DNA of 64,000 bases from Brachyspira aalborgi (GCF_008016455.1 NZ_SAXU01000001.1:2396649-2460648), one strand, 5' to 3'; shown: positions 1-64,000, counted from the stretch's first letter. Notes: generated from the letters alone by a model not told the origin. Program-made: numbers and translations.

Positions 1-2
1 TT

Positions 3-194
3 GCCGATTGGTATATACCTTTAGACCAAGTGCCAGCCGCGGTAATAGCTACGGCTAAAAGAACCTATCCGCAAGCTGAAATATGGATGGTTGAAATGGA
101 ACACTATAATGTCTATGAAGTAAAAATGAGCAATTTCATGGAACTTTATATTGATATTAACGGTAATCTATTATATCAAAAATGGGACGATTAA
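3..194 (+). CDS. PepSY-like secreted protein, 3' end only
   Basis: The window opens inside this gene. The visible 63 residues begin ADWYIPLDQVP and end YQKWDD, then TAA. They match the second half of the complete gene just downstream: the same pattern of P-x(2)-V, TYPQA, then a beta-rich stretch ending in a FMELYI segment. This is the putative PepSY-like fold (DUF2874 type), usually periplasmic or exported and of unknown function. The short spacer to the next gene (23 nt) suggests a tandem pair in one operon. The upstream part, including any signal peptide, lies outside the window. Family assignment is from pattern recognition only. Confidence 0.7.
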   Translation, partial: ADWYIPLDQVPAAVIATAKRTYPQAEIWMVEMEHYNVYEVKMSNFMELYIDINGNLLYQKWDD

Positions 195-217
195 TTTTTT
201 ATTAAGGAGGTTTTATA

Positions 218-649
218 ATGAAAATAAAAAAATTATTAATCATAAGTTTAATATTAGGTTTAAGTTCGAGTATGGTTTTTGCCGATTGGATAGTTCCAGT
301 TACGGCATTGCCTCAAAAATCGAGAGCTTTTATAAACTCAACTTTTCCAGGAGTTCAAATTTGGAAAGTTGAAAGAGACGGCGGAAAATTTGAAGTTAAA
401 CTTTCAAACGGCGTTGATATAGATTTCTATATGAATGGCGATTGGAAAGATATTGACGGAGAATGGGTTACAATTCCTTTTAGCGTTTTGCCAGCCTCAG
501 TCGCTAACACGGTAAAACAAACCTATCCGCAAGCTGCGATTATAAAGGTTGAAAAAGAATGGGGAAACTATAAAATTAAACTTAATAATTTTATGGAACT
601 ATATATAACCGCAAGCGGACAGCTTGTTGGACAAAAATTTGACGATTAA
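218..649 (+). CDS. PepSY-like exported protein, two repeats
   Basis: A 143-residue protein with a clear Sec signal peptide (residues 1-22, cleavage after VFA) followed by ADW. Two copies of a ~60-residue PepSY-like unit follow: one around residues 25-80 (ALPQKSRAFINSTFPG) and one around 88-143 (VLPASVANTVKQTYPQ), each ending in a beta strand. Such domains occur in small periplasmic proteins of Bacteroidetes and spirochetes; no biochemical role is firmly known. A strong AAGGAGG site (204-210) lies 7 nt before ATG. It is a tandem paralog of the truncated gene at the left edge. The gene ends before a good rho-independent terminator at 682-713. Confidence 0.75.
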   Translation: MKIKKLLIISLILGLSSSMVFADWIVPVTALPQKSRAFINSTFPGVQIWKVERDGGKFEVKLSNGVDIDFYMNGDWKDIDGEWVTIPFSVLPASVANTVKQTYPQAAIIKVEKEWGNYKIKLNNFMELYITASGQLVGQKFDD

Positions 650-681
650 GCTATAAAAAATAGTTTTATAAAAAAATTTAA

Positions 682-713
682 AAGGGATGTCTTATAAAGG
701 CTTCCCTTTTTTA
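682..713. terminator. Rho-independent terminator, probably bidirectional
   Basis: The arms AAGGGATGTC and GGCTTCCCTT pair over 9 of 10 positions around a 7-nt loop. A T run follows on the plus strand. The minus strand also reads into a T-rich stretch because A runs lie at 671-683. It can end both the PepSY-like gene (+) and the ankyrin lipoprotein operon (-). Confidence 0.7.
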
Positions 714-814
714 TTTGTATTTTTATTAGTTAAACTTTTACAAGTATCAATTATAATCTCTTTTAAAAATTTTTTATCTTCAATATCTTTTATAAAATAC
801 ATTGGTTTTGCATT
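692..814 (-). pseudogene. Remnant of the tfoX-like gene 3' end
   Basis: Bases 734-814 are nearly identical (80 of 81 by eye) to 1993-2073, the 3' part of the intact TfoX-like gene. Read on the minus strand, the fragment encodes AKPMYFIKDIEDKKFLKE and on to a stop at 692-694, with no start codon and no upstream half. It therefore looks like a recently duplicated gene fragment left on the far side of the ankyrin gene. This suggests that the ankyrin gene and tfoX fragment arose by a tandem duplication followed by deletion. Confidence 0.75.
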
Positions 815-837
815 ATCTTATTAAATAAACAATCTAT

Positions 838-1941
838 TTATTTAATAGCTTTTCTTAATAATTCTTTTATCTTTTCTGTTTCCGCCAAATCTAAAGCCGT
901 TTCCCCTGTATCCGCTCCGTCAATTTTTCTTGATGCGTTTATATTCGCTCCGTTATCTATTAAAAATTTAGCCATATCGTAATTTCCTATTTTTGCCGCT
1001 CTTATTAAAGCCGTATAGTATTCATCCGCCGCTCCATCATAATCTTCTACCATTATACAGTCTACATTCGCTCCTTTGCTTAAAAGGAATTTGGCAAACT
1101 CATAATCTCCATTTTCCAAAACCATTATTAAAGGTTGATAAATATAAGTTCCTCCATCTCCATCGCTATCCGTATTTTCCGTTGAATTTACATCCGCTCC
1201 ATTTTCTGCAAGATATTTTGCAATGTCGTAATGTCCTAATCGAACGGCTCTCGCAAAAGGAGTATATTCGGTATAATAAAATAAATCGTCTCCTTCTTCC
1301 TCCTTGCATACTATATTAATATTTGCTTTATTTTCTACAAGAATTTGAACCATTTTATAGTTTCCGTTATTCACGGCAATAGCTAATGCGACATATTCTT
1401 TGCTTTCCGACGAATAAAAATAGTATTCGGTTTCTTTTTGATTATGATTATATATAGATTTATTAATCTCAATTTTTTTGTTTTTTAATAATTCTTCAAC
1501 GGTTTGAATATCGTTATTTTCAACGGCTTTTATAAATCTTTCTTCTTCCGAATTTAAATTATTATAATTAAAGGTTTTATTTGTCGTTATTTCGCTATCG
1601 TATATATAAACTTCTTTGTCGTTATATTTATAATCTTTATTATCATAATCGTAATATTTTAATTTATACCAATTTTCTTCCTTCCCTAAAAATTGCCAAT
1701 AATAAATTTCTCCTCCATGTCCGTTTATTTTAAAAAGTATTTTTCCTTTTGGACTTTCTCTTACATTTATATAATCGTCTTTGCTTATATAGAAAAACAT
1801 TGTAGTATTTTCTTCTTCCGCTTCAATATTATTTTGAATATCGTTTGTAGAGTTTTGAGAATTTCCTTTCATATTCGATTTTTCCGAACAGGCAATTAAC
1901 AATAAAATTAATAAACTTATAATTAATATTTTTACTTTCAT
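838..1941 (-). CDS. Ankyrin-repeat lipoprotein with SH3-like domain
   Basis: A 367-residue protein. The N-terminus is a lipoprotein signal with lipobox LLIAC (Cys18). Residues about 50-120 look like a bacterial SH3 (SH3b) domain (DYINVRESPKGKILF, then a WYKLKYY strand). Residues about 130-360 hold four to five ankyrin repeats, with clear copies such as LVENKANINI, LAENGADVNS, LLSKGANVDC and LIDNGANINA. It probably sits on the outer or inner membrane facing the periplasm and binds a protein partner; SH3b suggests peptide or peptidoglycan contact. It starts at ATG 1941 with a GGAG site, 3 nt after the tfoX-like stop, so it is the last gene of an ybaK-tfoX-ankyrin operon. Confidence 0.85.
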   Translation of the reverse strand: MKVKILIISLLILLLIACSEKSNMKGNSQNSTNDIQNNIEAEEENTTMFFYISKDDYINVRESPKGKILFKINGHGGEIYYWQFLGKEENWYKLKYYDYDNKDYKYNDKEVYIYDSEITTNKTFNYNNLNSEEERFIKAVENNDIQTVEELLKNKKIEINKSIYNHNQKETEYYFYSSESKEYVALAIAVNNGNYKMVQILVENKANINIVCKEEEGDDLFYYTEYTPFARAVRLGHYDIAKYLAENGADVNSTENTDSDGDGGTYIYQPLIMVLENGDYEFAKFLLSKGANVDCIMVEDYDGAADEYYTALIRAAKIGNYDMAKFLIDNGANINASRKIDGADTGETALDLAETEKIKELLRKAIK

Positions 1942-1944
1942 TTT

Positions 1945-2274
1945 CTACTCCAAATATTTTTTCTTCTTTTTCTTTTTATTATTACTTTTAAGACTTTTAC
2001 AAGTATCAATTATAATCTCTTTTAAAAATTTTTTATTTTCAATATCTTTTATAAAATACATTGGTTTTGCATTTTTATAAGGAATAGCTTCTTCTAAATT
2101 ATAATCTTTATTAGTTTCCGCAATTTTTATAAGAAGTCTATTATCGTAAATTCCGCCAAATAAAATTTGATTATAATAAAGCAAATATTCTCCCATCATT
2201 GATTTATAACTTATATTTTCAAGCAAATCCAATTTATCTAAAATTAAATCTCTGTATTCTTTTGAAGTCGGCAT
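1945..2274 (-). CDS. TfoX N-terminal-domain protein
   Basis: 109 residues, matching the stand-alone TfoX/Sxy N-terminal domain: SYKSMMGEYLLYYNQILFGGIYDNRLLIKI is the hallmark region (here residues about 23-52), followed by an AKPMYFIKDIE segment. In gamma-proteobacteria this domain is part of a competence regulator. The single-domain form found here is common in Firmicutes and spirochetes and has no proven function. The C-terminus is a run of lysines. It sits 3 nt after the ybaK-like stop and 3 nt before the ankyrin lipoprotein, so translation is likely coupled. A copy of its 3' part lies at 692-814. Confidence 0.75.
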   Translation of the reverse strand: MPTSKEYRDLILDKLDLLENISYKSMMGEYLLYYNQILFGGIYDNRLLIKIAETNKDYNLEEAIPYKNAKPMYFIKDIENKKFLKEIIIDTCKSLKSNNKKKKKKKYLE

Positions 2275-2277
2275 AAA

Positions 2278-2751
2278 TTAATTTTCCGTATATTTACAAA
2301 CATTAATCCATTTTTTATTATTAACTATTTTTTCAAGCTCGTCCACCGCTAATTTTATTGCGCTATTTGAACTTCCGCAAGCTGGATAAACAATTTTAAG
2401 TCTTTTTAAAGATTCGTCTAAATAAATATCGACATTATCGTTTACTCCGAAAGGACAAACTCCGCCAACCGCATGCCCGATTAATTCTTCCACTTTCTCA
2501 AAAGGAATCATTTTCGCTTTTGTAGAAAATTCCGCTTTATATTTGCTATTGTCTATTTTGCAATCTCCCGCAACTACTATTAATATTGGTTTATCGTCTA
2601 TAAGAAAAGAGAGAGTTTTTGCAATTTCTTTTTCTTCAGAGTTTAACGCTTTTGCAGCTTCTTCAACCGTTGCCGATGAAACGGGAAATTCCATAACTTT
2701 ATCGTCAAGCTCAAATTTTTTTAAATATTCTTTCGCTCTTGTTAATGACAT
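2278..2751 (-). CDS. YbaK/EbsC-family aminoacyl-tRNA deacylase
   Basis: 157 residues of the YbaK/ProX editing-domain family, which hydrolyses mischarged aminoacyl-tRNA (Cys-tRNA-Pro for YbaK, Ala-tRNA-Pro for ProX). Visible landmarks are the EEAAKALNSEEKEIAKTL segment, then the Lys-rich K-Y-K strand, and the family signature GHAVGGVCPFG around residues 92-102. Length equals the usual stand-alone form. ATG 2751 is preceded by a GGAG site. It is the first gene of the operon with the TfoX-like and ankyrin genes. Which mischarged tRNA it clears cannot be told from sequence alone. Confidence 0.85.
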   Translation of the reverse strand: MSLTRAKEYLKKFELDDKVMEFPVSSATVEEAAKALNSEEKEIAKTLSFLIDDKPILIVVAGDCKIDNSKYKAEFSTKAKMIPFEKVEELIGHAVGGVCPFGVNDNVDIYLDESLKRLKIVYPACGSSNSAIKLAVDELEKIVNNKKWINVCKYTEN

Positions 2752-2922
2752 TTTTATTCTCCGATTTTTATTAGATAAATATTTTAAATTAAAATTTGTT
2801 TAATAATATCATAAAAGAAATTAATTATCAATTAACATATTTAATGTTGGTTATTTTTTGTTAGCAAAAAAGAACATAATAAATTTTTATCATATTTTTA
2901 TGAATATTTTAAAATTAAACTC

Positions 2923-2951
2923 TTGACATATTTTTAAAATAAGTATATTAA
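2923..2951 (+). promoter_or_regulatory. Promoter of the beta-barrel gene at 3044
   Basis: TTGACA at 2923-2928, a 17-nt spacer, then TATTAA at 2946-2951. This leaves a leader of about 85 nt that ends in an AAGGAGGT ribosome site. The rest of the 292-nt gap holds an AT-rich stretch at 2851-2890 that resembles two other gaps in this window (see findings). Confidence 0.65.
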
Positions 2952-3043
2952 TAATTTACTATATTAATGATTGTAAATAAAATGACGAGTGGATTCTCGC
3001 ATTAATTATAAAAAATTTAATTTATCAAGGAGGTTTTTAATTA

Positions 3044-3751
3044 ATGAAAACTTTTAAAAAACTATTTTTAGTAGTTGCAATGTCTATGGTATTTGTTGTA
3101 TCGGCATTTGCAGAGAGCAGTTTTGAGCTTATACTCAACGGGAAAGCGGGATTAAGTATTGGAGTTCCGCCAAAGCTTCTTAAAGATAACGCTGGAGCAA
3201 AAGGCGAATTAGGACTTGACGCTGGAGTTTCCGCTCAATTCGGACGACTTCATCGATTTTCAAACGGCTTTGGAATAAGCATGTTGGCTGAAATAGGATA
3301 TTCTCGCGATACTTTTGCCAATTCCGTAGATGCAAGTTCTTTAGGGCTTGCTGGCGGAGGAAGAGCTTCTTTCTCATACAGATTCGACAGTTTGCAAATC
3401 GGTTTATTGCCTAAATTCAATTTTGGAAAATTTGCAATCGGAATTGGCGGTGGAATTAAAATTCCTCTTGGAGGCGGAAAAGAAACAGTTCAAATTGATA
3501 GCGAAAAAGAATCTATAAAATTGAGCAGAAGCGATATAAAAAATTTAATTAATCCAATGATTATAGGCTATGTTAAAGGAACTTTAGGTTATTCAATATT
3601 TTTAACCGAAAGTTTTGCTTTTAATATCGGCTTATATTTGGAATACGATATTATGAAAGCTCGACTTATACCAATAGGCGACAAAAAAGAATTTTACGGA
3701 AGTTTTGATATAGGTTTAGAATTAGGACTTAGATTTGGAAGAAAAGCTTAA
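3044..3751 (+). CDS. Outer-membrane beta-barrel protein
   Basis: 235 residues. Signal peptide 1-23 with cleavage after AFA, followed by alternating hydrophobic/polar strands rich in Gly and aromatic residues, e.g. GLSIGVPPK, GNGFGISMLAEIGY-like strands and IGLLPKFNFGKFAIGIGGG. The chain ends LGLELGLRFGRKA. This is the pattern of small (8- to 12-stranded) barrels in Brachyspira-type spirochetes. The gene at 27875 has the same layout, including a PKLNFxxG(I)xFGIG(A/G)G strand and an FG-R-K/P ending, so the two are probable paralogs. Strong ribosome site AAGGAGGT. Role unknown: porin, adhesin or structural. Confidence 0.8.
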   Translation: MKTFKKLFLVVAMSMVFVVSAFAESSFELILNGKAGLSIGVPPKLLKDNAGAKGELGLDAGVSAQFGRLHRFSNGFGISMLAEIGYSRDTFANSVDASSLGLAGGGRASFSYRFDSLQIGLLPKFNFGKFAIGIGGGIKIPLGGGKETVQIDSEKESIKLSRSDIKNLINPMIIGYVKGTLGYSIFLTESFAFNIGLYLEYDIMKARLIPIGDKKEFYGSFDIGLELGLRFGRKA

Positions 3752-3784
3752 TTAAATTCGCAAGACTTTTAAAATTTTATAAAG

Positions 3785-3814
3785 CGGGCGGAGAATTATC
3801 TTCGTCCGTTTTTT
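3785..3814. terminator. Terminator between convergent genes
   Basis: The 9-bp arms CGGGCGGAG and CTTCGTCCG (two G-T pairs) enclose AATTAT. A T run follows on the plus side and a moderately T-rich run on the minus side. It ends the beta-barrel gene and probably also the convergent NeuB-family gene. Confidence 0.75.
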
Positions 3815-4853
3815 ATTTTGTCAATTCTTCAAAACTTAAAGCGGTAAAAGATTTTTTATCTATTTTTAATTTTTTTCCTACAACTTTATTATAATCTTTA
3901 GCAGGTATTCCAATGCAAGGTCTCAAAGCTATTAAATCTTTTTCTTTTAAAATTTCATTTTTAAGCATGCTATGATTTAAATATAAACCTCTTTTTGCAT
4001 ATATAAGTTCTTTTTTTTCTTGCTTGCTTAATATTCTTTCTTTCGATAAAGCCTTTTCTCCTCCAAGCAAAGCGACAGTATTATTAAGAGAATTGATTAA
4101 ATCGCTCATTGATTTTGCATCCAAACTTATTATATGGTCTCCTGATTTTTTTTCGGGAGTTATTGTAAAATGTTTTTCTATTATTTTTGCCCCTAAAGTA
4201 AACGCTATTATTGGCGCTTCAATTCCTATAGTATGGTCCGAATAGCCTATTATATTTTTTTTAAATAATTTATTCATAATAGATATTCTATTTAATCTTG
4301 CATTTTTAATCGGAGTAGGATATTCAACCGAACAATGCAAAAGAGCGACTTCATTATTTTTCAATATTTTTAAAGCGTTATTTATATCTTTATTTAAAGC
4401 GAGCCCCGTAGACATTATAACTGGTTTTTTTGTTTTAGCTATTGCATTTAATAATGGAATATTATCAATATCGCAAGACGCTATTTTATAAATTTCAATA
4501 TTATTTTCTTCCATTTCTAAAACAGATTCTATTGAAAAAGGCGTGCTTATAAAAATTATATTGTTTTTTTTCGCTTCTTCTATTAAAGGTTTATACCATT
4601 CTTTTTTAAATACTATATCGTTTATTCCATCAAGAGCGTTTTCGGGAAGTTTTAATTCTTTGATATACTCCTTTACGGCAAATAAATTATTAAGAGTAAA
4701 ACTTTGAAATTTAATAGCATCCGCTCCCGATTTAGCGGCTTCTCTAACCATTTTTAACGCTACTTCAAAATCGCCTTCATGATTGCATCCCGCTTCTGCT
4801 ATTACAAAGAATTTCTTTTTATTTATAAGATTTTTTAATTTTATAGAACTCAT
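3813..4853 (-). CDS. neuB: NeuB-family sialic/nonulosonic acid synthase
   Basis: 346 residues with the NeuB TIM barrel followed by a SAF (antifreeze-like) C-terminal domain. Landmarks: IAEAGCNHEGD near residue 18, GADAIKFQSF near 43, ISTPFS near 100, YKIASCDI near 121, STGLA near 148, LHCSVEYPTP near 172, GYSDHTIG near 203, IEKHFT near 226. The SAF part (about 285-346) contains RGLYLNHS and LRPCIGIPAKDYNKVVGKKL. The family condenses phosphoenolpyruvate with a 6-carbon amino sugar to give N-acetylneuraminate, legionaminate or pseudaminate. Which sugar is made cannot be read here, since no neuA/neuC/pse partner is adjacent. Such sugars decorate LPS/LOS or flagellins. Confidence 0.88.
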   Translation of the reverse strand: MSSIKLKNLINKKKFFVIAEAGCNHEGDFEVALKMVREAAKSGADAIKFQSFTLNNLFAVKEYIKELKLPENALDGINDIVFKKEWYKPLIEEAKKNNIIFISTPFSIESVLEMEENNIEIYKIASCDIDNIPLLNAIAKTKKPVIMSTGLALNKDINNALKILKNNEVALLHCSVEYPTPIKNARLNRISIMNKLFKKNIIGYSDHTIGIEAPIIAFTLGAKIIEKHFTITPEKKSGDHIISLDAKSMSDLINSLNNTVALLGGEKALSKERILSKQEKKELIYAKRGLYLNHSMLKNEILKEKDLIALRPCIGIPAKDYNKVVGKKLKIDKKSFTALSFEELTK

Positions 4854-4888
4854 ATAGACAACCTAAATTTAAAAAGTAAAAAATTATG

Positions 4889-4961
4889 AGCTGGCGATGG
4901 GACTCGAACCCGCAACCGGCTGATTACAAATCAGCTGCTCTACCAATTGAGCTACGCCAGC
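4889..4961 (-). tRNA. tRNA-Thr (anticodon UGU)
   Basis: 73 nt with a perfect 7-bp acceptor stem (GCTGGCG / CGCCAGC), a D-arm TAGCTCAATTGGTAGAGCA, an anticodon arm CTGAT-TTTGTAA-ATCAG with anticodon TGT, and a T-arm with GGTTCGAGTCC. The discriminator base is T and the CCA end is not encoded. No associated second tRNA is seen. Confidence 0.97.
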
Positions 4962-5079
4962 GATTTATTTATTAATTAAGCAATATTATATAATATAAAA
5001 ATAAAATTGCAAGCTTTTAATTGCATTAATTATAATTATTTAATTTTAAAAAAAATTATAAAAAATTAAAATTAAACTA

Positions 5080-5108
5080 TTGACAAAAATATTATTGTAT
5101 GTTAGAAT
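5080..5108 (+). promoter_or_regulatory. Strong orphan promoter (candidate small RNA)
   Basis: TTGACA at 5080-5085, exactly 17 nt, then TAGAAT at 5103-5108. It faces away from the tRNA and is about 290 nt upstream of fabG, which has its own promoter. A terminator follows about 100 nt downstream, so it seems to drive a short RNA. Confidence 0.75.
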
Positions 5109-5117
5109 ATACTAACA
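5100..5117 (+). promoter_or_regulatory. 18-bp palindromic operator over the -10
   Basis: TGTTAG-AATATA-CTAACA, perfect 6-bp arms, overlies the -10 box and likely start site of the promoter at 5080-5108. It is 16/18 identical to the site at 60120-60137 in front of the DUF3793-flavodoxin operon. A repressor bound here would block RNA polymerase. The regulator is inferred, possibly of the Fur/PerR family because DUF3793-flavodoxin pairs are often iron-controlled. Confidence 0.65.
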
Positions 5118-5217
5118 ATCTGTTTTTGAATATATTAATTCTAATCAGATTATATTTTATAACCTTCATTTAATTAAACTGTTTAAGCTCCTTTTTTAAA
5201 AAAGGGGCTTATTTTTT
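5115..5217 (+). ncRNA. Candidate small regulatory RNA (~100 nt)
   Basis: This is the stretch between the promoter at 5080-5108 and the terminator at 5185-5217. A possible 5' stem pairs AATCTG (5117-5122) with CAGATT (5146-5151), and an unpaired middle contains TAACCTTCATTT. There is no ribosome site. The only reading frame starts inside the promoter at 5099 (24 codons) and would not be transcribed in full. It does not look like 6S, SRP, RNase P or tmRNA in size or motifs. The shared operator with a flavodoxin operon raises the idea of an iron- or redox-controlled regulator, but that is inference. Confidence 0.55.
5185..5217 (+). terminator. Strong rho-independent terminator
   Basis: AAGCTCC + T6 pairs with A6 + GGGGCTT (13 bp including one G-T), followed by ATTTTTT. 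It stands 150 nt before fabG with no protein gene in front of it on the plus strand, which is why the small RNA is proposed. Confidence 0.8.
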
Positions 5218-5289
5218 AGTTTGTAATATTTTAGCAATATTTGAACTTTTAACCTAAAAAGTCGGAAATTTTAAAGTTATAAAACACTC

Positions 5290-5318
5290 TTGACAAATTT
5301 TTTATATTTTGTTTTAAT
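5290..5318 (+). promoter_or_regulatory. Promoter of the fabG-acpP-fabF operon
   Basis: TTGACA 5290-5295, 17-nt spacer, TTTAAT 5313-5318, with TAATAT shifted by two as an alternative. The leader to fabG is about 45 nt. The region 5218-5289 holds nothing I recognise apart from a weak inverted repeat (AACTTT at 5244, AAAGTT at 5273). Confidence 0.65.
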
Positions 5319-5367
5319 ATAGCAATTATTTATTAAATAAAAAATTTTTTAAGGTAAAACTAAAAGC

Positions 5368-6117
5368 ATGGATTTAAATCTTAAAGGAAAAACCGCTTTA
5401 ATAACGGGAGCGAGTAGAGGAATAGGAAAAAAAATAGCGGAAACTTTGGCAAAAGAAGGCGCTAATATAGTTATAACCGCTACGAATATTGAAAAAGCTT
5501 CAACCGTTGCGGATGAGTTAAAAAAACAATATAATATTGAAACTATGGCTTTAAAGCATAATGTTAAATTAAGCGAATCATGTAAAGAAATAGTCGATAA
5601 AACTGTAGAGAAATTTAAATCTATAGATATATTAGTAAATAACGCGGGAATAGCGAGAGATATGCTTGTTATTCAAATGGATGATAACGCTTGGAACGAA
5701 GTAATCGAAACTAATCTTTCGGGAGCTTTTTATACTTCAAGAGAGGCGGCAAAATATATGCTAAAGGCAAGAAGCGGAAAGATAATAAATATATCGAGCG
5801 TTATAGGAAAAATGGGAAATGCGGGACAAACAAATTACGCCGCTGCAAAAGCGGGAATAATTGGAATAACAAAATCTATGGCTAAAGAATTTGCATCGCG
5901 TAAAATATGCGTTAATGCTATAGCGCCTGGATTTATTCAAACCGATATGACGGGAGTTTTGCCCGAAGATACGGTTAAAAATATAATGAATATCACGCCG
6001 TTAAAGAGATTGGGAAATGCGGAAGATGTCGCTAATTTGGTAGCTTTTCTTTCGTCAGATTTGAGCGCTTATATAACGGGAGAGGTTATAGCGGTAGACG
6101 GCGGAATGTCTATGTGA
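5368..6117 (+). CDS. fabG: 3-oxoacyl-[ACP] reductase FabG
   Basis: 249 residues, the full length of the family. It is a short-chain dehydrogenase: TGASRGIG NADP-binding loop at residues 13-20, NNAG near 89, catalytic Ser in NISSVIG near 140, and Tyr-x3-Lys in NYAAAKAG near 153-157. It uses NADPH to reduce 3-oxoacyl-ACP in fatty acid elongation in the cytoplasm. acpP follows after 78 nt and fabF after that, the common elongation cluster, although fabD and fabH are absent here. The ribosome site is weak (AAGG well upstream of ATG). Confidence 0.96.
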   Translation: MDLNLKGKTALITGASRGIGKKIAETLAKEGANIVITATNIEKASTVADELKKQYNIETMALKHNVKLSESCKEIVDKTVEKFKSIDILVNNAGIARDMLVIQMDDNAWNEVIETNLSGAFYTSREAAKYMLKARSGKIINISSVIGKMGNAGQTNYAAAKAGIIGITKSMAKEFASRKICVNAIAPGFIQTDMTGVLPEDTVKNIMNITPLKRLGNAEDVANLVAFLSSDLSAYITGEVIAVDGGMSM

Positions 6118-6195
6118 TTATAATTTTAATAAAAGCAAATAAGGTTGCCTAAAGGCGCTTTATAATAAATATTTTAATTTTTAAGGAGAATAAAA

Positions 6196-6432
6196 ATGGC
6201 ATTAATCGATGAAATTAAGGATGTTGTGGCGAGTCAATTAAACATCGCCGACAAAAGCAAAATTACGGATACGGCTTCTTTTGTAGACGATTTGAATGCA
6301 GATTCTTTGGATTTGGTGGAATTAATCATGGAGTTGGAAAAACGATACGATATTAAAATTCCTCAAGAAGACCAAGAGAAGATTAAAAATGTAGCCGATG
6401 CCGCTAAATATATCGAAGACCATAAAAAGTAA
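6196..6432 (+). CDS. acpP: Acyl carrier protein
   Basis: 78 residues. The phosphopantetheine attachment site is the Ser in DLNADSLDLVELIMELE (about residue 37), followed by KRYDIKIPQED, a textbook AcpP helix II. It carries growing acyl chains for FabG and FabF. AAGGAG ribosome site 7 nt before ATG. A good terminator after the stop, ahead of fabF, probably gives acpP a higher transcript level than fabF, as is common for this abundant protein. Confidence 0.97.
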   Translation: MALIDEIKDVVASQLNIADKSKITDTASFVDDLNADSLDLVELIMELEKRYDIKIPQEDQEKIKNVADAAKYIEDHKK

Positions 6433-6445
6433 TATATTTAGAAAT

Positions 6446-6485
6446 TTCCCGTAGGATAATTTATTTTTGTTTTACGGGAATTTTT
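6446..6485 (+). terminator. Terminator/attenuator between acpP and fabF
   Basis: TTCCCGTA (6446-6453) pairs with TACGGGAA (6473-6480) and is followed by TTTTT. Because fabF has no clear promoter in the remaining 28 nt, this is probably a leaky terminator that sets acpP above fabF. Confidence 0.7.
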
Positions 6486-6513
6486 ATTATTTAAATTATC
6501 AGGAGCTATTTAT

Positions 6514-7767
6514 ATGAGTGAACGCAGAGTTGTAGTAACGGGGCTTGGAGTTGTAAACGCTTTAGGAAACGATGTTAAAACATTTTGGAATAATCTTCTT
6601 AACGGAGTTTCGGGAGCTAAAAAACTTAATAAATATTTCGACCCCGACAAAGAAGGGCTTATAACAAAAATAGGAGCGGAGGCTTTGCCGCTTGAAGGCG
6701 ATTATTATTCCGATAAAAAAATGTTAAGAAGATTAGACCCTTTTATCAATTTTGGAATATATGCAAGCTATCATGCTTTTAAGCAGGCTGGAATAGAGCC
6801 TAGAGGTAATTTTGACCCTTTTAGAGCGGGAGCAATTTTAGGAAGCGGTATTGGAGGAGTTACTACTTTATTGCAAAATCATAGCGTAATATTATCGGAC
6901 GGACCTAGCAGAGTTTCGCCTTTTTTTGTACCTATGCAAATAATTAATATGACTCCTGGACTTATCGCTATGGAATACGGAATGAACGGACCAAATTATA
7001 GCGTTGTGACGGCTTGCGCTTCTGCAAATCATTCAATAGGTTTAGGTTATAAACATATTAAAGATAATGAAGCGGATATTATGGTTGTAGGCGGAAGCGA
7101 GTCTACAATTAATCCTCTCACTATAGCTGGATTTAATAACGCGAGAGCTTTATCTACAAGAAATGACGAGCCTGAAAAAGCTTCGAGACCTTTCGATAAA
7201 GGAAGGGACGGTTTTGTTATTTCCGAAGGAGCTGGAATATTAATTTTGGAAGAATACGAACATGCTAAAAAAAGAAACGCTGAAATTCTTGCCGAGATTT
7301 GCGGATACGGTTTTACTGCTGACGCTCATCATATTACGGCGCCTTTAGAAGACGGGGCTATGGGAGCGAGAGCTATGTCTTTGGCTATAGAGAGCGCTAA
7401 AATATCGCCCGACAAAATCAATTATATAAATACGCATGGAACTTCAACGCCTACAGGAGATATAGCGGAAGTTAAAGCTATTAAAAAATCTTTAGGCGAA
7501 GATGTAGCTAAAAAAATAAAAATAAATTCTACAAAATCTATGACAGGACATGCGCTTGGAGCTGCGGGAGGAATAGAAGCTATAGCGACTATTATGAGTA
7601 TTATAGATTCTAAAGTTCATCCTACAATAAATATCGATGAGCAAGATTCAGAGTGCGATTTGGATGTCGTGCCAAATACGGCGCAAGATTATAAAATAGA
7701 ATACGCTATAAGTAATTCTTTTGGTTTTGGAGGACATAACGCTTCAATCGTATTTAAAAAAATATAA
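6514..7767 (+). CDS. fabF: 3-oxoacyl-[ACP] synthase II FabF
   Basis: 417 residues, usual length for KAS II. Thiolase fold with active-site Cys in VVTACASANHSIG (about residue 168), His in NTHGTSTPTGD (about 308) and His in SFGFGGHNAS (about 345-410 region). It extends acyl-ACP with malonyl-ACP. Ribosome site AGGAG before ATG 6514. Last gene of the fab cluster; a strong terminator follows. Confidence 0.97.
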   Translation: MSERRVVVTGLGVVNALGNDVKTFWNNLLNGVSGAKKLNKYFDPDKEGLITKIGAEALPLEGDYYSDKKMLRRLDPFINFGIYASYHAFKQAGIEPRGNFDPFRAGAILGSGIGGVTTLLQNHSVILSDGPSRVSPFFVPMQIINMTPGLIAMEYGMNGPNYSVVTACASANHSIGLGYKHIKDNEADIMVVGGSESTINPLTIAGFNNARALSTRNDEPEKASRPFDKGRDGFVISEGAGILILEEYEHAKKRNAEILAEICGYGFTADAHHITAPLEDGAMGARAMSLAIESAKISPDKINYINTHGTSTPTGDIAEVKAIKKSLGEDVAKKIKINSTKSMTGHALGAAGGIEAIATIMSIIDSKVHPTINIDEQDSECDLDVVPNTAQDYKIEYAISNSFGFGGHNASIVFKKI

Positions 7768-7799
7768 AATCTTAAAATAAGAAAAGATAAAATTTATAA

Positions 7800-7826
7800 A
7801 AGTCGTATTGCTATACGGCTTTTTTA
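7800..7826 (+). terminator. Terminator after fabF
   Basis: AAGTCGTAT and ATACGGCTT pair over 9 bp (one G-T) around TGCT, then a T run. Confidence 0.85.
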
Positions 7827-8256
7827 TTTGAATTTATTTTTATTAAGCAATGGGAATTTTATTACCTTTACTATGAATATTGGACTTCGCCAATATTTTT
7901 TGTCTTGCTAAAAATCTATACCTTAATGTTGTTATTTTTTTTGTTTCTTTTTTACATGCCAAAGGCTGGCAGACGCCAAAATCTACTCTTACTTTTTCAA
8001 TATAGATTGCCACACCTCACACTATGTACCTTACAGCATTGGCTAGCAATGACATTAAATTAAAGTTTATAAATCATAAGTCGACAAAATATTTTAAACA
8101 AATTATAAATTTTTTACTTGATTTTTTTATAGATATCTTTATCATGTAATGAGTTAAAAAGTTAAATTGACAATTTTAGCATAGGTAATTTATATTATAA
8201 TTTAATTTTAGAATTTATGTATACAAAAAGCTATACAGCTTATAAAGTAAAATAAA
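7827..8256. other. Gene-free stretch with one promoter
   Basis: No convincing reading frame on either strand. It contains patches resembling the degenerate CAATGACA/CAATGACG and TTTCTTTTTT dispersed sequences seen in other gaps (e.g. AGCAATGACATT at 8048-8059). At 8167-8196 there is a promoter for the next gene: TTGACA, 18 nt, TATATT. A small palindrome AAGCT-ATAC-AGCTT lies just before the start of that gene at 8228-8241. Confidence 0.5.
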
Positions 8257-8892
8257 ATGTCAAAATATATACAAGAAATGCAAAATAAATATTCTATCGG
8301 ACATGAGCAGATGGAAAAAAGACCATATTTAGTTGTGTATGATAGTGATGATTATGTTTTAGGTTTTCCATTAACAACAAAAAATAAAAAAACTAAACCA
8401 TACCCATCGCATAAAAATCCAACTGCAAGTGTAGATAAGATTAGCTATATTATATCGGAATTTATGATAGACCAACTTCAATTCATATACAAAAATGATT
8501 TTACAAATTTGTCAAAAACATTATTGCCCGATGCAGATTATCAAGCGGTAATTGAAAGTTTTGTTAGTCAAATCATTAAATCTAATGAAAATCCAAATAA
8601 GGATGAGCCAAGTTGTCTTAATTTTTGTGATATTATTAGTTTTACTCATAATATTCCTCAATTTTCAAGTATTAATAAATGGCTTGTCGTATCCTCAAAA
8701 CATTTTAATGTTTATGCAAAAATGTGTTTTATAGTTCCTTATAATATAAAAGAATTAAATTTTGCTTATTTACATTCTATTGATTGGCAAGCAAGAAATA
8801 TAAATATAGAGAATAAAATAGGACAAACAAATCCAGAAATACAAAAAATACAAAATCTTTTACAACGAGCAATTAAAAATAAATTTAGTTAA
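8257..8892 (+). CDS. Hypothetical protein, possibly PemK/MazF-like fold
   Basis: 211 residues, not recognised with certainty. Residues about 20-75 (KRPYLVVYDSDDYVLGFPLT, then NPTASVDKISYIISE) resemble the PemK/MazF beta-barrel core: RP-LVV, a strand ending in P-L-T, and a later D-x-I strand. If so it could be an RNA-cleaving or RNA-binding toxin-like protein. It stands alone behind its own promoter with no obvious small antitoxin gene on either side. The region 8100-8256 shows no tandem RNA repeats of the type III antitoxin kind. No signal peptide. The ribosome site is poor. Confidence 0.5.
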   Translation: MSKYIQEMQNKYSIGHEQMEKRPYLVVYDSDDYVLGFPLTTKNKKTKPYPSHKNPTASVDKISYIISEFMIDQLQFIYKNDFTNLSKTLLPDADYQAVIESFVSQIIKSNENPNKDEPSCLNFCDIISFTHNIPQFSSINKWLVVSSKHFNVYAKMCFIVPYNIKELNFAYLHSIDWQARNINIENKIGQTNPEIQKIQNLLQRAIKNKFS

Positions 8893-9229
8893 AACCCATT
8901 AATTATGGATAAGGATAATTTAAGTAACAAAATTTAAAAGAATCTAAATATTTAATATTAGGCTAAATCTTATTTTAAGCGATAGAGTAAAATGCCTGAT
9001 GTATAAAGTAAAAAAACTTAAATAAAAAATATATCATATAAACTGATAAACCACAAGTTACGACTGTTAATGTTTTTTTATTTCTTTATTTATTGACAAG
9101 AAAAAAAGAACAAGAATTTTTGCTTTCTTTAAATATAATAAAAAATAAAAATCTACCTTTGACAAATTTTATTTTTCATTTATACTATATATATAAAAAT
9201 TAATAAATAAAATAAAAAAGGATTTTAAA
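8893..9229. other. Gene-free stretch with promoter of the META lipoprotein
   Basis: No reading frame of note. 9089-9130 carries an AT-rich sequence with AAAAAAAGAACAAGAATTTTT that recurs in two other gaps. The promoter TTGACA (9159-9164), 16 nt, TATACT (9181-9186) precedes the lipoprotein gene at 9230. Confidence 0.55.
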
Positions 9230-10030
9230 ATGGTAAAACAAAAAAACTGTATAACAAAAAAAATAATTAAAAAAATTATATGCATTTCATTTCTGCTAAT
9301 AATTTCATGCTCAAATGAAAATTCAAAATCAAGCGAAAAATTAAATTTGGAAGAGGAAGGTTTAACTATATCCGAATTAAACGAAAGCGAATTAATCGGA
9401 AAATCTTTTACTCTTTACAATATGTTTGCCGATTACAATATTAATATTTCTTTCTATGACGCGAATAATCAAGTATTTGGTTTCGCGGGAGTAAATACTT
9501 ATAGCACTTCTTATAGCAAAAATGGAGACGAAGTAAAATTTTCAGGCATTACAAGAACTAAAATGTCGGGACCAAAAGACATAATGGACGCCGAAAATAA
9601 TTATGTCAAATATTTAGAAAATACTAAATATATGTTTTTGAAAGATAATGATTTAATAATAATAACTTCCGATTTTACGGAATTAAAATTTAGAGAAAAT
9701 ATTATTGATACGAACGAATTAAACGGAAAAAAATTCATATTATCGAATATGCTCGAAGGAACGGAAATAACAATTTCAATAGAAAGCGGTTCTTTTGTTG
9801 GAAATTCGGGAGTTAATATTTATAATATACCGTTTGAATTAAAAAATAACGAAATAACTATAGGGCAACATGGAATGTCAACTTTAATGGCGGGACCCGA
9901 AGAAGATATGAAAGCGGAGGACGAATATATGAAACTTTTAAATTCGGCTAAATATATATCGTTTGATAATTATAATTTATGTATAAAAACCGCAGATAAT
10001 CAAATATTATTATTTGATTTAACGGAATAA
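9230..10030 (+). CDS. Lipoprotein with two tandem META (HslJ-like) domains
   Basis: 266 residues. Lipoprotein signal with lipobox LIISC (Cys about 27). Two META-type domains follow, each with the order: L(I/N)GK-F-L-NM strand, a loop with GFAGVNTYSTSY or GNSGVNIYNIPF, then ITRTKMSGPKDIMDAEN or MSTLMAGPEEDMKAED, and a final IKTAD-type strand. The first spans about residues 55-160, the second about 163-266. META/HslJ domains occur in lipoproteins linked to heat shock or antibiotic tolerance, but the activity is unknown. Single-gene transcript: own promoter (9159-9186) and a strong terminator. Confidence 0.85.
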   Translation: MVKQKNCITKKIIKKIICISFLLIISCSNENSKSSEKLNLEEEGLTISELNESELIGKSFTLYNMFADYNINISFYDANNQVFGFAGVNTYSTSYSKNGDEVKFSGITRTKMSGPKDIMDAENNYVKYLENTKYMFLKDNDLIIITSDFTELKFRENIIDTNELNGKKFILSNMLEGTEITISIESGSFVGNSGVNIYNIPFELKNNEITIGQHGMSTLMAGPEEDMKAEDEYMKLLNSAKYISFDNYNLCIKTADNQILLFDLTE

Positions 10031-10071
10031 TTTTTTACTATTTCGTTTATAAATTGTTTTATATATTAGTA

Positions 10072-10086
10072 AGCATCATTGATGCT
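10072..10086. other. 15-bp palindrome AGCATCA-T-TGATGCT
   Basis: Perfect 7-bp arms with a one-base centre, between the META lipoprotein stop and its terminator. A loop of one base makes a hairpin unlikely, so a protein site or a chance palindrome are the options. No T run follows directly. Confidence 0.4.
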
Positions 10087-10127
10087 CTCTTAAAAAAGAT
10101 ATATATACAAACCCATTACTTTTAAAA

Positions 10128-10169
10128 CCCTATAAAATTATCGCTCGATAGTTTTGTAGGGGATTTTTT
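10128..10169 (+). terminator. Very stable terminator after the META lipoprotein
   Basis: 15-bp stem (CCCTATAAAATTATC with GATAGTTTTGTAGGG, two G-T pairs) around GCTC, then GGATTTTTT. Confidence 0.9.
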
Positions 10170-10238
10170 ATATATTGATTAATTGAAAAATTATTTTATA
10201 ATAGTTAAAAAACTAAATAATTAATTAGGAAATAAAAA

Positions 10239-12629
10239 TTGAAATTTCTTAAAAATATATGGCAAAAATATAATAATTTAAATATAAAGCAGTTTAAAAA
10301 GTTTTATATAATAGCGATAGCGATAATTTTTTTATTAAATACTATAATATTTTCGTTTCTTATAGCGGATATTGTCGCTCAACCCGATATAGAGGCTATA
10401 GAATTATATCAACCGACAATTCCGACAAAAATTTATGATATAAAAGGCGAAGTTATTTCGGAATTTTTTACAGAACAGAGGGCTTTAGTAAATTATAAAG
10501 ATTTGCCTCCTCATTTAATAGAAGCCATAATTTCTATGGAAGATAATAATTTTATGAAACATGCGGGGATTGATATTATAGGAATATTTAGAGGAACTAT
10601 AGGAAATATGCTGCTTGGAAGAAGACCGCGCGGAGCAAGCACATTGACTCAACAAGTCGCAAGAGGAATAGTTTTAAAATCTAGAGAAAGAACGATAACG
10701 AGAAAATTAAGAGAGATTTGGGTTACTTTTCAAATAGAAAAGAGATTAACAAAAGAAGAAATTGTTACTCTTTATTTTAATCAAATATTTTTTGGGCATT
10801 CTGTTTACGGAGTGCAGGCTGCGAGTAGATTTTATTTTAATAAAGATGTTCAAGATTTGAATTTGGCTGAATGCGCTATGCTTGCAACTTTGCCTCCTTC
10901 TCCAAATACTTACTCTCCGATTAATAATCCGAATATATCGATGCAAAGGCATAAAGTCGTGCTTAAAAGAATGAACGACATGAAATTTATAACTCAAGTG
11001 GAAGGCGATATTGCATATAAAGAATTTTGGGAATCATATACGGGAAAAATTGGAAGAAGAGGAACTACCGCCTATAGCGCGTCTATGGACAGAGCGCCTT
11101 ATGTTACGGAATATGTTAGAAGAATATTAGTCGAAAGATATGACGAAAAAACTTTAAAAGAAGAAGGATTAAAAATATACACGACTATAGATATTGAAAA
11201 ACAAGAAGCCGCTCAAAAATTATTAACCGAAGCTTTAAGAAATTATAATATAAAATACGAAGGCGGTTCTTTAGATATAAGTTCGGTTTACGATAGAACT
11301 CTTTTAAATAAATTAGAAATGCTTTCTTTAATAGTCGCTTTGCCTGAAGATTTGGCTTATAATAAATTTAATATTGCAGTTAGAGACGCTTTGAATAAAA
11401 ATGTTTCTAGTCCTTTAGCTTTGCTTTCCGATATGTTCGGCATGGAAAATGTAAACGATGTAATAATGGAAGTTATGAAAGCTGACGAAGCGGAACTTTC
11501 AAGACAAATAGAGGGCGCTTTGGTTTCTATAAATCCTAAAAACGGTTATATAGTTTCTATGGTTGGCGGTTCGGGTTTTACTCCAAGAAATCAATTAAAT
11601 AGAGTGACTCAAGCAAGAAGGCAAGCAGGAAGCGCGTTTAAACCTTTCGTATATGCGGCGTCTATGGATATTACAAATTATAGTCCTTCAACAATAGTGA
11701 GCGATGCTCCAATAGGTTTCGTTTTTGAGGATGGAAATTCATGGATTCCAAAAAATTATTCCGCAAATTTTAAAGGAGATGTAAGTTTAAGATACGCTTT
11801 AGCTGTTTCTTTAAATATAGCGACTATAAATGTTTTGAATTATGTCGGAGTGACAAACGCAATAAAATATATGGAGCCGATATTTAAAGCGGATAATGAC
11901 GAAAAAAAATCAAAAAGAATGTTTAACGCCGATTTGACTTTATCGCTCGGAACGGGATTATTTACTCCGCTCGAATTAACTACGGGATTTGCCACGATAG
12001 CGAACGAAGGTAAAGAAGTAGAGCCAATTTTAATAAGATATGTAACCGATAGACATGATGTAATGATAGACAATTTTGAAGAAGATTTAAAAAAAGAAAT
12101 TGAAGAGAGAGGCGGCGCAAAGCAAGTTATGAGCCAGGAAGTTGCATATTTAATAAGCGATATTTTATCGGGAGTTTTAAGAGGCGGAACGGCTACAAGT
12201 GCGATGTATGAGGCAAAATTTACAAGAATGGGAGCGGGAAAAACGGGAACTTCAAACGATTGGAAGGACGCTTGGTTTGTAGGTTATACTCCCGAACTCG
12301 CTACGGGAATATGGATTGGTTTCGATTCTTTCAAATATTCTCTCGGAAATAATCAAGTTGGTGGAAGAATCGCTGCGCCAATTTGGGGAAAATATATGGT
12401 AGAAGCGTTAAAAACAATAAAGCCGACTTGGTATAAAAAGCCTAATAATATAGTAAATATCAATATATGCGCGATAAGCGGAAAATTGCCAAGCGCTTCT
12501 TGTTATTCAATAAAATCTGAACTTTTTATTAGAGATAAAATACCAAATGAAATTTGTAATGTATGCGCGAATTATTTGCAAGATTCAAGCGAACTTGACA
12601 GTATAATAGATTCTTTTTTAGATTATTGA
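10239..12629 (+). CDS. mrcA: Class A penicillin-binding protein (PBP1A type)
   Basis: 796 residues, bifunctional murein synthase anchored by one N-terminal membrane helix (about 20-45). Glycosyltransferase GT51 domain about 70-240: ISMEDNNFMKHAGID, RGASTLTQQVARG, EIVTLYFNQIFFG. Transpeptidase domain about 410-720: SxxK as SAFKPF in RQAGSAFKPFVYA, SxN as SLN in LAVSLNIAT, and KTG as GAGKTGTSNDWKDAW. It polymerises and cross-links peptidoglycan on the periplasmic side. The start is TTG at 10239 with AGGA about 9 nt upstream. The next ATG lies beyond the membrane helix, so TTG is preferred. Confidence 0.95.
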   Translation: MKFLKNIWQKYNNLNIKQFKKFYIIAIAIIFLLNTIIFSFLIADIVAQPDIEAIELYQPTIPTKIYDIKGEVISEFFTEQRALVNYKDLPPHLIEAIISMEDNNFMKHAGIDIIGIFRGTIGNMLLGRRPRGASTLTQQVARGIVLKSRERTITRKLREIWVTFQIEKRLTKEEIVTLYFNQIFFGHSVYGVQAASRFYFNKDVQDLNLAECAMLATLPPSPNTYSPINNPNISMQRHKVVLKRMNDMKFITQVEGDIAYKEFWESYTGKIGRRGTTAYSASMDRAPYVTEYVRRILVERYDEKTLKEEGLKIYTTIDIEKQEAAQKLLTEALRNYNIKYEGGSLDISSVYDRTLLNKLEMLSLIVALPEDLAYNKFNIAVRDALNKNVSSPLALLSDMFGMENVNDVIMEVMKADEAELSRQIEGALVSINPKNGYIVSMVGGSGFTPRNQLNRVTQARRQAGSAFKPFVYAASMDITNYSPSTIVSDAPIGFVFEDGNSWIPKNYSANFKGDVSLRYALAVSLNIATINVLNYVGVTNAIKYMEPIFKADNDEKKSKRMFNADLTLSLGTGLFTPLELTTGFATIANEGKEVEPILIRYVTDRHDVMIDNFEEDLKKEIEERGGAKQVMSQEVAYLISDILSGVLRGGTATSAMYEAKFTRMGAGKTGTSNDWKDAWFVGYTPELATGIWIGFDSFKYSLGNNQVGGRIAAPIWGKYMVEALKTIKPTWYKKPNNIVNINICAISGKLPSASCYSIKSELFIRDKIPNEICNVCANYLQDSSELDSIIDSFLDY

Positions 12630-12653
12630 TTTTTTATAAAGAGCGTAAATACA

Positions 12654-14501
12654 ATGAATAAAATAATAAATATAGATTCAAATATTTTGAGATATAAAAA
12701 TATTCTTGCAATTCCGTCTATTCATTCGAGAGTTTATTTTTCTTTAGCCGTTAGAGAAGCCGTTAAAGAATTCAAACCCGATGCGATAGCTATAGAGCAT
12801 CCTGAAAGTTTTAATAAATCTTTAAGAGAAGCCGTTAGCAGACTTCCGTTTATAAGTTTGATAATAAGAGAAATTGACAACGAAGCCGTTTATATTCCTA
12901 TCGACCCTTGCGATTCTATAATTGAAGCCGTTAGACTTGCAATTGACGAAGAGATTCCTTTTTTTACCGTTGATAAAGATATTACTTCTATTAATTCAAA
13001 TTCTCATTATTTGATGCCTGACGATTATTTATTAAATAAAATAGGACTTGAAAAATTTTACAAAGAAGTTAAATCAAAATATTCTTTTTTTAAAACCGAA
13101 ACGGATAAAGAGAGAGAAATTTTTATGGCTTATAAATTAAACGAGCTTTCAAAAAATTATCAAAAAATATTATTTGTAGTCGGAATGTCGCATTGGGAAA
13201 ATATAGCGAGTATTTTGAAAAAAAATGATTTTTCTAAAATAAATAACGAATATAAAAATAATGAAGAAAATATAAATATATATAATGTTCATAAAGATTC
13301 TATAAATAAAGCGATTGGCGAATTTCCTTTTACGACTTATATGTATGAATTATTTAGAGAAGGCAAATTAGATAACTTCGATAAAATTAATATAATAGAA
13401 ACAATTTTTAAAGAGGCAAAATTAAGATACAAACTTCCGATTTCACTTTTACAACAAAAAAATATGATGAAATATTTAAGAAGTTTATGCTTGCTTGAAA
13501 ACTATATTATGCCCGATTATATAGATATGCTTACCGCTTCAAAATGTATGGTAAATAACGATTACGGTTTGGAGGTAATGCAAGGAATGGAATATTATCC
13601 GTATTATAGAGAAGAGGAAGATTATCCGACTATAAAATTAAATAGAGACCCCGCAACAAACGGAATTGAAGGACTTTTAAAAGATAAAAAAATTAAGCTT
13701 CATAAATACGATAATGTTTGGCGAACTTCTTTTAAGAAAATAAAAATTGATAAACGCCCTAAAGAAAAATATGACGGCGAATGGGAAGAGGCTTGGAATA
13801 ATAGAACGAATTTACTTTCTCATATTCCCGAAGATGTTTTAATGGAAAGGAATATGAATATTTTGAGAGATAAAATTAAAAATATGCTTACGGAAGATAA
13901 AGCGAAAATTGAGCCTTTTAGAGTCAGCATTAAAGACGGAATTGACATGAGAGAAACGATAAGGAATTATTATAAAAATGAAATTTATGTTAAAGAGATT
14001 CCAAAATTAAAAGGAAATATTGGACATATTGTAATTATATTTGACGATGAGAATGATGAAGATTATAATTGGAATATAGTTTGGTATAGCGAAGCTCATG
14101 ATGACAGCGATTTAATATTATACGCGACAGAACCAGGAAACGCTCTCGTTGGACCTGGAATTTCAAAATGTTATTTTGGAGGATACGCTTCTTTGATGCC
14201 TCCTCAAGCTCCTTACGATATTTGGAGAGATTATAATAAATTAAAAGAAGAAGGAATTATAAAAAATTACGCCGATTTATTATTATACGCGGCGATAATT
14301 TATTCCGTTGATAAATATTTAGGATATGTAGCTCCAAAACCTCCTTCAAATATTCTAAAAGAAATTGCAAAAAATTACGCGATTGAAATAGTTCATATTC
14401 CGCTTGCCAACTTCTCTAGCGAAACTTTAAGAAAATTGAGACATTTTCATGTTTTGGGAAATAGAAGATTAAGAAGCATAGCGAAAGATTATATTATTTG
14501 A
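12654..14501 (+). CDS. Large uncharacterised protein, TraB-like N-terminus
   Basis: 615 residues, cytoplasmic by lack of a signal. The N-terminal ~200 residues look like the TraB/PrgY-type fold: an early IPSIHSRVYFSLA segment with a His, PDAIAIEHPESF (Glu after a hydrophobic strand), and later ILFVVGMSHWENIASIL (Val-Gly-x-x-His), the usual two conserved clusters of that family. The remaining ~400 residues are not recognised; they contain several Trp/Tyr-rich strands (WNIVWYSEAHDDSD, GPGISKCYFGGYASLMPP). It follows the PBP by 24 nt in the same direction, so it is probably co-transcribed. Function unknown. Related metal-dependent hydrolase-like folds (ChaN, DUF5682) are alternatives. Confidence 0.5.
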   Translation: MNKIINIDSNILRYKNILAIPSIHSRVYFSLAVREAVKEFKPDAIAIEHPESFNKSLREAVSRLPFISLIIREIDNEAVYIPIDPCDSIIEAVRLAIDEEIPFFTVDKDITSINSNSHYLMPDDYLLNKIGLEKFYKEVKSKYSFFKTETDKEREIFMAYKLNELSKNYQKILFVVGMSHWENIASILKKNDFSKINNEYKNNEENINIYNVHKDSINKAIGEFPFTTYMYELFREGKLDNFDKINIIETIFKEAKLRYKLPISLLQQKNMMKYLRSLCLLENYIMPDYIDMLTASKCMVNNDYGLEVMQGMEYYPYYREEEDYPTIKLNRDPATNGIEGLLKDKKIKLHKYDNVWRTSFKKIKIDKRPKEKYDGEWEEAWNNRTNLLSHIPEDVLMERNMNILRDKIKNMLTEDKAKIEPFRVSIKDGIDMRETIRNYYKNEIYVKEIPKLKGNIGHIVIIFDDENDEDYNWNIVWYSEAHDDSDLILYATEPGNALVGPGISKCYFGGYASLMPPQAPYDIWRDYNKLKEEGIIKNYADLLLYAAIIYSVDKYLGYVAPKPPSNILKEIAKNYAIEIVHIPLANFSSETLRKLRHFHVLGNRRLRSIAKDYII

Positions 14502-14632
14502 AAATAAAAAATTGCAATAAATAAATTTGATTTTATATAAATTATTGTGAAATATTAAATAACTATTATTATTCTTGTTTTTTGGTAGGATAAAAAAGAA
14601 CAGAAATTTTTACTATTTTCTAAATTAAATAA

Positions 14633-14664
14633 AAAGCCGACAATTAATTAAAATCGTCAGCTTT
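14633..14664. terminator. Terminator between convergent genes
   Basis: AAAGC-C-GAC pairs with GTC-A-GCTTT around a 14-nt AT loop. T-rich flanks lie on both sides, the longer run on the minus side, so it serves pckG and possibly the plus-strand gene ending at 14501. The preceding gap (14574-14630) carries one of three similar AT-rich sequences. Confidence 0.7.
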
Positions 14665-14696
14665 ATTTTATAAATAAACTTTTACTTTATCTAATT

Positions 14697-16487
14697 TTAT
14701 TTATTCAATCTATCTCTCAAATCTTCAAGTTGTTTTTTAAGTCTTTGAGGAAGCCTATCACCAAATTTAGAATAATGATTTTCTATCTCTTTAGTTTGAT
14801 TTTTCCAAGCTTCAATATCGACTCTCATAAGCTCTTTAAAATCCGCTTCGTCAATTTTCAACCCCGTTAAATCTAAATCTCCGTCTTTAGGCATTCTTCC
14901 AATAGGCGTGTCTTTAGCGTCAATTTTTCCTTCGACTCTCTCGCACATCCATTTTAAAACTCTCGAATTATCTCCAAATCCTGGCCAAAGCCATTTCCCG
15001 TCCGCGTCTTTTCTAAACCAATTTACATAGAAAATTTTTGGCGCTTTATCTCCTAATTTGTCTCCCATTTCAAGCCAATGATTCATATAATCTCCCATAT
15101 TATAACCTGCAAAAGGAAGCATAGCGAAAGGGTCGAATCTTAAAGCTCCGACTGAACCTATATTAGCCGCAGTAGTTTCGCTTGCCGCTGTAGAACCCAT
15201 AAATACGCCATGGTCCCAATTATAAGATTCATGAACTAAAGGCATAACGGAAGCTCTTCTTCCGCCGAAAATAAATATATCTATAGGAACGCCTTTAGGG
15301 TCTTCCCAATCCGCGCAAATTATAGGGCATTGTTTTGCTGGTGCTGTAAATCTTGCGTTTGGATGAGCGCCTTTATCTGAACTTGCTGGCGTCCAATCGT
15401 TTCCTTTCCAATCTTTGCCATGCGCTGGAGGCTCGCTCATTCCTTCCCACCATACATCGCCATCGTCCGTTTCAACGCAATTTGTAAATATCGTATTCTC
15501 TTTTATTGAATCCATAGCCATAGGATTAGAATCGTAAGAAGTTCCTGGAGCTACGCCAAAAAATCCCGCTTCTGGATTTATCGCGTAAAGTCTTCCGTCC
15601 GCTCCAATTTTCATCCAAGCTATATCGTCTCCAATCGTTTCGCATTTCCAACCTTTAATCGTAGGCTGAAGCATTGCAAGATTTGTTTTACCGCATGCGC
15701 TCGGAAAAGCCGCCGCTATATGAAATCTCTTTCCTTCTGGATTCGTTAATCTCAATATAAGCATATGTTCCGCCATCCATCCTTCTCTTCTTGCCATAGC
15801 GCTTGCAATTCTCAAAGCCAAACATTTTTTTCCAAGCAAAGCGTTTCCTCCGTATCCCGAACCGTAAGACCAAATTAAATTTTCATCAGGGAAATGCGAA
15901 ATATATTTTTTTTCTATAGGAGCGCAAGGCCATTTTTTGTCTTTTTCTCCGTCAGCTAAAGGAGCGCCAACGGAATGCAAACAAGGAACAAATTCGCCGT
16001 TTGAACCTAAAACTTCCAAAACTTTAGTTCCAACTCTCGTCATTATATGCATATTGCAAACAACATAAGCGCTATCCGTTAATTCCACGCCGATTTTTGC
16101 AATAGGAGAGCCTACAGGGCCCATAGAAAATGGAATTACATACATTGTCCTATTTTTCATTGAACCTTTATATAATTCTTTCATAGTTTTCTTTAATTCG
16201 TCTGGATTCATCCAATGATTAGTAGGTCCAGCGTCTATTTCGTTTGGATAACTTATAAAAGTTCTGTCTTCAACTCTCGCCACATCGGAAGGGTCGCTTC
16301 TGAAAGAATGGCTATGTTTTCTTTTTTTAAGAGGATGAGAGAGTCCCAAATCTATAAGCTCTTGCATACATTTATCGTATTCTTCGCTGCTGCCGTCACA
16401 AACATATATATCTTTTGGTTGACACATATCGGCTACTTCTTTAATCCATGATTTAAGTTTTTCATGTTTTAAATCTTCAAGTTTCAT
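14697..16487 (-). CDS. pckG: GTP-dependent phosphoenolpyruvate carboxykinase
   Basis: 596 residues, typical of the GTP class (about 600-620). Visible motifs: P-loop [13 protein letters not shown] near residue 260, metal-binding GDDIAWMK near 288, and [26 protein letters not shown] near 505-530, characteristic of the GTP type. It interconverts oxaloacetate + GTP with PEP + CO2 + GDP in the cytoplasm. In fermentative spirochetes it may run in the carboxylating direction. AAAGGA ribosome site before ATG 16487. gltS lies just upstream in the same direction (49 nt). Confidence 0.97.
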
Positions 16488-16536
16488 AATTTATTTTTCC
16501 TTTTTTAATAATTTTTTAATAAATTATACTACAAAA

Positions 16537-17946
16537 TTAATTTTTAGTAAATGATTTTTTATTTATAAAAGATACCATAAACGCAAAGGCAAAATACAAT
16601 ATCGCCGATATAATCGCCGTAATAAAATTGTCAAAAGTCGAACCTACGGCTAAAACAGTATTTAATATTGGAACAATCAAAAGCCCTGTAACAGACATTA
16701 AAGAAAATCCTAAAGAAAATTCGCTTAAAGCTGGAGATTTATATTCTGGGTCGCATATTTTTAATAATGTCATTCCCGTTATTAATACTCCCGTTAAAGT
16801 TCCCCAAGATATAATCGCTCTTTCAAAAGAATAATCTTCTTTAAAGAAAAAACTATTGAGAGGAAAAACGAGCAAATAAGTTATTATAAAACCTAATATG
16901 CACATAAAGGTTATTGGAGCTATATAATTTATTATCGCCTTTATCGGCAAACTTGTCATAGCGGATACAATTGCAAAATCGCTTAAAGTTCCCATAATTT
17001 TAGCTTTAACTTTCACATCAACCATCCAAACTAAATTTAATTTTTTTATTATAAAATTCAAAGCGAACATTATTATCATTGAATATGTCCACACGGGAAG
17101 AACATTCAACCCCGCAATATTCATTTTTTTAACAAAATTTAAAACTATATAAGCTATTCCGCATACCGTAAATATGATAGCCAAATGAAATGTTATAGTT
17201 TCTATCGAAGAGCTTAAAAAAGTTTCTCTTCCCAAACTATTTTGTTTATTTATATCTTTATTATATCCGACTTCCATACTTTTATCAGCGTTATTATTAA
17301 TTCGTTTTATAATTTTAGTTTTATTTTTTCTAACGGCTAAATTTATAAATATTATTCCGAAAACTATTCCGCCGATTAATCCAATAGTCGCCGTAGTTAA
17401 AGCGACTCCTTGAGCGATTTCCCATTGAGGAATGCCGAAACCTTCAAGCAATTTTCCCGTTGCGGCGGCAAGTCCATGTCCTCCTGCAAATCCTGCAGAC
17501 AATTCATAGCCGAAAGTTCTATACATATTTAATTGAGGATTTATTTTACTGAAAAACATATTCGTAGCGTATCCTATTGCCGATTGAGACATAGAGGCGC
17601 ATTGAAATAAACCGAAACAAATTAAAACTTTTGAAGGATACATAGATTTAATATTTTTATTTTCGTTTAGAAACATACCCAAAGGAATTGCGGCAAATAT
17701 CGGAACGGATAATATTCCTGGAAGTAAAGAATAAGTTTTAATCCATTCTTCAGAAATTGAATAATTTGAAAATCTTCCCAAAATTTCGGGCGAGATTATA
17801 ATTCCGATGAAACCTCCTATAACGGAAGCGGGCAAATATAAACTTTGAAATAATTTAATTTTCGCTCTTAAAAAAGTTCCTACTAATAATAAAACGGAAA
17901 GCAGAGATAAAGCCTGAAGCAGTTGAGTAAGTAATTGAGATGTCAT
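16537..17946 (-). CDS. gltS: Sodium/glutamate symporter (ESS family)
   Basis: 469 residues with about 10-12 hydrophobic segments. It matches GltS/ESS: an early SVLLLVGTFLRAKIK segment, LPASVIGGFIG near 38-48, GGHGLAAATGKLL near 155 (conserved substrate loop), and a second inverted half ending in MTLLKICDPEYKSPALSEFSLGF. A cytoplasmic loop of about 35 residues (RKNKTKIIKRINNN region) separates the halves. It imports glutamate with Na+. A clear AAGGAG site precedes ATG 17946. It lies 10 nt downstream of sanA on the same strand and is probably co-transcribed with it. Confidence 0.88.
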   Translation of the reverse strand: MTSQLLTQLLQALSLLSVLLLVGTFLRAKIKLFQSLYLPASVIGGFIGIIISPEILGRFSNYSISEEWIKTYSLLPGILSVPIFAAIPLGMFLNENKNIKSMYPSKVLICFGLFQCASMSQSAIGYATNMFFSKINPQLNMYRTFGYELSAGFAGGHGLAAATGKLLEGFGIPQWEIAQGVALTTATIGLIGGIVFGIIFINLAVRKNKTKIIKRINNNADKSMEVGYNKDINKQNSLGRETFLSSSIETITFHLAIIFTVCGIAYIVLNFVKKMNIAGLNVLPVWTYSMIIMFALNFIIKKLNLVWMVDVKVKAKIMGTLSDFAIVSAMTSLPIKAIINYIAPITFMCILGFIITYLLVFPLNSFFFKEDYSFERAIISWGTLTGVLITGMTLLKICDPEYKSPALSEFSLGFSLMSVTGLLIVPILNTVLAVGSTFDNFITAIISAILYFAFAFMVSFINKKSFTKN

Positions 17947-17956
17947 TTAATTCTCC

Positions 17957-18772
17957 TTATCTAAATTTATTTTTGTCTATTTTATTGCTATTTTTATTTG
18001 CTAATTCTTTTTGCTCTTCTATAATAATATTATCTCCGTAGAATTTCGGCGGTTTATTAAAAATAATATCGAATATCATTAAAACTCTCGCTCCAATTTC
18101 TCTCGGAAACTGTCTTATTCTGTATAATTTTCTAACATTGCGCGCATTATATCCGATTGCTTTTATATTTTTTTGTCTCGCTATCAAAATCGCTCTCTCA
18201 TTATGGAAAGGTTGAGAGACTATAGTAAAATTAGTGAGGCTAAAAACTTTATTCGCTCTTATAATAGAATCTCTCGTTCTAAATCCCGCAAAATCTAAAA
18301 ATATATGTTTTTTATCGACTCCTCGTCTTATTAAATCTAAACGCATTTGTCTAGGCTCATTATATGATATATGCCTATTATCTCCGCTTACAAGAATAAA
18401 TTTTATTTTTCCGTTTTTATATAATTCGTATGCAGCATCCATTCTAAATTTAAAATACATATTAACTCTTCCGTCATATAAATATTTGCTCGTTCCCAAA
18501 ACCAAAGCGACATCGTTATATGGAATTTTTTCAATAGAATTATAAATATATTTTTTTGAATAGATTGAAATAAATAAATACATTATCAATATACAAACGG
18601 CGATTACAATTAATATTTCGGATTTAAACTCCCAAATGCATTTTAGGATAAAGAAAATATAATTTATAATTTTAGAAAAAATATTTTTATCTCTAATAAT
18701 ATTTTTTGCCTCGATATAATTATCTCTTATTCTGTTTATTTTTGTATAAAATATTTTTTTTAATTTAAACAT
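17957..18772 (-). CDS. sanA: SanA-like DUF218 membrane protein
   Basis: 271 residues. One membrane helix at about 50-70 after a basic cytoplasmic tail, then a periplasmic DUF218 domain: YNDVALVLGTSKYLYDGRVN near 81-100, FRMDAAYELYKNGKIKFILVSGDN near 105-128, RRGVDKKHIFLDFAGFRTRDS near 150, and FTIVSQPFHNERAI near 180, matching SanA (vancomycin high-temperature exclusion) rather than the shorter YdcF. The role in envelope barrier function is known in enteric bacteria, the reaction is not. No good ribosome site precedes ATG 18772. Confidence 0.85.
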   Translation of the reverse strand: MFKLKKIFYTKINRIRDNYIEAKNIIRDKNIFSKIINYIFFILKCIWEFKSEILIVIAVCILIMYLFISIYSKKYIYNSIEKIPYNDVALVLGTSKYLYDGRVNMYFKFRMDAAYELYKNGKIKFILVSGDNRHISYNEPRQMRLDLIRRGVDKKHIFLDFAGFRTRDSIIRANKVFSLTNFTIVSQPFHNERAILIARQKNIKAIGYNARNVRKLYRIRQFPREIGARVLMIFDIIFNKPPKFYGDNIIIEEQKELANKNSNKIDKNKFR

Positions 18773-18864
18773 ATATTACAGTATATAGAAATAATTTATA
18801 CTTGTCAATTTCATTTGATTATTTATTATAGTCTTTATCTTAAGTATTCAGAGTGACAAATAAA

Positions 18865-18893
18865 AAAGCGCCATATTAAATATGACGCCTTTG
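18865..18893 (-). terminator. Terminator of the lipoprotein at 18919
   Basis: On the minus strand AAAGGCGTCATAT pairs with ATATGGCGCTTT (one mismatch) around a short AT loop and runs into TTTTTT. Confidence 0.8.
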
Positions 18894-18918
18894 TGATTAT
18901 TCTTAAAATTAAAAATAT

Positions 18919-19449
18919 TTATTTTTGTTTTGTAACGCTACCTTCAGCAGGAGTTATTGTCGTCCAACCGTAAGGACCATATACAACTTTTTGAACTATA
19001 CCGCCCGTGAAATAACCGCTTGTAGGACTAGTGAATACGAATTTTCCTGTTCTAGTTTTTTCTCCCTCCACATTCCACTTTGCAGGCGGCGTGAAAGATA
19101 ATGTTATGCTATAAGGATATTGAAAAGTATCTGCAATTTTTCCTGTGTATCCCGCATAACCAGCGTTATTGCCCCATAAACCTTCTGTATCAACATTATC
19201 GAAGTTTAGATTTCCTGCATCGTCAATCCAAAATTGAACATATTTACCGTTCCAAGTTCCAACGATGTCGGATTTAGAACCGCTCTTATTTTCTTCAGGC
19301 TTAGTCGTTGGCGCAGGCGTTTCTTGGCTCGACTCTATAGAAGCCGAAATATTGCCCGCATCAGTAGGCTTCTTTTTGCAAGCTACCGAAACGATAGCTA
19401 TCATAATAGCGATTGCTATTAAACTTAAAACTTTTTTGATTGTAATCAT
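18919..19449 (-). CDS. Small lipoprotein with Pro/Thr-rich linker
   Basis: 176 residues. Lipobox VSVAC (Cys about 24) after a hydrophobic signal. Residues 25-60 are a Ser/Thr/Pro/Glu-rich linker, then a compact beta-rich domain starting SDIVGTWNGKYVQFWIDD, which resembles lipocalin-like or 'GTW' domains that begin with G-x-W, but I cannot place it firmly. It ends TPAEGSVTKQK. AAGGAGT ribosome site. Its promoter (19492-19519) has the same spacing and nearly the same sequence as those of two other lipoprotein genes at 35858 and 37362. Confidence 0.75.
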   Translation of the reverse strand: MITIKKVLSLIAIAIMIAIVSVACKKKPTDAGNISASIESSQETPAPTTKPEENKSGSKSDIVGTWNGKYVQFWIDDAGNLNFDNVDTEGLWGNNAGYAGYTGKIADTFQYPYSITLSFTPPAKWNVEGEKTRTGKFVFTSPTSGYFTGGIVQKVVYGPYGWTTITPAEGSVTKQK

Positions 19450-19491
19450 AAGTTACTCCTTAAATAAGATATTATTTTTTAGTCTATTTAT

Positions 19492-19519
19492 AAGATAAGA
19501 ATTATTTTAAAAAAGTCAA
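19492..19519 (-). promoter_or_regulatory. Shared lipoprotein promoter, copy 1
   Basis: Minus strand: TTGACT (19514-19519), 16 nt, TATCTT (19492-19497), 42 nt before the start codon. The spacer is almost identical to those at 36962-36989 and 37874-37901, including an ATTCT or TTTCT stretch directly before the -10. Confidence 0.7.
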
Positions 19520-19911
19520 GTATTTTTTTTAATTTTTTTAAATTTTTTTTAATCTTTACATATTATTTTTAATGATTTTTATAAAAAAATCATATTTTAA
19601 CCCAAAAACCTTATATTTTTTACAATGAAATAGCAAATTATTACTATTCTTTAATTTATAATTTTTACCATAGCGAGTGAGTGAGACTAAAGTTTGTCGT
19701 TGGAAAATAATTCACTTTTAATAAAATTTATTTATTAACGAAACTAAATTTTAAAAATTAATTTTATTAAATGTGTATTGCTTGGCTTCCGTCCGACTTT
19801 GTAGTAGTAATAGCTTTGTAATGACGGTTTTTTTGTAATTGAAATTTTTTTACTTAAATAATGATTTTATCTAAATCAAAATGCATAATTAAAATATTTC
19901 TATTGTCTATA
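19520..19911. other. Gene-free stretch with dispersed-repeat remnants
   Basis: No reading frame of note. It has AT-rich hairpin-forming sequence at 19570-19592 (ATGATTTTT / AAAAATCAT) and, around 19680-19830, fragments resembling a dispersed intergenic sequence (TTTGTAATGACGG at 19813-19825; compare CTGTAATGACGG at 43341-43352). Confidence 0.45.
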
Positions 19912-20346
19912 TTAATTAATATTTTTAACAACTTCTCTAAATTTGCTAATATCAAATATTCTTGTTGTTTTGCTTTTTTCAAGAGAGGAGCGGACTATTA
20001 ATAAATTATAATCCAATAAATTATAATAAACATAATCGGCGTCTATAATTATTGAACTTTTTTTATCTTCGCTTGCCTTACAATCTAAATTATCGGGAAG
20101 CTCATTATCAAATTTAAAAAAAGTTTTATGAGTTTCAAATACTAAATCGGCGCAATTCCATTCTATGATTATATTTTTTAATTTTGTTTCTTTATTTATA
20201 ATAACTTTTAAATAAGTGTCGTCAGCCCAAGAAGATAATTTATAAGCTAAAAGTTTTAATATAATATTTTTCTCTTCTTTTATAATTTGCCATTTATTAC
20301 TTTTTATTTGATAAACTTCAATATCCATTATATCTTTATCTTTCAT
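19912..20346 (-). CDS. Hypothetical protein
   Basis: 144 residues from the ATG at 20346, chosen because AAAGGA lies just upstream and the longer frame (to 20433) would overlap the gene before it by 73 nt. The sequence (MKDKDIMDIEVYQIKSNKW, then beta-rich segments such as LKVIINKETKLKNIIIEWNC and SSIIIDADYVYYNLLDYN) resembles no family I can name. It has no signal peptide or membrane helix. It begins 14 nt after the sialidase-like gene stops, so the two are probably co-transcribed. Confidence 0.6.
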   Translation of the reverse strand: MKDKDIMDIEVYQIKSNKWQIIKEEKNIILKLLAYKLSSWADDTYLKVIINKETKLKNIIIEWNCADLVFETHKTFFKFDNELPDNLDCKASEDKKSSIIIDADYVYYNLLDYNLLIVRSSLEKSKTTRIFDISKFREVVKNIN

Positions 20347-20360
20347 AAATAAGTCCTTTT

Positions 20361-21464
20361 TTAATTTAAAATAAATCTTTTCAAATATATTTTTCTTGTA
20401 TTGCTTTTTTCTTTGCAACCGTAATATACGCATATTATATTATTACCGTCATTAATGCAAGAAGGATAACCGCAATCTGCATTTTTTATTTTATCTTCTA
20501 TTATCAACTCTTTGGAATTATTAATATTTTCAATTATATTTTTATTTTCAATTTTGTCTAAAATCTTCGCTCTTATTCCGTAAGGTTTTAATCTATAACC
20601 GTAAGTTAAAAGAATTTTTTTATTATTTAAAATTAACGGATTTAAAGGATAACCTTTTATATTTATAGCTTCGGGTTTTGAAAAAGTTTTTCCTTTGTAT
20701 TTTGAATACGATATTGAAGTATAACCGTATTCGTTATTATAATGAGTTCTTATAAATGCAATTATATTATTTTTATATGCAAGTAAAGAAGGTTCAAAAT
20801 ATTCTATTCTTTTATTATTTTTAATTTCGCTTTCGCATAATAAAGTTTTAATTTTCCAATTAATAAAATCTTTTGAGCTTATTATATAACATTGATATTT
20901 ATCATTTTTGCTTTTATTTGAAGTTTTTTTATAAGCGTAAATCGGAGCTAAAATTTCATTTCCGATTTTTATCATATTTCCTCTTATGGCAAAATTTTTC
21001 ATTTCGTTATTTAATTTTATTATATTTGGTTTTGAAAAAGTTTTTCCGTTATCTTCGCTTATGCATAAACCGATTCCGTCAAGCAAGGCTATAGAATTAT
21101 TATATTCTATAAAAGTATAATTTTTAAATAATTTTTTTTCGTTTATAGGATGAAAAGAATATCTAAAATAATAAGCCAATATTGTTTTATTATCTACTCT
21201 AAATAATTGCGGGTCCTGTTTTGCAGCGCAATCGTCTTTGCCTAATTCAAACATTTTTGTAATTTTATTTTTATAAACTGCCGACACAATCGCTTTGCTT
21301 AAAGAATGCAAATGAGAATAATTTTTTTCTGTTTTTGGAGCTAATCTAAAACTAATTAAATATTTATTTTTTTCAAGACAAACTATACTTGGAAAAGCTG
21401 GATAAAATTTTTTATCTTCGTATAATATTTTTTCGTCTAAAATTTTTATAATATTATTTTTCAT
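20361..21464 (-). CDS. Sialidase-like beta-propeller protein
   Basis: 367 residues of the sialidase/BNR superfamily. Asp-box type turns: SEDNGKTFSKP (about 134) and SKYKGKTFSKPEAI (about 258). An early FRLAP in YLISFRLAPKTE stands where sialidases have F/Y-R-I-P, and a late DCGYPSCINDGNNIICVYYG segment (about 332) is common in exo-sialidase and glycoside hydrolase propellers. There is no signal peptide, so if it acts on glycans it would be inside the cell or use another export route. Substrate unknown; a six-bladed propeller with another hydrolase role is possible. A weak ribosome site precedes ATG. Confidence 0.6.
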   Translation of the reverse strand: MKNNIIKILDEKILYEDKKFYPAFPSIVCLEKNKYLISFRLAPKTEKNYSHLHSLSKAIVSAVYKNKITKMFELGKDDCAAKQDPQLFRVDNKTILAYYFRYSFHPINEKKLFKNYTFIEYNNSIALLDGIGLCISEDNGKTFSKPNIIKLNNEMKNFAIRGNMIKIGNEILAPIYAYKKTSNKSKNDKYQCYIISSKDFINWKIKTLLCESEIKNNKRIEYFEPSLLAYKNNIIAFIRTHYNNEYGYTSISYSKYKGKTFSKPEAINIKGYPLNPLILNNKKILLTYGYRLKPYGIRAKILDKIENKNIIENINNSKELIIEDKIKNADCGYPSCINDGNNIICVYYGCKEKSNTRKIYLKRFILN

Positions 21465-21516
21465 TTTAATTTATTTTAAATAATAATTTAAGATATAAAT
21501 AATTTTCGGAATAAAA

Positions 21517-21550
21517 AAGCCTATACGCGTTATAAAATACGAATAGGCTT
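21517..21550 (-). terminator. Terminator of the beta-barrel gene at 21570
   Basis: AAGCCTAT (21517-21524) pairs with ATAGGCTT (21543-21550), with possible further pairing inside, followed on the minus strand by a T run. Confidence 0.75.
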
Positions 21551-21569
21551 AATTTTTAATTTTATATTT

Positions 21570-22370
21570 TTAAAATCTTAAAGTTATTCCAAGTCTCGGC
21601 AATAATAACAATCTCATATTAAGAAATTTTTCAAATTGTTTTAAACTTGCAAATTCTTGAGTTGAAGTCATAGCCGAAGTCCAAGGCGCCACATAATAAC
21701 CTATATCAAATAAAGAAATATCTATACCGACTTGAACTGGCCAATCGGCACCTCTTTTTGGAAATAATTGTATTCTCCATCCTAATTCAAAAGATAAATA
21801 AAATCCTCCTTGAGAATAAAAACCGTTGAATCCATTTGCCGCTATATTTGGACCATAACTTTTCATAGATACGGCAGTTCCGCCAATTCGAGGAGATAAA
21901 AAGAAACCAAAAGGAGCTTTTTTGAAAACGAAAAATTTTACATTTAAAGACCAAGGAATAGTGTAAAAACTTAATCTATCTTCGCCCGATTTTATCTCGC
22001 CTATAGAAAAACCTATATCTAATCCTACCGACATAAAATTAAGCGGAGCAAAATCATAACTGAAACCCAAACCGAAAGCGTAATTTTTTAAATTAGCAGT
22101 CGTTCCAAAAGTTTCCACGCTCAATTTAACTTTATCTACCATCAAATTGAAAATTCCCGCATATAAAGTTGGTGCAAAATTAATGCCGAATAAACTTCGT
22201 CCTTTCACAGAATCCCAAGCTTTATTTTCCTTTTTTTCTTCTTTTTTCTCTTCGATATTTTGAGCGAAAATATTATTGGCGCAAACAAATATCAAAGTTA
22301 TAGAGATTATAAATAATTTTAACCTCTTAAAAATTTGCTTTTTTAAAGCGTTTAATGAATTTTTAGTCAT
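21570..22370 (-). CDS. Outer-membrane beta-barrel protein
   Basis: 266 residues. Long basic N-region then a signal peptide ending NNIFAQ (about 37), a short Glu/Lys-rich stretch, and then alternating strands rich in Gly and Phe/Tyr (FGINFAPTLYAGIF, AFGLGFSYDFAPLNFMSVGLDIGFSIGE and so on). The chain ends LGITLRF with the terminal Phe expected of outer-membrane barrels inserted by BamA. A strong AAAGGAGGT site precedes ATG. A 7-bp tandem repeat (22518-22573) lies about 70 nt upstream of a possible -35 (TTGACT, 22445-22450), which may influence expression. Confidence 0.8.
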   Translation of the reverse strand: MTKNSLNALKKQIFKRLKLFIISITLIFVCANNIFAQNIEEKKEEKKENKAWDSVKGRSLFGINFAPTLYAGIFNLMVDKVKLSVETFGTTANLKNYAFGLGFSYDFAPLNFMSVGLDIGFSIGEIKSGEDRLSFYTIPWSLNVKFFVFKKAPFGFFLSPRIGGTAVSMKSYGPNIAANGFNGFYSQGGFYLSFELGWRIQLFPKRGADWPVQVGIDISLFDIGYYVAPWTSAMTSTQEFASLKQFEKFLNMRLLLLPRLGITLRF

Positions 22371-22517
22371 TTACGACCTCCTTTAAAATTAAAATCTATA
22401 AAAACATTTGAATAAATGATTTTATCCATAAAAAAACTTTCCAAAGTCAAAAGATAATTTGAATATGACTTTAATAATTTTTTGCAATAAAAATAAATCG
22501 CAAAATTTAAAATAATT

Positions 22518-22573
22518 TGGCGACTGGCGACTGGCGACTGGCGACTGGCGACTGGCGACTGGCGACTGGCGAC
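22518..22573. repeat. Tandem repeat (TGGCGAC)x8
   Basis: Eight exact copies of a 7-bp unit, G+C-rich against an AT-rich background, plus two extra bases (TG). It lies between the OpuC-type operon end and the beta-barrel gene promoter. The unit is not a multiple of 3, it is non-coding, and exact repeats of this kind change length by slippage. Confidence 0.95.
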
Positions 22574-22677
22574 TGTTTAAATAATAATATATTAACCATA
22601 ATTGAGATAATTTTAAATTATTTTAATATTTTTGTCAAGCGTTTATATATTTTTTATATATTATGAAAATAAAAAAA

Positions 22678-24261
22678 CTATATCAAATTATTTTTTATAA
22701 GAAATTCCCGCGCAACTTCTTTAGGGTCTTTCTGCATTTCATCAACTTGATAATTTAATTCTATCATTGTCTCTTCGTCAAGCAAATCGCCCAATTTTTT
22801 AAGAATCTCCGCAATTTCAGGATATTTATTTAAAGTGTCGGCTCTTATAAAAGGAACGGCATAATAAGGCGGAAAGAAATTTTTATTGTCTTCCAAAGTT
22901 ATAAGAGAGAATTTTTTTAATAATCCGTCCGTAGAAAATGCGGTTATAACATCGACTTCTTTAGAATCTAAAGCAATATATCTTGGAGCATCGTCTATAG
23001 CGACATAATCTTTAAAATCTAATAAATAAAAATTTGTAAGTCCTATTATTCCATCGGTTCTATTCATAAACTCTATAGTTCCGCAGAATTTTAAATTTTT
23101 AGATGCAAATCTCATATCGCTAATAGTTTTAATATTATATCTTTCTTTAGTTTCTTTTCTTATGGCAAGAACATAAGTATTATTAAAATTAAAAGGCTCT
23201 AAAGTTTCAATATTATATTTGCTCTTCATATCTTTTTTAACTATATTATATACAAAATCGGAATCGTTAGTCGGATTATAATTAAGCAAACTTGCAAACA
23301 TTGTTCCCGTATAATCTACATATAAATCAACATCGCCTTTATCTAAAGCCTGAAAAACTATTTGAGTTCCGCCAAGCGCTAATTTTCTATCGACTATTAA
23401 ATCCGTATTCGCTTCAATTAAATCTGAAACCATATTTCCTAATATCAACTGTTCTGTAAACATTAAAGAAGAAACCGTTATAGTATCTCTCTTATTTATG
23501 TTTAATTTTATTATTTGAGTGGCGCTTAAAATTAGAGTGATAATTATAACGATATATATAATAATTTTATCTTTTTTTCTTTTATCTTCTAATTCTTTTC
23601 TTTTTATTGTTTCATTTGCTTGCAAGCTAATCGGCGTTACCAATCTTTCTATTATAGAAAAAACATAATCTACAAGTAAAGCGAGCAGACAAGCGGGAAT
23701 TGCGCCAGCCAATATTTGATAATTATTAATAGTTCTTATTCCAGCAAATACCAAATAACCTAATCCTCCAGCTCCGACATAAGCGGCTATAGTCATTAAA
23801 CCAACCGAAGTTACAGCCGAAACTCTTATTCCCGCCATTATAACGGGAAGAGATAAAGGAATTTGTATTTTAAATAATCTTTGAGTTTTTGTTAATCCTA
23901 TTCCTTTTGCAGCTTCTAATATTTGAGGACTTATATTTGAAAGTCCCGTATATGTATTTTTTATTATTGGAAGTAAAGAATATAATATAACCATAAATAT
24001 TGCTGGAGCCGAGCCTATTCCTAATATTGGAATCGATATTCCTAAAAGCGCCATGCTCGGTATAGCTTGAACTATATTTGCAAATCCTAAAATAGGTTTA
24101 TTGAGTTTTTTGACATATTTTATTAATATTCCCAAAGGAACGCCAAGCATTATTGAAAATATTACTGAAAATACGGTTAATCTTATATGCTGAAATAAAA
24201 GAGTAAATATTTCATTTCTCTGTTCTATAACATATATTAAGAATTCCGATATTATATTCAA
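22678..24261 (-). CDS. Osmolyte ABC transporter, fused permease and binding protein
   Basis: 527 residues. N-terminal ~215 residues are an OpuB/OpuC/ProW-type permease with about six helices and the EAA loop (EAAKGIGLTKTQRLFKIQIPLSLPVIMAGI near 118). A membrane segment near 235-255 leads into a substrate-binding domain of the OpuAC type (about 262-527: ITVSSLMFTEQLILGNMVSDL, GGTQIVFQALDKGDVDLYVDYTGT, DAPRYIALDSKEVDVITAFSTDG). The fusion form is known in several bacteria. It imports glycine betaine, choline or carnitine as compatible solutes. It overlaps the ATPase gene by 4 nt, so translation is coupled. Confidence 0.9.
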   Translation of the reverse strand: MNIISEFLIYVIEQRNEIFTLLFQHIRLTVFSVIFSIMLGVPLGILIKYVKKLNKPILGFANIVQAIPSMALLGISIPILGIGSAPAIFMVILYSLLPIIKNTYTGLSNISPQILEAAKGIGLTKTQRLFKIQIPLSLPVIMAGIRVSAVTSVGLMTIAAYVGAGGLGYLVFAGIRTINNYQILAGAIPACLLALLVDYVFSIIERLVTPISLQANETIKRKELEDKRKKDKIIIYIVIIITLILSATQIIKLNINKRDTITVSSLMFTEQLILGNMVSDLIEANTDLIVDRKLALGGTQIVFQALDKGDVDLYVDYTGTMFASLLNYNPTNDSDFVYNIVKKDMKSKYNIETLEPFNFNNTYVLAIRKETKERYNIKTISDMRFASKNLKFCGTIEFMNRTDGIIGLTNFYLLDFKDYVAIDDAPRYIALDSKEVDVITAFSTDGLLKKFSLITLEDNKNFFPPYYAVPFIRADTLNKYPEIAEILKKLGDLLDEETMIELNYQVDEMQKDPKEVAREFLIKNNLI

Positions 24262-25280
24262 CAGTTTATCTCCTTAATTGCATCCTCTTTAATAAATTTT
24301 TGATTTAATATTGCCACAAGTTCATTTTGAGTTATTATTCCGATAATTTTTTTATTTTCGTTTATAACATGCAAACTTTCCGCTTTATTTTCGTCCAATA
24401 TTTTAAGTATCGAAGTTATATTTTCATCATATTTAATTTTAGGAATTTTTTTATATTTTCCTTTGTTTGCAATTAAAGTAAAAAATCCCGTTATGCCAAA
24501 ATTATTATTAATATTTGTCATTATATCTTGCGCTCTTATATATTCGGGATTATCCCAAATTCTATTTTTTCCTACAAAAGATTCTACATATTCGTTTTCA
24601 GGCTCTTTTAATATTTTTTCGGGTTCGTCAAATTGAATTATCTCGCCGTCTTTCATTAAACATATTTTATTTGAAAGTTTTAAAGCTTCGTCCATATCAT
24701 GCGTTACAAATACTATAGTTTTATTTAATTTCGATTGCAGATTTAAAAGTTCGTTTTGTAAATCGGCTCTCGTAATTGGGTCTAATGCGCTAAAAGGCTC
24801 GTCCATTAAAACTATATCGGTATCGTTTGCAAAAGCTCTTGCAACTCCGATTCTCTGCTGTTCGCCTCCGCTTAACTCTGAAGGATATCTATTCAAATAT
24901 TCATCGGGATTCAAATCAACCATATTCATAAGCTCTATTGTTCTTTTATATATTTCTTCCGATTTCTTTTTTTCAAGTTTCGGTATAATTTCAATATTAT
25001 CTTTAATAGTCATATGCGGAAATAATCCGTTTTGCTGTATAACATATCCCATATTTCTTCTTAAAGTTATCGGGTCTTTATCGTATATATTCTCTCCGTT
25101 TATATAGATTTTGCCTGAAGTTGGCTTTATTAGTCTGTTAATCATTTTTAAAAGCGTGGTTTTACCGCAACCGCTAGGTCCGATTATAGATACAAATTCG
25201 CCTTTTTCAATTTGGAATGAAATTGATTTTAAAACCGTTCGATTTTTGAATCTTTTAGTGATATTTTCTACTTTTATCAT
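24258..25280 (-). CDS. Osmolyte ABC transporter ATPase with CBS domains
   Basis: 340 residues. ATPase domain: Walker A GPSGCGKTT near 34, Q-loop VIQQNGLFPH near 81, signature LSGGEQQRIGVARA near 135, Walker B IVLMDEP near 157, H-loop VFVTHDMDEA near 190. A C-terminal CBS part (about 245-335) ends in ESLHVINENKKIIGIITQNE. CBS pairs sense ionic strength in OpuA-type transporters. It forms one operon with the fused permease/binding protein. AGGGG ribosome site before ATG 25280. Confidence 0.92.
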   Translation of the reverse strand: MIKVENITKRFKNRTVLKSISFQIEKGEFVSIIGPSGCGKTTLLKMINRLIKPTSGKIYINGENIYDKDPITLRRNMGYVIQQNGLFPHMTIKDNIEIIPKLEKKKSEEIYKRTIELMNMVDLNPDEYLNRYPSELSGGEQQRIGVARAFANDTDIVLMDEPFSALDPITRADLQNELLNLQSKLNKTIVFVTHDMDEALKLSNKICLMKDGEIIQFDEPEKILKEPENEYVESFVGKNRIWDNPEYIRAQDIMTNINNNFGITGFFTLIANKGKYKKIPKIKYDENITSILKILDENKAESLHVINENKKIIGIITQNELVAILNQKFIKEDAIKEINC

Positions 25281-25637
25281 AGTTTACCCCTAAAAAGAAC
25301 TTTTATTTTTATTATACTATAATTAGTAATAATTTCAACCCTAAAAATATGGTTTATATTATAAAAAGATTTTTAATTAAAGAATAAAAAGACACCGCAA
25401 TTAAGCAATGATTTTTATAATTAATCAGATTTTATTATTTATATTTTTCAAAATTATATCTATAAGTCATACTTATCAAGTAATAGTGGCATTTGATGAG
25501 CTACTAAATGTAATTGTTTTCGTATGAGGTTCTTTTTTATATGTATGATTTTGATAATTTGAATATCCTCCGATACTAGTTCCCTCAGTATAAAGAAACT
25601 CAAAGTAATTTATATTATATTAAATAAAATATGGCTT
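25281..25637. other. Gene-free stretch, possible decayed coding sequence
   Basis: No intact gene. On the minus strand, 25470-25620 reads as ~50 open codons without a start (about NINYFEFLYTEG, then GGYSNYQ, ending at a TGA near 25481). Together with the adjacent broken lipoprotein gene this may be further decayed coding sequence, but I cannot assign it. Confidence 0.3.
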
Positions 25638-26101
25638 TCAAATCTTAGAAACCTCATATTCATTTTTTATGGACTCGTTCAAATTTATAACTTCCTTCTC
25701 ACCTAGCAAAGTTCTGCAATTTTCAAGATTATATTTTTTACCAGTTTTCGCTATATAAACAATTTTTTCAATTTCGTTAATTTTATTTTCGCTTACAGTT
25801 TCATTAGATTTATTTTCTTCGTTTTCGTTAGTCGTTTTAATTTCGTTAGTTTTGGTTTCATTCATTTTAGTTTTAGTTTTAGTTTTTATTTCGTACTTTT
25901 TATTTTCTTTAGGAATAATTTTAGCTTTCGTTTCATTAGTTTTTATAATGTTTGTTTCTGCTTCCTCATAAACAAAACTATCCGTGTCATCTTCAATAAA
26001 TTATGTTTCAACTTGAGACTTTTCACTTTCGCCCGAAGTTTCATTTGAACATTGAATAATTAAAACTGATAAAATAATTAATAAAATAATAATTTTTTTA
26101 T
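25638..26101 (-). pseudogene. Decayed lipoprotein gene (lost start, in-frame stop)
   Basis: Read continuously on the minus strand this encodes a lipoprotein signal KKIIILLIILSVLIIQC-SNETSGESEKSQVET, then TAA (26001-26003), then in the same frame a long Glu/Lys/Thr-rich linker and a C-terminal module VYIAKTGKKYNLENCRTL similar to small 'tGkkYH-x-C' domains. At the place of the start codon the sequence is AT-AAAAAAATT instead of ATG-AAA-AAA-ATT, as if the G were deleted. A GGGAG site stands at the correct distance upstream. A start codon at 25865 gives only 75 residues without a signal peptide. Confidence 0.75.
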
Positions 26102-26503
26102 AGAAAACTCCCAGTATTTTTATATTTTTATAAATCTTTAAATAATAAATTTCTAGAAAAATTATTGATAGATTTTATTTAAATCAAATTCAAAATATAA
26201 ATTAAAAAACTATGATTTTATTTCTCTTAATTAATATTTTAAACTAAAAATTATAAAGTCACGAAAGCTAGACATTGTTTTGTGATGTAATAAAATTATA
26301 AATAAATTTTTAATAAAAATTTTATGAGTTAATATATTTAAAATTATTTTTCCTTAAAATGAACTTCAAAGAAGAATTTGAAAGAAGAGCCGAACCTGAA
26401 ATATTTTATATATAAATCAATCTCTTTATTTAATCGTAAAAATAATATAAAATATGTTTGTATTGATTTTATAATAATTATAAAATTTTTTTATTTATAT
26501 TAC
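26102..26503. other. Gene-free stretch before recA
   Basis: No gene found. It is AT-rich. A short open stretch, ATG at 26359 for 18 codons (MNFKEEFERRAEPEIFYI), has coding-like codon use but no ribosome site and is probably a remnant. Confidence 0.4.
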
Positions 26504-26532
26504 TTGACAAAAATATTGTATCTTTATACAAT
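26504..26532 (+). promoter_or_regulatory. recA promoter
   Basis: TTGACA 26504-26509, 17 nt, TACAAT 26527-26532, about 34 nt before the recA start codon at 26566. Confidence 0.8.
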
Positions 26533-26534
26533 AT
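26513..26534. promoter_or_regulatory. Palindrome over the recA promoter (candidate SOS operator)
   Basis: ATATTGTAT-CTTT-ATACAATAT, perfect 9-bp arms around 4 nt, covers the end of the spacer and the -10. The inner form TTGT-N8-ACAA has the layout of the proteobacterial LexA box (CTGT-N8-ACAG). recA is the classic SOS gene, so a LexA-type repressor is the natural guess; no lexA lies in this window. Confidence 0.6.
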
Positions 26535-26565
26535 AAAATATTAATTTTAATTTTGGAGAAAATAA

Positions 26566-27762
26566 ATGGCTACAGCTAAAAAGAAAGAAAATACTGAAAT
26601 AAAAAAAGACGGTAAAAATGAAGCTATAGATGCGATTACCGACCAAATAAATAAGAAATATGGACCAGGTTCTTTTATGCGACTTGGCAGCAATAAAACC
26701 GTTAATGTAGATGTTATATCAACGGGAGCTTTAACTTTAGACCATGCGCTTGGAGTTGGCGGAATACCGAGAGGAAGAATAACGGAAATATACGGACATG
26801 AAGCTTCGGGAAAAACTACGCTTACTCTTCATATAATAGCGGAAGCTCAAAAGGCTGGAGGATATGCGGCATTTATAGACGCAGAACATGCTTTAGACCC
26901 GACTTATGCAAGCGCTTTGGGAGTCGATATTGATAATTTATATATTTCGCAGCCAAACTCTGGAGAAGAGGCTTTAGAAATACTTGAAAAAGTTGTTTCT
27001 TCTACAGCTTTTGATATAGTCGTTGTCGATTCGGTTGCGGCTTTAGTTTCAAGAGCGGAACTTGCAGGAGATATTGGAGATGCTCATATTGCTTTACAAG
27101 CTCGTTTAATGAGTCACGCTTTAAGAAAATTAACGGCAATAATAAGCAATACAAATACCGCGGTAATATTTATTAATCAATTAAGGCAGAATATAGCGAC
27201 TACGGGATATGGCGCTGGACCAACAGAAACTACTACGGGCGGAAAGGCTTTAAAATTTTATTCTTCCGTTAGACTCGACATTAGAAGGACGGAATGGATA
27301 AAGAAAGGAGACGAAACGATTGGGCATAAAGTAAAAATTAAAGTTGTAAAAAATAAATTGTCCGCTCCTTTTAAGGTTGTCAATTTGGAAATTATATTTG
27401 GGCATGGAATTTCTACCGAAGGTTTATTAATCGATTTGGCAATGGAAGCGAAAATTATAACAAGAAGCGGCGCTTGGTTTTATTATAATGGAGAACAAAT
27501 AGCGCAAGGAAAAGAAAAGGTTAGAGAAATACTTGCATCCGACACTAAAATGAGATTAGAACTTGAAATACAAATAAGAGAAAATTTAAATATGGGCGGA
27601 ATCGATAAAGTAAAAGAAGAGCTTAACGAATATTTGGAAAGTCAAAAAAACAAAGACGATAAAACCGTTAAAGGCGATAAAAAAGAAGACAGCGATTTAA
27701 ATAAAAATCCTATTTCAAATAAAGATGATACAAGCGATTTATTGATTAAAACAGTAGAATAA
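26566..27762 (+). CDS. recA: Recombinase A
   Basis: 398 residues, slightly longer than usual because of a ~50-residue acidic/lysine tail. Walker [10 protein letters not shown] near 77 (GPESSGKTT in E. coli), Walker [13 protein letters not shown] near 150, the L2 region [33 protein letters not shown] near 205-235, and the C-terminal [17 protein letters not shown]. RecA forms filaments on single-stranded DNA for homologous recombination and triggers LexA self-cleavage. Monocistronic: own promoter and a terminator at 27786-27832. Confidence 0.98.
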
Positions 27763-27785
27763 TTTAATTAAAAATTAATTTGGAT

Positions 27786-27832
27786 TACTTCGTTATTTAA
27801 ATAATTTAAATAGAAATTAACGAGGTATTTTT
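27786..27832 (+). terminator. Terminator after recA
   Basis: TACTTCGTTA and TAACGAGGTA pair over 10 bp (one G-T), then a T run. Confidence 0.75.
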
Positions 27833-27874
27833 GTGAAAGTAATTTATAGTTTTATGATATGAAAGGAGTATAAA

Positions 27875-28660
27875 ATGAAAATACTAAAAAACATATTTTT
27901 AATAATATTTATATTTCCCTGCGTAGCTTTCTCTGTTAACCTTGAAATTTCTTTTGGCGGAGGAGTAGGCGGTTCTATGGAGTTTAGCTATACTGAAGGA
28001 CTTGATACTATTCCAAGCGAAAATGGAAGTAGACTAGACAGCGGACTTTATGCAAACGCCTTTTTAGATATAGGTGCTAATTTTGATATTAAGAATATGG
28101 GAGCTTTAAATAGCGTAAGTATTCTATTTGAAACGGGATACAATTATTATATGAGATATAGGACACAATATAAAGATGAAGATATAGCTAAATATGAACA
28201 TTTGGCTGAATATAAAGATATTTTTCATTACCATAATTTAATATTGGGGATATTGCCTAAACTCAATTTTAATAACGGTATATCTTTCGGGATAGGCGCT
28301 GGTGTTTTTCTACCGCTATATAGCGCAGTAAAACACAAAGGAAAAAATAATATATGGGGAGAAGAAATAACGACAGGATTGGGAAAATATGTAGGTATAA
28401 ATGAATTCGATTTTAAGAAAGTATCCTATATGTATAAAGTTCCCATAATGCCATATATAAAATTAAATTTTGAGAAAAATTTCTATATGTCGGAGCTTTG
28501 GGCTTTTAAGATTGGAGCAAATTTACTTTATAATTTTGGTATGGAATTCGATATGGATAAATTGAAATCTGACACTAATATATATGGATACGATAAATAT
28601 AAATTTTCTTCATTAGTTTTTGAGTTGTTTTTTGGTTTCGGTTTTGGACGCCCTAAATAA
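27875..28660 (+). CDS. Outer-membrane beta-barrel protein
   Basis: 261 residues. Signal peptide ending CVAFSV (about 20), then barrel strands: LEISFGGGVGGSMEFSYT, ALNSVSILFETGYNYYM, GILPKLNFNNGISFGIGAGV, and a C-terminal FELFFGFGFGRPK. It shares layout and end motif with the gene at 3044 and is probably a paralog. AAAGGAG ribosome site. It directly abuts the truncated ECF ATPase gene that follows, in the place where the missing N-terminal half of that ATPase would have been, so the region was rearranged. Confidence 0.8.
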   Translation: MKILKNIFLIIFIFPCVAFSVNLEISFGGGVGGSMEFSYTEGLDTIPSENGSRLDSGLYANAFLDIGANFDIKNMGALNSVSILFETGYNYYMRYRTQYKDEDIAKYEHLAEYKDIFHYHNLILGILPKLNFNNGISFGIGAGVFLPLYSAVKHKGKNNIWGEEITTGLGKYVGINEFDFKKVSYMYKVPIMPYIKLNFEKNFYMSELWAFKIGANLLYNFGMEFDMDKLKSDTNIYGYDKYKFSSLVFELFFGFGFGRPK

Positions 28661-29221
28661 ATTTTTTTTAATAATACGGTTGAAGAAGAGATAACTTTTA
28701 ACTTAAAAAGAAACAAAGTTAATAACGAAGAGATAAAAATTAAATTAAACGAAATACTTGAAAAATGAGGAATTGACAAAAAACTATTGAACGCGTCTCC
28801 GTTTGAAATTAGCGGCGGACAAAAAAGAATGATAGCGTTAGCATCAGTTTTTATATCGTCTCCTAAAATATTATTTTTAGACGAACCTACGGCTGGGCTT
28901 GATTTTGAAAGTAAAAAAATATTTATGTCTTCGTTAAAAAGTCTTAATAAAAATTTTAAACTAACTATAATACAATCCTCGCATATATTGGAAGATATAA
29001 TAGAATATGGAGATACGGTTTTAATATTGAATAAAAATAAAAAATTTATAAACGGAAATCCAAGAGATTTGCTATTTTCTAAAGAAACGCTAAATAATTA
29101 CGGACTTAAAGAACCCGAAATTTATAAATACATTGAAGAGTTAAAAAAATTTGGCGTAAAGAATATAGATAATATAAAAACTAATAGCGAATTAATAAAA
29201 AAATTATTTTATAATAATTAA
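28661..29221 (+). pseudogene. Truncated ECF-type ABC ATPase (EcfA remnant)
   Basis: The frame reads IFFNNTVEEEITFNL from 28661, meets TGA at 28766-28768, and continues GIDKKLLNASPFEISGGQKR to the end. The C-terminal half has the ABC signature ISGGQKRMIALA, Walker B ILFLDEPTAGLD and the H-loop (SSH), matching energy-coupling ATPases (EcfA/CbiO). The N-terminal half with Walker A and the Q-loop is missing, replaced by the beta-barrel gene. Without Walker A the 144-residue product from TTG 28787 could not bind ATP normally. It is followed 12 nt later by an intact ecfT gene, so it is the relic of an ecfA-ecfT pair. Confidence 0.85.
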
Positions 29222-29233
29222 AGAGTATAGATT

Positions 29234-29950
29234 ATGATTAATAAAAAATTTGACCCAAGAACTATTTTTTTATCGACTTTATTTTTAACAATATCTTTGA
29301 TTATAATGAATAATATTATTCAAACTTTATTTTGTTTTATAGCTATTTTAATTCATATAATTTTAGTCGGCGTAAAAGTTAAAAATTTAATAAAAATATT
29401 TTTTGCTTCTATATGGTTATTGCTTTCAATTATTTTAATAAATTATTTTTTTATAAATAAAGATATTAATTATATAACTAATTCAATTTTTAGATTTTTT
29501 GGAATTATTATTTTAGCCTCCGCAATGCTTTCGTCTATGGATATTATGGATATAGGTTTTGCAGTAGAAAAAATATTTTATCCGTTTAAATATTTTAAAA
29601 TACCTATAGAAAATATAAGCGTAATAATAGCTTTATCATTAAAATTTATTCCGTTAATAAAAGACGAGGCTTTAAGAATACAAAAAGCTCAAAAAGCTAG
29701 AGGTTTAGATTATAATTTAATGTCCGTTAAAGAAAAAATATATAATATAACAAATCTATTTATACCTATAGTTGTGTCTTCTATTCAGTCTTCCGTAAAA
29801 ACGGCAATCGCTATGGAAATTAGAGGATATGGAGCGCCTTATAAAAAAACGAGATTATACGAATCTTATATAACTATAAAAGATTTATTATATATTATTT
29901 TTAATATTATATTCTTAATATTTATAATTTTGATAAGATTTAAATTTTAA
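29234..29950 (+). CDS. ecfT: ECF transporter T component (EcfT/CbiQ)
   Basis: 238 residues with five to six membrane helices and the two cytoplasmic Ala-Arg-Gly type motifs that dock to the ATPases: KAQKARGLD near 150 and MEIRGYGAP near 197. EcfT couples ATP hydrolysis by EcfA to vitamin or metal-binding S subunits. Its neighbour ATPase is broken, and no S component is visible. It must either use ATPases encoded elsewhere or be a decaying leftover. The frame itself is intact. Confidence 0.85.
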   Translation: MINKKFDPRTIFLSTLFLTISLIIMNNIIQTLFCFIAILIHIILVGVKVKNLIKIFFASIWLLLSIILINYFFINKDINYITNSIFRFFGIIILASAMLSSMDIMDIGFAVEKIFYPFKYFKIPIENISVIIALSLKFIPLIKDEALRIQKAQKARGLDYNLMSVKEKIYNITNLFIPIVVSSIQSSVKTAIAMEIRGYGAPYKKTRLYESYITIKDLLYIIFNIIFLIFIILIRFKF

Positions 29951-29990
29951 TATTATAAATAAATAATATGTAAATTTGAAATAATTTGAC

Positions 29991-30019
29991 TTGACAATTT
30001 AGTAATATTGCATTATACT
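29991..30019 (+). promoter_or_regulatory. Promoter of the TPR/GreA-N-like operon
   Basis: TTGACA 29991-29996, 17 nt, TATACT 30014-30019; an almost ideal sigma-70 promoter. Confidence 0.8.
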
Positions 30020-30079
30020 ATAATCATTGCCCGCGTATCTTTACGATTTTTATTTTGAGGAGCAGTTTATTTAAACCGT

Positions 30080-31063
30080 ATGAATGAGGAATTCTTTTCA
30101 AGAAAAGAATCTGTTAAAGATATTTTCTTTATGATAGAAGGTAAGTTGAAAAAAGGCTTATTTAAAGAGTCTATGGAAGACTTTGACAGAATAATGGCTA
30201 TGGATTTTGAGTATGCCGATTTGTATGAGAATATCTCATGCGTAAAATTTTGGATAAATAGGCTTGATATTTTAAATAAAAAACTTAAAGAAGATTGGGC
30301 AGAATATTGTAAATTTTTAGATTCTTCTTATAAGAAATTTTGTATTTTTATAAGAGATAAAGATTATAAAGGCGATTTAATATCGATAAAGGCTATTCAT
30401 TATTTTGTATATAATAGAATAATAGAATTAATAATGAATAAAAGTCCCGAAGATATTAACGGAAAGGATGAGTTGCATTTACTTGCAAATGCGTTTATAG
30501 AATTGGAGGATTATTCCAAAGGCTTAAAGGCTTATGAATATTTGAATACTATAGAACCTTATAATTCAAATACTTTAGGCTTTATCGCTGAAATTAATCA
30601 TAAATTGGGAGATGAAAAAAAAGCTAAAATGTATATTAGAGAGGCTTTGTTTTATGGACCTCAAAATATAGAATTTGAAAAAATTACAATAGAAGCCGTT
30701 AGAGAAATTAGAGATATAATAATAAAAAGAGGAATTCATAACGGAAGTCAAGAAGAAATTATAAGTTGGATGAGCGCTTATGGCGAACTTATGAATATAT
30801 TAGATATAAAAAAGGAATTAAGCAGAGAAGAGGAAATTGAATTAAGAAAAAATATTTCAAGACTTGAAGCGGATTATAGAAAATTTAAATTGAGAGATAA
30901 AACCGCTCCAAAACTTTTATCTTCATACGCTTTCCTTACAGCCTGCCTTATAATGAGGCATAATAGTTCGGATAGGGAAGAGATAGAAATTTTAGCAAGA
31001 AAAATGGCGGCTATAGACGAAGATTTATTAAGATATTATATAAATAAATTAGAAAAGAGGTAA
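30080..31063 (+). CDS. TPR-like protein, uncharacterised
   Basis: 327 residues, cytoplasmic and rich in helices. TPR-like segments: LLANAFIELEDYSKGLKAYEYLNTIEPYN near 135 and TLGFIAEINHKLGDEKKAKMYIREALFYGPQN near 168. No enzymatic motif. GAGGAG lies 18 nt upstream of ATG 30080, further than usual; no alternative in-frame start is available between the two. The next gene follows after 4 nt, so the two likely act together. Confidence 0.7.
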   Translation: MNEEFFSRKESVKDIFFMIEGKLKKGLFKESMEDFDRIMAMDFEYADLYENISCVKFWINRLDILNKKLKEDWAEYCKFLDSSYKKFCIFIRDKDYKGDLISIKAIHYFVYNRIIELIMNKSPEDINGKDELHLLANAFIELEDYSKGLKAYEYLNTIEPYNSNTLGFIAEINHKLGDEKKAKMYIREALFYGPQNIEFEKITIEAVREIRDIIIKRGIHNGSQEEIISWMSAYGELMNILDIKKELSREEEIELRKNISRLEADYRKFKLRDKTAPKLLSSYAFLTACLIMRHNSSDREEIEILARKMAAIDEDLLRYYINKLEKR

Positions 31064-31067
31064 AACT

Positions 31068-33269
31068 ATGTCAGAAGCTTTAGAAAAATTAGAAAACACT
31101 TTTACAGAAGAAACTTTTACAAGAAAACCTTTATTAAATTATACGATTAAATACTTTACGGATTTAAGCGGAATAATAAACGATATTAACGATAAAAACG
31201 AAATTAACTCCGCTATAGATACGGCAAAAACGCAGCTTGAAAAAAATCAGCAGCATATATCCGCTTTATATTCAATCGGATTTTTAAATTTGAAAATTGA
31301 AAATTATTCGGATATGCATTTGGATAAACTTTTAGGTATTTTTAAGAATGCAAAAAAATGGAATATTGTAGAATATATAGCACAAAAAATTGTGGACGAA
31401 TATTACGAGAGCGATTACGCTTTAAGATATTTGGCAAATTATTATCAAATTTCAAATAGAGAAACGGATGCCGTTGAAGTTTGGGAAAGATTAATAAAAT
31501 TCGACACTTCAAATCCAGAACTTCCAGAAAAAATAGCGCATATTAAAGAAACCGCGGGAGATATAAATAGCGCAGTTCATTATTATAAAATAGCTTTTGA
31601 AAGAAATCTTATAAGAAAGAGAAATAACGCCGAAAGCAATATTAAAAAAGTTTTGGAATACGAACCTGACAATTATAATTATTTGCTAAAATACGAATCT
31701 TCTTTGTATGAACTTGTTGACGCTAATATTATGATTGATGTTTGGAAGATAATATTTTTCTATTATTTTGAAAATGCAAGATATGACGAAGCTTTGAAAA
31801 CTATTAAAAATCTTCTTAATTATGAGCAGTCAATAGTCGCTCAAAATAATAAAAAAGCAAAATTTTTCAGACATAGATTAGTCGATGTTTATAAAGCTTT
31901 ACATCCTAATCATTCGTTTTTTGAAAAAATAGAGGAAATTTCCGCTATAACCAATGTAAATAAACCTCCAAAATCTTGCATTGAAATTTTTGAAAAATAT
32001 ATTCAATACGATGTTGGCAAATATGTTATTCATAGAAATTTTGGCGTTGGAAAAATTAAAGCTATAACTATAGACGAACTTAAAATAAAATTCGTTTCGC
32101 AGGAAGAAGAAAGAAAAATGACTTTTGATATGGCTATTCAATCTCTTACTACTTTGCCTGAAGACGATATAAATGTTTATAAGGCGTATAAACTTAACGA
32201 ATTAAAAAAGATTGCAGAAGAAAATCCTACAGAATTTTTAACTATAATTTTAAAATATAGAAAAACTATAAGCGCAAAAGATTTGAAACAAGAATTAACT
32301 TCTACTCCTAATACTGTTATAAAAGAAGCTTCATATTCTAAATGGCTTGAATCGGCAAAAAAATCCGTTCGCGCTTCTACTACCGTAAAATTCGATAAAA
32401 ATACTTTCTTGTATAATGAACAAGCGGAAACTTACGATGCCGAGAGTTTGGCTAAATTTAATAAGACGGAAAACTTCTTTGAAAGATATCAAATATACAT
32501 GGAATATTTGGTATATACTCCAAATTTAAACTCCGAAGAAGCGAAAGAAATGCATGATTATTTTGTTAATATGGCAAAAAATAAAAATGCGGAAAATGAC
32601 GCAAAAATAGTAAGCGCTATATACTTAAAAATATCGGGCAATAATGAAAAAGATATTCCTTCGCTTTCCGATATGATTAAAAATATTAGCGATTATACGC
32701 ATATATACGAAATTTTGCCTTCTTCAATTTATAGAAATAAATTTCTTGATGCGATTGAGGAAGGAAAAAAAGACGAATATTACGATATTATATTAAAAAT
32801 ATTATATTCTCCGCAAGTGAAAAATCATTATTTAATCGTAAATAAATTATTTGAAGATAATAAAACCGATATATTATCAAAAACTATAGACGATATATTT
32901 TTGCATTATAGAGAATATCCCGAATCTTTCGTTTATTTTGCTCAAAAGATTCTTGACGGCGAATATTCCGATAAAAATGAAATTAATATAAATAAAAACG
33001 CTTTAATGATAGGTTTATTAAGCGTAATATCATATTTGTCAAAAATGCTAGACAATAAAGAAACTGCAGTTCAAGGCAGAAAACTTTTGAAAACTGTTTA
33101 CGAGCTTGTATTTGATAAAAATTATCTTTTGAAATTTATAGAAACCGAATCGGAAGAGGATGTAAAAATTATATTTAGCGAGTTTCAAAAACTTGTTAAT
33201 TTGGAACAACATTATAAAACCGATATTATATCCGCCGTTATTAAAAGGTTTCCTAATTGGAAGATATAA
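31068..33269 (+). CDS. Large protein like the N-terminal part of spirochete GreA
   Basis: 733 residues. N-terminal ~300 residues are helical repeats (TPR-like: YALRYLANYYQISNRETDAVEVWERLIKFD). Around 310-365 is a small beta domain, VGKYVIHRNFGVGKIKAITIDELKIKF followed by MTFDMAIQSLTTLPEDD. This layout recalls the long N-terminal extension of GreA proteins in Treponema and Borrelia, which also have a CarD-like RNA polymerase-interacting patch. Here the chain ends VIKRFPNWKI without the GreA coiled coil or C-terminal domain. It might be a paralog that keeps only the polymerase-binding part. The identification is from memory of the family and is tentative. Confidence 0.5.
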   Translation: MSEALEKLENTFTEETFTRKPLLNYTIKYFTDLSGIINDINDKNEINSAIDTAKTQLEKNQQHISALYSIGFLNLKIENYSDMHLDKLLGIFKNAKKWNIVEYIAQKIVDEYYESDYALRYLANYYQISNRETDAVEVWERLIKFDTSNPELPEKIAHIKETAGDINSAVHYYKIAFERNLIRKRNNAESNIKKVLEYEPDNYNYLLKYESSLYELVDANIMIDVWKIIFFYYFENARYDEALKTIKNLLNYEQSIVAQNNKKAKFFRHRLVDVYKALHPNHSFFEKIEEISAITNVNKPPKSCIEIFEKYIQYDVGKYVIHRNFGVGKIKAITIDELKIKFVSQEEERKMTFDMAIQSLTTLPEDDINVYKAYKLNELKKIAEENPTEFLTIILKYRKTISAKDLKQELTSTPNTVIKEASYSKWLESAKKSVRASTTVKFDKNTFLYNEQAETYDAESLAKFNKTENFFERYQIYMEYLVYTPNLNSEEAKEMHDYFVNMAKNKNAENDAKIVSAIYLKISGNNEKDIPSLSDMIKNISDYTHIYEILPSSIYRNKFLDAIEEGKKDEYYDIILKILYSPQVKNHYLIVNKLFEDNKTDILSKTIDDIFLHYREYPESFVYFAQKILDGEYSDKNEININKNALMIGLLSVISYLSKMLDNKETAVQGRKLLKTVYELVFDKNYLLKFIETESEEDVKIIFSEFQKLVNLEQHYKTDIISAVIKRFPNWKI

Positions 33270-33367
33270 TTAATTTTGTAAAAGCGAATTTTATTATAAC
33301 GATAATACTAATTGTAGTAAAATAGAATAAATAGTATAATATCTTTCAGTTTATATTCGGAGAAATA

Positions 33368-34855
33368 ATGAATTTTAATTTAACTATTCCATACGAAAAT
33401 GAAATAAAAACCGAAGATAAAAATATAATACGAAAATTTATAATAAATAATATAAAAGAGTATGAAAATAATTCTTCAAAATTAACCGAGCTTATAATAG
33501 AAGCCATAACATCTTTAAACGCGGGAAAATCGAGAACCGACTTTATAGCCGAACAAGGTTTTTTTAAAAATCTTCTATATTCGATAACGGGACAAAATAA
33601 AAAAATAAGAGGCGAGATTGATTATAATTATGCGATTGTAAAAAATGCGTCCGTTAGAATGATAGAATATTTGGCGGGGCAGAATAAAATAACTTACGAA
33701 GGCTTGATTTATTTAAATAATAAACTTAATAATATCGAAAAAGATTTGGAAGAAGAGATTATAACTATATGCAAAAATATAAGAGAATCTTTTAATTATA
33801 TTTTAAATAAAATTAACGAAGAATCTAAAAGAATCGATTCTATAGAAAAGAAAGTTAATTTACTAGAGTTTAAAGCGAAAGCAAAATTGCTTGAATTTAA
33901 TAATATAAAATATTCGGATATGGACGAAATAGAAAAAATAATATGTTTAAGCGCGGATTTATTTTTAGAAACTTACAACTCAAATTTGTCCGATTTATTA
34001 AAAGAAAATATTTATATTATAAAATCTATACTTTTAGATTTCAATATCGATATAAATAAAAGCGTTAGAATTATAGATATATATTCAAAACTAATAGAAA
34101 AGCACGAGTTTATAGATAAATTATTTTTTAATGAAAATTATAATTATAATATTTCAGAATATATTATTCCAATATTGAGCGGAGCAAATAAAATAAAAAA
34201 ATTAAATAATGAAGAAAATTATATATTATCTTCGCTTAAAAATATTAATCATAATATAGACGATATAAAAATAAATTTAATAAACGAATACGGAATAAAT
34301 ATTTCAAACTTCGATTATAATTTTGAAATTAATAATTACGAATTAATAATAATGATAATAAACGAATTAAAAATGCTTTCAAATGAAAATAATAATTCTA
34401 TTGAAAATATAAGTTTAGAAGAAAGAGAAAAACTTATGCATAAATATTATTCTTCAAAACAATATATAAAAGCTATTATTGAATCGAATAATATTTTAAC
34501 AAAAGAAAAAAAGAATATTGAAGCGCATAATATAAAAACGGAAAGCATTTATAAACTTCTTATAAGCGAAATGAAAAATAATAATAAAGCGACTTATTAT
34601 AAAGATATTGCAAAAATATATTTGATAAGAGAAGATTACGATAACGCTTTTAAATATTTAAATAAATATTTTGATATTCATTCAAATAATAAAGATATAA
34701 ACAGATTAAAAAATAAATTAAAAGAACAGTGTAATAAAATAAAAAAATATAAAGAAAAAATCGATAAAAAAATTATTAAAGAAACTAATAAAGATAAAAA
34801 AGAATATTTGGAGTTTATAAACGATTTTTGGGCTTTATATTTAAATAAAATTTGA
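33368..34855 (+). CDS. Helical/coiled-coil protein, uncharacterised
   Basis: 495 residues, no signal or membrane segment. Residues about 60-110 (FIAEQGFFKNLLYSITGQNKKI) and a following NKITYEGLIYLNNKLNNIEKDL helix belong to a long coiled-coil region to about 170. The middle is Asn/Ile-rich helical. The C-terminal ~130 residues look like two TPR units (KYYSSKQYIKAIIESNNILTKEKKN; IAKIYLIREDYDNAFKYLNKY). I do not recognise a named family. It ends 12 nt before the patatin gene, so the two are likely one operon. Confidence 0.6.
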   Translation: MNFNLTIPYENEIKTEDKNIIRKFIINNIKEYENNSSKLTELIIEAITSLNAGKSRTDFIAEQGFFKNLLYSITGQNKKIRGEIDYNYAIVKNASVRMIEYLAGQNKITYEGLIYLNNKLNNIEKDLEEEIITICKNIRESFNYILNKINEESKRIDSIEKKVNLLEFKAKAKLLEFNNIKYSDMDEIEKIICLSADLFLETYNSNLSDLLKENIYIIKSILLDFNIDINKSVRIIDIYSKLIEKHEFIDKLFFNENYNYNISEYIIPILSGANKIKKLNNEENYILSSLKNINHNIDDIKINLINEYGINISNFDYNFEINNYELIIMIINELKMLSNENNNSIENISLEEREKLMHKYYSSKQYIKAIIESNNILTKEKKNIEAHNIKTESIYKLLISEMKNNNKATYYKDIAKIYLIREDYDNAFKYLNKYFDIHSNNKDINRLKNKLKEQCNKIKKYKEKIDKKIIKETNKDKKEYLEFINDFWALYLNKI

Positions 34856-34867
34856 TTTGGAGATTTT

Positions 34868-35770
34868 ATGTCAAAATTCGGCTTATCGCTTGCTGGAGGA
34901 GGCGGACTTGGAAGCTATCAAATTGGAGTTTGGAAAGCATTAAGAGAATACGAAATAGATAAAAGAATAAACGCATTATCGGGAACTTCGGTTGGAATTC
35001 TTAACGCTTGCTTAATCGCTCAAAACGATTACGATATAGCGGAATATATTTGGAAAAATGAAATTGAAAATAATATTCTCTCAAAGAAAAAAATGAGCAT
35101 GAAAAATAATTCTATATCTTCAAATGGAATTTTTACTAGAGAAGGGCTTCTTGAAATAATGGATAAATATTTGGATTTGGATATAATATCAAATTGTAAA
35201 TTTCCGATTTATGCGGCAGCGGTTAATTTAAAAACTATCGATGTAGTTTATTTTAAGTTAAACGGAAAAAGCCATTCTGAAATAAAAGAGATAATGATGG
35301 CGAGCAGCGCGATTCCAATTATATTTGGAAGACAAAAAATAGAAGGAATAAATTATGTCGATGGCGGAGTTGAAATTTTAAACGGAGACAATTTGCCGTT
35401 AAAACCTTTATATGATGAAGGATGCACTCAAATAATAGCGATAAGCATGTATAAAGAAACCGTTATAGAAAAAAACGATAAATGCAAAGTTTACGAAATT
35501 ATACCGAGTAAAAATTTGGGAGATTTTAGAACGGGTGCTATGGATTTTTCGCTTAAAGGAGCTAAAATTAGACTTGAAGAAGGCTATAAAGATACGATTA
35601 AAATATTAAAACCTATTTTTAAAATGGGAAAAATGCAAGCCAAATCTTTATTTTTAAATAAAAAAATGTATAGAGACGAAATTAAAAATGATATAAATAA
35701 AAAAGCGCTTAAAAATGAATTGCATAAAGCTATAGAAGATTTAAATATAAATAAAGAAAATTTTGAATAA
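34868..35770 (+). CDS. Patatin-like phospholipase (RssA type)
   Basis: 300 residues. Patatin motifs in order: oxyanion loop LAGGGGLGSYQIGV (about 9-22), nucleophile elbow GTSVG (Ser about 43), and Asp in YVDGGVEI (about 164-171). The dyad Ser-Asp is thus complete. Predicted lipid acyl hydrolase in the cytoplasm or at the membrane. The last ~60 residues are helical and basic. A TTTGGAG site precedes ATG. No secretion signal, unlike virulence patatins. Confidence 0.9.
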   Translation: MSKFGLSLAGGGGLGSYQIGVWKALREYEIDKRINALSGTSVGILNACLIAQNDYDIAEYIWKNEIENNILSKKKMSMKNNSISSNGIFTREGLLEIMDKYLDLDIISNCKFPIYAAAVNLKTIDVVYFKLNGKSHSEIKEIMMASSAIPIIFGRQKIEGINYVDGGVEILNGDNLPLKPLYDEGCTQIIAISMYKETVIEKNDKCKVYEIIPSKNLGDFRTGAMDFSLKGAKIRLEEGYKDTIKILKPIFKMGKMQAKSLFLNKKMYRDEIKNDINKKALKNELHKAIEDLNINKENFE

Positions 35771-35801
35771 ATTTTTTGTTTATTTAAAATTAAAAAAGTT
35801 T

Positions 35802-35839
35802 AAAAAAGCGCAGGGGCTTACCCTTTCGGATAAACCCCT
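35802..35839 (-). terminator. Terminator of the lipoprotein at 35858
   Basis: On the minus strand AGGGGTTTATCC pairs with GGGTAAGCCCCT (two mismatches) around GAAA, followed after GCGC by TTTTTT. Confidence 0.75.
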
Positions 35840-35857
35840 TAAAATTATATTCTCAAA

Positions 35858-36886
35858 TCAATTAGCATGTCCTGGTATAAACATGTAATTCCACCAAGGC
35901 GTATTCCAAGAATCTGTGAATTTTACATATCTTGTAAATGTTTTAACTAATTCTTGAGGTTTTTTACCTATATATAAACTAGCATCTTGCATTTTTTGCA
36001 ATCTGTTATCTTGGTCTCTTTCAACCCACCACCAATAGTAAGAATCAACGCCTGCGCTACCATTTAAACCTTCATTAGCCTGTGGATTCATAACCAAAAC
36101 TTCTAAATAACCTTTTTCGAAATATCTCTGAAAGTATATATGTTCACTATAAATGCCATTCCAGAAGTGAGATAAAGTCAAATTAGCTTCTATAAATGTA
36201 TGAACCGCGTTTTTAGCGCTTCCGCCCTTTCCATATATTCTTTCGGCTTCATCTCCGCCTATAGCCATTTTATAAATTGCTCCAACTGTCCATTGTCCCG
36301 TATGAGCGTATTCATGCGTTACGCTATCTTGCCATCCATATCTTTTTGCGGTGCAATTTACATAATCTACTATAACCGCTCCTGCAAATTGTTTGATTAA
36401 TCTGTTATCTGGTTTATAGTAAATATCGCCTTTAGAATCAAAATAGTAGTAATCTTGTAGATTTGATTTTTCACCAGTTGCTGGCTTGCTTTTTTGGAAT
36501 TCACTAGGTGCATGATAATTTCTACCATTTCTAATTGCGAAAACTTTACCGTCATTAGCGGCTTTTCTGTTAATTTGGTCAAGCCATAATTGATTTAGTT
36601 TTGCGCTATCTCTGTAGTCTACTTCAACTTTTTGAGAACTTGCAAAAGGAACATCAACCGTATATTTTGAGCCAGCTTCTTCTGGAAGAGTGATTGAACC
36701 TGTTCCGCCGCCAGTAGTTCCGCCACCAGAGCCTGTTCCACCGCCAGTAGTTCCGCCACCACTAGAAGTAGATAAAGAAGTCGATTGAGTTGGGGTATCG
36801 CCACCACAAGAGACAATCGTTGCCGCAGAGAATGCAACTACTAAAATTATAACAGCCATTCTCCACAATAATTTTGACTTAAACAT
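35858..36886 (-). CDS. Lipoprotein with HEXXH motif, putative zincin
   Basis: 342 residues. Lipobox TIVSC (Cys about 27), then a Ser/Thr/Gly linker containing two exact copies of GGGTTGGGTGS (33-nt repeats). The mature domain (about 65-342) has VTHEYAHTGQW near 195, i.e. HEYAH, the zinc-binding HExxH motif of metallopeptidases. A possible third ligand is a downstream Glu such as in FIEANLTLSHFW. The rest is rich in aromatic residues (DSYYWWWVERDQDN). Predicted surface or periplasmic metalloprotease; not matched to a named family. It has the shared lipoprotein promoter at 36962-36989. Confidence 0.7.
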   Translation of the reverse strand: MFKSKLLWRMAVIILVVAFSAATIVSCGGDTPTQSTSLSTSSGGGTTGGGTGSGGGTTGGGTGSITLPEEAGSKYTVDVPFASSQKVEVDYRDSAKLNQLWLDQINRKAANDGKVFAIRNGRNYHAPSEFQKSKPATGEKSNLQDYYYFDSKGDIYYKPDNRLIKQFAGAVIVDYVNCTAKRYGWQDSVTHEYAHTGQWTVGAIYKMAIGGDEAERIYGKGGSAKNAVHTFIEANLTLSHFWNGIYSEHIYFQRYFEKGYLEVLVMNPQANEGLNGSAGVDSYYWWWVERDQDNRLQKMQDASLYIGKKPQELVKTFTRYVKFTDSWNTPWWNYMFIPGHAN

Positions 36887-36961
36887 AAGAATCTCCTCAT
36901 CAAGGTTTTCATCCTCGACTTTAAATATTATTTTATAAGACTTTATTAACCTTATATTTAT

Positions 36962-36989
36962 AAGATAAGAAATATTTTTAAAAAGTCAA
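36962..36989 (-). promoter_or_regulatory. Shared lipoprotein promoter, copy 2
   Basis: Minus strand: TTGACT (36984-36989), 16 nt, TATCTT (36962-36967), 75 nt before the start codon of the HEXXH lipoprotein. Confidence 0.7.
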
Positions 36990-37297
36990 AACTTTTTTTA
37001 CTTCGTCATTGCAATTTTACCAATTTGTCATTGCGAACGAAGTGAAGCAATCCACTTTTTAATGAAGTTAAATTATAAAATAGAATTTCTCATAATATAT
37101 TAAATCAATTAAATTTTTTTTATTAATATCTTTTTTTATCTTTACGCAATCTTTTTTATATTTTATAAATATTGAATTAATCGGACATATTATTTATACA
37201 AATTTCGTCTTCTCTTATAACCGACTATATTTTATTTATTCTTAATTGAAAACTATAATTTAATTATATTACAAAAATAAACTTATTTAAAATAAAA
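36990..37297. other. Gene-free stretch with a dispersed-repeat copy
   Basis: No gene. 37003-37060 holds CTTCGTCATTGCAA and TTGTCATTGCGAACGAAGTG followed by AAGCAATCCAC, a sequence type that recurs in pieces in other gaps of this window. The rest is AT-rich without signals. Confidence 0.5.
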
Positions 37298-37332
37298 AAT
37301 CATTATTGAAAGAAAATCTCCCAATAATGATT
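37298..37332 (-). terminator. Terminator of the lipoprotein at 37362
   Basis: Perfect 11-bp arms AATCATTATTG / CAATAATGATT around a 13-nt loop. On the minus strand a T run follows. Confidence 0.85.
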
Positions 37333-37361
37333 AGTATTCAACTTTTAATTATTATTTATTA

Positions 37362-37817
37362 TTATTTAGCAAAATTAACCGCTTTCGTTTGTCCATATCC
37401 GCTAAATACTATAGCAGATAAATTACCATTAGCGTCATAATTAGGCGTCGCGTCAGTGGCAAGGAATGGTTTTCCATCTATTAATAAATTAAATCCTTTG
37501 CTACTATTTTTAGCTTTTATTTCGCTTTTACCTTCAGCTTTAATTACTAAAGGACCTTGTCCTCCGAAAGCGTCTTTAGATTCGATTGCTATTTGAGAAT
37601 TTTTAATCGTTGCCTTAAAATCTTTATTATTATAAACGATATCTCCGCCTACAATTTCTTCTTTTTCAGCGCCGTTTATAATTTCTTCCGTTCCTGCTTC
37701 TGTGGATAGATTAGTGGCAGCCGTCACTTTATTTTTACAAGCTACAGATAACATTGCTATTAAAGCGATAATAACTAAAGTTGAAATTTGGAATTTAAAA
37801 GTTTTTTTGTTAGTCAT
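37362..37817 (-). CDS. Small lipoprotein
   Basis: 151 residues. Lipobox LSVAC (Cys about 27). A Thr/Glu-rich stretch follows (ATNLSTEAGTEEIINGAEKEEI), then a beta-rich domain with repeated short strands (DFKATIKNSQIAIESKD, GPLVIKAEGKSEIKAKN) and a GYGQTKAVNFAK end. No family recognised. AAGGAG ribosome site. Shared lipoprotein promoter at 37874-37901 and its own terminator. Confidence 0.75.
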   Translation of the reverse strand: MTNKKTFKFQISTLVIIALIAMLSVACKNKVTAATNLSTEAGTEEIINGAEKEEIVGGDIVYNNKDFKATIKNSQIAIESKDAFGGQGPLVIKAEGKSEIKAKNSSKGFNLLIDGKPFLATDATPNYDANGNLSAIVFSGYGQTKAVNFAK

Positions 37818-37873
37818 AATAAGTCTCCTTGTTGGATTTTATCCAAACATTTTTTTATTTATTTTCTATACTT

Positions 37874-37901
37874 AAGATAAGAATTATTTTTAAATAGTCA
37901 A
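37874..37901 (-). promoter_or_regulatory. Shared lipoprotein promoter, copy 3
   Basis: Minus strand: TTGACT (37896-37901), 16 nt, TATCTT (37874-37879), 56 nt before the start. The gap upstream of it to 38076 shows a TTGTCATTGCAAGAG fragment and otherwise nothing I can name. Confidence 0.7.
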
Positions 37902-38076
37902 CAAATTTTTTTATTTTAGAATTAATTTTTTTTATTGTCATTGCAAGAGATAAAATATTATCATTATTAACCGAAAACTAAGCAATATACATTTAAAAAA
38001 TTAATCTTTTTTAATTGACAAAACAATAAAAAACAAACAATATTCTATTTAATAAATTTTAACATTATTCATAAAA

Positions 38077-38111
38077 AATAGCTTTAAGTCAATTTAATTC
38101 TCAAAGCCATT
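38077..38111 (-). terminator. Terminator of the ftsZ-tpr-coaE-spor cluster
   Basis: On the minus strand AATGGCTTT pairs with AAAGCTATT (one G-T) around an AT-rich loop, followed by a T run. Its position downstream of the SPOR gene fits the end of a transcript from the ftsZ side. Confidence 0.6.
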
Positions 38112-38148
38112 TTATTTTTATACGATAATATTATTAATTAATTTTTAA

Positions 38149-38988
38149 TCAACTTACTTTTTTGTCTGAATAAATATAACTATCCTTATAAGCAGGAATT
38201 TTCTTAATTTCCGCAAGCGCTTTTTGGGCATCTTCTCTCGTATCGTATCTTCCAACTTTTAATTTATACATAGTTTTTCCATCCGAAGAAGCCTCTTCTT
38301 TTATAAACGCTTTAGGGAATTTCGATTTCAAATTATCTCTTGCAGAATAAGTATTATCTCTATCATAACCTACGGCGACTTGTATAAAATAAACCGAATC
38401 CGCAGAAGAAGTCGGAGTATAAGGTTTTTTCGTAATTGTAGAACTTGAACTAACGGGAGCTTGTGTAGTAGGCTTTATACTTGCAAATTGTTGAGGAGGA
38501 TTATAAGTAGCATTTGGAGATAAATTATCTTTTTCTTTTATTATAGCGTCCAACTCTGAAGCCAAACTTTGAGTATATTCGTTATATCTATCTTCCGAAG
38601 ACAAACTTTCTCTTATTATGCTAGAATTATTATAATCGTTATAACTATCGTTTTGAGTATTTTCCGACAAAGTTAAAATATCGTTATTTGAATTTTCAAA
38701 ATTTCTATTGCCTGCCAATTCTTCAGTTCGCATAAGTATTTGTGAAGAATTATCAATAACATTGTCATTATTTGCCACACTATTTGAATTATTAGGTTTT
38801 GAAGAACCTAAATGAAAACCCAAAATAAAAATAAATAATATTAGCAAAATACTGCAAGCCGAAAATATAGATAATCTTAAAGGAGTAAAATTAACTATAT
38901 ATAAAGTTTTTTTCTTTCCGTAAATAGAATTAGTAGAATATTCTTTTTCTTCTTCTATCGTGTTGTTTTGATTTTGATTTAGTTCCAT
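38149..38988 (-). CDS. SPOR-domain membrane protein
   Basis: 279 residues. Cytoplasmic N-tail, one membrane helix about 40-62, an Asn/Ser/Thr-rich periplasmic linker, and a C-terminal SPOR domain (about 202-279: YFIQVAVGYDRDNTYSARDNLKSKF ... YKLKVGRYDTREDAQKALAEIKK). SPOR domains bind denuded glycan strands at the septum, so a role in cell division is likely. It overlaps the coaE 3' end by 59 nt and belongs to the ftsZ-tpr-coaE-spor series. GGAAGG ribosome site. Confidence 0.9.
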   Translation of the reverse strand: MELNQNQNNTIEEEKEYSTNSIYGKKKTLYIVNFTPLRLSIFSACSILLILFIFILGFHLGSSKPNNSNSVANNDNVIDNSSQILMRTEELAGNRNFENSNNDILTLSENTQNDSYNDYNNSSIIRESLSSEDRYNEYTQSLASELDAIIKEKDNLSPNATYNPPQQFASIKPTTQAPVSSSSTITKKPYTPTSSADSVYFIQVAVGYDRDNTYSARDNLKSKFPKAFIKEEASSDGKTMYKLKVGRYDTREDAQKALAEIKKIPAYKDSYIYSDKKVS

Positions 38989-39562
38989 AATGCCTTCCTA
39001 ATTTTTTTGAGACTATAATTAAATGATTATAATCTCTCATATTGTTTATTATAATATCGGCATTGAACTTCTTATTTTTTACATCGATTTGCATTTTTAG
39101 AATTTTTCTTGCCTCTTTTTCGGATATATTTCTACTCTTTTGCATTCTCTTTATAATATCCGAAGTTTTTGAATTAACATATATTAAACTATCGCACATT
39201 TTATATATTTCGCTTCTCATAATTAACGCCGCTTCAATAATGACATCCTTATCCGTTGAATTTATTAATTTATAAACTTTATCTTCTATATAAGGATAAT
39301 TTATACTTTCTAATTTTCTTAATTTCTTTGAATTTCCAAAAACTATTTTACCTAGTTTTTTTCTGTCTATATTTCCGTTATTGTCAAGTATATCGCTTGA
39401 AAACTCTTTTATTAATTCTTCTTTTTTGATTTTATCGTTTAAGGCTTCATGTCCTATAATATCGGCGTCAATGTATAAAGCGTTCAATTCTTTTGCAAGC
39501 AATTTTGAAAAAGAACTTTTGCCCGAACAAATAAGTCCGAATATTCCTATAACATTTTTCAT
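38930..39562 (-). CDS. coaE: Dephospho-CoA kinase
   Basis: 210 residues. P-loop GLICSGKSSFSKLLA at residues 9-23 (most CoaE have GGIGSGKS), then the YIDADIIGHEAL DxD-type motif near 31, and the LID/helix region YVNSKTSDIIKRMQKSRNISEKEARKIL near 125-153. It phosphorylates dephospho-CoA to make CoA. The C-terminus (about 20 residues, very basic: RRRKRIFY) runs into the next gene, an unusual 59-nt overlap. ATG 39562 lies 2 nt after the TPR gene stop. Confidence 0.88.
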   Translation of the reverse strand: MKNVIGIFGLICSGKSSFSKLLAKELNALYIDADIIGHEALNDKIKKEELIKEFSSDILDNNGNIDRKKLGKIVFGNSKKLRKLESINYPYIEDKVYKLINSTDKDVIIEAALIMRSEIYKMCDSLIYVNSKTSDIIKRMQKSRNISEKEARKILKMQIDVKNKKFNADIIINNMRDYNHLIIVSKKLGRHYGTKSKSKQHDRRRKRIFY

Positions 39563-39564
39563 AA

Positions 39565-41484
39565 TTAATTTTGAGCCTGAATAGAATTAGCTGCGGTATT
39601 TGTAATATAAGGAATAACTATTTGATTAATATTAACTTTGCTTAAAACTCTTCCGTCAATAAGTTTTGTTAAAGAAACATTTTCATCCGCGGTTATAATT
39701 TTTACCATTCCTATTGACATATCGGCATTTCTATTTGACAAATCTACAGAAGCCGAAGAAGTATTATAAATAATCAAATTCATATTATTTGTTAAGCCTT
39801 GCAATTTCCCCGCATTTATATAAATATTATCGTTATGAATCTTAATAACTTTGCAGTAAAAAGGAATAGCATTATCTATAACTTTTCCCGTCATAACAGC
39901 AGCGTTCATTATTCTATCTTTGCCTTTAGTTGTAATAGTAAAGTTAGTAACAACTCTTTCGTTTTTTACATCGACTAAATCGAGCATAACGGTAAAATTA
40001 TCTATATTATTTTCAAAAGTAGAGCCTCTTAAATAATAATCTACTTTTCTTGAGTTTAATTCTAAATATAAATCTCTTTCAGAATAATAATTTGTATGAA
40101 TATCCAAAACTTTAAATTTTCCATATTGAGGCAAAACATAAGATAAAGTTTGATATAATGCCGTATTAAAAAACATTGGACTATCTTTTTGAGCGTTTAT
40201 TGTGTCGGTTATAGCGATAGTATAGCCCGATTTTTCCAAATTATATTGATTTTCTATTCCCCAACTTTTTGACGGAATATTTTTATCTAATTTTCTTTTA
40301 TAGCTATCATATTTATAAACGATTGATTTATCATTTGGATTAACATTTTTAGCAATTTCCAATTCTTCTAAAGCTCTCTCTTCTAATCCCATTCTTCTAT
40401 AAACATCTGAAAGCATCAATCTCGCGTAAGTATTTGCAGGATTTAATTTTAACATATGTTTTAAATATGCCTGCGCTCTCACATTATCGGCAAGTCTTGT
40501 ATAATAAGATGCCATATTTCCATAATATAAAGCCGCTCTATTTCTTTCATAATCGGGTTTAGGATTCGTATTAAGTAAAACTCTTTCATAAGCAAGCCTT
40601 CCAAGTTCGTCTTCGGGTTTAACTCTTAAATAATTTATATAAGAATTTTTAGCGTTTGGATAATTTTTAGCTTCTTCATAAACATTGCCAATATAATAAT
40701 ATTTGCTATTATTTTTAAATTCAGAATCGGGAATATATTCCAAAATTCCTATAGATTCGTTATATCTCTTCATAGATAAAAATATGCTCGCTTGAAGTAT
40801 TTTAGCTTCGTTATAATTTGTATAATAATAAAATGCGTTACTAATCTCGCTTAAAGCGTTATTATAATTTTTATTCAAATAATAATAATTAGCCAAATGA
40901 TAGTAGGATTCCGCCATTCTTGGATTATTATTTATATTATTATTTAACAAATTAAAAGCGTAATTGCTATTTCCGTTTGCAAGTTGCAAATATGCCAATG
41001 AAACGGGCGCTTCCGCTCTGCTTTTATCTATAATAATAGCTCTTTCGTATAAAGTCATTGCGGTTTTATAATAGCCAATTCTTTCGTTTAATACTCCTTC
41101 GCCGTAATTTGCAAAATAATTTTTACTGTCTAACGCTTTTATCAATTTAATCGTGTTTCTTGCTTCGGAGTTTCTATTATTTAAAAGCTCAACATTAAGT
41201 TTTCTTTCAAGAATTCTAAAATCTTTTGAATGATAATTTTCAGCGTCTTTAATCAGAGTTTCCGCCATAGAATAATTTTTTAATTTAATATAATTATCTA
41301 TTAAAAGAATATAAGCTTCTATATCGCTTGGCTTAATATTCATAGCTTCCAAAATCGCTATAGAATTTTCGTAATTTCTGTTATTATAAAAATTCAAAGC
41401 GTTTTGAAAATTATTATTAGAAGTTTGTCCAAGAGATGCAAAACTTATGCAAATAGAAATTAAAAAAACTAATATTAATCTCAA
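39565..41484 (-). CDS. Exported TPR protein with FlgT/LpoB-like C-terminus
   Basis: 639 residues. Signal peptide to about residue 20 (FASLGQ). About ten TPR units from 24 to 390 (e.g. LNFYNNRNYENSIAILEAM, AESYYHLANYYYLNKNYNNALSEIS, YARLMLSDVYRRMGLEERALEELE). The C-terminal ~200 residues include YTIAITDTINAQKDSPMF, DYYLRGSTFENN, and CKVIKIHNDNIYINAGKLQGLTNNMNLIIY, which resemble the LpoB/FlgT-type fold and its SH3-like end. Periplasmic scaffold, perhaps for envelope or division proteins given the ftsZ neighbour 10 nt upstream. Confidence 0.7.
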   Translation of the reverse strand: MRLILVFLISICISFASLGQTSNNNFQNALNFYNNRNYENSIAILEAMNIKPSDIEAYILLIDNYIKLKNYSMAETLIKDAENYHSKDFRILERKLNVELLNNRNSEARNTIKLIKALDSKNYFANYGEGVLNERIGYYKTAMTLYERAIIIDKSRAEAPVSLAYLQLANGNSNYAFNLLNNNINNNPRMAESYYHLANYYYLNKNYNNALSEISNAFYYYTNYNEAKILQASIFLSMKRYNESIGILEYIPDSEFKNNSKYYYIGNVYEEAKNYPNAKNSYINYLRVKPEDELGRLAYERVLLNTNPKPDYERNRAALYYGNMASYYTRLADNVRAQAYLKHMLKLNPANTYARLMLSDVYRRMGLEERALEELEIAKNVNPNDKSIVYKYDSYKRKLDKNIPSKSWGIENQYNLEKSGYTIAITDTINAQKDSPMFFNTALYQTLSYVLPQYGKFKVLDIHTNYYSERDLYLELNSRKVDYYLRGSTFENNIDNFTVMLDLVDVKNERVVTNFTITTKGKDRIMNAAVMTGKVIDNAIPFYCKVIKIHNDNIYINAGKLQGLTNNMNLIIYNTSSASVDLSNRNADMSIGMVKIITADENVSLTKLIDGRVLSKVNINQIVIPYITNTAANSIQAQN

Positions 41485-41494
41485 AATTAAATCC

Positions 41495-43153
41495 TTATTT
41501 TCTTATATTTCTTGCTACTATCTGTCTTCTCAAATATGCGGGAGTATCTTCGTCATAATCTGCAGACGAATTTGTATCCGCTCCGAATATATAACTTTTA
41601 GCTCCCAAATCGTTATGGATTTTCATTCCTTCATCCGACATAATATCGAATATAGGTTTTTCTTTTTTAACTTCATTCTCTTTAATATCAATATCGGCTT
41701 CGGCAACTTCGGTAGCTATAGTTCTAGAATAAAATTCTTCGTTTCTGTCGATTATAGAATTAGCGCTTTTGCTTATTTGATTATTAACTATATTTTTATT
41801 AAACGGCGTATATTCCGATTTTTCAATCGATTCTTCTTCTTTATCAAAATCTTCTTCTTCATTATTATTTTCCGCATTATTAATATTATAATTATTAAGA
41901 GATTGATTTTTAAATTTATTTGCAAAATTTACGCTTTCAAAAGAAACTTTATTAATATTTTCTTCTTTATCTTTTAAATCAATTTCTTTAGAATTATCGA
42001 TTATAGTTTCGTTTGAATTATTATTTTCGTTATTTTCTATAATGTTATTTGTATTTAAATCATTTTTTATATTATTATCTTTAATATCGTTTTTATCGGA
42101 TTCTAAATCTTTATTTTCCGTATTTTTATTTTCGTTAGAATTATCTTCAAATCCCGTAGCCACAATCGTCACTCTTATCTCGTCATTTAAACTTTCGTCT
42201 ATACAAGTTCCTATTTTTATATTTGCTTCTTCATGAGCGTAGCTATTTATTTTTTCAGCGGCTTCTCCGTATTCTTTAAGTCCAAAATCTTTTGGAGCTA
42301 CTATATTTGCCAAAACGCCTCTCGAATTTTTTATACTTGAAACATCCAATAAAGGATTTTCAAAAGCGTTTGATATTGCTTTTTCTATTCTATTTTCGCC
42401 TTTTCCTATTCCTATTCCTAAATGCGCTCTTCCGTTAGATAAAGCTATCATAGTGCGAACATCGGCAAAATCTACATTTACTCCAAAACCTGTTTGAGTA
42501 ATTATATCGGAAATTCCTTGCACGCCTTGTCTTAATATATCGTCTATAATTGAAAACGCTTCCGTGTATCCGTAATTTTCAGCGTCAACCATATCGTAAA
42601 GATTTTCATTTGGTATTATTATAAGAGAATCTACAACGGAAAACATTTTTTCTATTCCCGCTTCGGCTCTATTCATTTTTAATTTTCCTTCGTATTTAAA
42701 AGGTTTAGTGACAACGCCTATCGTTAAAGCTCCGCATTTTTTTGCAATTTCCGCGACTACAGGACTCGCTCCCGTTCCCGTGCCTCCTCCAAAACTGCTT
42801 GCAATAAAAACTAAATTCGCTCCGTTAATTATCTCTTCAATTTTTGCAACATCCTCTTTAGCGGCTTCAGCTCCTTTTTCTGGGTCCGTTCCCGCTCCCA
42901 ATCCTTGCGTCACTCTTTCTCCTAAAACTATTTTGGTTTCTGCATTGGACCTTGAAAGCGCCTGTTTGTCGGTATTCATAGCCACAAAATCTACGCCGTT
43001 AAGTTTTTCTTCTATCATTCTATTAACGGCATTGCATCCTCCGTTTCCAACTCCTATAACTTTTATAACAGTGCCTAAAGAAACATTAAAAGAATTTATA
43101 TTTGAGTTCATTTTTGAATTATCAGCTAATTCTATTCTATATTTAGAATCCAT
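41495..43153 (-). CDS. ftsZ: Cell division protein FtsZ
   Basis: 552 residues, longer than usual (about 380-420). GTPase core about 20-340: GVGNGGCNAVNRM near 36, tubulin signature FGGGTGTGASPV near 117-128, T7 region NVDFADVRTMIALSNGRAHLGIG near 225. Then a ~170-residue linker very rich in Asn, Asp, Glu and Lys, and a conserved C-terminal peptide DEDTPAYLRRQIVARNIRK that binds FtsA/other partners. A long linker is tolerated in FtsZ and fits a spirochete. A short N-terminal extension of 25 residues precedes the core. Start ATG 43153. Confidence 0.97.
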   Translation of the reverse strand: MDSKYRIELADNSKMNSNINSFNVSLGTVIKVIGVGNGGCNAVNRMIEEKLNGVDFVAMNTDKQALSRSNAETKIVLGERVTQGLGAGTDPEKGAEAAKEDVAKIEEIINGANLVFIASSFGGGTGTGASPVVAEIAKKCGALTIGVVTKPFKYEGKLKMNRAEAGIEKMFSVVDSLIIIPNENLYDMVDAENYGYTEAFSIIDDILRQGVQGISDIITQTGFGVNVDFADVRTMIALSNGRAHLGIGIGKGENRIEKAISNAFENPLLDVSSIKNSRGVLANIVAPKDFGLKEYGEAAEKINSYAHEEANIKIGTCIDESLNDEIRVTIVATGFEDNSNENKNTENKDLESDKNDIKDNNIKNDLNTNNIIENNENNNSNETIIDNSKEIDLKDKEENINKVSFESVNFANKFKNQSLNNYNINNAENNNEEEDFDKEEESIEKSEYTPFNKNIVNNQISKSANSIIDRNEEFYSRTIATEVAEADIDIKENEVKKEKPIFDIMSDEGMKIHNDLGAKSYIFGADTNSSADYDEDTPAYLRRQIVARNIRK

Positions 43154-43426
43154 TGCTTACCCCTTTTTATTTTTAATTATTGAAAAAATAAAAAATTAAA
43201 ATACTTATAATTATTATCGTATATTATCAATTTTAATAAACATAATTATATTAACATAATTATAAAATTAATCAAGTGCTAAAAATAAAAAAATATGATA
43301 TTATATAAAAAATATTATCGATTACTTCAGGGTTTACTCTGTAATGACGGTAAATAAAATAGTAATTTCAAGCATACGAAATTTATATTAATCAATCTAT
43401 AAAAAATTAAACGGAGAAAATTTTTT
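43154..43426. other. Divergent intergenic region upstream of ftsZ
   Basis: 273 nt without a gene. It contains GATTACTTCAGGGTTTACTC followed by TGTAATGACGG (43319-43352), another piece of the dispersed intergenic sequence type. No clean promoter could be fixed. Confidence 0.4.
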
Positions 43427-44273
43427 ATGAATTACGATGTTAGTTTAGTTATAACGACTTACAACGAAGAAAAATATTTACCAATTCTACTTGGTTCAAT
43501 TAATAATCAAAAAACCGATTTGAAAATGGAAATAATTATTATAGACGATTCTTCTACAGACGAAACTTTGAATATTATAAAACAATATGAAAAATTCATA
43601 CGGGGGGGGGGTAATTCGACTCTTACATAACGATAAAAAATCAGATGTTCAATATATGAGAAATACGGGACTTAAAGAAGCTACAGGAAAAGTTATAATA
43701 TTTTTTGATGCCGATACTGCAATATCAGAAAATTTTATAGAAAATATGGTTAAACCGATTATAAATAATAAAGCCGATACGACTTTATGCAAAACTTACG
43801 CCGTTCTTGAAGCTTTTTACGATATTCTTCCCGAAAAATATTCTAAAAGCTATGTTTATTTTATAAAACATTGTCCAAGATTTATGATGAAAAGATTTCC
43901 CGTTCAATTCGTTCCTTGGATTTTAAGATGGTTTAATATGATGAAAAAACAAAAAAGATTGATAAGCGTTTGGAGAGTTCCTAACCGAGCGCATACTACG
44001 GGAATAGCTACAAAAACAGAAATAGCGAGAAAGTCTGGAGGTTGGAAAATTAAAATAGGAGACGGAGATGACGCTCAATATTCTAACGATGTTTGTAATG
44101 AAAGCGATAAAGTTTTATGGGTTGGCAAATGCATTCTTTTTATTTCAAGAAGGAGAGTATTCCCAACAGATAACGGATGGATTACCGATATATTTTTTAA
44201 GCCGATAAAGAAATTTTATAAAAATAAAATACGAAAAAATAACGATAACGATTATACAAAAAATTTGCGTTAA
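43427..44273 (+). CDS. Family 2 glycosyltransferase, out of frame at a poly-G tract
   Basis: As read, the gene is split. Frame 1 starts at ATG 43427 (MNYDVSLVITTYNEEKYLPI, IIIDDSSTDET: the GT-A nucleotide-binding core) and ends after the G run at a TAA at 43628-43630. The second part continues in another frame to 44273 (VIRLLHNDKK, YMRNTGLKEATGKVIIFFDADT, the DxD site). Ten G residues lie at 43602-43611. With nine (or twelve) the frame reads through IRGGVIRLLHNDKK and gives an intact ~282-residue GT2 enzyme. So this looks like a contingency gene in the OFF state. The likely target is a surface glycan. No membrane helix is obvious. Confidence 0.88.
43602..43611. repeat. Poly-G(10) tract inside a glycosyltransferase
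   Basis: Ten consecutive G in a region of under 30% G+C, inside a coding sequence, exactly where the frame breaks. Such tracts are hot spots of slipped-strand mispairing and phase variation; a sequencing or assembly slip at the homopolymer would look the same. Confidence 0.95.
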
Positions 44274-44357
44274 TTTTAATATATAATAATTCTTAAAAAT
44301 GATTTATAATATTTTAATTATAAAAAATAAATTTTAAAATTAAAAGAAAAATAAAAA

Positions 44358-45617
44358 ATGAATATACATATACATACTTTTGGATGCAGGCTCAATCAAT
44401 ATGAAAGCGAAAAAATTTCATTTGAATTAAAAAATATGGGAGCGAATATTACCGAATTAAAAAATGCGGACGCTATAGCTATAAATACTTGCACAGTTAC
44501 AAACGATAGCGATAAAAAACTTATAAATTATTTAGACAAACTTGAAAATATATCTCAAAAAAAAATTTTCTTAATAGGTTGCTATGTTTCAAAAAAAGAA
44601 AATTTATTTGATAAAGAAAATATAACTATAATACCAAACGATAAAAAAGAAGAAGCTTCTCAAATAATATTTAATACTTTGACTAAAAATTACGAGAGCG
44701 AATTTAAAAATCCGATATTCTTTCCGCAGGAGCAGAGCAGAGCGTATTTAAAAATTCAAGACGGTTGCGAGGTTTTTTGTTCTTATTGCATAGTGGCTAG
44801 AGTTAGAGGAAAACATAAAAGCGTTGAGCCTAAAAAAATTTACGATGCAATAAAAATCGCTTACGAATACGGTTATAAAGAAATAGTTTTAACGGGATTA
44901 AATTTAGGTTCTTATAATTATAATAACGAAATAAAATTTATTCAAATAGTTAAAAATATGCTTGAAATATCTTCAAAATTTGGAATAAGAATAAGACTCT
45001 CTTCTATAGAGCCGATTTACTTTAATGACGAGCTTATAAGTTTATTTAAAAATTCCGAAGTTCTATGTCCGCATGCGCATATTCCGTTGCAATCGGGCAG
45101 CGATAAAATTTTGAAATTAATGAATAGAAGATATACGAGAGGAAATTATTTGAATATAATAGAAAGATTATATAAAACAAATTCAAATATTGGAATAAGC
45201 GCCGATATTATGGTTGGTTTTCCAAATGAAGACAGTAACGATTTTAAAGACACTTATAATTTATGCGAAAAATCAAAATTTATAAAGATGCATATATTTC
45301 GATATTCTAATAGAGAAAATACTCCTTCGTCAAAAATGTCAAATCAAGTTGGCTACAGAACAAAATTAAAAAGAGCGAAATTATTAAACGAATTAAATAA
45401 TAAAATGAAGGACGATTTTTACAAAAACGCTATAAATAGAGAATTAAAAGTAATTGCGGAAAAAAAATTAGAAAATAATTATTATATAGGAACGAGCGGA
45501 GAATATTTGAAAGTAAAATTCAAAAGCGAAAAAATTATTGAAAAAAAAGATATTATTAAAGTTAAAGCGATTAAATATGAAGACAATATAATAATTGGCG
45601 AGGCTAAAAATGGATAA
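44358..45617 (+). CDS. mtaB: tRNA t6A37 methylthiotransferase MtaB
   Basis: 419 residues. UPF0004 domain at the N-terminus (TFGCRLNQYESEKI near 8, INTCTVTNDSD near 48, IGCYVSKKE near 78: the three Cys of the auxiliary cluster). Radical SAM domain with DGCEVFCSYCIVARVRGK (Cx3Cx2C) near 137, and a C-terminal TRAM-like end. Cys spacing and RGKHKS point to MtaB rather than MiaB/RimO. It adds a methylthio group to t6A at position 37 of tRNAs for ANN codons, using S-adenosylmethionine. It overlaps the next gene by 8 nt. Confidence 0.9.
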   Translation: MNIHIHTFGCRLNQYESEKISFELKNMGANITELKNADAIAINTCTVTNDSDKKLINYLDKLENISQKKIFLIGCYVSKKENLFDKENITIIPNDKKEEASQIIFNTLTKNYESEFKNPIFFPQEQSRAYLKIQDGCEVFCSYCIVARVRGKHKSVEPKKIYDAIKIAYEYGYKEIVLTGLNLGSYNYNNEIKFIQIVKNMLEISSKFGIRIRLSSIEPIYFNDELISLFKNSEVLCPHAHIPLQSGSDKILKLMNRRYTRGNYLNIIERLYKTNSNIGISADIMVGFPNEDSNDFKDTYNLCEKSKFIKMHIFRYSNRENTPSSKMSNQVGYRTKLKRAKLLNELNNKMKDDFYKNAINRELKVIAEKKLENNYYIGTSGEYLKVKFKSEKIIEKKDIIKVKAIKYEDNIIIGEAKNG

Positions 45618-46296
45618 TATAAAAAAACCTAAACTTACTTTAAAAGAAAGATATAACGATGAATTTTTGGAAAAAGCGGAAATTAGAAGAAAGGCTTTGC
45701 AATATAAAAGAATGCATGTCGGACTTATAAATAGCGATAGAATGGAACATATGATAAAACTTCTTTATCAAGTTCATCAAAATTATTATCTTGGTTATTT
45801 TGAAGCGAGTTGCACTCTTGCGGGCAGTATGTTTGAGCAATCTCTTATGATTCTTTTGGAAGAGAAAATAAATGAAGACGGTTTTATATCGATAAAGAAA
45901 TTAAAAAACGGAAAACCTTATTACGATAAAATTACGAATATTGAAGATTTGGCTCAATGCAATATCGGAACTTTAATTTCAATTGTCGGTTATTATAAAA
46001 TGCTTCCTAATAACGAATACAATTTAGCAAAAACTCTTCAAAATATTAGAAATTGTATAGTTCATGATATGCTTCCAAAATTTTATTTAATTGACGGACA
46101 TTATCAAGCGGAAATTAGAATTAATTTAAACTCAAATATTACAAAAATTATAAAAATTCCCGAAGCCGAAATAAAAAATCGCACGGCGGGACAAAGCTCA
46201 ATAGAATTATGGTCTTACTTTTTATTAACTCGCACAAGAAGTTTGATAGAGTTTTTATTTATAAATAGAGTGAAAAAATTTCCGCCAGAATTTTAA
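45610..46296 (+). CDS. HEPN-like protein with RNxxxH motif
   Basis: 228 residues from ATG 45610, preferred over the TTG at 45595 because GGCGAGG lies 7 nt before it and the overlap with mtaB is then the usual ATGGATAA type. A helical bundle with YFEASCTLAGSMFEQSLMILLEEK near 60-85 and a late TLQNIRNCIVHDML near 145 carries R-N-x(3)-H, the catalytic signature of HEPN ribonucleases. HEPN domains often act in toxin, defence or RNA-processing roles. The family assignment is by pattern and modest. It is convergent with the Rpn gene 9 nt away. Confidence 0.55.
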   Translation: MDNIKKPKLTLKERYNDEFLEKAEIRRKALQYKRMHVGLINSDRMEHMIKLLYQVHQNYYLGYFEASCTLAGSMFEQSLMILLEEKINEDGFISIKKLKNGKPYYDKITNIEDLAQCNIGTLISIVGYYKMLPNNEYNLAKTLQNIRNCIVHDMLPKFYLIDGHYQAEIRINLNSNITKIIKIPEAEIKNRTAGQSSIELWSYFLLTRTRSLIEFLFINRVKKFPPEF

Positions 46297-46305
46297 TTAT
46301 ATAAA

Positions 46306-47196
46306 TTAAAGTTTTTCCCCGTCTGGGAGCAGTTTTCGTATTTCTTTTATACTTAATCCTGTATGTTCTGATATAAACTTATTATCAAGTCCAGAAGCTT
46401 TTAAACTTTTAGCTATAGCGTAACTATTTTCTTTTATTCCTTCAAGTTTTCCTTTTTCCATTCCTTCTTTTATCCCTTCTCGTCTTTCTTCCTCAAGCAT
46501 TATTTGATTTCCGTATTGATAAATTTCTTTTTTCTCATATTCGCTCATCATTAATCGACTTCTAATAAAATTATTATATCTTTTATGCGCCTCTTCCATT
46601 ATAGGTTTTTCTTTTACTATATCTGACATATAAGCCTCCATATCTTTTGTGGTAAAAAATCCTAACCAATAATTTAAATCTTTTGACAAACTATTATTTT
46701 TAAAATTAAATTTCTTTAATTCTATTATATGTATTTGCAAATGGTCGGTTAATAATCTCTCGCTTTTTGTATCGTAAATCATATAACAGCTATGCACATT
46801 TTTATTAACCTTGTCTAAATTAAAATTGAGTAAATTAATACTAATTACAGGCGTCAAATCTTCGTATCTCTCACCTTTCTTTAAAAGTTTGCTATAATTA
46901 GAAGCCCAATAATAAAGTATTCTTTCGGGAAATCTTGAATTGCCCGATAATTGAACTTCGATAATTACAACTGTCCCATTTTTCGTAATGCATTTCACAT
47001 CGACAATAGTTTCTTTATCGTTATAATGTTTTTTCAAATTAAACGGATTAAGAATTTCAACCGATTTAAATGTCTTCATATTTGCGCTAATCATAACAGC
47101 GTTTATAAAATCGAGTAAAACTTTCTCTCCGCCTTTGTCAGTAAAGAAATAACGAACAAAATAATCGTTAAGCGAATTAAATGGTTTATTTTTCAT
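46306..47196 (-). CDS. Rpn-family PD-(D/E)XK nuclease (transposase-like)
   Basis: 296 residues of the Rpn/PF12784 type: NDYFVRYFFTDKGGEKVLLDFINAVM near 11-36, then ETIVDVKCITKNGTVVIIEVQLSG near 57-80 with the D-x(n)-E-x-Q nuclease core, YWASNYSKLLKKGERYEDLTPVISINLL near 92, and a variable helical end rich in EG/KG (GIKEGMEKGKLEGIKE). Recombination-promoting nucleases of this family move by an unclear mechanism and are often found in many copies. It marks the downstream end of the island. Its promoter leaves almost no leader (see 47203-47230). Confidence 0.85.
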   Translation of the reverse strand: MKNKPFNSLNDYFVRYFFTDKGGEKVLLDFINAVMISANMKTFKSVEILNPFNLKKHYNDKETIVDVKCITKNGTVVIIEVQLSGNSRFPERILYYWASNYSKLLKKGERYEDLTPVISINLLNFNLDKVNKNVHSCYMIYDTKSERLLTDHLQIHIIELKKFNFKNNSLSKDLNYWLGFFTTKDMEAYMSDIVKEKPIMEEAHKRYNNFIRSRLMMSEYEKKEIYQYGNQIMLEEERREGIKEGMEKGKLEGIKENSYAIAKSLKASGLDNKFISEHTGLSIKEIRKLLPDGEKL

Positions 47197-47202
47197 AAGA
47201 AT

Positions 47203-47230
47203 ATTATAACAGAATATTTTTATTTGTCAA
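47203..47230 (-). promoter_or_regulatory. Promoter giving a near-leaderless Rpn mRNA
   Basis: Minus strand: TTGACA (47225-47230), 16 nt, TATAAT (47203-47208), near consensus. Only six bases separate the -10 from the ATG of the Rpn gene, so transcription should start at or next to the start codon. No ribosome site is present. Confidence 0.75.
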
Positions 47231-47317
47231 AAGTATTAATTAAAAATATATAAAATAAATACTTTCTTAAAATATATTTATTTATTCTATAATTCTATTA
47301 AATTTTAATTATATAAA

Positions 47318-47884
47318 CTACTTTATAATATCAAAAAAATCATCGGGATAGCCATACATATCGATTTTTCCGTTTTCGTCAATATCGATTTCCACATAAG
47401 TTCCGTTAATTATCTCTTCGTTTTTATATCTATCGGTTAGAAAATCCATAACTTGATTATCAGAACCGAACAAATGATTATTTATATTTCGTCTCTCTTC
47501 GATATATCGCCCAGAGATTAGCAAATCCGCGTAATCAAAAATTTCAGTTTTTCCGCTCGATATAATTTCCTCTTTTTCGTATCCTGTGTAAAGTATTATT
47601 CCAATATCAAGTTTTTTTATAAGTTTCATTAATTCCAATAATTCGTCAAGTTGTTCTAAAGGTTCGCCTCCAAGTATCGTAACGCATTTTATATTATTCT
47701 TTTCAATCGACTCTTTTATTTGAATTATTAAATCTTCAGTTTTTATATAAAAGCCGCCTTCAAAATCATGCATCGATTTATTCCAGCAGCCTTTACATTT
47801 CAAACTGCAACCTTGCATCCAAATTGCAAATGAATTTCCGAAACCGTAAATACTCGAATTATTATTAATATGAGCTAAACGCAT
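47318..47884 (-). CDS. Radical SAM activase-like protein (NrdG/4Fe-4S type)
   Basis: 188 residues. The cluster motif is MQGCSLKCKGCWN (Cx3Cx2C) near 28-40; GGEPLEQ near 75-81 is the GGE motif for S-adenosylmethionine binding; the length matches anaerobic-reductase activases. It has no NrdD partner here. It closes a series with the DUF1257-like, DUF2997-like and Ycf46-like genes, a combination I associate with Ycf46 gene neighbourhoods, where such a protein is annotated as a single-cluster radical SAM protein. Its target is unknown. It begins 19 nt after the DUF1257-like gene; no clear ribosome site. Confidence 0.85.
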   Translation of the reverse strand: MRLAHINNNSSIYGFGNSFAIWMQGCSLKCKGCWNKSMHDFEGGFYIKTEDLIIQIKESIEKNNIKCVTILGGEPLEQLDELLELMKLIKKLDIGIILYTGYEKEEIISSGKTEIFDYADLLISGRYIEERRNINNHLFGSDNQVMDFLTDRYKNEEIINGTYVEIDIDENGKIDMYGYPDDFFDIIK

Positions 47885-47903
47885 TTATTTTTATCTTAAT
47901 TTT

Positions 47904-48314
47904 TTATCTAACTTCTCTAACTAAAGTAAGTTGAATTTTATTATCTTTTTTCGTTTCCATAACTCTATAACCTTTAGCTTTAGCTTTTTCCATTATCGCT
48001 TTTTTTTGAGATTCTATATATGCAAGTCTCTCTCTTTCGAGTCTTTCCGCTTCTTCTTTAAGTTTTATCTCATAAACATTATTATAAGATTTTTCAACTT
48101 TTATAAGAAAAGAAGAAATATCGTTATTCCAACTGTCATGGTTTAAAATATATTTTCCGTTTACAAATTTAAAATATGTGTTTCTATATTTATGCAATGA
48201 TGGAATATAAATTTTATCGTTTTTAATTTCGTAATTATATCCGCATTTTTCCAAAGCCTCTAAAAGTATTTCTTGGCTTATAAAAGGCGTTGTGGTTTTT
48301 ACTAAACAACTCAT
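47904..48314 (-). CDS. DUF1257/Ycf35-like protein
   Basis: 136 residues. It starts MSCLVKTTTPFISQEILLEALEKCGY, like DUF1257/Ycf35 proteins whose first residues also describe a small alpha/beta unit. It contains a tyrosine-rich strand pair (YFKFVNGKYILNHDSWN), and ends with a helix and KAKGYRVMETKKDNKIQLTL, the typical 'AK-x-G-Y-x(2)-E-x(n)-LTLVR' close. Ycf35 is a conserved plastid and cyanobacterial protein of unknown function found next to DUF2997 and Ycf46 genes. GAGGAG ribosome site, partly within the palindromic spacer at 48326-48345. Confidence 0.75.
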   Translation of the reverse strand: MSCLVKTTTPFISQEILLEALEKCGYNYEIKNDKIYIPSLHKYRNTYFKFVNGKYILNHDSWNNDISSFLIKVEKSYNNVYEIKLKEEAERLERERLAYIESQKKAIMEKAKAKGYRVMETKKDNKIQLTLVREVR

Positions 48315-48325
48315 TTTTTCTCCTC

Positions 48326-48345
48326 GCCACAGGCGTGCCTATGGC
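48326..48345. repeat. GC-rich inverted repeat in a gene spacer
   Basis: GCCA-C-AGGC-GT-GCCT-A-TGGC: 8 of 9 positions pair. Its last 12 bases (CGTGCCTATGGC) occur again at 54512-54523, in another spacer of the same island, within CATAG-TCGTGC-CTATG. Both copies sit between a stop codon and a ribosome site. Confidence 0.7.
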
Positions 48346-48545
48346 TATTTTTGAATATTAATATTTTTTTGACTAACATTAACTTTTTGATAATACTCGT
48401 CAGTTTTCTTAACTTCTTTTATATCGGCAAGCTCGTCTAAAATCTCCTCGACTTCCGACAAACAAGCCTCGCCTTTGATTCCGTCAGTTTTCAAATCTAA
48501 ACTTCCGTCTTCGTTAATTGTAATATTTATTCTTTGCTCTTTCAT
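48345..48545 (-). CDS. DUF2997-like small protein
   Basis: 66 residues. MKEQRINITINEDGSLDLKTDGIKGEACLSEVEEIL matches the DUF2997 pattern: short beta hairpin with (V/I)-x-(V/I)-x(2)-DG-x(4)-V/T-x-G-x-KG-x-x-C, then a helix and an EYYQKV close. DUF2997 proteins are encoded beside DUF1257 and Ycf46 in cyanobacteria and elsewhere. Function unknown; the conserved Cys at residue 28 and the radical SAM neighbour make a modification target thinkable, but that is speculation. AAGGAGAG ribosome site. Confidence 0.75.
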   Translation of the reverse strand: MKEQRINITINEDGSLDLKTDGIKGEACLSEVEEILDELADIKEVKKTDEYYQKVNVSQKNINIQK

Positions 48546-48573
48546 TTTCTCTCCTTTTTATCTTAAAAATAAA

Positions 48574-49473
48574 TTATTCTAAATTTTCAATATCAATTTT
48601 CTTTATCAAATCAATATTTTCGTCAGTTTCCATAATATACGAAAGCGAAGAAACATTATTTTTTTTATTATAAGCGTTTCTATAAATTTTATTAATTTCG
48701 TCTATTATTTCATTAATCTTATTTACATTTTTTATATTTTCTAATTCTTTTAAATCGTTTTCTACTTTTGAAGTTAATTCTTCATAAGTTTTTTTATCCG
48801 AATAATCAAAATCTTTAATAATATCTTTTATTTCGATTATTTTGTCTTCGCACTTTCTTATAATTGGATTTAATTTTTCAATATTTAATTCTTTAACTTT
48901 TTCTTTTTTCATTTTATTTTTAGAATTATTTTTGCTTAAAGAAAGTTCTTCTTTATATTTATCAATAATGAATTTTATAAAATGTTTAGTTAGAATTTCT
49001 TTTGCATTATAAGTAGTATATCCATCATTGCCTCTATACGCACTTTCCACTCTGCTGCCAAATTCTATTTCTTTTATAATATCGTTTACATCAATCTCAT
49101 GTATCTCATGATTATTCATTCTACTTCCAGATTTTGTATATATTTCATCTCTATCTATTATTTTATTATATAAAAGTAATTTCTCTATTTCTCCAAAAAT
49201 ATCAACACTATAAGTAGGAGTGTCGTCAATATATATGCAAGAATTTTCAGCATCTAATTTTATAGAGCTATTCGTAATTTTTTTTCCTCGTTCAAATTCA
49301 TACGCTAATTTAAAATAATAATATTTTTCAGAACCTTTAGAATTAGCAAATTCAAGCGAAATTAATCCTAATTTGATTAAAGTATCGTTAATAACTTTTT
49401 CGTCTATTTTTTCATGCAAATATATTTTTATACATTTAGCGTCCTCGATTTTATTAAAAAATATTGAATTCAT
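48574..49473 (-). CDS. Island protein A: shared N-terminal domain plus coiled coil
   Basis: 299 residues. N-terminal ~170 residues belong to a domain shared with the genes at 52000 and 53748: IYLHEKIDEKVINDTLIKLGLISLEF, a KLDAENSCIYI strand, a DRDEIYTKSGS loop, and LTKHFIKFIIDKYKEELSL. The C-terminal ~120 residues are helices rich in Lys/Glu/Asn. No signal peptide. I do not recognise a named family. It lies 16 nt downstream of the AAA+ gene and 28 nt upstream of the DUF2997-like gene. Confidence 0.7.
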   Translation of the reverse strand: MNSIFFNKIEDAKCIKIYLHEKIDEKVINDTLIKLGLISLEFANSKGSEKYYYFKLAYEFERGKKITNSSIKLDAENSCIYIDDTPTYSVDIFGEIEKLLLYNKIIDRDEIYTKSGSRMNNHEIHEIDVNDIIKEIEFGSRVESAYRGNDGYTTYNAKEILTKHFIKFIIDKYKEELSLSKNNSKNKMKKEKVKELNIEKLNPIIRKCEDKIIEIKDIIKDFDYSDKKTYEELTSKVENDLKELENIKNVNKINEIIDEINKIYRNAYNKKNNVSSLSYIMETDENIDLIKKIDIENLE

Positions 49474-49489
49474 TTTTTATCTCCTTAAT

Positions 49490-51064
49490 TTAATTTTCTT
49501 TTTTATCGTTATCCGTAATAAACGGATTATTAACTTCTTGTTTTAATTGAGGAATTGGTTTATCTTTTGATTTTTCATCCTCTTTCCACGATTTTGAAGA
49601 AGCCAAAACGGTGCGAGCTTTTGCCCATCTTCTCATATCGCTTATATTCTCTTTCATAGTTTTTGAAATAGGATAAGTTTTTTTCATTGCCTCTATTATA
49701 TGCTCCGTTTTAATTTCTTTATTTTCGTCAAAAGCCTTAAATAAAGCTTCTTTTATAGCCTCTTCAATTTCAGCTCCCGAAAAATCTTCGCAGGCGTCAG
49801 CTATTTTTGAAATATCGAAATTATTATAATCTCTTTTTACTCTTTTCAAATGTATTTTTATTATCTCTTCTCTTTCTTCTTTTAATGGCAAATCGACAAA
49901 AAATATTTCATCAACTCTTCCCTTTCTCAAAAGCTCGGGAGGAAGTCCCGATATATTATTTGCCGTAGCGACAACAAATACGGGTTTTTTCTTCTCTTGC
50001 ATCCAAGTTAAAAAAGTCCCTAATACTCTTGAAGTAGTTCCGCCGTCAGTAGAGCCAGAAGACGCCATCCCCGAAAGTCCTTTTTCAATTTCGTCAATCC
50101 AAAGAACAGAAGGCGAAACCGCTTCCGCTATTTTTAAAGCTTTTCTTATATTGCTTTCAGATTCTCCGACAATTCCGCCGAAAATTTTACCCATATCTAA
50201 TTTTATTATAGGAAATTGCCAAGCCGAACCAACCGCTTTCGCGCATAAACTTTTGCCCGTTCCAGGTATTCCAAGTAAAAGTATTCCTCTTGGAGTTTCA
50301 AGTCCGTATTCTTTAGCTTTCTCTTCAAACGCTCGTCCTCTTCTTTTAAGCCAATCTTTCAAAATATCTAATCCGCCGACATCGTCTAAAGTTTCATTAT
50401 GATGATAATATTCTAAATGCCCGCTATTTTTTATTATATTTTCTTTATCTTGTATTATTATTTGAATTTCTTTTTCGGTTAATTGTCCCGTTTGAACTAT
50501 CGCTTTTGAAAACGCCCTTTCCGCTTCCATTATTGTTAAGCCCAAAGCCGATTCAATTATTTTTTCAATATTTCCTTCCGACTTAACGCCGTAATTTTTG
50601 CATACTTTATTAAATATAATAGTTAAATCTTTTCTGCTCGGTAAATCAAGCTCTTCTATATAAACTTCTTTCTCAAGCTCTGAAGGAATTTCTTTTTTAG
50701 TTTGAAGCATTATTAAAGTTCTATCTTTTTTAAAAGAATCGTTTAATGCAATATCTTTTATTTTGCTTATTAAAAAAGGACTATCTCTTAATTGCAAATT
50801 AAATTCTTCCAAAATTAAAATAGAATCTTTTGCTTCATTGCTTTCATACCAATCTAAAATGGCTCGGTTATCTTCCGTATTGTCGATAATGTCGAAATTT
50901 TTACCGTTAAACTTTTTAAGTCCAGAGGAAATATTCCACTTAAACCAATTCCTGTTTAACTCCGAAGCGCTTTTATGAACATCGCCTTCTATTCTTTCGT
51001 TTTCATAGCTTACAATCTGTATAATATTTATTCCAGATTTTATTAAGTTGTTTAAATTAATCAT
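49490..51064 (-). CDS. Ycf46-type AAA+ ATPase
   Basis: 524 residues. An N-terminal non-ATPase region of ~220 residues, then an AAA+ domain highly typical of Ycf46: LDDVGGLDILKDWLKRRGRAF near 226-246, Walker A GIPGTGKS at 265-272, Walker B LWIDEIE at 321-327, sensor ATANN at 366-370, Arg-finger region RKGRVDEIFF at 380-389, and FSGAEIEEAIKEA near 424. The chain ends NNPFITDNDKKEN. Ycf46 is linked to photosynthesis regulation in cyanobacteria, but this host is not photosynthetic. AAA+ proteins of this class remodel protein complexes; here the neighbours are dynamin-like and coiled-coil proteins. AAGGAG ribosome site. Confidence 0.9.
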   Translation of the reverse strand: MINLNNLIKSGINIIQIVSYENERIEGDVHKSASELNRNWFKWNISSGLKKFNGKNFDIIDNTEDNRAILDWYESNEAKDSILILEEFNLQLRDSPFLISKIKDIALNDSFKKDRTLIMLQTKKEIPSELEKEVYIEELDLPSRKDLTIIFNKVCKNYGVKSEGNIEKIIESALGLTIMEAERAFSKAIVQTGQLTEKEIQIIIQDKENIIKNSGHLEYYHHNETLDDVGGLDILKDWLKRRGRAFEEKAKEYGLETPRGILLLGIPGTGKSLCAKAVGSAWQFPIIKLDMGKIFGGIVGESESNIRKALKIAEAVSPSVLWIDEIEKGLSGMASSGSTDGGTTSRVLGTFLTWMQEKKKPVFVVATANNISGLPPELLRKGRVDEIFFVDLPLKEEREEIIKIHLKRVKRDYNNFDISKIADACEDFSGAEIEEAIKEALFKAFDENKEIKTEHIIEAMKKTYPISKTMKENISDMRRWAKARTVLASSKSWKEDEKSKDKPIPQLKQEVNNPFITDNDKKEN

Positions 51065-51096
51065 TTTTTTCTCCTTTTTTTTAATTTAAAATTTTA

Positions 51097-51130
51097 TTTT
51101 TAATTTTTAATTTTTAATTTTTAATTTTTT
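51097..51130. repeat. Low-complexity TTTTTAA tandem run
   Basis: About four copies of TTTTTAA/AATTTTT between the genes at 51143 and 51064. Similar AT filler is found in the spacers at 52610-52690 and 57240-57290 of the island. Confidence 0.6.
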
Positions 51131-51142
51131 ATAATTTTAATT

Positions 51143-51910
51143 TTATTCTTCCAAATCTTCATTTTGATTAACTATAAAATCATAATCAATATAAGGATTA
51201 TCTTTTAATTTTTCTTGAATCTCTTTACTAAACTTATTTGTAATCTCTCTCGATTCAGGCTCTATAATATCGGCAATATAAATTTTGCTCGGCTCATCTT
51301 CGTAAGAATATGTTAATTTTACCGTATAACCGTTTTCTTTTAATTTGAAATAGCCCGAAACTTCGGCAATTTTTATATATTCTTCAAAATATGGCTTCAA
51401 ATCTGTAGGAATATTAAAAGCGTAAACCGATTGATATTCTCCTTTTTCAATATAAGGTTTAATCTCTTCAGGAATATCAAGATTTGAAAAATCTACTCCG
51501 CTTGGAATATCTAAAAATTCCGTTTCAATATTATAATCTAAAGAAAAACATTTAATTTCAGTTTCAAGCCTAATAATCGCTACTTCATAACTCGGCATAA
51601 AATTTTCTTCATTCATTTTTGAAGTAAATTCTTTAATCGCTTTATCTTGCTTTTTTAAAATTTCCTCTACTTCTTCGGGTTCAATATCTTCTTTATTTAG
51701 TATTGAAGTAAGTTCGTTAATAATTTTTATCTGTTTATTAAATCCTTCCGTAAGAAATTCGGGAATAATGTCGGCAAACTCGGAAAATTTATTTATAGCC
51801 GAAAATTTTTTATTCATATCTTTTGCGATATTTTTGTTTAATTTATTATCTTCGTTTAATAATTCCAATTTTTCAATTTCGTTTTCTTCAGAATTATATT
51901 CTTCTTGCAT
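51143..51910 (-). CDS. Acidic hypothetical protein of the island
   Basis: 255 residues, very acidic, no signal or membrane segment. The N-terminal half is helical (MQEEYNSEENEIEKLELLNEDN; IIPEFLTEGFNKQIKIINEL). The C-terminal half is beta-rich (YQSVYAFNIPTDLKPYFEEYI; GYTVKLTYSYEDEPSKIYIADI). I do not recognise a family. It sits between the C-type domain gene and the AAA+ gene, which suggests a part in the same complex, perhaps as an adaptor. Confidence 0.65.
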   Translation of the reverse strand: MQEEYNSEENEIEKLELLNEDNKLNKNIAKDMNKKFSAINKFSEFADIIPEFLTEGFNKQIKIINELTSILNKEDIEPEEVEEILKKQDKAIKEFTSKMNEENFMPSYEVAIIRLETEIKCFSLDYNIETEFLDIPSGVDFSNLDIPEEIKPYIEKGEYQSVYAFNIPTDLKPYFEEYIKIAEVSGYFKLKENGYTVKLTYSYEDEPSKIYIADIIEPESREITNKFSKEIQEKLKDNPYIDYDFIVNQNEDLEE

Positions 51911-51999
51911 TTTTTAACCTCGTTTTATTAATTAATTTTAATTATAAAACCGCTTTCAAAATCGAAAATTGATTAATCAAGCGGTTTTATTTTTTAATT

Positions 52000-52596
52000 T
52001 TATTCTCCATTCGTAATAAACGGATTAGTAGTTATATTTTTATTATCTTCGTTATTTTCATTTGCAGAATTATCTTCAGACGAAATATTTTCTTCTTTGT
52101 ATTTATCAATAACATATTTTATAAAATGTTTGATAATAAATAAATTATACGGTTCGGTTTTTTCTTTTTCTTCGATTTTTTCGATAATATCGTCCGTATT
52201 TGCCGCATATTTTTCGAGATTATTTTTATACTCTTCAGATTTGTCATATACTTCGTCAAGTATTTTTTCTTTAAAAAGTATTTTTTTCATGCCTGAAATA
52301 ATATTTTCGTTATAACCATAAATACAGATACTTGACTTTTCAGCGTCTAATTTTACATGGCTTCCAAGAACAAAATCTTTCATTCCAGGTTTATTAGGAT
52401 TACTAGCATACAATGAAAATTTATAATATATTTCAGATTTTTCCGAATTTTTAATTTCAATAGAAATTAATCCTACTTTTATTAAAATATCTCCAAAAAC
52501 TTTTTCGTCTATTTTATCTTTTAAATAAATTTCTTTATCTTTCCTATTTATTTCTGGTAATTTAGACGCTATTTCATTTAAAAAACTTCCAAACAT
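52000..52596 (-). CDS. Island protein C: shared N-terminal domain, NPFIT tail
   Basis: 198 residues. It carries the same domain as the genes at 48574 and 53748 (EIYLKDKIDEKVFGDILIKVGLISIEI; KLDAEKSSICIYGY; IIKHFIKYVIDKYKEE). It ends NITTNPFITNGE, which resembles the AAA+ ATPase end NNPFITDNDKKEN. AAGGAG ribosome site. The 153-nt spacer downstream (52597-52749 region on the upstream side of the zinc-ribbon stop) includes a 14-codon frame after a strong ribosome site that copies the start of the AAA+ gene (MIN-L), probably a leftover of duplication. Confidence 0.7.
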   Translation of the reverse strand: MFGSFLNEIASKLPEINRKDKEIYLKDKIDEKVFGDILIKVGLISIEIKNSEKSEIYYKFSLYASNPNKPGMKDFVLGSHVKLDAEKSSICIYGYNENIISGMKKILFKEKILDEVYDKSEEYKNNLEKYAANTDDIIEKIEEKEKTEPYNLFIIKHFIKYVIDKYKEENISSEDNSANENNEDNKNITTNPFITNGE

Positions 52597-52749
52597 AATT
52601 TTATCTCCTTTTATTTTTAATTTTTTAATTTTAAATTTTTTGTTTTTTAATATATTTATTTAATTTTAATTACTATTAATTTTAAAATTTATGGCGGAAT
52701 AGCGGATATATTAATAAATATTAAATTAATCATTTTCTCTCCTTTTTTC

Positions 52750-52950
52750 TTACAAATTATTTTTATTTATTATTTTATTTATAGCGGAAGATTTAATATC
52801 TCGGCTTCCGCAACTTGGACATTTAAGTCGAATATTTCCCAATTTTTTTATATTAAAGAATTCCAATAACAGATTTACTTTTATAGAAGAGTTAAAAGTT
52901 TTTCCGCAAGAATTACATTTATAAAAATATGGCGGTTTATTTGGCAACAT
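52750..52950 (-). CDS. Small zinc-ribbon protein
   Basis: 66 residues with two Cys pairs: CNSCGKTFNSS near 12-22 and CPSCGSRDIKSS near 44-55, with about 30 residues between, a classic zinc ribbon. The same C-SCG ... LKCPKCGS pair is the N-terminal part of the island protein at 54535. It could bind a partner protein or nucleic acid. AAGGAG ribosome site. It follows the tail-anchored gene by 9 nt. Confidence 0.7.
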   Translation of the reverse strand: MLPNKPPYFYKCNSCGKTFNSSIKVNLLLEFFNIKKLGNIRLKCPSCGSRDIKSSAINKIINKNNL

Positions 52951-52959
52951 AAATACTCC

Positions 52960-53553
52960 TTATATAATTTTTAAATAATTTAATAATATTATTAATAAAA
53001 AGCTCGCAATAGGCAAAGATATGCAGAGAAAAAATAATTTTTTATTTGCATTTTCAAGTTTATTTATTTTCGCCGTAAATTCAAAATCAATATTTTTAAT
53101 TTTTTTAGAAAGCTTTATTATATTATTATTTAATTTATTTTTTTCTTCGTTAATATCGTTATAAAGTTTTTCAATTTTTAAGTTTAAATTTTCAAATTCT
53201 TTATTGATATTGCCGTTATTTAAATTTATTTCGTTTTTAATATTTTTAGTTTCGTTATTAATATTATTTATTTCGGCGCGGATAAAATTATTTATTTTTT
53301 TCGTTTCTTCGTTTAATATTTTATTTATATTCTCAATTCTTTTATTAGTTTCAGAATATAATTCTTTATAATTATTAAAATTTTCATTGAATTCGTTAAA
53401 AACTTTCCAAAAATTATCCGACTTATCAATCGCTTCTTGCATTTTGTGAATTTTATCCGCATCGTCTCGCACGGAGTCGATATAAGAAAGCTTTTTTTGA
53501 AAATCATTCATATTTTTTAGAAGTTCTTCAACTTTTTTTAAAAGATTTTCCAT
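52960..53553 (-). CDS. Tail-anchored coiled-coil protein
   Basis: 197 residues: almost continuous Lys/Glu/Asn-rich coiled coil (VEELLKNMNDFQKKLSYIDSV, then KNIKNEINLNNGNINKEFENL and so on to about 165), followed by one membrane helix at the very C-terminus (LFFLCISLPIASFLLIILLNYL). So it would be anchored with the coiled coil in the cytoplasm. No family recognised. It could tether the dynamin/coiled-coil complex to the membrane. Confidence 0.7.
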   Translation of the reverse strand: MENLLKKVEELLKNMNDFQKKLSYIDSVRDDADKIHKMQEAIDKSDNFWKVFNEFNENFNNYKELYSETNKRIENINKILNEETKKINNFIRAEINNINNETKNIKNEINLNNGNINKEFENLNLKIEKLYNDINEEKNKLNNNIIKLSKKIKNIDFEFTAKINKLENANKKLFFLCISLPIASFLLIILLNYLKII

Positions 53554-53615
53554 TTATAAATTTAATCTCCCAATAAAAAATAATATTTTGTAAATTACAA
53601 TAAAAATATTTTTAA

Positions 53616-53735
53616 TTAATCTAAAGCTATTTTGATTAATCTAATTATAGCAATTACTATTGATATTATTGTAAAAATAGGATTTGCTAAAAAACCTAAT
53701 ACTAGTCCCGTTCCTATTATTCCCGCTGTAATCAT
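53616..53735 (-). CDS. Small hydrophobic membrane peptide
   Basis: 39 residues, MITAGIIGTGLVLGFLANPIFTIISIVIAIIRLIKIALD by reading the minus strand in two blocks (MITAGIIGTGLVLGFLANPI and FTIISIVIAIIRLIKIALD). AAGGAG lies 8 nt before ATG 53735, and the frame fills the spacer between the neighbours. It is nearly all hydrophobic with two charged sites near the end and could form one or two membrane helices. Encoded in the middle of the island. I recognise no family. Coding is inferred from ribosome site, frame and spacing. Confidence 0.65.
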   Translation of the reverse strand: MITAGIIGTGLVLGFLANPIFTIISIVIAIIRLIKIALD

Positions 53736-53747
53736 ATTTTTAACTCC

Positions 53748-54491
53748 TTATTTTATTTTAAGAATATCCAAAAGAGAGTTTATAACTTCTTCTTTTTTGT
53801 CGTATTCTTTTCTTTTCGCTTCAATCTCTCTTTCGTTTAATTTAGCGTTTTCTTCAATCTCTTTTTTGATAATATAAATTTTATTTTCAAGTTCTTTAAT
53901 TTGTTTTTTATATTTTCCTTCAAAATCGTTAAGAACCGAATTTAAATTTTTCAATTGTTCCATTGAATTATCTTGCAACTTTTGAGATAAAGAAAGTTCC
54001 TTTTTATATTTATCCATAACGAATTTTATAAAATGTTTAATTAAAGCTAATTCTCTAGAATTATCGTCCCATTCCTCGCCTTGATATTCTATTTTCTTTA
54101 TAATATCGCTTATATCTATATCATGTATTTTATTTCTACTTCTAATATCTCCCGATTTCGTATATACTTCGTCTCTATCTATTACTTTATAATCTAAAAG
54201 CAAATTTACGATATGATAACCGTCAATAAAATCGAAATAATCCCAAATCATATTATATGATATAAATAATAAATTTTCAGACGCTATAATAATAGACTTT
54301 TCATAAATATTTAAGTTGCTATAAGATATGCGTCCATCTTCATTAAAAATTGGTTTAAATTGTTTTAAGTAAAATAATTTATCCGTCCATTTAGAATTAG
54401 TTAATTCAAGCGAAGTTAATCCTAATTTTATTAAAGTGTCGCTTAATATTTTTTTATCTATTTTTTCTGATAAATGAATTATTATATCCAT
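53748..54491 (-). CDS. Island protein B: shared N-domain plus shared coiled-coil module
   Basis: 247 residues combining two island modules. N-terminal ~165 residues: the domain shared with 48574 and 52000 (IIHLSEKIDKKILSDTLIKLGLTSLEL; DRDEVYTKSGD; LIKHFIKFVMDKYKKELSL). Then LKNLNSVLNDFEGKYKKQ and a C-terminal coiled coil IKKEIEEN-(x)-EREIEAKRKEYDKKEEVIN shared with the three genes upstream. Being a natural fusion of the two families, it links them functionally. GAGG ribosome site. The spacer before it (54503-54527) has the CGTGCCTATGGC repeat. Confidence 0.7.
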   Translation of the reverse strand: MDIIIHLSEKIDKKILSDTLIKLGLTSLELTNSKWTDKLFYLKQFKPIFNEDGRISYSNLNIYEKSIIIASENLLFISYNMIWDYFDFIDGYHIVNLLLDYKVIDRDEVYTKSGDIRSRNKIHDIDISDIIKKIEYQGEEWDDNSRELALIKHFIKFVMDKYKKELSLSQKLQDNSMEQLKNLNSVLNDFEGKYKKQIKELENKIYIIKKEIEENAKLNEREIEAKRKEYDKKEEVINSLLDILKIK

Positions 54492-54511
54492 TCTTACCTC
54501 TTCGTCATAGT

Positions 54512-54523
54512 CGTGCCTATGGC
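54512..54523. repeat. Second copy of the CGTGCCTATGGC spacer element
   Basis: Identical over 12 bases to 48334-48345 and also inside overlapping small inverted repeats (CATAG-TCGTGC-CTATG), just upstream of a ribosome site. Confidence 0.6.
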
Positions 54524-54534
54524 ATAGTTTTAAT

Positions 54535-55464
54535 TTAATTCTTTATAGTTTCCAAAAGATTATTAATAATCTCTTCTTTTTTGTCGTATTCTTTTCTTTT
54601 TTCCTCAATTTCGCTTTCGTTTAAATTAGCGTTCTCTTCAATCTCTTTTTTAATATTTTTTATGCTATCTTCATTATTTTTCATTACTCTATTAATGTTT
54701 CTTTGTATAAATTCTATCGTATTGTTTGTAATAAAATCTAAATCGTCAAAATATTTATCAAAAGAATTTTTAATTATTTCGTCAATATAAGAATTCATTT
54801 CAACTAATCTTTTTTCGGACGCTTTTATTTCCAAAATCGAAAGACATTTATAATCTGATAAAGATATTTTATTATTTATATCGTCATAAAAAGAATTTTT
54901 AAAATCTTTTATCAATTTATCGCAATTTGCTTTTAAAGAATATGAATTAAATTCTTCTAATTGATTATTTTCTTTAATAAAACTTTCAATAGAATTAAAA
55001 ACTTCTTCTAACTTTGATATAAATAAATTTTCAAGTTCTTTAAGTCTTGGTTTTTTTGATTCTTTAATATCGTTTAGAATAGAATTTAAATTTTGCAATT
55101 GAGATATTGAATTATCTTCGCTATCATAATGTTTCGTTTCTCTAATTTCATTATCGGTTTTTTCATTCTTTTTGAAAATATCTTTAATAACTTCCGCTAC
55201 TTTTTCTGCCGCATAAAAAGGCATCTCTCTTACTTTATCGCTTCCACATTTTGGACATTTTAACGGCTCTTCTTTTTCAAAAATTATACCTATGTTTTCA
55301 TGCCAATCTGTTTGGTCTGGAGGGTCTTTACAAATAGGAGGTTTACTTGTCTTTTCAAATACTTCAATTAACTTTGCAAACTTACCTTTTCTTTCTGATA
55401 CAAATATTTCTCCGCATGATTTACATTTATAATAGTATCCAACAAATTTAACAAAATCAATCAT
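54535..55464 (-). CDS. Zinc-ribbon plus coiled-coil island protein
   Basis: 309 residues. N-terminal zinc ribbon: YYKCKSCGEIFVSERKG near 13 and PLKCPKCGSDKVREMP near 71-86. Middle: YDSEDNSISQLQNLNSIL then long helices including LSDYKCLSILEIKASEKR and DDLDFITNNTIEFIQRNINR, nearly matched in the next gene. End: IKKEIEEN-(x)-ESEIEEKRKEYDKKEEIINNLLE, the module common to four island proteins. Soluble by sequence; metal binding likely. AGGAG ribosome site. Confidence 0.7.
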   Translation of the reverse strand: MIDFVKFVGYYYKCKSCGEIFVSERKGKFAKLIEVFEKTSKPPICKDPPDQTDWHENIGIIFEKEEPLKCPKCGSDKVREMPFYAAEKVAEVIKDIFKKNEKTDNEIRETKHYDSEDNSISQLQNLNSILNDIKESKKPRLKELENLFISKLEEVFNSIESFIKENNQLEEFNSYSLKANCDKLIKDFKNSFYDDINNKISLSDYKCLSILEIKASEKRLVEMNSYIDEIIKNSFDKYFDDLDFITNNTIEFIQRNINRVMKNNEDSIKNIKKEIEENANLNESEIEEKRKEYDKKEEIINNLLETIKN

Positions 55465-55475
55465 TTTTTATCTCC

Positions 55476-56354
55476 TCATTTTATAGTTTCCAAAAGAGAG
55501 TCAATAATTTTTTCTTTTCTGTCGTATTCTTTTCTTTTTTCCTCAATTTCGCTTTCGCTTAATTGCATATTTGCTTCAATTTCTTTTTTAATAATATCGA
55601 CTCGAATTAATTGCTCTCTTTTTATTCTGTCAATACTTCTATGTATGAATTCTATTGTATTATTTGTAATAAAATCCAAATCCTCAAAGTATTTATTTAA
55701 AGCTTCTTTAATAATTTCGTCCAAATAATTTTTCATTTGATTTGAACGCTCTTCGGAATTTTGAATTTCCAATATTGTAAAACATTTATAATCGGATAAC
55801 GCTATTCTTCCGTTTATATTGTCTGAAAAAGAATTTTTAAAATCATTTAGCAATTTATCAAAGTTATGCCTTAAAGCCAATATGTCTATATTAACGCCTT
55901 GCGAACAAATATTTTCTTTAATAAAACTTTCGATTTTATTAAAAGAATCTTCCAAAGTCGCGCTAAAAGTCTCTTCCACTTCTTTTATATCTTCTTTCAA
56001 TTCTTTTCTCATATTATTAAGAATAGAATTTAAATTCTGTAATTGAGATATTGTAGCGTTTTCGGGATTGTATGCTTCCATATTTCTAATTTCATCGTTG
56101 GATTGCTCGCCAATATTTTTAGAAATTTTTTCCATAAAGCCCAAAATTTTTTTAACGCTATCCGCTGGCGGTTCTAAAATCGGCGGAATTTTAGTCGCAA
56201 TCGTTGATAAAAACTGTCCCGCCGAACTTATCGCCGTAGTCGCCGCTGTCCCTATTGCCGTAGCCGCGCTTCCAACTGCAGCTCCTACGGTTGAAACCGC
56301 GGAAGTTAAAGCTCCTATCGCCGCGGCTCCCAAACCTATTAAAAAACCAAACAT
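55476..56354 (-). CDS. Membrane-inserting coiled-coil island protein
   Basis: 292 residues. The first ~45 residues are a Gly/Ala/Thr-rich hydrophobic stretch (MFGFLIGLGAAAIGALTSAV, then STVGAAVGSAATAIGTAATT) without a cleavage site, like a membrane-inserting or pore-like segment. Then YNPENATISQLQNLNSILN, helices with LSDYKCFTILEIQNSEER and EDLDFITNNTIEFIHRSI, and the common C-terminal coiled coil (EIEEKRKEYDRKEKIIDSLLE). So it has the same body as 54535 with a different head. AAAGGAG ribosome site. Confidence 0.7.
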   Translation of the reverse strand: MFGFLIGLGAAAIGALTSAVSTVGAAVGSAATAIGTAATTAISSAGQFLSTIATKIPPILEPPADSVKKILGFMEKISKNIGEQSNDEIRNMEAYNPENATISQLQNLNSILNNMRKELKEDIKEVEETFSATLEDSFNKIESFIKENICSQGVNIDILALRHNFDKLLNDFKNSFSDNINGRIALSDYKCFTILEIQNSEERSNQMKNYLDEIIKEALNKYFEDLDFITNNTIEFIHRSIDRIKREQLIRVDIIKKEIEANMQLSESEIEEKRKEYDRKEKIIDSLLETIK

Positions 56355-56365
56355 AATTTACTCCT

Positions 56366-57226
56366 TTATTTGATAGTTTCCAAGAAATTATTAATAATCT
56401 CTTCTTTTCTATCGTATTCTTTTCTTTTTGCTTCAATTTCGCTTTCGCTTAATTTCATGTTTTCCTCAATTTCTTTTTTAATATTTTCAATGCTTTCTTC
56501 ATTATTTTTCTTTATTCGGTTAATGTTTATTTTAATAGCATTTAAAGAATTTGTAGAAATCTCGTCAATACTGTCGCAGAAATTATTTAAAGCGTTATCG
56601 ACTAATTCGTCTAAATAATTTTTTATTTTGTCTTTTCGCTCTTTTTTATTTTCAAGTTTCAATATTTCGGCGCATTTTGTATCGCCAATAGCTATATGGT
56701 CTAATATTTCGCTTGAAAAGGTTCTTTTAAAATTTGTTATCGTATCGCTAAATTTAGTTTCAATTTCCCCGACATTTATTCCCAAACCTTCAAATTTTTT
56801 ATTAATTTCTTTTTCAAGCTCTTCGCTTTGAATAAACGGATTTATCGAAGGGTCATAATTGCTCTTCTGATTAAGTTCCGTTTCTATCATATCGACTATT
56901 TTATTTTTAATCTCTTTCGATAACTCTATAGATTTTTCTTCATATTGTTTGAGTTTAGTTTTATACTCTTCTTTTATATCGTTTAATATTTTAGTAATCG
57001 CTTTCGTCTCTTCAATAGTAGCGGTTTCGGGGTCGTAAGCTCCAGCTTTAGATACTTTTTTTGCGCTTGCTGTTGAAGTTTGCCCGAGCGAAGTTCTCCC
57101 ACCATTGAAAAAATCTACTACATCCTCAATCTTATCTTCTACAAAATCAATGACATTTGTAGCTTTTTCAACAACCCATTCAGCTGCATCACTTATTTTT
57201 TCTGCTATCCAACTAAAAAGTCCCAT
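56366..57226 (-). CDS. Amphipathic-head coiled-coil island protein
   Basis: 286 residues. It starts MGLFSWIAEKISDAAEWVVE, an amphipathic, likely membrane-surface helix, followed by KATNVIDFVEDKIEDVVDFF. Then YDPETATIEETKAITKIL, a SNYDPSINPFIQ stretch (again NPFI), helices with IGDTKCAEILKLENKKER, and the common C-terminal module (EIEAKRKEYDRKEEIINNFLE). First coiled-coil gene after the dynamin gene. AAGGAG ribosome site, 53 nt after the dynamin stop. Confidence 0.7.
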   Translation of the reverse strand: MGLFSWIAEKISDAAEWVVEKATNVIDFVEDKIEDVVDFFNGGRTSLGQTSTASAKKVSKAGAYDPETATIEETKAITKILNDIKEEYKTKLKQYEEKSIELSKEIKNKIVDMIETELNQKSNYDPSINPFIQSEELEKEINKKFEGLGINVGEIETKFSDTITNFKRTFSSEILDHIAIGDTKCAEILKLENKKERKDKIKNYLDELVDNALNNFCDSIDEISTNSLNAIKININRIKKNNEESIENIKKEIEENMKLSESEIEAKRKEYDRKEEIINNFLETIK

Positions 57227-57279
57227 AATTTTTCTCCTTATAGTTTTAAATTTTTTTTAATCTTTAATTTTTTTACTTT

Positions 57280-58674
57280 TTATTTTTTTATAGCTTCTTT
57301 CAATTTTTTATTTTGATTAAGCCATTCTGTTTTTATATTTTCAAAAGCTTCGTTCAAACCGTTCATAGCCTTTTCGATTTCCTCTATTTCCTTATTTTTC
57401 ATAAGTTTAAACTCTTCCTGCTGTTTTCTATCCATATCTAAAGAGGCTCGGCTTTGAGAATTTGAATCTTTTATAGTTTTTGCTTTATTACTTATATTCG
57501 TTATCATATTTAAATATCTTCTTTCCAAATCTTTTTTAACCTCTTCCTCTCCTTTTGAAATTATATCTCTATGCATTATAGAATTAACTTTTTTGATATT
57601 TGTTAAATCTTTAATATTTTCAGAGTTTTTAATTATAAGGTTGCTATCTTGCCAATCTTTTAATCCTATGCCATAACTTTTTGCCAATTTATATATTGCA
57701 ATCTTTCCGTCTTCATCGCATTCTTTACCGTTTTCAAGTTCTATAACTTTAGAATATACATAAGAAGAAACGCCGATTATATTATTTTTAAGTAAATCTT
57801 CATTTTTATAATTATCTCTTAAATATTTTTTCCATTCTTCAATTTGTTTTTCCCAAGCTTCTTTAGGATTATTTTTATTGTCTATTTGCGTTCCTAATAT
57901 CATAACTTTGTAAAAATCGTCTCCGATATTTTCAAAAACTTTTGTTATGGTTATATATTCATCGTTTCTTAAACTTGAAGAATCTACGCAAACTATAATG
58001 GCATTCGCTCTTTTAATATAATCTCTCGTTATTTTTGAGCGATAATCAACAACATCGTCTAATCCCGGGGTATCGACTATCGTTACATTTTTATGCATAT
58101 TATCGTTATTCAAATAAACTTTAAGCTCTTTAACGAAATAATGAATTTTACTATTTTTTGAAGTGTATTCTTTTACTTTATTTTTTAGTTCTTCAATATT
58201 TGAAACTTCTTCAATTTTATCGGAAGCTCCTATATAATCATTTTTAATATTTTCCGCTCCCGAACTTTCAAATTCGTCTCTAAAAATTTTTGTTTTTGTT
58301 TTTTCTTCAGATTTTTTAACGCTTTCCCATAATTCGTCCCATTCCGTTTTATTATAAAATTTAACTTCAAGTTTATTTTTTGTAGAATATCTAAATTTTG
58401 TAAGCGATGCGGTTTCGGGAGTCACATCCGTTGAGGCTATATTTTCCTCAAACAATGCGTTAATAAAAGTGGATTTTCCTGCTTTAATCGTGCCGACTAT
58501 TGCAATTTGTAAATCGGGTTCGTCTATAAAAGCTTTTTGTTTTTTTATATCTTTTCTCTCGTTATCGAATTTAACATTAAATTCTTTTTCTACCGTTTCA
58601 ATAGATTTCTCTATTTCTTCGATTTTTCTTTTTTGTCTTTCGACTTCGTTTTGTAATTTTTCTAATGCGCTCAT
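57280..58674 (-). CDS. Dynamin-like GTPase
   Basis: 464 residues. Short coiled coil (1-45), then a GTPase domain: G1 GTIKAGKST at 61-69, G2 TPETAS at 85-90, G3 DTPG at 201-204, G4 TQID at 262-265. The last ~90 residues are charged helices (RASLDMDRKQQEEFKLMKNKEIEEIEK). The AGKST/DTPG spacing and TPETA switch place it with bacterial dynamin-like proteins (LeoA or Era/dynamin-like group) that act on membranes. No obvious membrane paddle. First gene of the island transcript; an AAGGAG ribosome site precedes ATG 58674. The (TTTGC)5 tract lies about 180 nt upstream. Confidence 0.85.
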   Translation of the reverse strand: MSALEKLQNEVERQKRKIEEIEKSIETVEKEFNVKFDNERKDIKKQKAFIDEPDLQIAIVGTIKAGKSTFINALFEENIASTDVTPETASLTKFRYSTKNKLEVKFYNKTEWDELWESVKKSEEKTKTKIFRDEFESSGAENIKNDYIGASDKIEEVSNIEELKNKVKEYTSKNSKIHYFVKELKVYLNNDNMHKNVTIVDTPGLDDVVDYRSKITRDYIKRANAIIVCVDSSSLRNDEYITITKVFENIGDDFYKVMILGTQIDNKNNPKEAWEKQIEEWKKYLRDNYKNEDLLKNNIIGVSSYVYSKVIELENGKECDEDGKIAIYKLAKSYGIGLKDWQDSNLIIKNSENIKDLTNIKKVNSIMHRDIISKGEEEVKKDLERRYLNMITNISNKAKTIKDSNSQSRASLDMDRKQQEEFKLMKNKEIEEIEKAMNGLNEAFENIKTEWLNQNKKLKEAIKK

Positions 58675-59028
58675 TTTAAGCTCCTTTTTAAAATTTTTAT
58701 TGAATTATTTAAAGATAAATTAATATCCGTATTTGAAATATATTTATAAGGCAAAGACTCTTTATTTTTATTAGCAGATAATTTTTTATAAAATGAAATA
58801 TAATATTTGTTATGATTAAGTAAACATAAATTTGGAAAAAGTTTAAAGGTTTGCTTTGCTTTGCTTTGCTTTGCTTAACAAAGTTATAGTGTTTTTAAGT
58901 ATCATAAAAAAATCTCATCGCCTATTATTTTTGGCAATTTATTATCGAATAGTTTAACATAGATTATAGATTATGTCAATCGTCTTAAAATAAAAATTTT
59001 GTTTTTTAATTATTATTTCAAATAAAAA
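58675..59028. other. Gene-free stretch upstream of the island
   Basis: No gene. It should hold the island promoter, but I could not fix it with confidence. It contains the TTTGC tandem repeat and otherwise AT-rich sequence. Confidence 0.5.
58850..58876. repeat. Tandem repeat (TTTGC)x5
   Basis: Five exact copies of TTTGC plus TT, about 180 nt upstream of the dynamin gene start. Non-coding, with a length that can change by slippage. Confidence 0.9.
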
Positions 59029-59056
59029 AGCGTATCCCTAAAATTTAGAGATACGC
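59024..59056 (-). terminator. Terminator after the flavodoxin gene
   Basis: On the minus strand GCGTATCTCTAAA pairs with TTTAGGGATACGC (12 of 13), followed by TTTTTT. Confidence 0.9.
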
Positions 59057-59071
59057 CAATATGATTAATTA

Positions 59072-59500
59072 TTAAGCTTTTGCAAGAGCTTCGCCTAATT
59101 CAACGCATTTATTAAGCCCTTCATCGTCTGGAGTAAGATTAACTGTTAAACCATCCTTAACCAAAGAACCGCCCGCAGAAGAAACATCTTCTTGCCAAAT
59201 TCTCATCCATTCTCCGTCTCCCCAATCGTAAGAACCAAATAAAACTATCTTTTTACCCGAAAGTTTACTTTTAATAGAATCGTAAAAAGGTTGAAATTCC
59301 GATTCTTCCAAATTCTCCGAACCCATAGACGGACATCCTAAAGCAAGTTTTGAATAATCGTCCACATTTCCCGAAAAACTTGAAACTGAAAATAATTCTA
59401 CGCTTGCTCCCGCATTTTCTATGCCTTTTTGCACGCTTTTTGCCATACTTTCCGTATTTCCCGTGCCGCTCCAATAAATTATCGCTATTTTATCGCTCAT
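59072..59500 (-). CDS. Flavodoxin
   Basis: 142 residues, short-chain type. FMN phosphate loop YWSGTGNTESMAKS near 9-22, then LGCPSMGSENLEESEFQPFYDS near 53-74 and LFGSYDWGDGEWMRIWQEDV near 91-110, both FMN-contact loops. Small electron carrier that replaces ferredoxin when iron is short. It starts 2 nt after the DUF3793 stop, forming one operon under the palindromic operator at 60120-60159. Ribosome site GGAGGAT. Confidence 0.95.
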   Translation of the reverse strand: MSDKIAIIYWSGTGNTESMAKSVQKGIENAGASVELFSVSSFSGNVDDYSKLALGCPSMGSENLEESEFQPFYDSIKSKLSGKKIVLFGSYDWGDGEWMRIWQEDVSSAGGSLVKDGLTVNLTPDDEGLNKCVELGEALAKA

Positions 59501-59502
59501 TT

Positions 59503-60105
59503 TTATCCTCCAAGATATTTATTTTTTTTTTGATTAATATTATTTGAATAATCGCTATAGCTTTCTATTATCTCCAAAATATTTTTTCCTTCCAAAAAAG
59601 TATTTGTGTAGAAAAATCTGCATCGATTGTAACTGTCGAAAGTTTTTATAGCGTCATTTTTATTATGATAAACTTTCCAATAACCAGAATATAAACAGTT
59701 TTTGCCAAAATTATTTATGAAACCGCAAATATCGATTAAAGGATAGCCCAAAAATATTCCTATTTCATGCGGAAAATTTTTATAATTTTTCATTTTCTCG
59801 CTTAAAATTTGAATATTCTTATACATATTACGCGAATTGTATCCGCAGTCGCATAAAAACTTTGAAACCTCTTCGCTTTCGATATAGTTTTTCAATTTTT
59901 CTTTATTATAAACATAAACTATAACTTTAGAATTATAATCTTTCAAAATTGAGAGATTAATTCCTTTTTTATGTAAAAGTTTATTATAAAAAACTATTCT
60001 CTCGCATAATTCTTTTTTAGAATTATAATTATATGTAAAGATATTGGCTATTTTTATTCCCGCCAAAGTCGGCGCGGAATGATTTATAAGCAATTCGTCA
60101 AACAT
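59503..60105 (-). CDS. DUF3793 protein
   Basis: 200 residues from ATG 60105. A longer frame to 60138 exists, but its first codons are made of the palindromic operator, and GAGG stands properly in front of 60105. DUF3793 features: PTLAGIKIANIFTYN near 13, LCERIVFYNKLLHKKGINLSIL near 35, FPHEIGIFLGYPLIDICGFI near 115-134, CLYSGYWKVY near 142. The domain is widespread beside flavodoxin genes in clostridia, often under iron control. Biochemical role unknown; several Cys residues (CDCGYN) are present. Confidence 0.85.
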   Translation of the reverse strand: MFDELLINHSAPTLAGIKIANIFTYNYNSKKELCERIVFYNKLLHKKGINLSILKDYNSKVIVYVYNKEKLKNYIESEEVSKFLCDCGYNSRNMYKNIQILSEKMKNYKNFPHEIGIFLGYPLIDICGFINNFGKNCLYSGYWKVYHNKNDAIKTFDSYNRCRFFYTNTFLEGKNILEIIESYSDYSNNINQKKNKYLGG

Positions 60106-60119
60106 ATTAACCTCTTTTT

Positions 60120-60159
60120 TGTTAGTTAATTCTAACATATATTGTTAAAACAGTCTAAC
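60120..60159. promoter_or_regulatory. Palindromic operators of the DUF3793-flavodoxin operon
   Basis: Site 1, 60120-60137: TGTTAG-TTAATT-CTAACA, read on the minus strand as TGTTAG-AATTAA-CTAACA. Site 2, 60144-60159: GTTAA-N6-CTAAC, one base off the same half-site. Their centres are about 23 bp apart. The minus strand has TAGAAT within site 1 as a -10, with TTAGAC 18 nt upstream as a weak -35. A matching site is at 5100-5117. Confidence 0.65.
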
Positions 60160-60267
60160 TTTTATTTTGTAAAATTATAATAAAGATTTTATTCTTCAAA
60201 TAATTAATTTTTTTATAAAAAATATTCGATAATATAAGTATATTTGTAAATTTTGGAGGCTTAAATT

Positions 60268-60456
60268 ATGGAAATTTCAATTAATTCTATTCATTCGCAA
60301 ACAATGTTTCCTTTAAGCAGACATGTATATAGCGCGGGGCTTAATGTTTATAATTCTTCACAATCTGCAGGAAAAATTGCGGGTATAGTTTCGGCTCAGG
60401 GTTCTTCCGTTGCCGTAAATTATAATATTGGCGGTAAATTAAATGTTTACGCTTGA
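60268..60456 (+). CDS. Small hypothetical protein
   Basis: 62 residues, MEISINSIHSQTMFPLSRHV then GLNVYNSSQSAGKIAG and a short IVSAQGSSVAVNY strand, ending GGKLNVYA. No signal peptide or membrane helix, and no known family. GGAGG 10 nt before ATG supports translation, and codon use looks coding. Stand-alone. Confidence 0.65.
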   Translation: MEISINSIHSQTMFPLSRHVYSAGLNVYNSSQSAGKIAGIVSAQGSSVAVNYNIGGKLNVYA

Positions 60457-60751
60457 TTAAAATTATTATTAATATTTTGTTTGAAAGAAAAAATATTTTA
60501 TATAGATAAAGCTTTTAAAAAATTTAATATATTAAAAAATTTTAATCAATAATATTTGCCTTCGTATAAAAATAAACTAGACAAATAATAATATGCCTAG
60601 TTTAATTTATTTTATTAACTTTAAAAAAATGTCTTTTATTGTTTAATATTATCTCCGCTATCAAATAAAAATTATGCTATTTCAAAATGTTTATTTACAA
60701 AAGCCTTAATTATTTCGTTAAATATTTTTTTAATTTTTTTAAAATAAAAAC
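60457..60751. other. Gene-free stretch with one terminator-like hairpin
   Basis: AAACTAG (60574-60580) pairs with CTAGTTT (60597-60603) around a 16-nt loop and is followed by AATTTATTTTATT, possibly the end of the small gene at 60268. Nothing else is recognised. Confidence 0.45.
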
Positions 60752-60780
60752 TTGACTTTATAATTTAAACATGTTAAAAT
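60752..60780 (+). promoter_or_regulatory. Promoter of rplM-rpsI
   Basis: TTGACT 60752-60757, 17 nt, TAAAAT 60775-60780, leaving a leader of about 75 nt. Confidence 0.7.
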
Positions 60781-60860
60781 AATTTACTCTTTACATTGTT
60801 ATATATGTAAGAATATGTAATTTTATTTAATATAGAATATATTTGAATTAAGGATATTTT

Positions 60861-61319
60861 ATGGATAAGAAAATTTTAAAAACGAAAAATAATACTTATG
60901 TCCTTTCGCAAAAGGATATTAAACAAAATTGGCTCATAATAGACGCTAAAGGTAAATCTTTAGGAAGAGTTGCAAGCAGAGCGGCTTATTTGCTTAAAGG
61001 AAAACATAAACCCGATTACGCTTATAATTTAGATAATGGAGATTATGTTATTATAATAAACGCTAAAGATATAATTCTTACGGGAAATAAAAAGAAAGGA
61101 AAAATTCATTATAGACATACGGGTTATCCTGGCGGAATAAAATCCGTTAGTTATGGCGAATTGCTTGAAAAAAAACCCGAAAGAATGGTTAGAATAGCGG
61201 TAAAAGGCATGCTTTCGCATAATCCTTTGGGAAGATTGCACTTAAAAAAATTAAAAGTTTATGCAGGAGATAAACATCCGCATGAAGCTAATAAACCTGA
61301 AATAATAAATATAAAGTAA
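60861..61319 (+). CDS. rplM: 50S ribosomal protein L13
   Basis: 152 residues. NWLIIDAKGKSLGRVASRAAYLLKGKHKP near 23-51, YRHTGYPGGIKSV near 84, and the L13 signature VRIAVKGMLSHNPLGRLHLKKLKVYAGDKHPH near 110-141. It binds 23S rRNA early in assembly. Followed after 19 nt by rpsI, the conserved pairing. The N-terminal ten residues (KTKNNTYVLSQ) are slightly longer than in E. coli. Confidence 0.98.
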   Translation: MDKKILKTKNNTYVLSQKDIKQNWLIIDAKGKSLGRVASRAAYLLKGKHKPDYAYNLDNGDYVIIINAKDIILTGNKKKGKIHYRHTGYPGGIKSVSYGELLEKKPERMVRIAVKGMLSHNPLGRLHLKKLKVYAGDKHPHEANKPEIINIK

Positions 61320-61338
61320 ATAAATAGGAGAATAAATA

Positions 61339-61737
61339 ATGGCTGGAAAACAATTAACTATTTTTACGGGAAAAAGAAAAACCGCTAATGCAAGAACTCG
61401 CATCGCTTTAGGAAGCGGAAAAATTTTAATAAACGGTAAAAATTATACGGAATATTTTTGCAATAGAGCCGCTTTAATTAAAGTCGTTGAAGATGCCTTA
61501 AAAATAACGGGAAATTTTGGCAAATACGATGTGTTTGCAAATGTTAGAGGCGGAGGAATAAGCGCTCAAGCCGATGCTATTAGACATGGAATCGCAAAAG
61601 CTTTGGTTGCGGAAAATCAAGATTTTAGAATCGCTTTAAAAAGAAACGGTTTTATTACGAGAGATTCTAGAGAAGTTGAGAGAAAGAAATACGGAAGGTC
61701 TGGAGCGAGAAAACTTTTCCAATTCTCAAAAAGATAA
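61339..61737 (+). CDS. rpsI: 30S ribosomal protein S9
   Basis: 132 residues. TGKRKTANARTRIALGSGKILINGK near the start, VRGGGISAQADAIRHGIAKALV near 68-89, and the C-terminal KYGRSGARKLFQFSKR that reaches the decoding centre (usual KxGxRKxxQFSKR). GGAGAA ribosome site. Confidence 0.98.
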   Translation: MAGKQLTIFTGKRKTANARTRIALGSGKILINGKNYTEYFCNRAALIKVVEDALKITGNFGKYDVFANVRGGGISAQADAIRHGIAKALVAENQDFRIALKRNGFITRDSREVERKKYGRSGARKLFQFSKR

Positions 61738-61782
61738 TTTTTTGTTAAAATATTTTATAAGTTATAATTAAGGGCTTGATAT

Positions 61783-62148
61783 ATGAATTCTAAAAAATTG
61801 AAGAAATTTAAAGATTTATTACTTGAAGAAAAAAGAAATACATTAGACGAATTATTGAGCGGAAACGAAACTTACGAAGCGCTAAAACAAGAAACTCATG
61901 GCGATATGGCGGATATAGCTTTTCAAACTTACGAAAAGCAAAGTTTGGTTAACTCTTCTCAAAAAGATAAAGATAAATTGGAAGCTTTAAATAACGCTCT
62001 TAAAAGAATTGAAGACGGTTCTTATGGAAAATGTATCGATTGCAAAGACGAAATTAGCGAAGATAGATTAACCGCTATACCTTATACTTTAAGATGCGTA
62101 AATTGTATGGCTAAATACGAAGATAAGAGACGCCGTGAAAAAATGTAA
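61783..62148 (+). CDS. dksA: DksA/TraR-family zinc-finger protein
   Basis: 121 residues. Coiled-coil hairpin about 1-80 with GDMADIAFQTYEKQ, near the position of the tip, and the C-terminal zinc finger CIDCKDEISEDRLTAIPYTLRCVNC (Cx2C-x(n)-Cx2C) near 85-110. DksA binds the secondary channel of RNA polymerase and, with ppGpp, tunes rRNA and other promoters. It is shorter than E. coli DksA (151) and lacks the long C-terminal helix, as is common outside proteobacteria. Its stop (TAA) shares one base with the priA start, so the two genes are coupled. Confidence 0.9.
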   Translation: MNSKKLKKFKDLLLEEKRNTLDELLSGNETYEALKQETHGDMADIAFQTYEKQSLVNSSQKDKDKLEALNNALKRIEDGSYGKCIDCKDEISEDRLTAIPYTLRCVNCMAKYEDKRRREKM

Positions 62149-64000
62149 TGTTCGTTAAAGTTGTTTTTAACCTTCCTATAGACAATATACTTATATATAA
62201 AAAACCTGACGAAATAAAAGATAGTTTAGTCGGTTGCAGAATAATAGCTCCAGTAAAAAATAAAAATATTAAAGGAATTGTAATTGAAGAAACCGAAGAG
62301 TCGGAAGGCGATTTCAAAATCTATCCTATAAAAGCGAGAATAGATATTGAGCCTATATGTTCAAATAGAGAATTTGAGCTTGCAAAATGGATGAGTAAAT
62401 ATTATCATTCTTCTTTTGGGGAATCTTTATTCGCGTCTTTACCCGCTGGAAATCCTGCAAAAATAAAAAAAAAAGCATCTCCTATACCCGCAAAACAAAC
62501 GCCTTATTTAAAATTAAACGAAGAGCAAGAAAAAGTTTTAAAAAAAATAATAGAAAGCGTAGAATCAAAAAAACCAAAAACATTTTTATTGCATGGAGTG
62601 ACGGGAAGCGGAAAAACCGAAATTTATTTGCAGGCAATTAAAAAAGTAGTCGATATTGGAAAACAAGCTATAGTAATACTGCCCGAAATTTCTTTAACTC
62701 CGCAAACTATAAAAAGATTCGCTGAAAGATTTGAAGGAAAAATAGCCGTTTTACACAGCAAATTATCTCCGACTTCAAAATATAGATATTGGCAAATGAT
62801 AAAAAAAAATGAAATAAAAATAGTAGTAGGAGCTAGAAGCGCGATATTTTCTCCCGCAAATAATTTGGGAATTATAGTTATAGACGAAGAGCATGAAACG
62901 AGTTATAAAGCTAACGAAACGCCAAGATATCATGCAAGACAAATCGCTTTTTATAGAAAAGAAAAAGAAAATGCAACTTTGCTTTTGGGTAGCGCAACTC
63001 CTTCCATCGAAAGTTTTTATCATTCTCAAAACGGAAAAATAGAACTTTTAACTTTAACTAAAAGAGCTTCTTCGGTAAATATGCCCGAAGTAAAAATACT
63101 CGATTTGAAAAAAGAAAAAAAATCGGAAGTTTTTCCAATGATAACTCAAAAATTAGTGGAAGAGATTAATAAAAAATTAGAATTAAAAGAACAGATAATA
63201 TTATTTTTAAATAGAAAAGGATACGCTCCCGTTGTAAGTTGTTCTCATTGCGGAAAAGTTTTGGAATGTCCAAACTGTTCGGTTTCTCTCACTTATCATA
63301 AAAAGAAAAATACCGTTATGTGTCATTATTGCGGATATACTCAATTTTTAGAAGAGCTTTGCGGAGAATGTAAAATAGGACATTTTGAAAGAATAGGAAG
63401 CGGAACGGAAAAAGTAGAAGAGCATTTAAATATTCTTTTTCCAAATGCAAGAATAGAGAGAGTCGACCAGGAATCCGTAGGCGGCACAAAAAATTACGAA
63501 AAAATATTTAAAAGATTTTCTGACAGAGAGATAGATATATTAGTCGGAACTCAAATGATAGCGAAAGGACTCGATTTTCCAAATGTTACTTTAGTCGGAG
63601 CGCTTTTTGCAGATATGTCGCTTCATATACCCGATTTTAGAAGCGCAGAGAGAACATTTAATTTAATAACTCAAGTTGCGGGCAGAAGCGGAAGAGGAGA
63701 TAAAAAAGGAATAGTTTATATACAAACTTACTCGCCGAATCATTATAGTATAGAATGCGCGAAAAATCATGATTATATTTCTTTCTATAATAGCGAAATA
63801 ATAAAAAGAAAATCGCCTCTCAATTATCCGCCGTTTTCGAGATTGGTTCGATTGGTTATAAGAGGAGAAAACGAAAAAAAAGTTGAAAGCGACGCGAATA
63901 GTGTAGCCGATTTAGTAAGAACATTAACATATAGATATAAAGACAAACTTGAAATATTGGGAGCCGTTCCTTGTATAATGAGTAAATTAAATAAATATTA
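62148..64000 (+). CDS. priA: Primosomal protein N' (PriA helicase), 3' end missing
   Basis: The 617 visible codons begin with ATG at 62148 (overlapping the dksA stop) and run off the window. N-terminal DNA-binding domain (MFVKVVFNLPIDNILIYKKP), Walker A GVTGSGKTEIY near 150, DEEH box near 246, SATPS near 285, two zinc-binding clusters CSHCGKVLECPNC and CHYCG...CGEC near 364-405, and helicase motif VGTQMIAKGLDFPNVTLV near 465 with QVAGRSGRG near 509. It restarts stalled replication forks. The usual total is about 650-730 residues, so 40-110 are probably missing. No frameshift seen. Confidence 0.95.
   Translation, partial: MFVKVVFNLPIDNILIYKKPDEIKDSLVGCRIIAPVKNKNIKGIVIEETEESEGDFKIYPIKARIDIEPICSNREFELAKWMSKYYHSSFGESLFASLPAGNPAKIKKKASPIPAKQTPYLKLNEEQEKVLKKIIESVESKKPKTFLLHGVTGSGKTEIYLQAIKKVVDIGKQAIVILPEISLTPQTIKRFAERFEGKIAVLHSKLSPTSKYRYWQMIKKNEIKIVVGARSAIFSPANNLGIIVIDEEHETSYKANETPRYHARQIAFYRKEKENATLLLGSATPSIESFYHSQNGKIELLTLTKRASSVNMPEVKILDLKKEKKSEVFPMITQKLVEEINKKLELKEQIILFLNRKGYAPVVSCSHCGKVLECPNCSVSLTYHKKKNTVMCHYCGYTQFLEELCGECKIGHFERIGSGTEKVEEHLNILFPNARIERVDQESVGGTKNYEKIFKRFSDREIDILVGTQMIAKGLDFPNVTLVGALFADMSLHIPDFRSAERTFNLITQVAGRSGRGDKKGIVYIQTYSPNHYSIECAKNHDYISFYNSEIIKRKSPLNYPPFSRLVRLVIRGENEKKVESDANSVADLVRTLTYRYKDKLEILGAVPCIMSKLNKY

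Follow-up and report, generated by a model that had tools for sequence, protein, structure and literature searches.

Does the run of fifteen genes that leads, in Brachyspira aalborgi, from a dynamin-like GTPase to a radical SAM protein form one system? The window (the whole 64,000-nucleotide stretch that was analysed) is part of a 2.5-Mb Brachyspira genome. The first-pass annotation had read the genes as a single membrane-associated system, with one direction, short spacers and separate AGGAG sites. Fifteen ATG-start ORFs, all on the minus strand, were found to fill positions 47318-58674, among them the short ORF at 53617-53735 for a 39-aa membrane peptide. Gaps of 9-153 bp separate them. A GGAG-type site precedes 12 genes; weaker or more remote sites lie ahead of NC247, cc197 or p255, and the stretch upstream of the radical SAM gene has none.

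Between genes 52000 and 51910 the run is interrupted by a hairpin (51946..51988, minus strand; -17.4 kcal/mol, z -4.88). None of 200 shuffled sequences folded equally well. Because its U-tract sits within the stem, the hairpin is described as terminator-like and not as a proven terminator. Given its position between the two genes, the island is probably read as two transcripts. The island is made of two portable modules, A (58674-52000) and B (51910-47318), which meet at this hairpin. The single fifteen-gene system had been made to depend on the genes occurring together in other genomes. The full set was not kept together elsewhere: the modules were carried apart in the other genomes examined, the neighbourhood in locus L073 described below aside, and the complete set is a local combination. 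In the other genomes whose neighbourhood could be read, the conserved DUF3793-flavodoxin pair had no such island beside it, so the island was acquired or assembled in this lineage. No description of the module combination was found in the literature. A promoter-like site (TTGACA-17-TAAACT with TG; 58951..58979, minus strand), a consensus match only, lies 5' of the GTPase gene. The long 5' region of this gene also holds a short AAGCA tandem repeat (window 58876-58851) of possibly variable length.

All module A genes are given here in order of transcription, on the minus strand. The GTPase (57280..58674, 464 aa) was identified with Pfam Dynamin_N (1.2e-20) and by a profile match to the Campylobacter DLP 5owv (2.6e-27). 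It has the G1 (GTIKAGKS), G3 (DTPGLD) and G4 (TQID) motifs of a dynamin-type G domain. The chain past G4 is about 200 aa and looks too short for a full dynamin stalk. Three C-domain proteins with different heads follow: C286 (56366..57226), with an amphipathic N-terminal head, assigned by the C-domain family HMM, AlphaFold and structural neighbours; C292 (55476..56354), with a Gly/Ala-rich hydrophobic head (HMM; hydropathy 1.90 at residue 2) and a weak PADLOC LeoBC match (9.9e-5, residues 7-132); and ZnC309 (54535..55464), with a zinc-ribbon-like head (Pfam and C-domain HMM), the zinc-ribbon Pfam matches in the island being below cut-off. NC247 (53748..54491) is a module-linking fusion, by family HMMs, of an N-domain (1.7e-69 over residues 2-183) and a short C-domain (pieces at 1.7e-9 and 7.8e-15 over residues 150-244). 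After it come the membrane peptide (53617..53735; hydropathy 2.57, AAGGAG site), the tail-anchored coiled-coil protein cc197 (52960..53553; TM-like segment at 173), a small zinc-ribbon-like protein (52750..52950; Zn_ribbon_8 2.1e-5, below the Pfam cut-off) and the N-domain protein N198 (52000..52596; N-domain HMM), which ends in NPFITNGE. Relatives of cc197 were found again in module A of other Brachyspira (loci of G022 and G006). A 14-codon ORF (MINLIFINISAIPP; window 52733-52689) with a good AGGAG site lies in the 153-bp gap ahead of N198 and may be a leader peptide or a remnant. In the whole island, the N-domain occurs in three proteins and the C-domain in four, one of these a fusion. The family HMM E-values for these common domains range from 1e-9 to 1e-93, which rules out low GC (26%) and coiled coils as the sole source of the sharing.

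Of what is new here, the conserved GTPase/C-domain set of module A is the strongest part; it is widespread and apparently undescribed. The C-domain is helical, about 190 aa long and common to the module A partners behind differing heads. A scan with the GTPase alignment, using one genome per species, gave 23 good GTPase loci. A C-domain protein was found near the GTPase in 20 of them (spirochaetes, Negativicutes and Clostridia), mostly in the next one or two genes. In L078 and L084, which lack one, the contigs end soon after the GTPase; L081 is the sole real exception. Heads are amphipathic or Gly/Ala-rich in Brachyspira, to which the window adds a zinc ribbon and an N-domain; in Spirochaetaceae MAGs the head is a DUF1232 domain or a zinc ribbon. 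Cys-rich heads, for example MGGCCIGDCCVANCGFCC, occur in Negativicutes, Clostridia and one Treponema. Thirteen loci with such heads keep a seven-gene order: HerA-like ATPase, small membrane protein (present in 12), 150-aa protein, zinc-ribbon GTPase, LpxD-like hexapeptide protein, Cys-rich C-domain protein and radical SAM/SPASM maturase. Examples are L077:5554-14298 and also L073-L076, L079, L080, L082, L083, L085-L087 and L089; no description of this HerA/GTPase/hexapeptide/Cys-rich C-domain/radical SAM/SPASM locus was found in the literature. The joining of the GTPase to membrane-active partners, proposed earlier, is supported as a conserved unit. Within Brachyspira, module A was present in 3 of 26 genomes. 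A viral origin of the GTPase or the N-domain was rejected, as no relatives of either were found in viral contigs.

What the C-domain might do was approached through its predicted fold. The AlphaFold model of C286 (27 sequences) is all-helical, with pLDDT 74.6 and pTM 0.61. Of its top 25 VIA-align neighbours, 18 are dynamin-superfamily proteins matched over their stalks and 7 are designed bundles. Z values were 12.1 for Cj-DLP2 (residues 291-611), 11.8 for MxB, 10.9 for LeoA (286-571), 10.1 for BDLP (370-682) and 9.1 for IniA (304-591), all below 13, under which similarity between helical bundles may reflect a common arrangement. Foldseek with the same model returned nothing at E below 0.01, and in profile searches the C-domain showed no relation to any stalk at the level of sequence, nor any to the other Brachyspira dynamins. 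Compared with a long four-helix stalk, the C-domain thus has stalks as its best natural neighbours, at Z 9-12 and without sequence support. A pore-forming toxin was also considered and rejected, the ClyA-type Foldseek matches being as weak as those of any helical bundle. The predicted fold resembles dynamin stalks most, and a dynamin with its stalk in trans is possible on this model; the hypothesis arises from the stalk-like neighbours of C286 and the short GTPase taken together. In its extended form, the stalk and the membrane-binding tip of a split dynamin would be separate, interchangeable proteins (with membrane helices, zinc ribbons or, in Firmicutes, Cys-rich heads probably modified by radical SAM enzymes) driven by one short GTPase, with the AAA+ cassette optional. 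We consider this form unlikely.

Module B, also on the minus strand, begins with p255 (51143..51910), a 255-aa protein that matched no Pfam family above cut-off. The AAA+ ATPase (49490..51064; AAA 2.6e-30) has an AAA core and AAA_lid_3 behind a long N-terminal domain and matches phrog_8638 (3.7e-142) near full length. It is assigned to the Ycf46 type on this architecture and the phrog_8638 match. Next come N299 (48574..49473), assigned by family HMMs as an N-domain fused to a C-terminal T-domain, and a DUF2997 protein (48345..48545; PF11211 5.2e-9, 36.3 bits against a cut-off of 24.1). The predicted structure of N299 (pLDDT 64.6) gave no fold match in a structure search. The small protein at 47904..48314 had been named DUF1257/Ycf35-like, a name that was not confirmed: a search with PF06868 (DUF1257) gave no match at E<=1; the protein is conserved in the DUF1257 position, with 79-83% identity in four other Brachyspira and 32% in L063. 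A reading of the N-domain as a diverged DUF1257 found no support either (hhalign probability 0.2%, from shallow alignments). The last gene (47318..47884) encodes an NrdG-like radical SAM protein with CxxxCxxC (Radical_SAM 1.6e-10, Fer4_12 3e-30). It did not qualify as an NrdG activase: it scored 99.9 bits against TIGR02491, under the cut-off of 126.1, and no RVxG-type motif of a glycyl-radical partner was found in the island. Pfam confirmed the dynamin, AAA+, DUF2997 and radical SAM assignments of the first-pass annotation (Dynamin_N, AAA, DUF2997, Fer4_12 and Radical_SAM), and its AAA+/DUF2997/radical SAM neighbourhood recurs as a cassette.

The module B AAA+ was present in 7 of 26 Brachyspira genomes, most of which have no module A; the relatives in six further Brachyspira genomes share 72-87% identity. 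The T-domain is a conserved C-terminus, ending INNLYxxAYYKKxNKSSLAxIMDDDE, behind unrelated N-termini. Within the genus, T-domain proteins adjoin the AAA+ or, where the cassette is split (G016 and G018), DUF2997-d1257-radical SAM. At the distant AAA+ locus L063, none of the T-, N- and C-domains was found. The AAA+ C-terminus (NNPFITDNDKKEN) carries an NPF motif in 6 of the 7 Brachyspira copies examined and in the L063 copy; the motif was not seen in the other AAA+ subfamilies examined. NPFIT is common to this C-terminus and that of N198, and our guess is that the NPF tail is a docking element. In other spirochaetes, the AAA+, DUF2997 and radical SAM genes were found inside contractile-injection loci, so the cassette is portable. 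At L054-L060, likewise from other spirochaetes, DUF2997, often with a Ycf46-type AAA+ and a radical SAM gene, lies in or near loci for contractile injection systems. In L063:3557-12491 the cassette comes directly after a Mokosh-like helicase gene and the genes of a 356-aa and a 578-aa protein. Another Ycf46-type cassette (AAA+, a protein of about 570 aa and small proteins; L073:622-5300, L065:3265-7218 and L142:9509-14214) is common to a Lachnospiraceae MAG, the Streptococcus satellite phage Javan368 and a Brachyspira. In other Brachyspira, AAA+ copies that are more distant (L139-L141; about 40% identity) adjoin paralogues of one family (FNIHDIL...GILEKWL).

Are the two modules then connected? 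Two fusions join them, NC247 (N+C) and N299 (N+T), and in L073, the Lachnospiraceae MAG, a Ycf46-type AAA+ cassette shares the strand of the GTPase locus and lies immediately 5' of it. A functional link is possible because of these fusions and this neighbourhood. The N-domain was also found in other settings. In B. catarrhinii, an N-domain protein adjoins the AAA+ and a T-domain protein. A second N-domain gene of the present genome (L032:7523-14014), about 1 Mb away, lies beside three dynamin-like GTPases, and its product has a tail, SSEDNSANENNEDNKNIT[TS]NPFITNGE, near-identical to that of N198. Each of the three Brachyspira genomes that have module A carries module B as well (p about 0.013, with phylogeny ignored).

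The best explanation as a whole, in which we have slightly less than even confidence, is a membrane-acting GTPase module side by side with an AAA+ cassette that handles T-domain proteins, joined by the N-domain fusions. That module A acts on membranes we infer from its heads and from the kinship of its GTPase with dynamins, and to this extent the earlier idea of a membrane complex is partly supported, for module A and not for fifteen genes together. The short GTPase would leave membrane contact to helical partners, each composed of one common C-domain and its own head. The C-domains would join the GTPase and provide its stalk in trans, and GTP hydrolysis would cluster or remodel membrane, with the heads choosing the sites. 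The purpose may be to repair or guard membranes, perhaps under phage attack. The portable cassette of module B (AAA+, DUF2997 and radical SAM) would handle T-domain-tagged proteins, the AAA+ acting on T- or N-domain proteins and the radical SAM enzyme on a putative substrate, and the N-domain fusions would bring it to module A.

Alternatively, unrelated modules may have landed side by side, N-domain sharing being a by-product of local gene duplication. The separation of A and B in all other genomes examined, the lack of the island at this site elsewhere and the hairpin at the boundary are consistent with this, but the N-domain forms fusions with the C-domain and with the T-domain, has an AAA+ and a T-domain protein as neighbours in B. 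catarrhinii and lies beside dynamin-like GTPases at the second site; we regard mere adjacency as rather unlikely. We have the same degree of doubt about a stack of defence cassettes, in which the GTPase module would, in the manner of B. subtilis DynA or Leo-type dynamins, guard membranes, with the AAA+ cassette as a separate defence or anti-defence unit. An anti-phage function is plausible in itself: DynA has a known anti-phage action and delays phage lysis (PMC8844932), AAA+ relatives occur in phages and one satellite phage, and the island is patchily distributed and inserted in one lineage. Defence genes, chosen by eye and without a base rate, adjoin or lie in some related loci (CRISPR III-D by L073, a type IIG enzyme by L074, a type I methyltransferase in L079, a HEC-06-like gene in L030 and the Mokosh-like helicase by the AAA+ cassette in L063), but no recognised defence gene lies in the window flanks bordering the island and no PADLOC system matched the GTPase/C-domain set as a whole. 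Recruited cargo often looks like a variable N-terminus with a constant C-terminal tag. The C- and T-domain proteins resemble it in this and could belong to a particle, as structural subunits or as cargo, with the AAA+ cassette as assembly factor; at L054 and loci like it, AAA+, DUF2997 and radical SAM genes adjoin CIS_tube and gp19 tube genes. Such an assembly or export machine is improbable, the island having no sheath, tube, baseplate or secretion gene.

If the preferred reading is true, the architecture of a dynamin can be divided between a motor and adaptors that are exchangeable, in a gene set of gut spirochaetes, Negativicutes and Clostridia, and a first biochemical handle is given on the targets of DUF2997/Ycf46/radical SAM cassettes. 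The stalk idea aside, the conserved and, in our searches, undescribed GTPase/C-domain/radical SAM/HerA locus is a concrete new target. Module A shares GTPase-centred multi-gene sets, zinc ribbons and membrane parts with the DO-GTPase/GAP1 conflict systems (Kaur et al., 2020, PMC7159879), a paper in which 'dynamin' appears nowhere; the DO-GTPase2 Pfam match was only 3.9e-4, below cut-off. The models scoring best for the Firmicutes radical SAM gene beside the Cys-rich C-domain proteins were the RiPP maturases CefB (Cys-every-fifth) and TIGR04463. The gene is well below their equivalog cut-offs, its putative substrate is the head of a helical protein of about 250 aa and not a short peptide, and the window has no radical SAM/SPASM maturase of this type. 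With the cyanobacterial cluster DUF2997-ycf35(DUF1257)-ferredoxin and Ycf46, module B shares DUF2997 and the Ycf46-type AAA+, but it has a radical SAM protein for the ferredoxin, an unconfirmed DUF1257 and added T-domain proteins (PMC4284462). Leo/Eleos, recognized by LeoA with a LeoBC pair, was not found, as the window GTPase had no PADLOC match, and unlike bacterial DLP pairs or Leo the island has neither LeoBC nor a second DLP gene. With Cj-DLP1/2, LeoABC, BDLP, IniA and DynA, module A has in common the dynamin G domain, gene sets of several partners and membrane-active parts; it differs from them in its short GTPase and in partners that have no G domain and combine a common helical domain with interchangeable heads.
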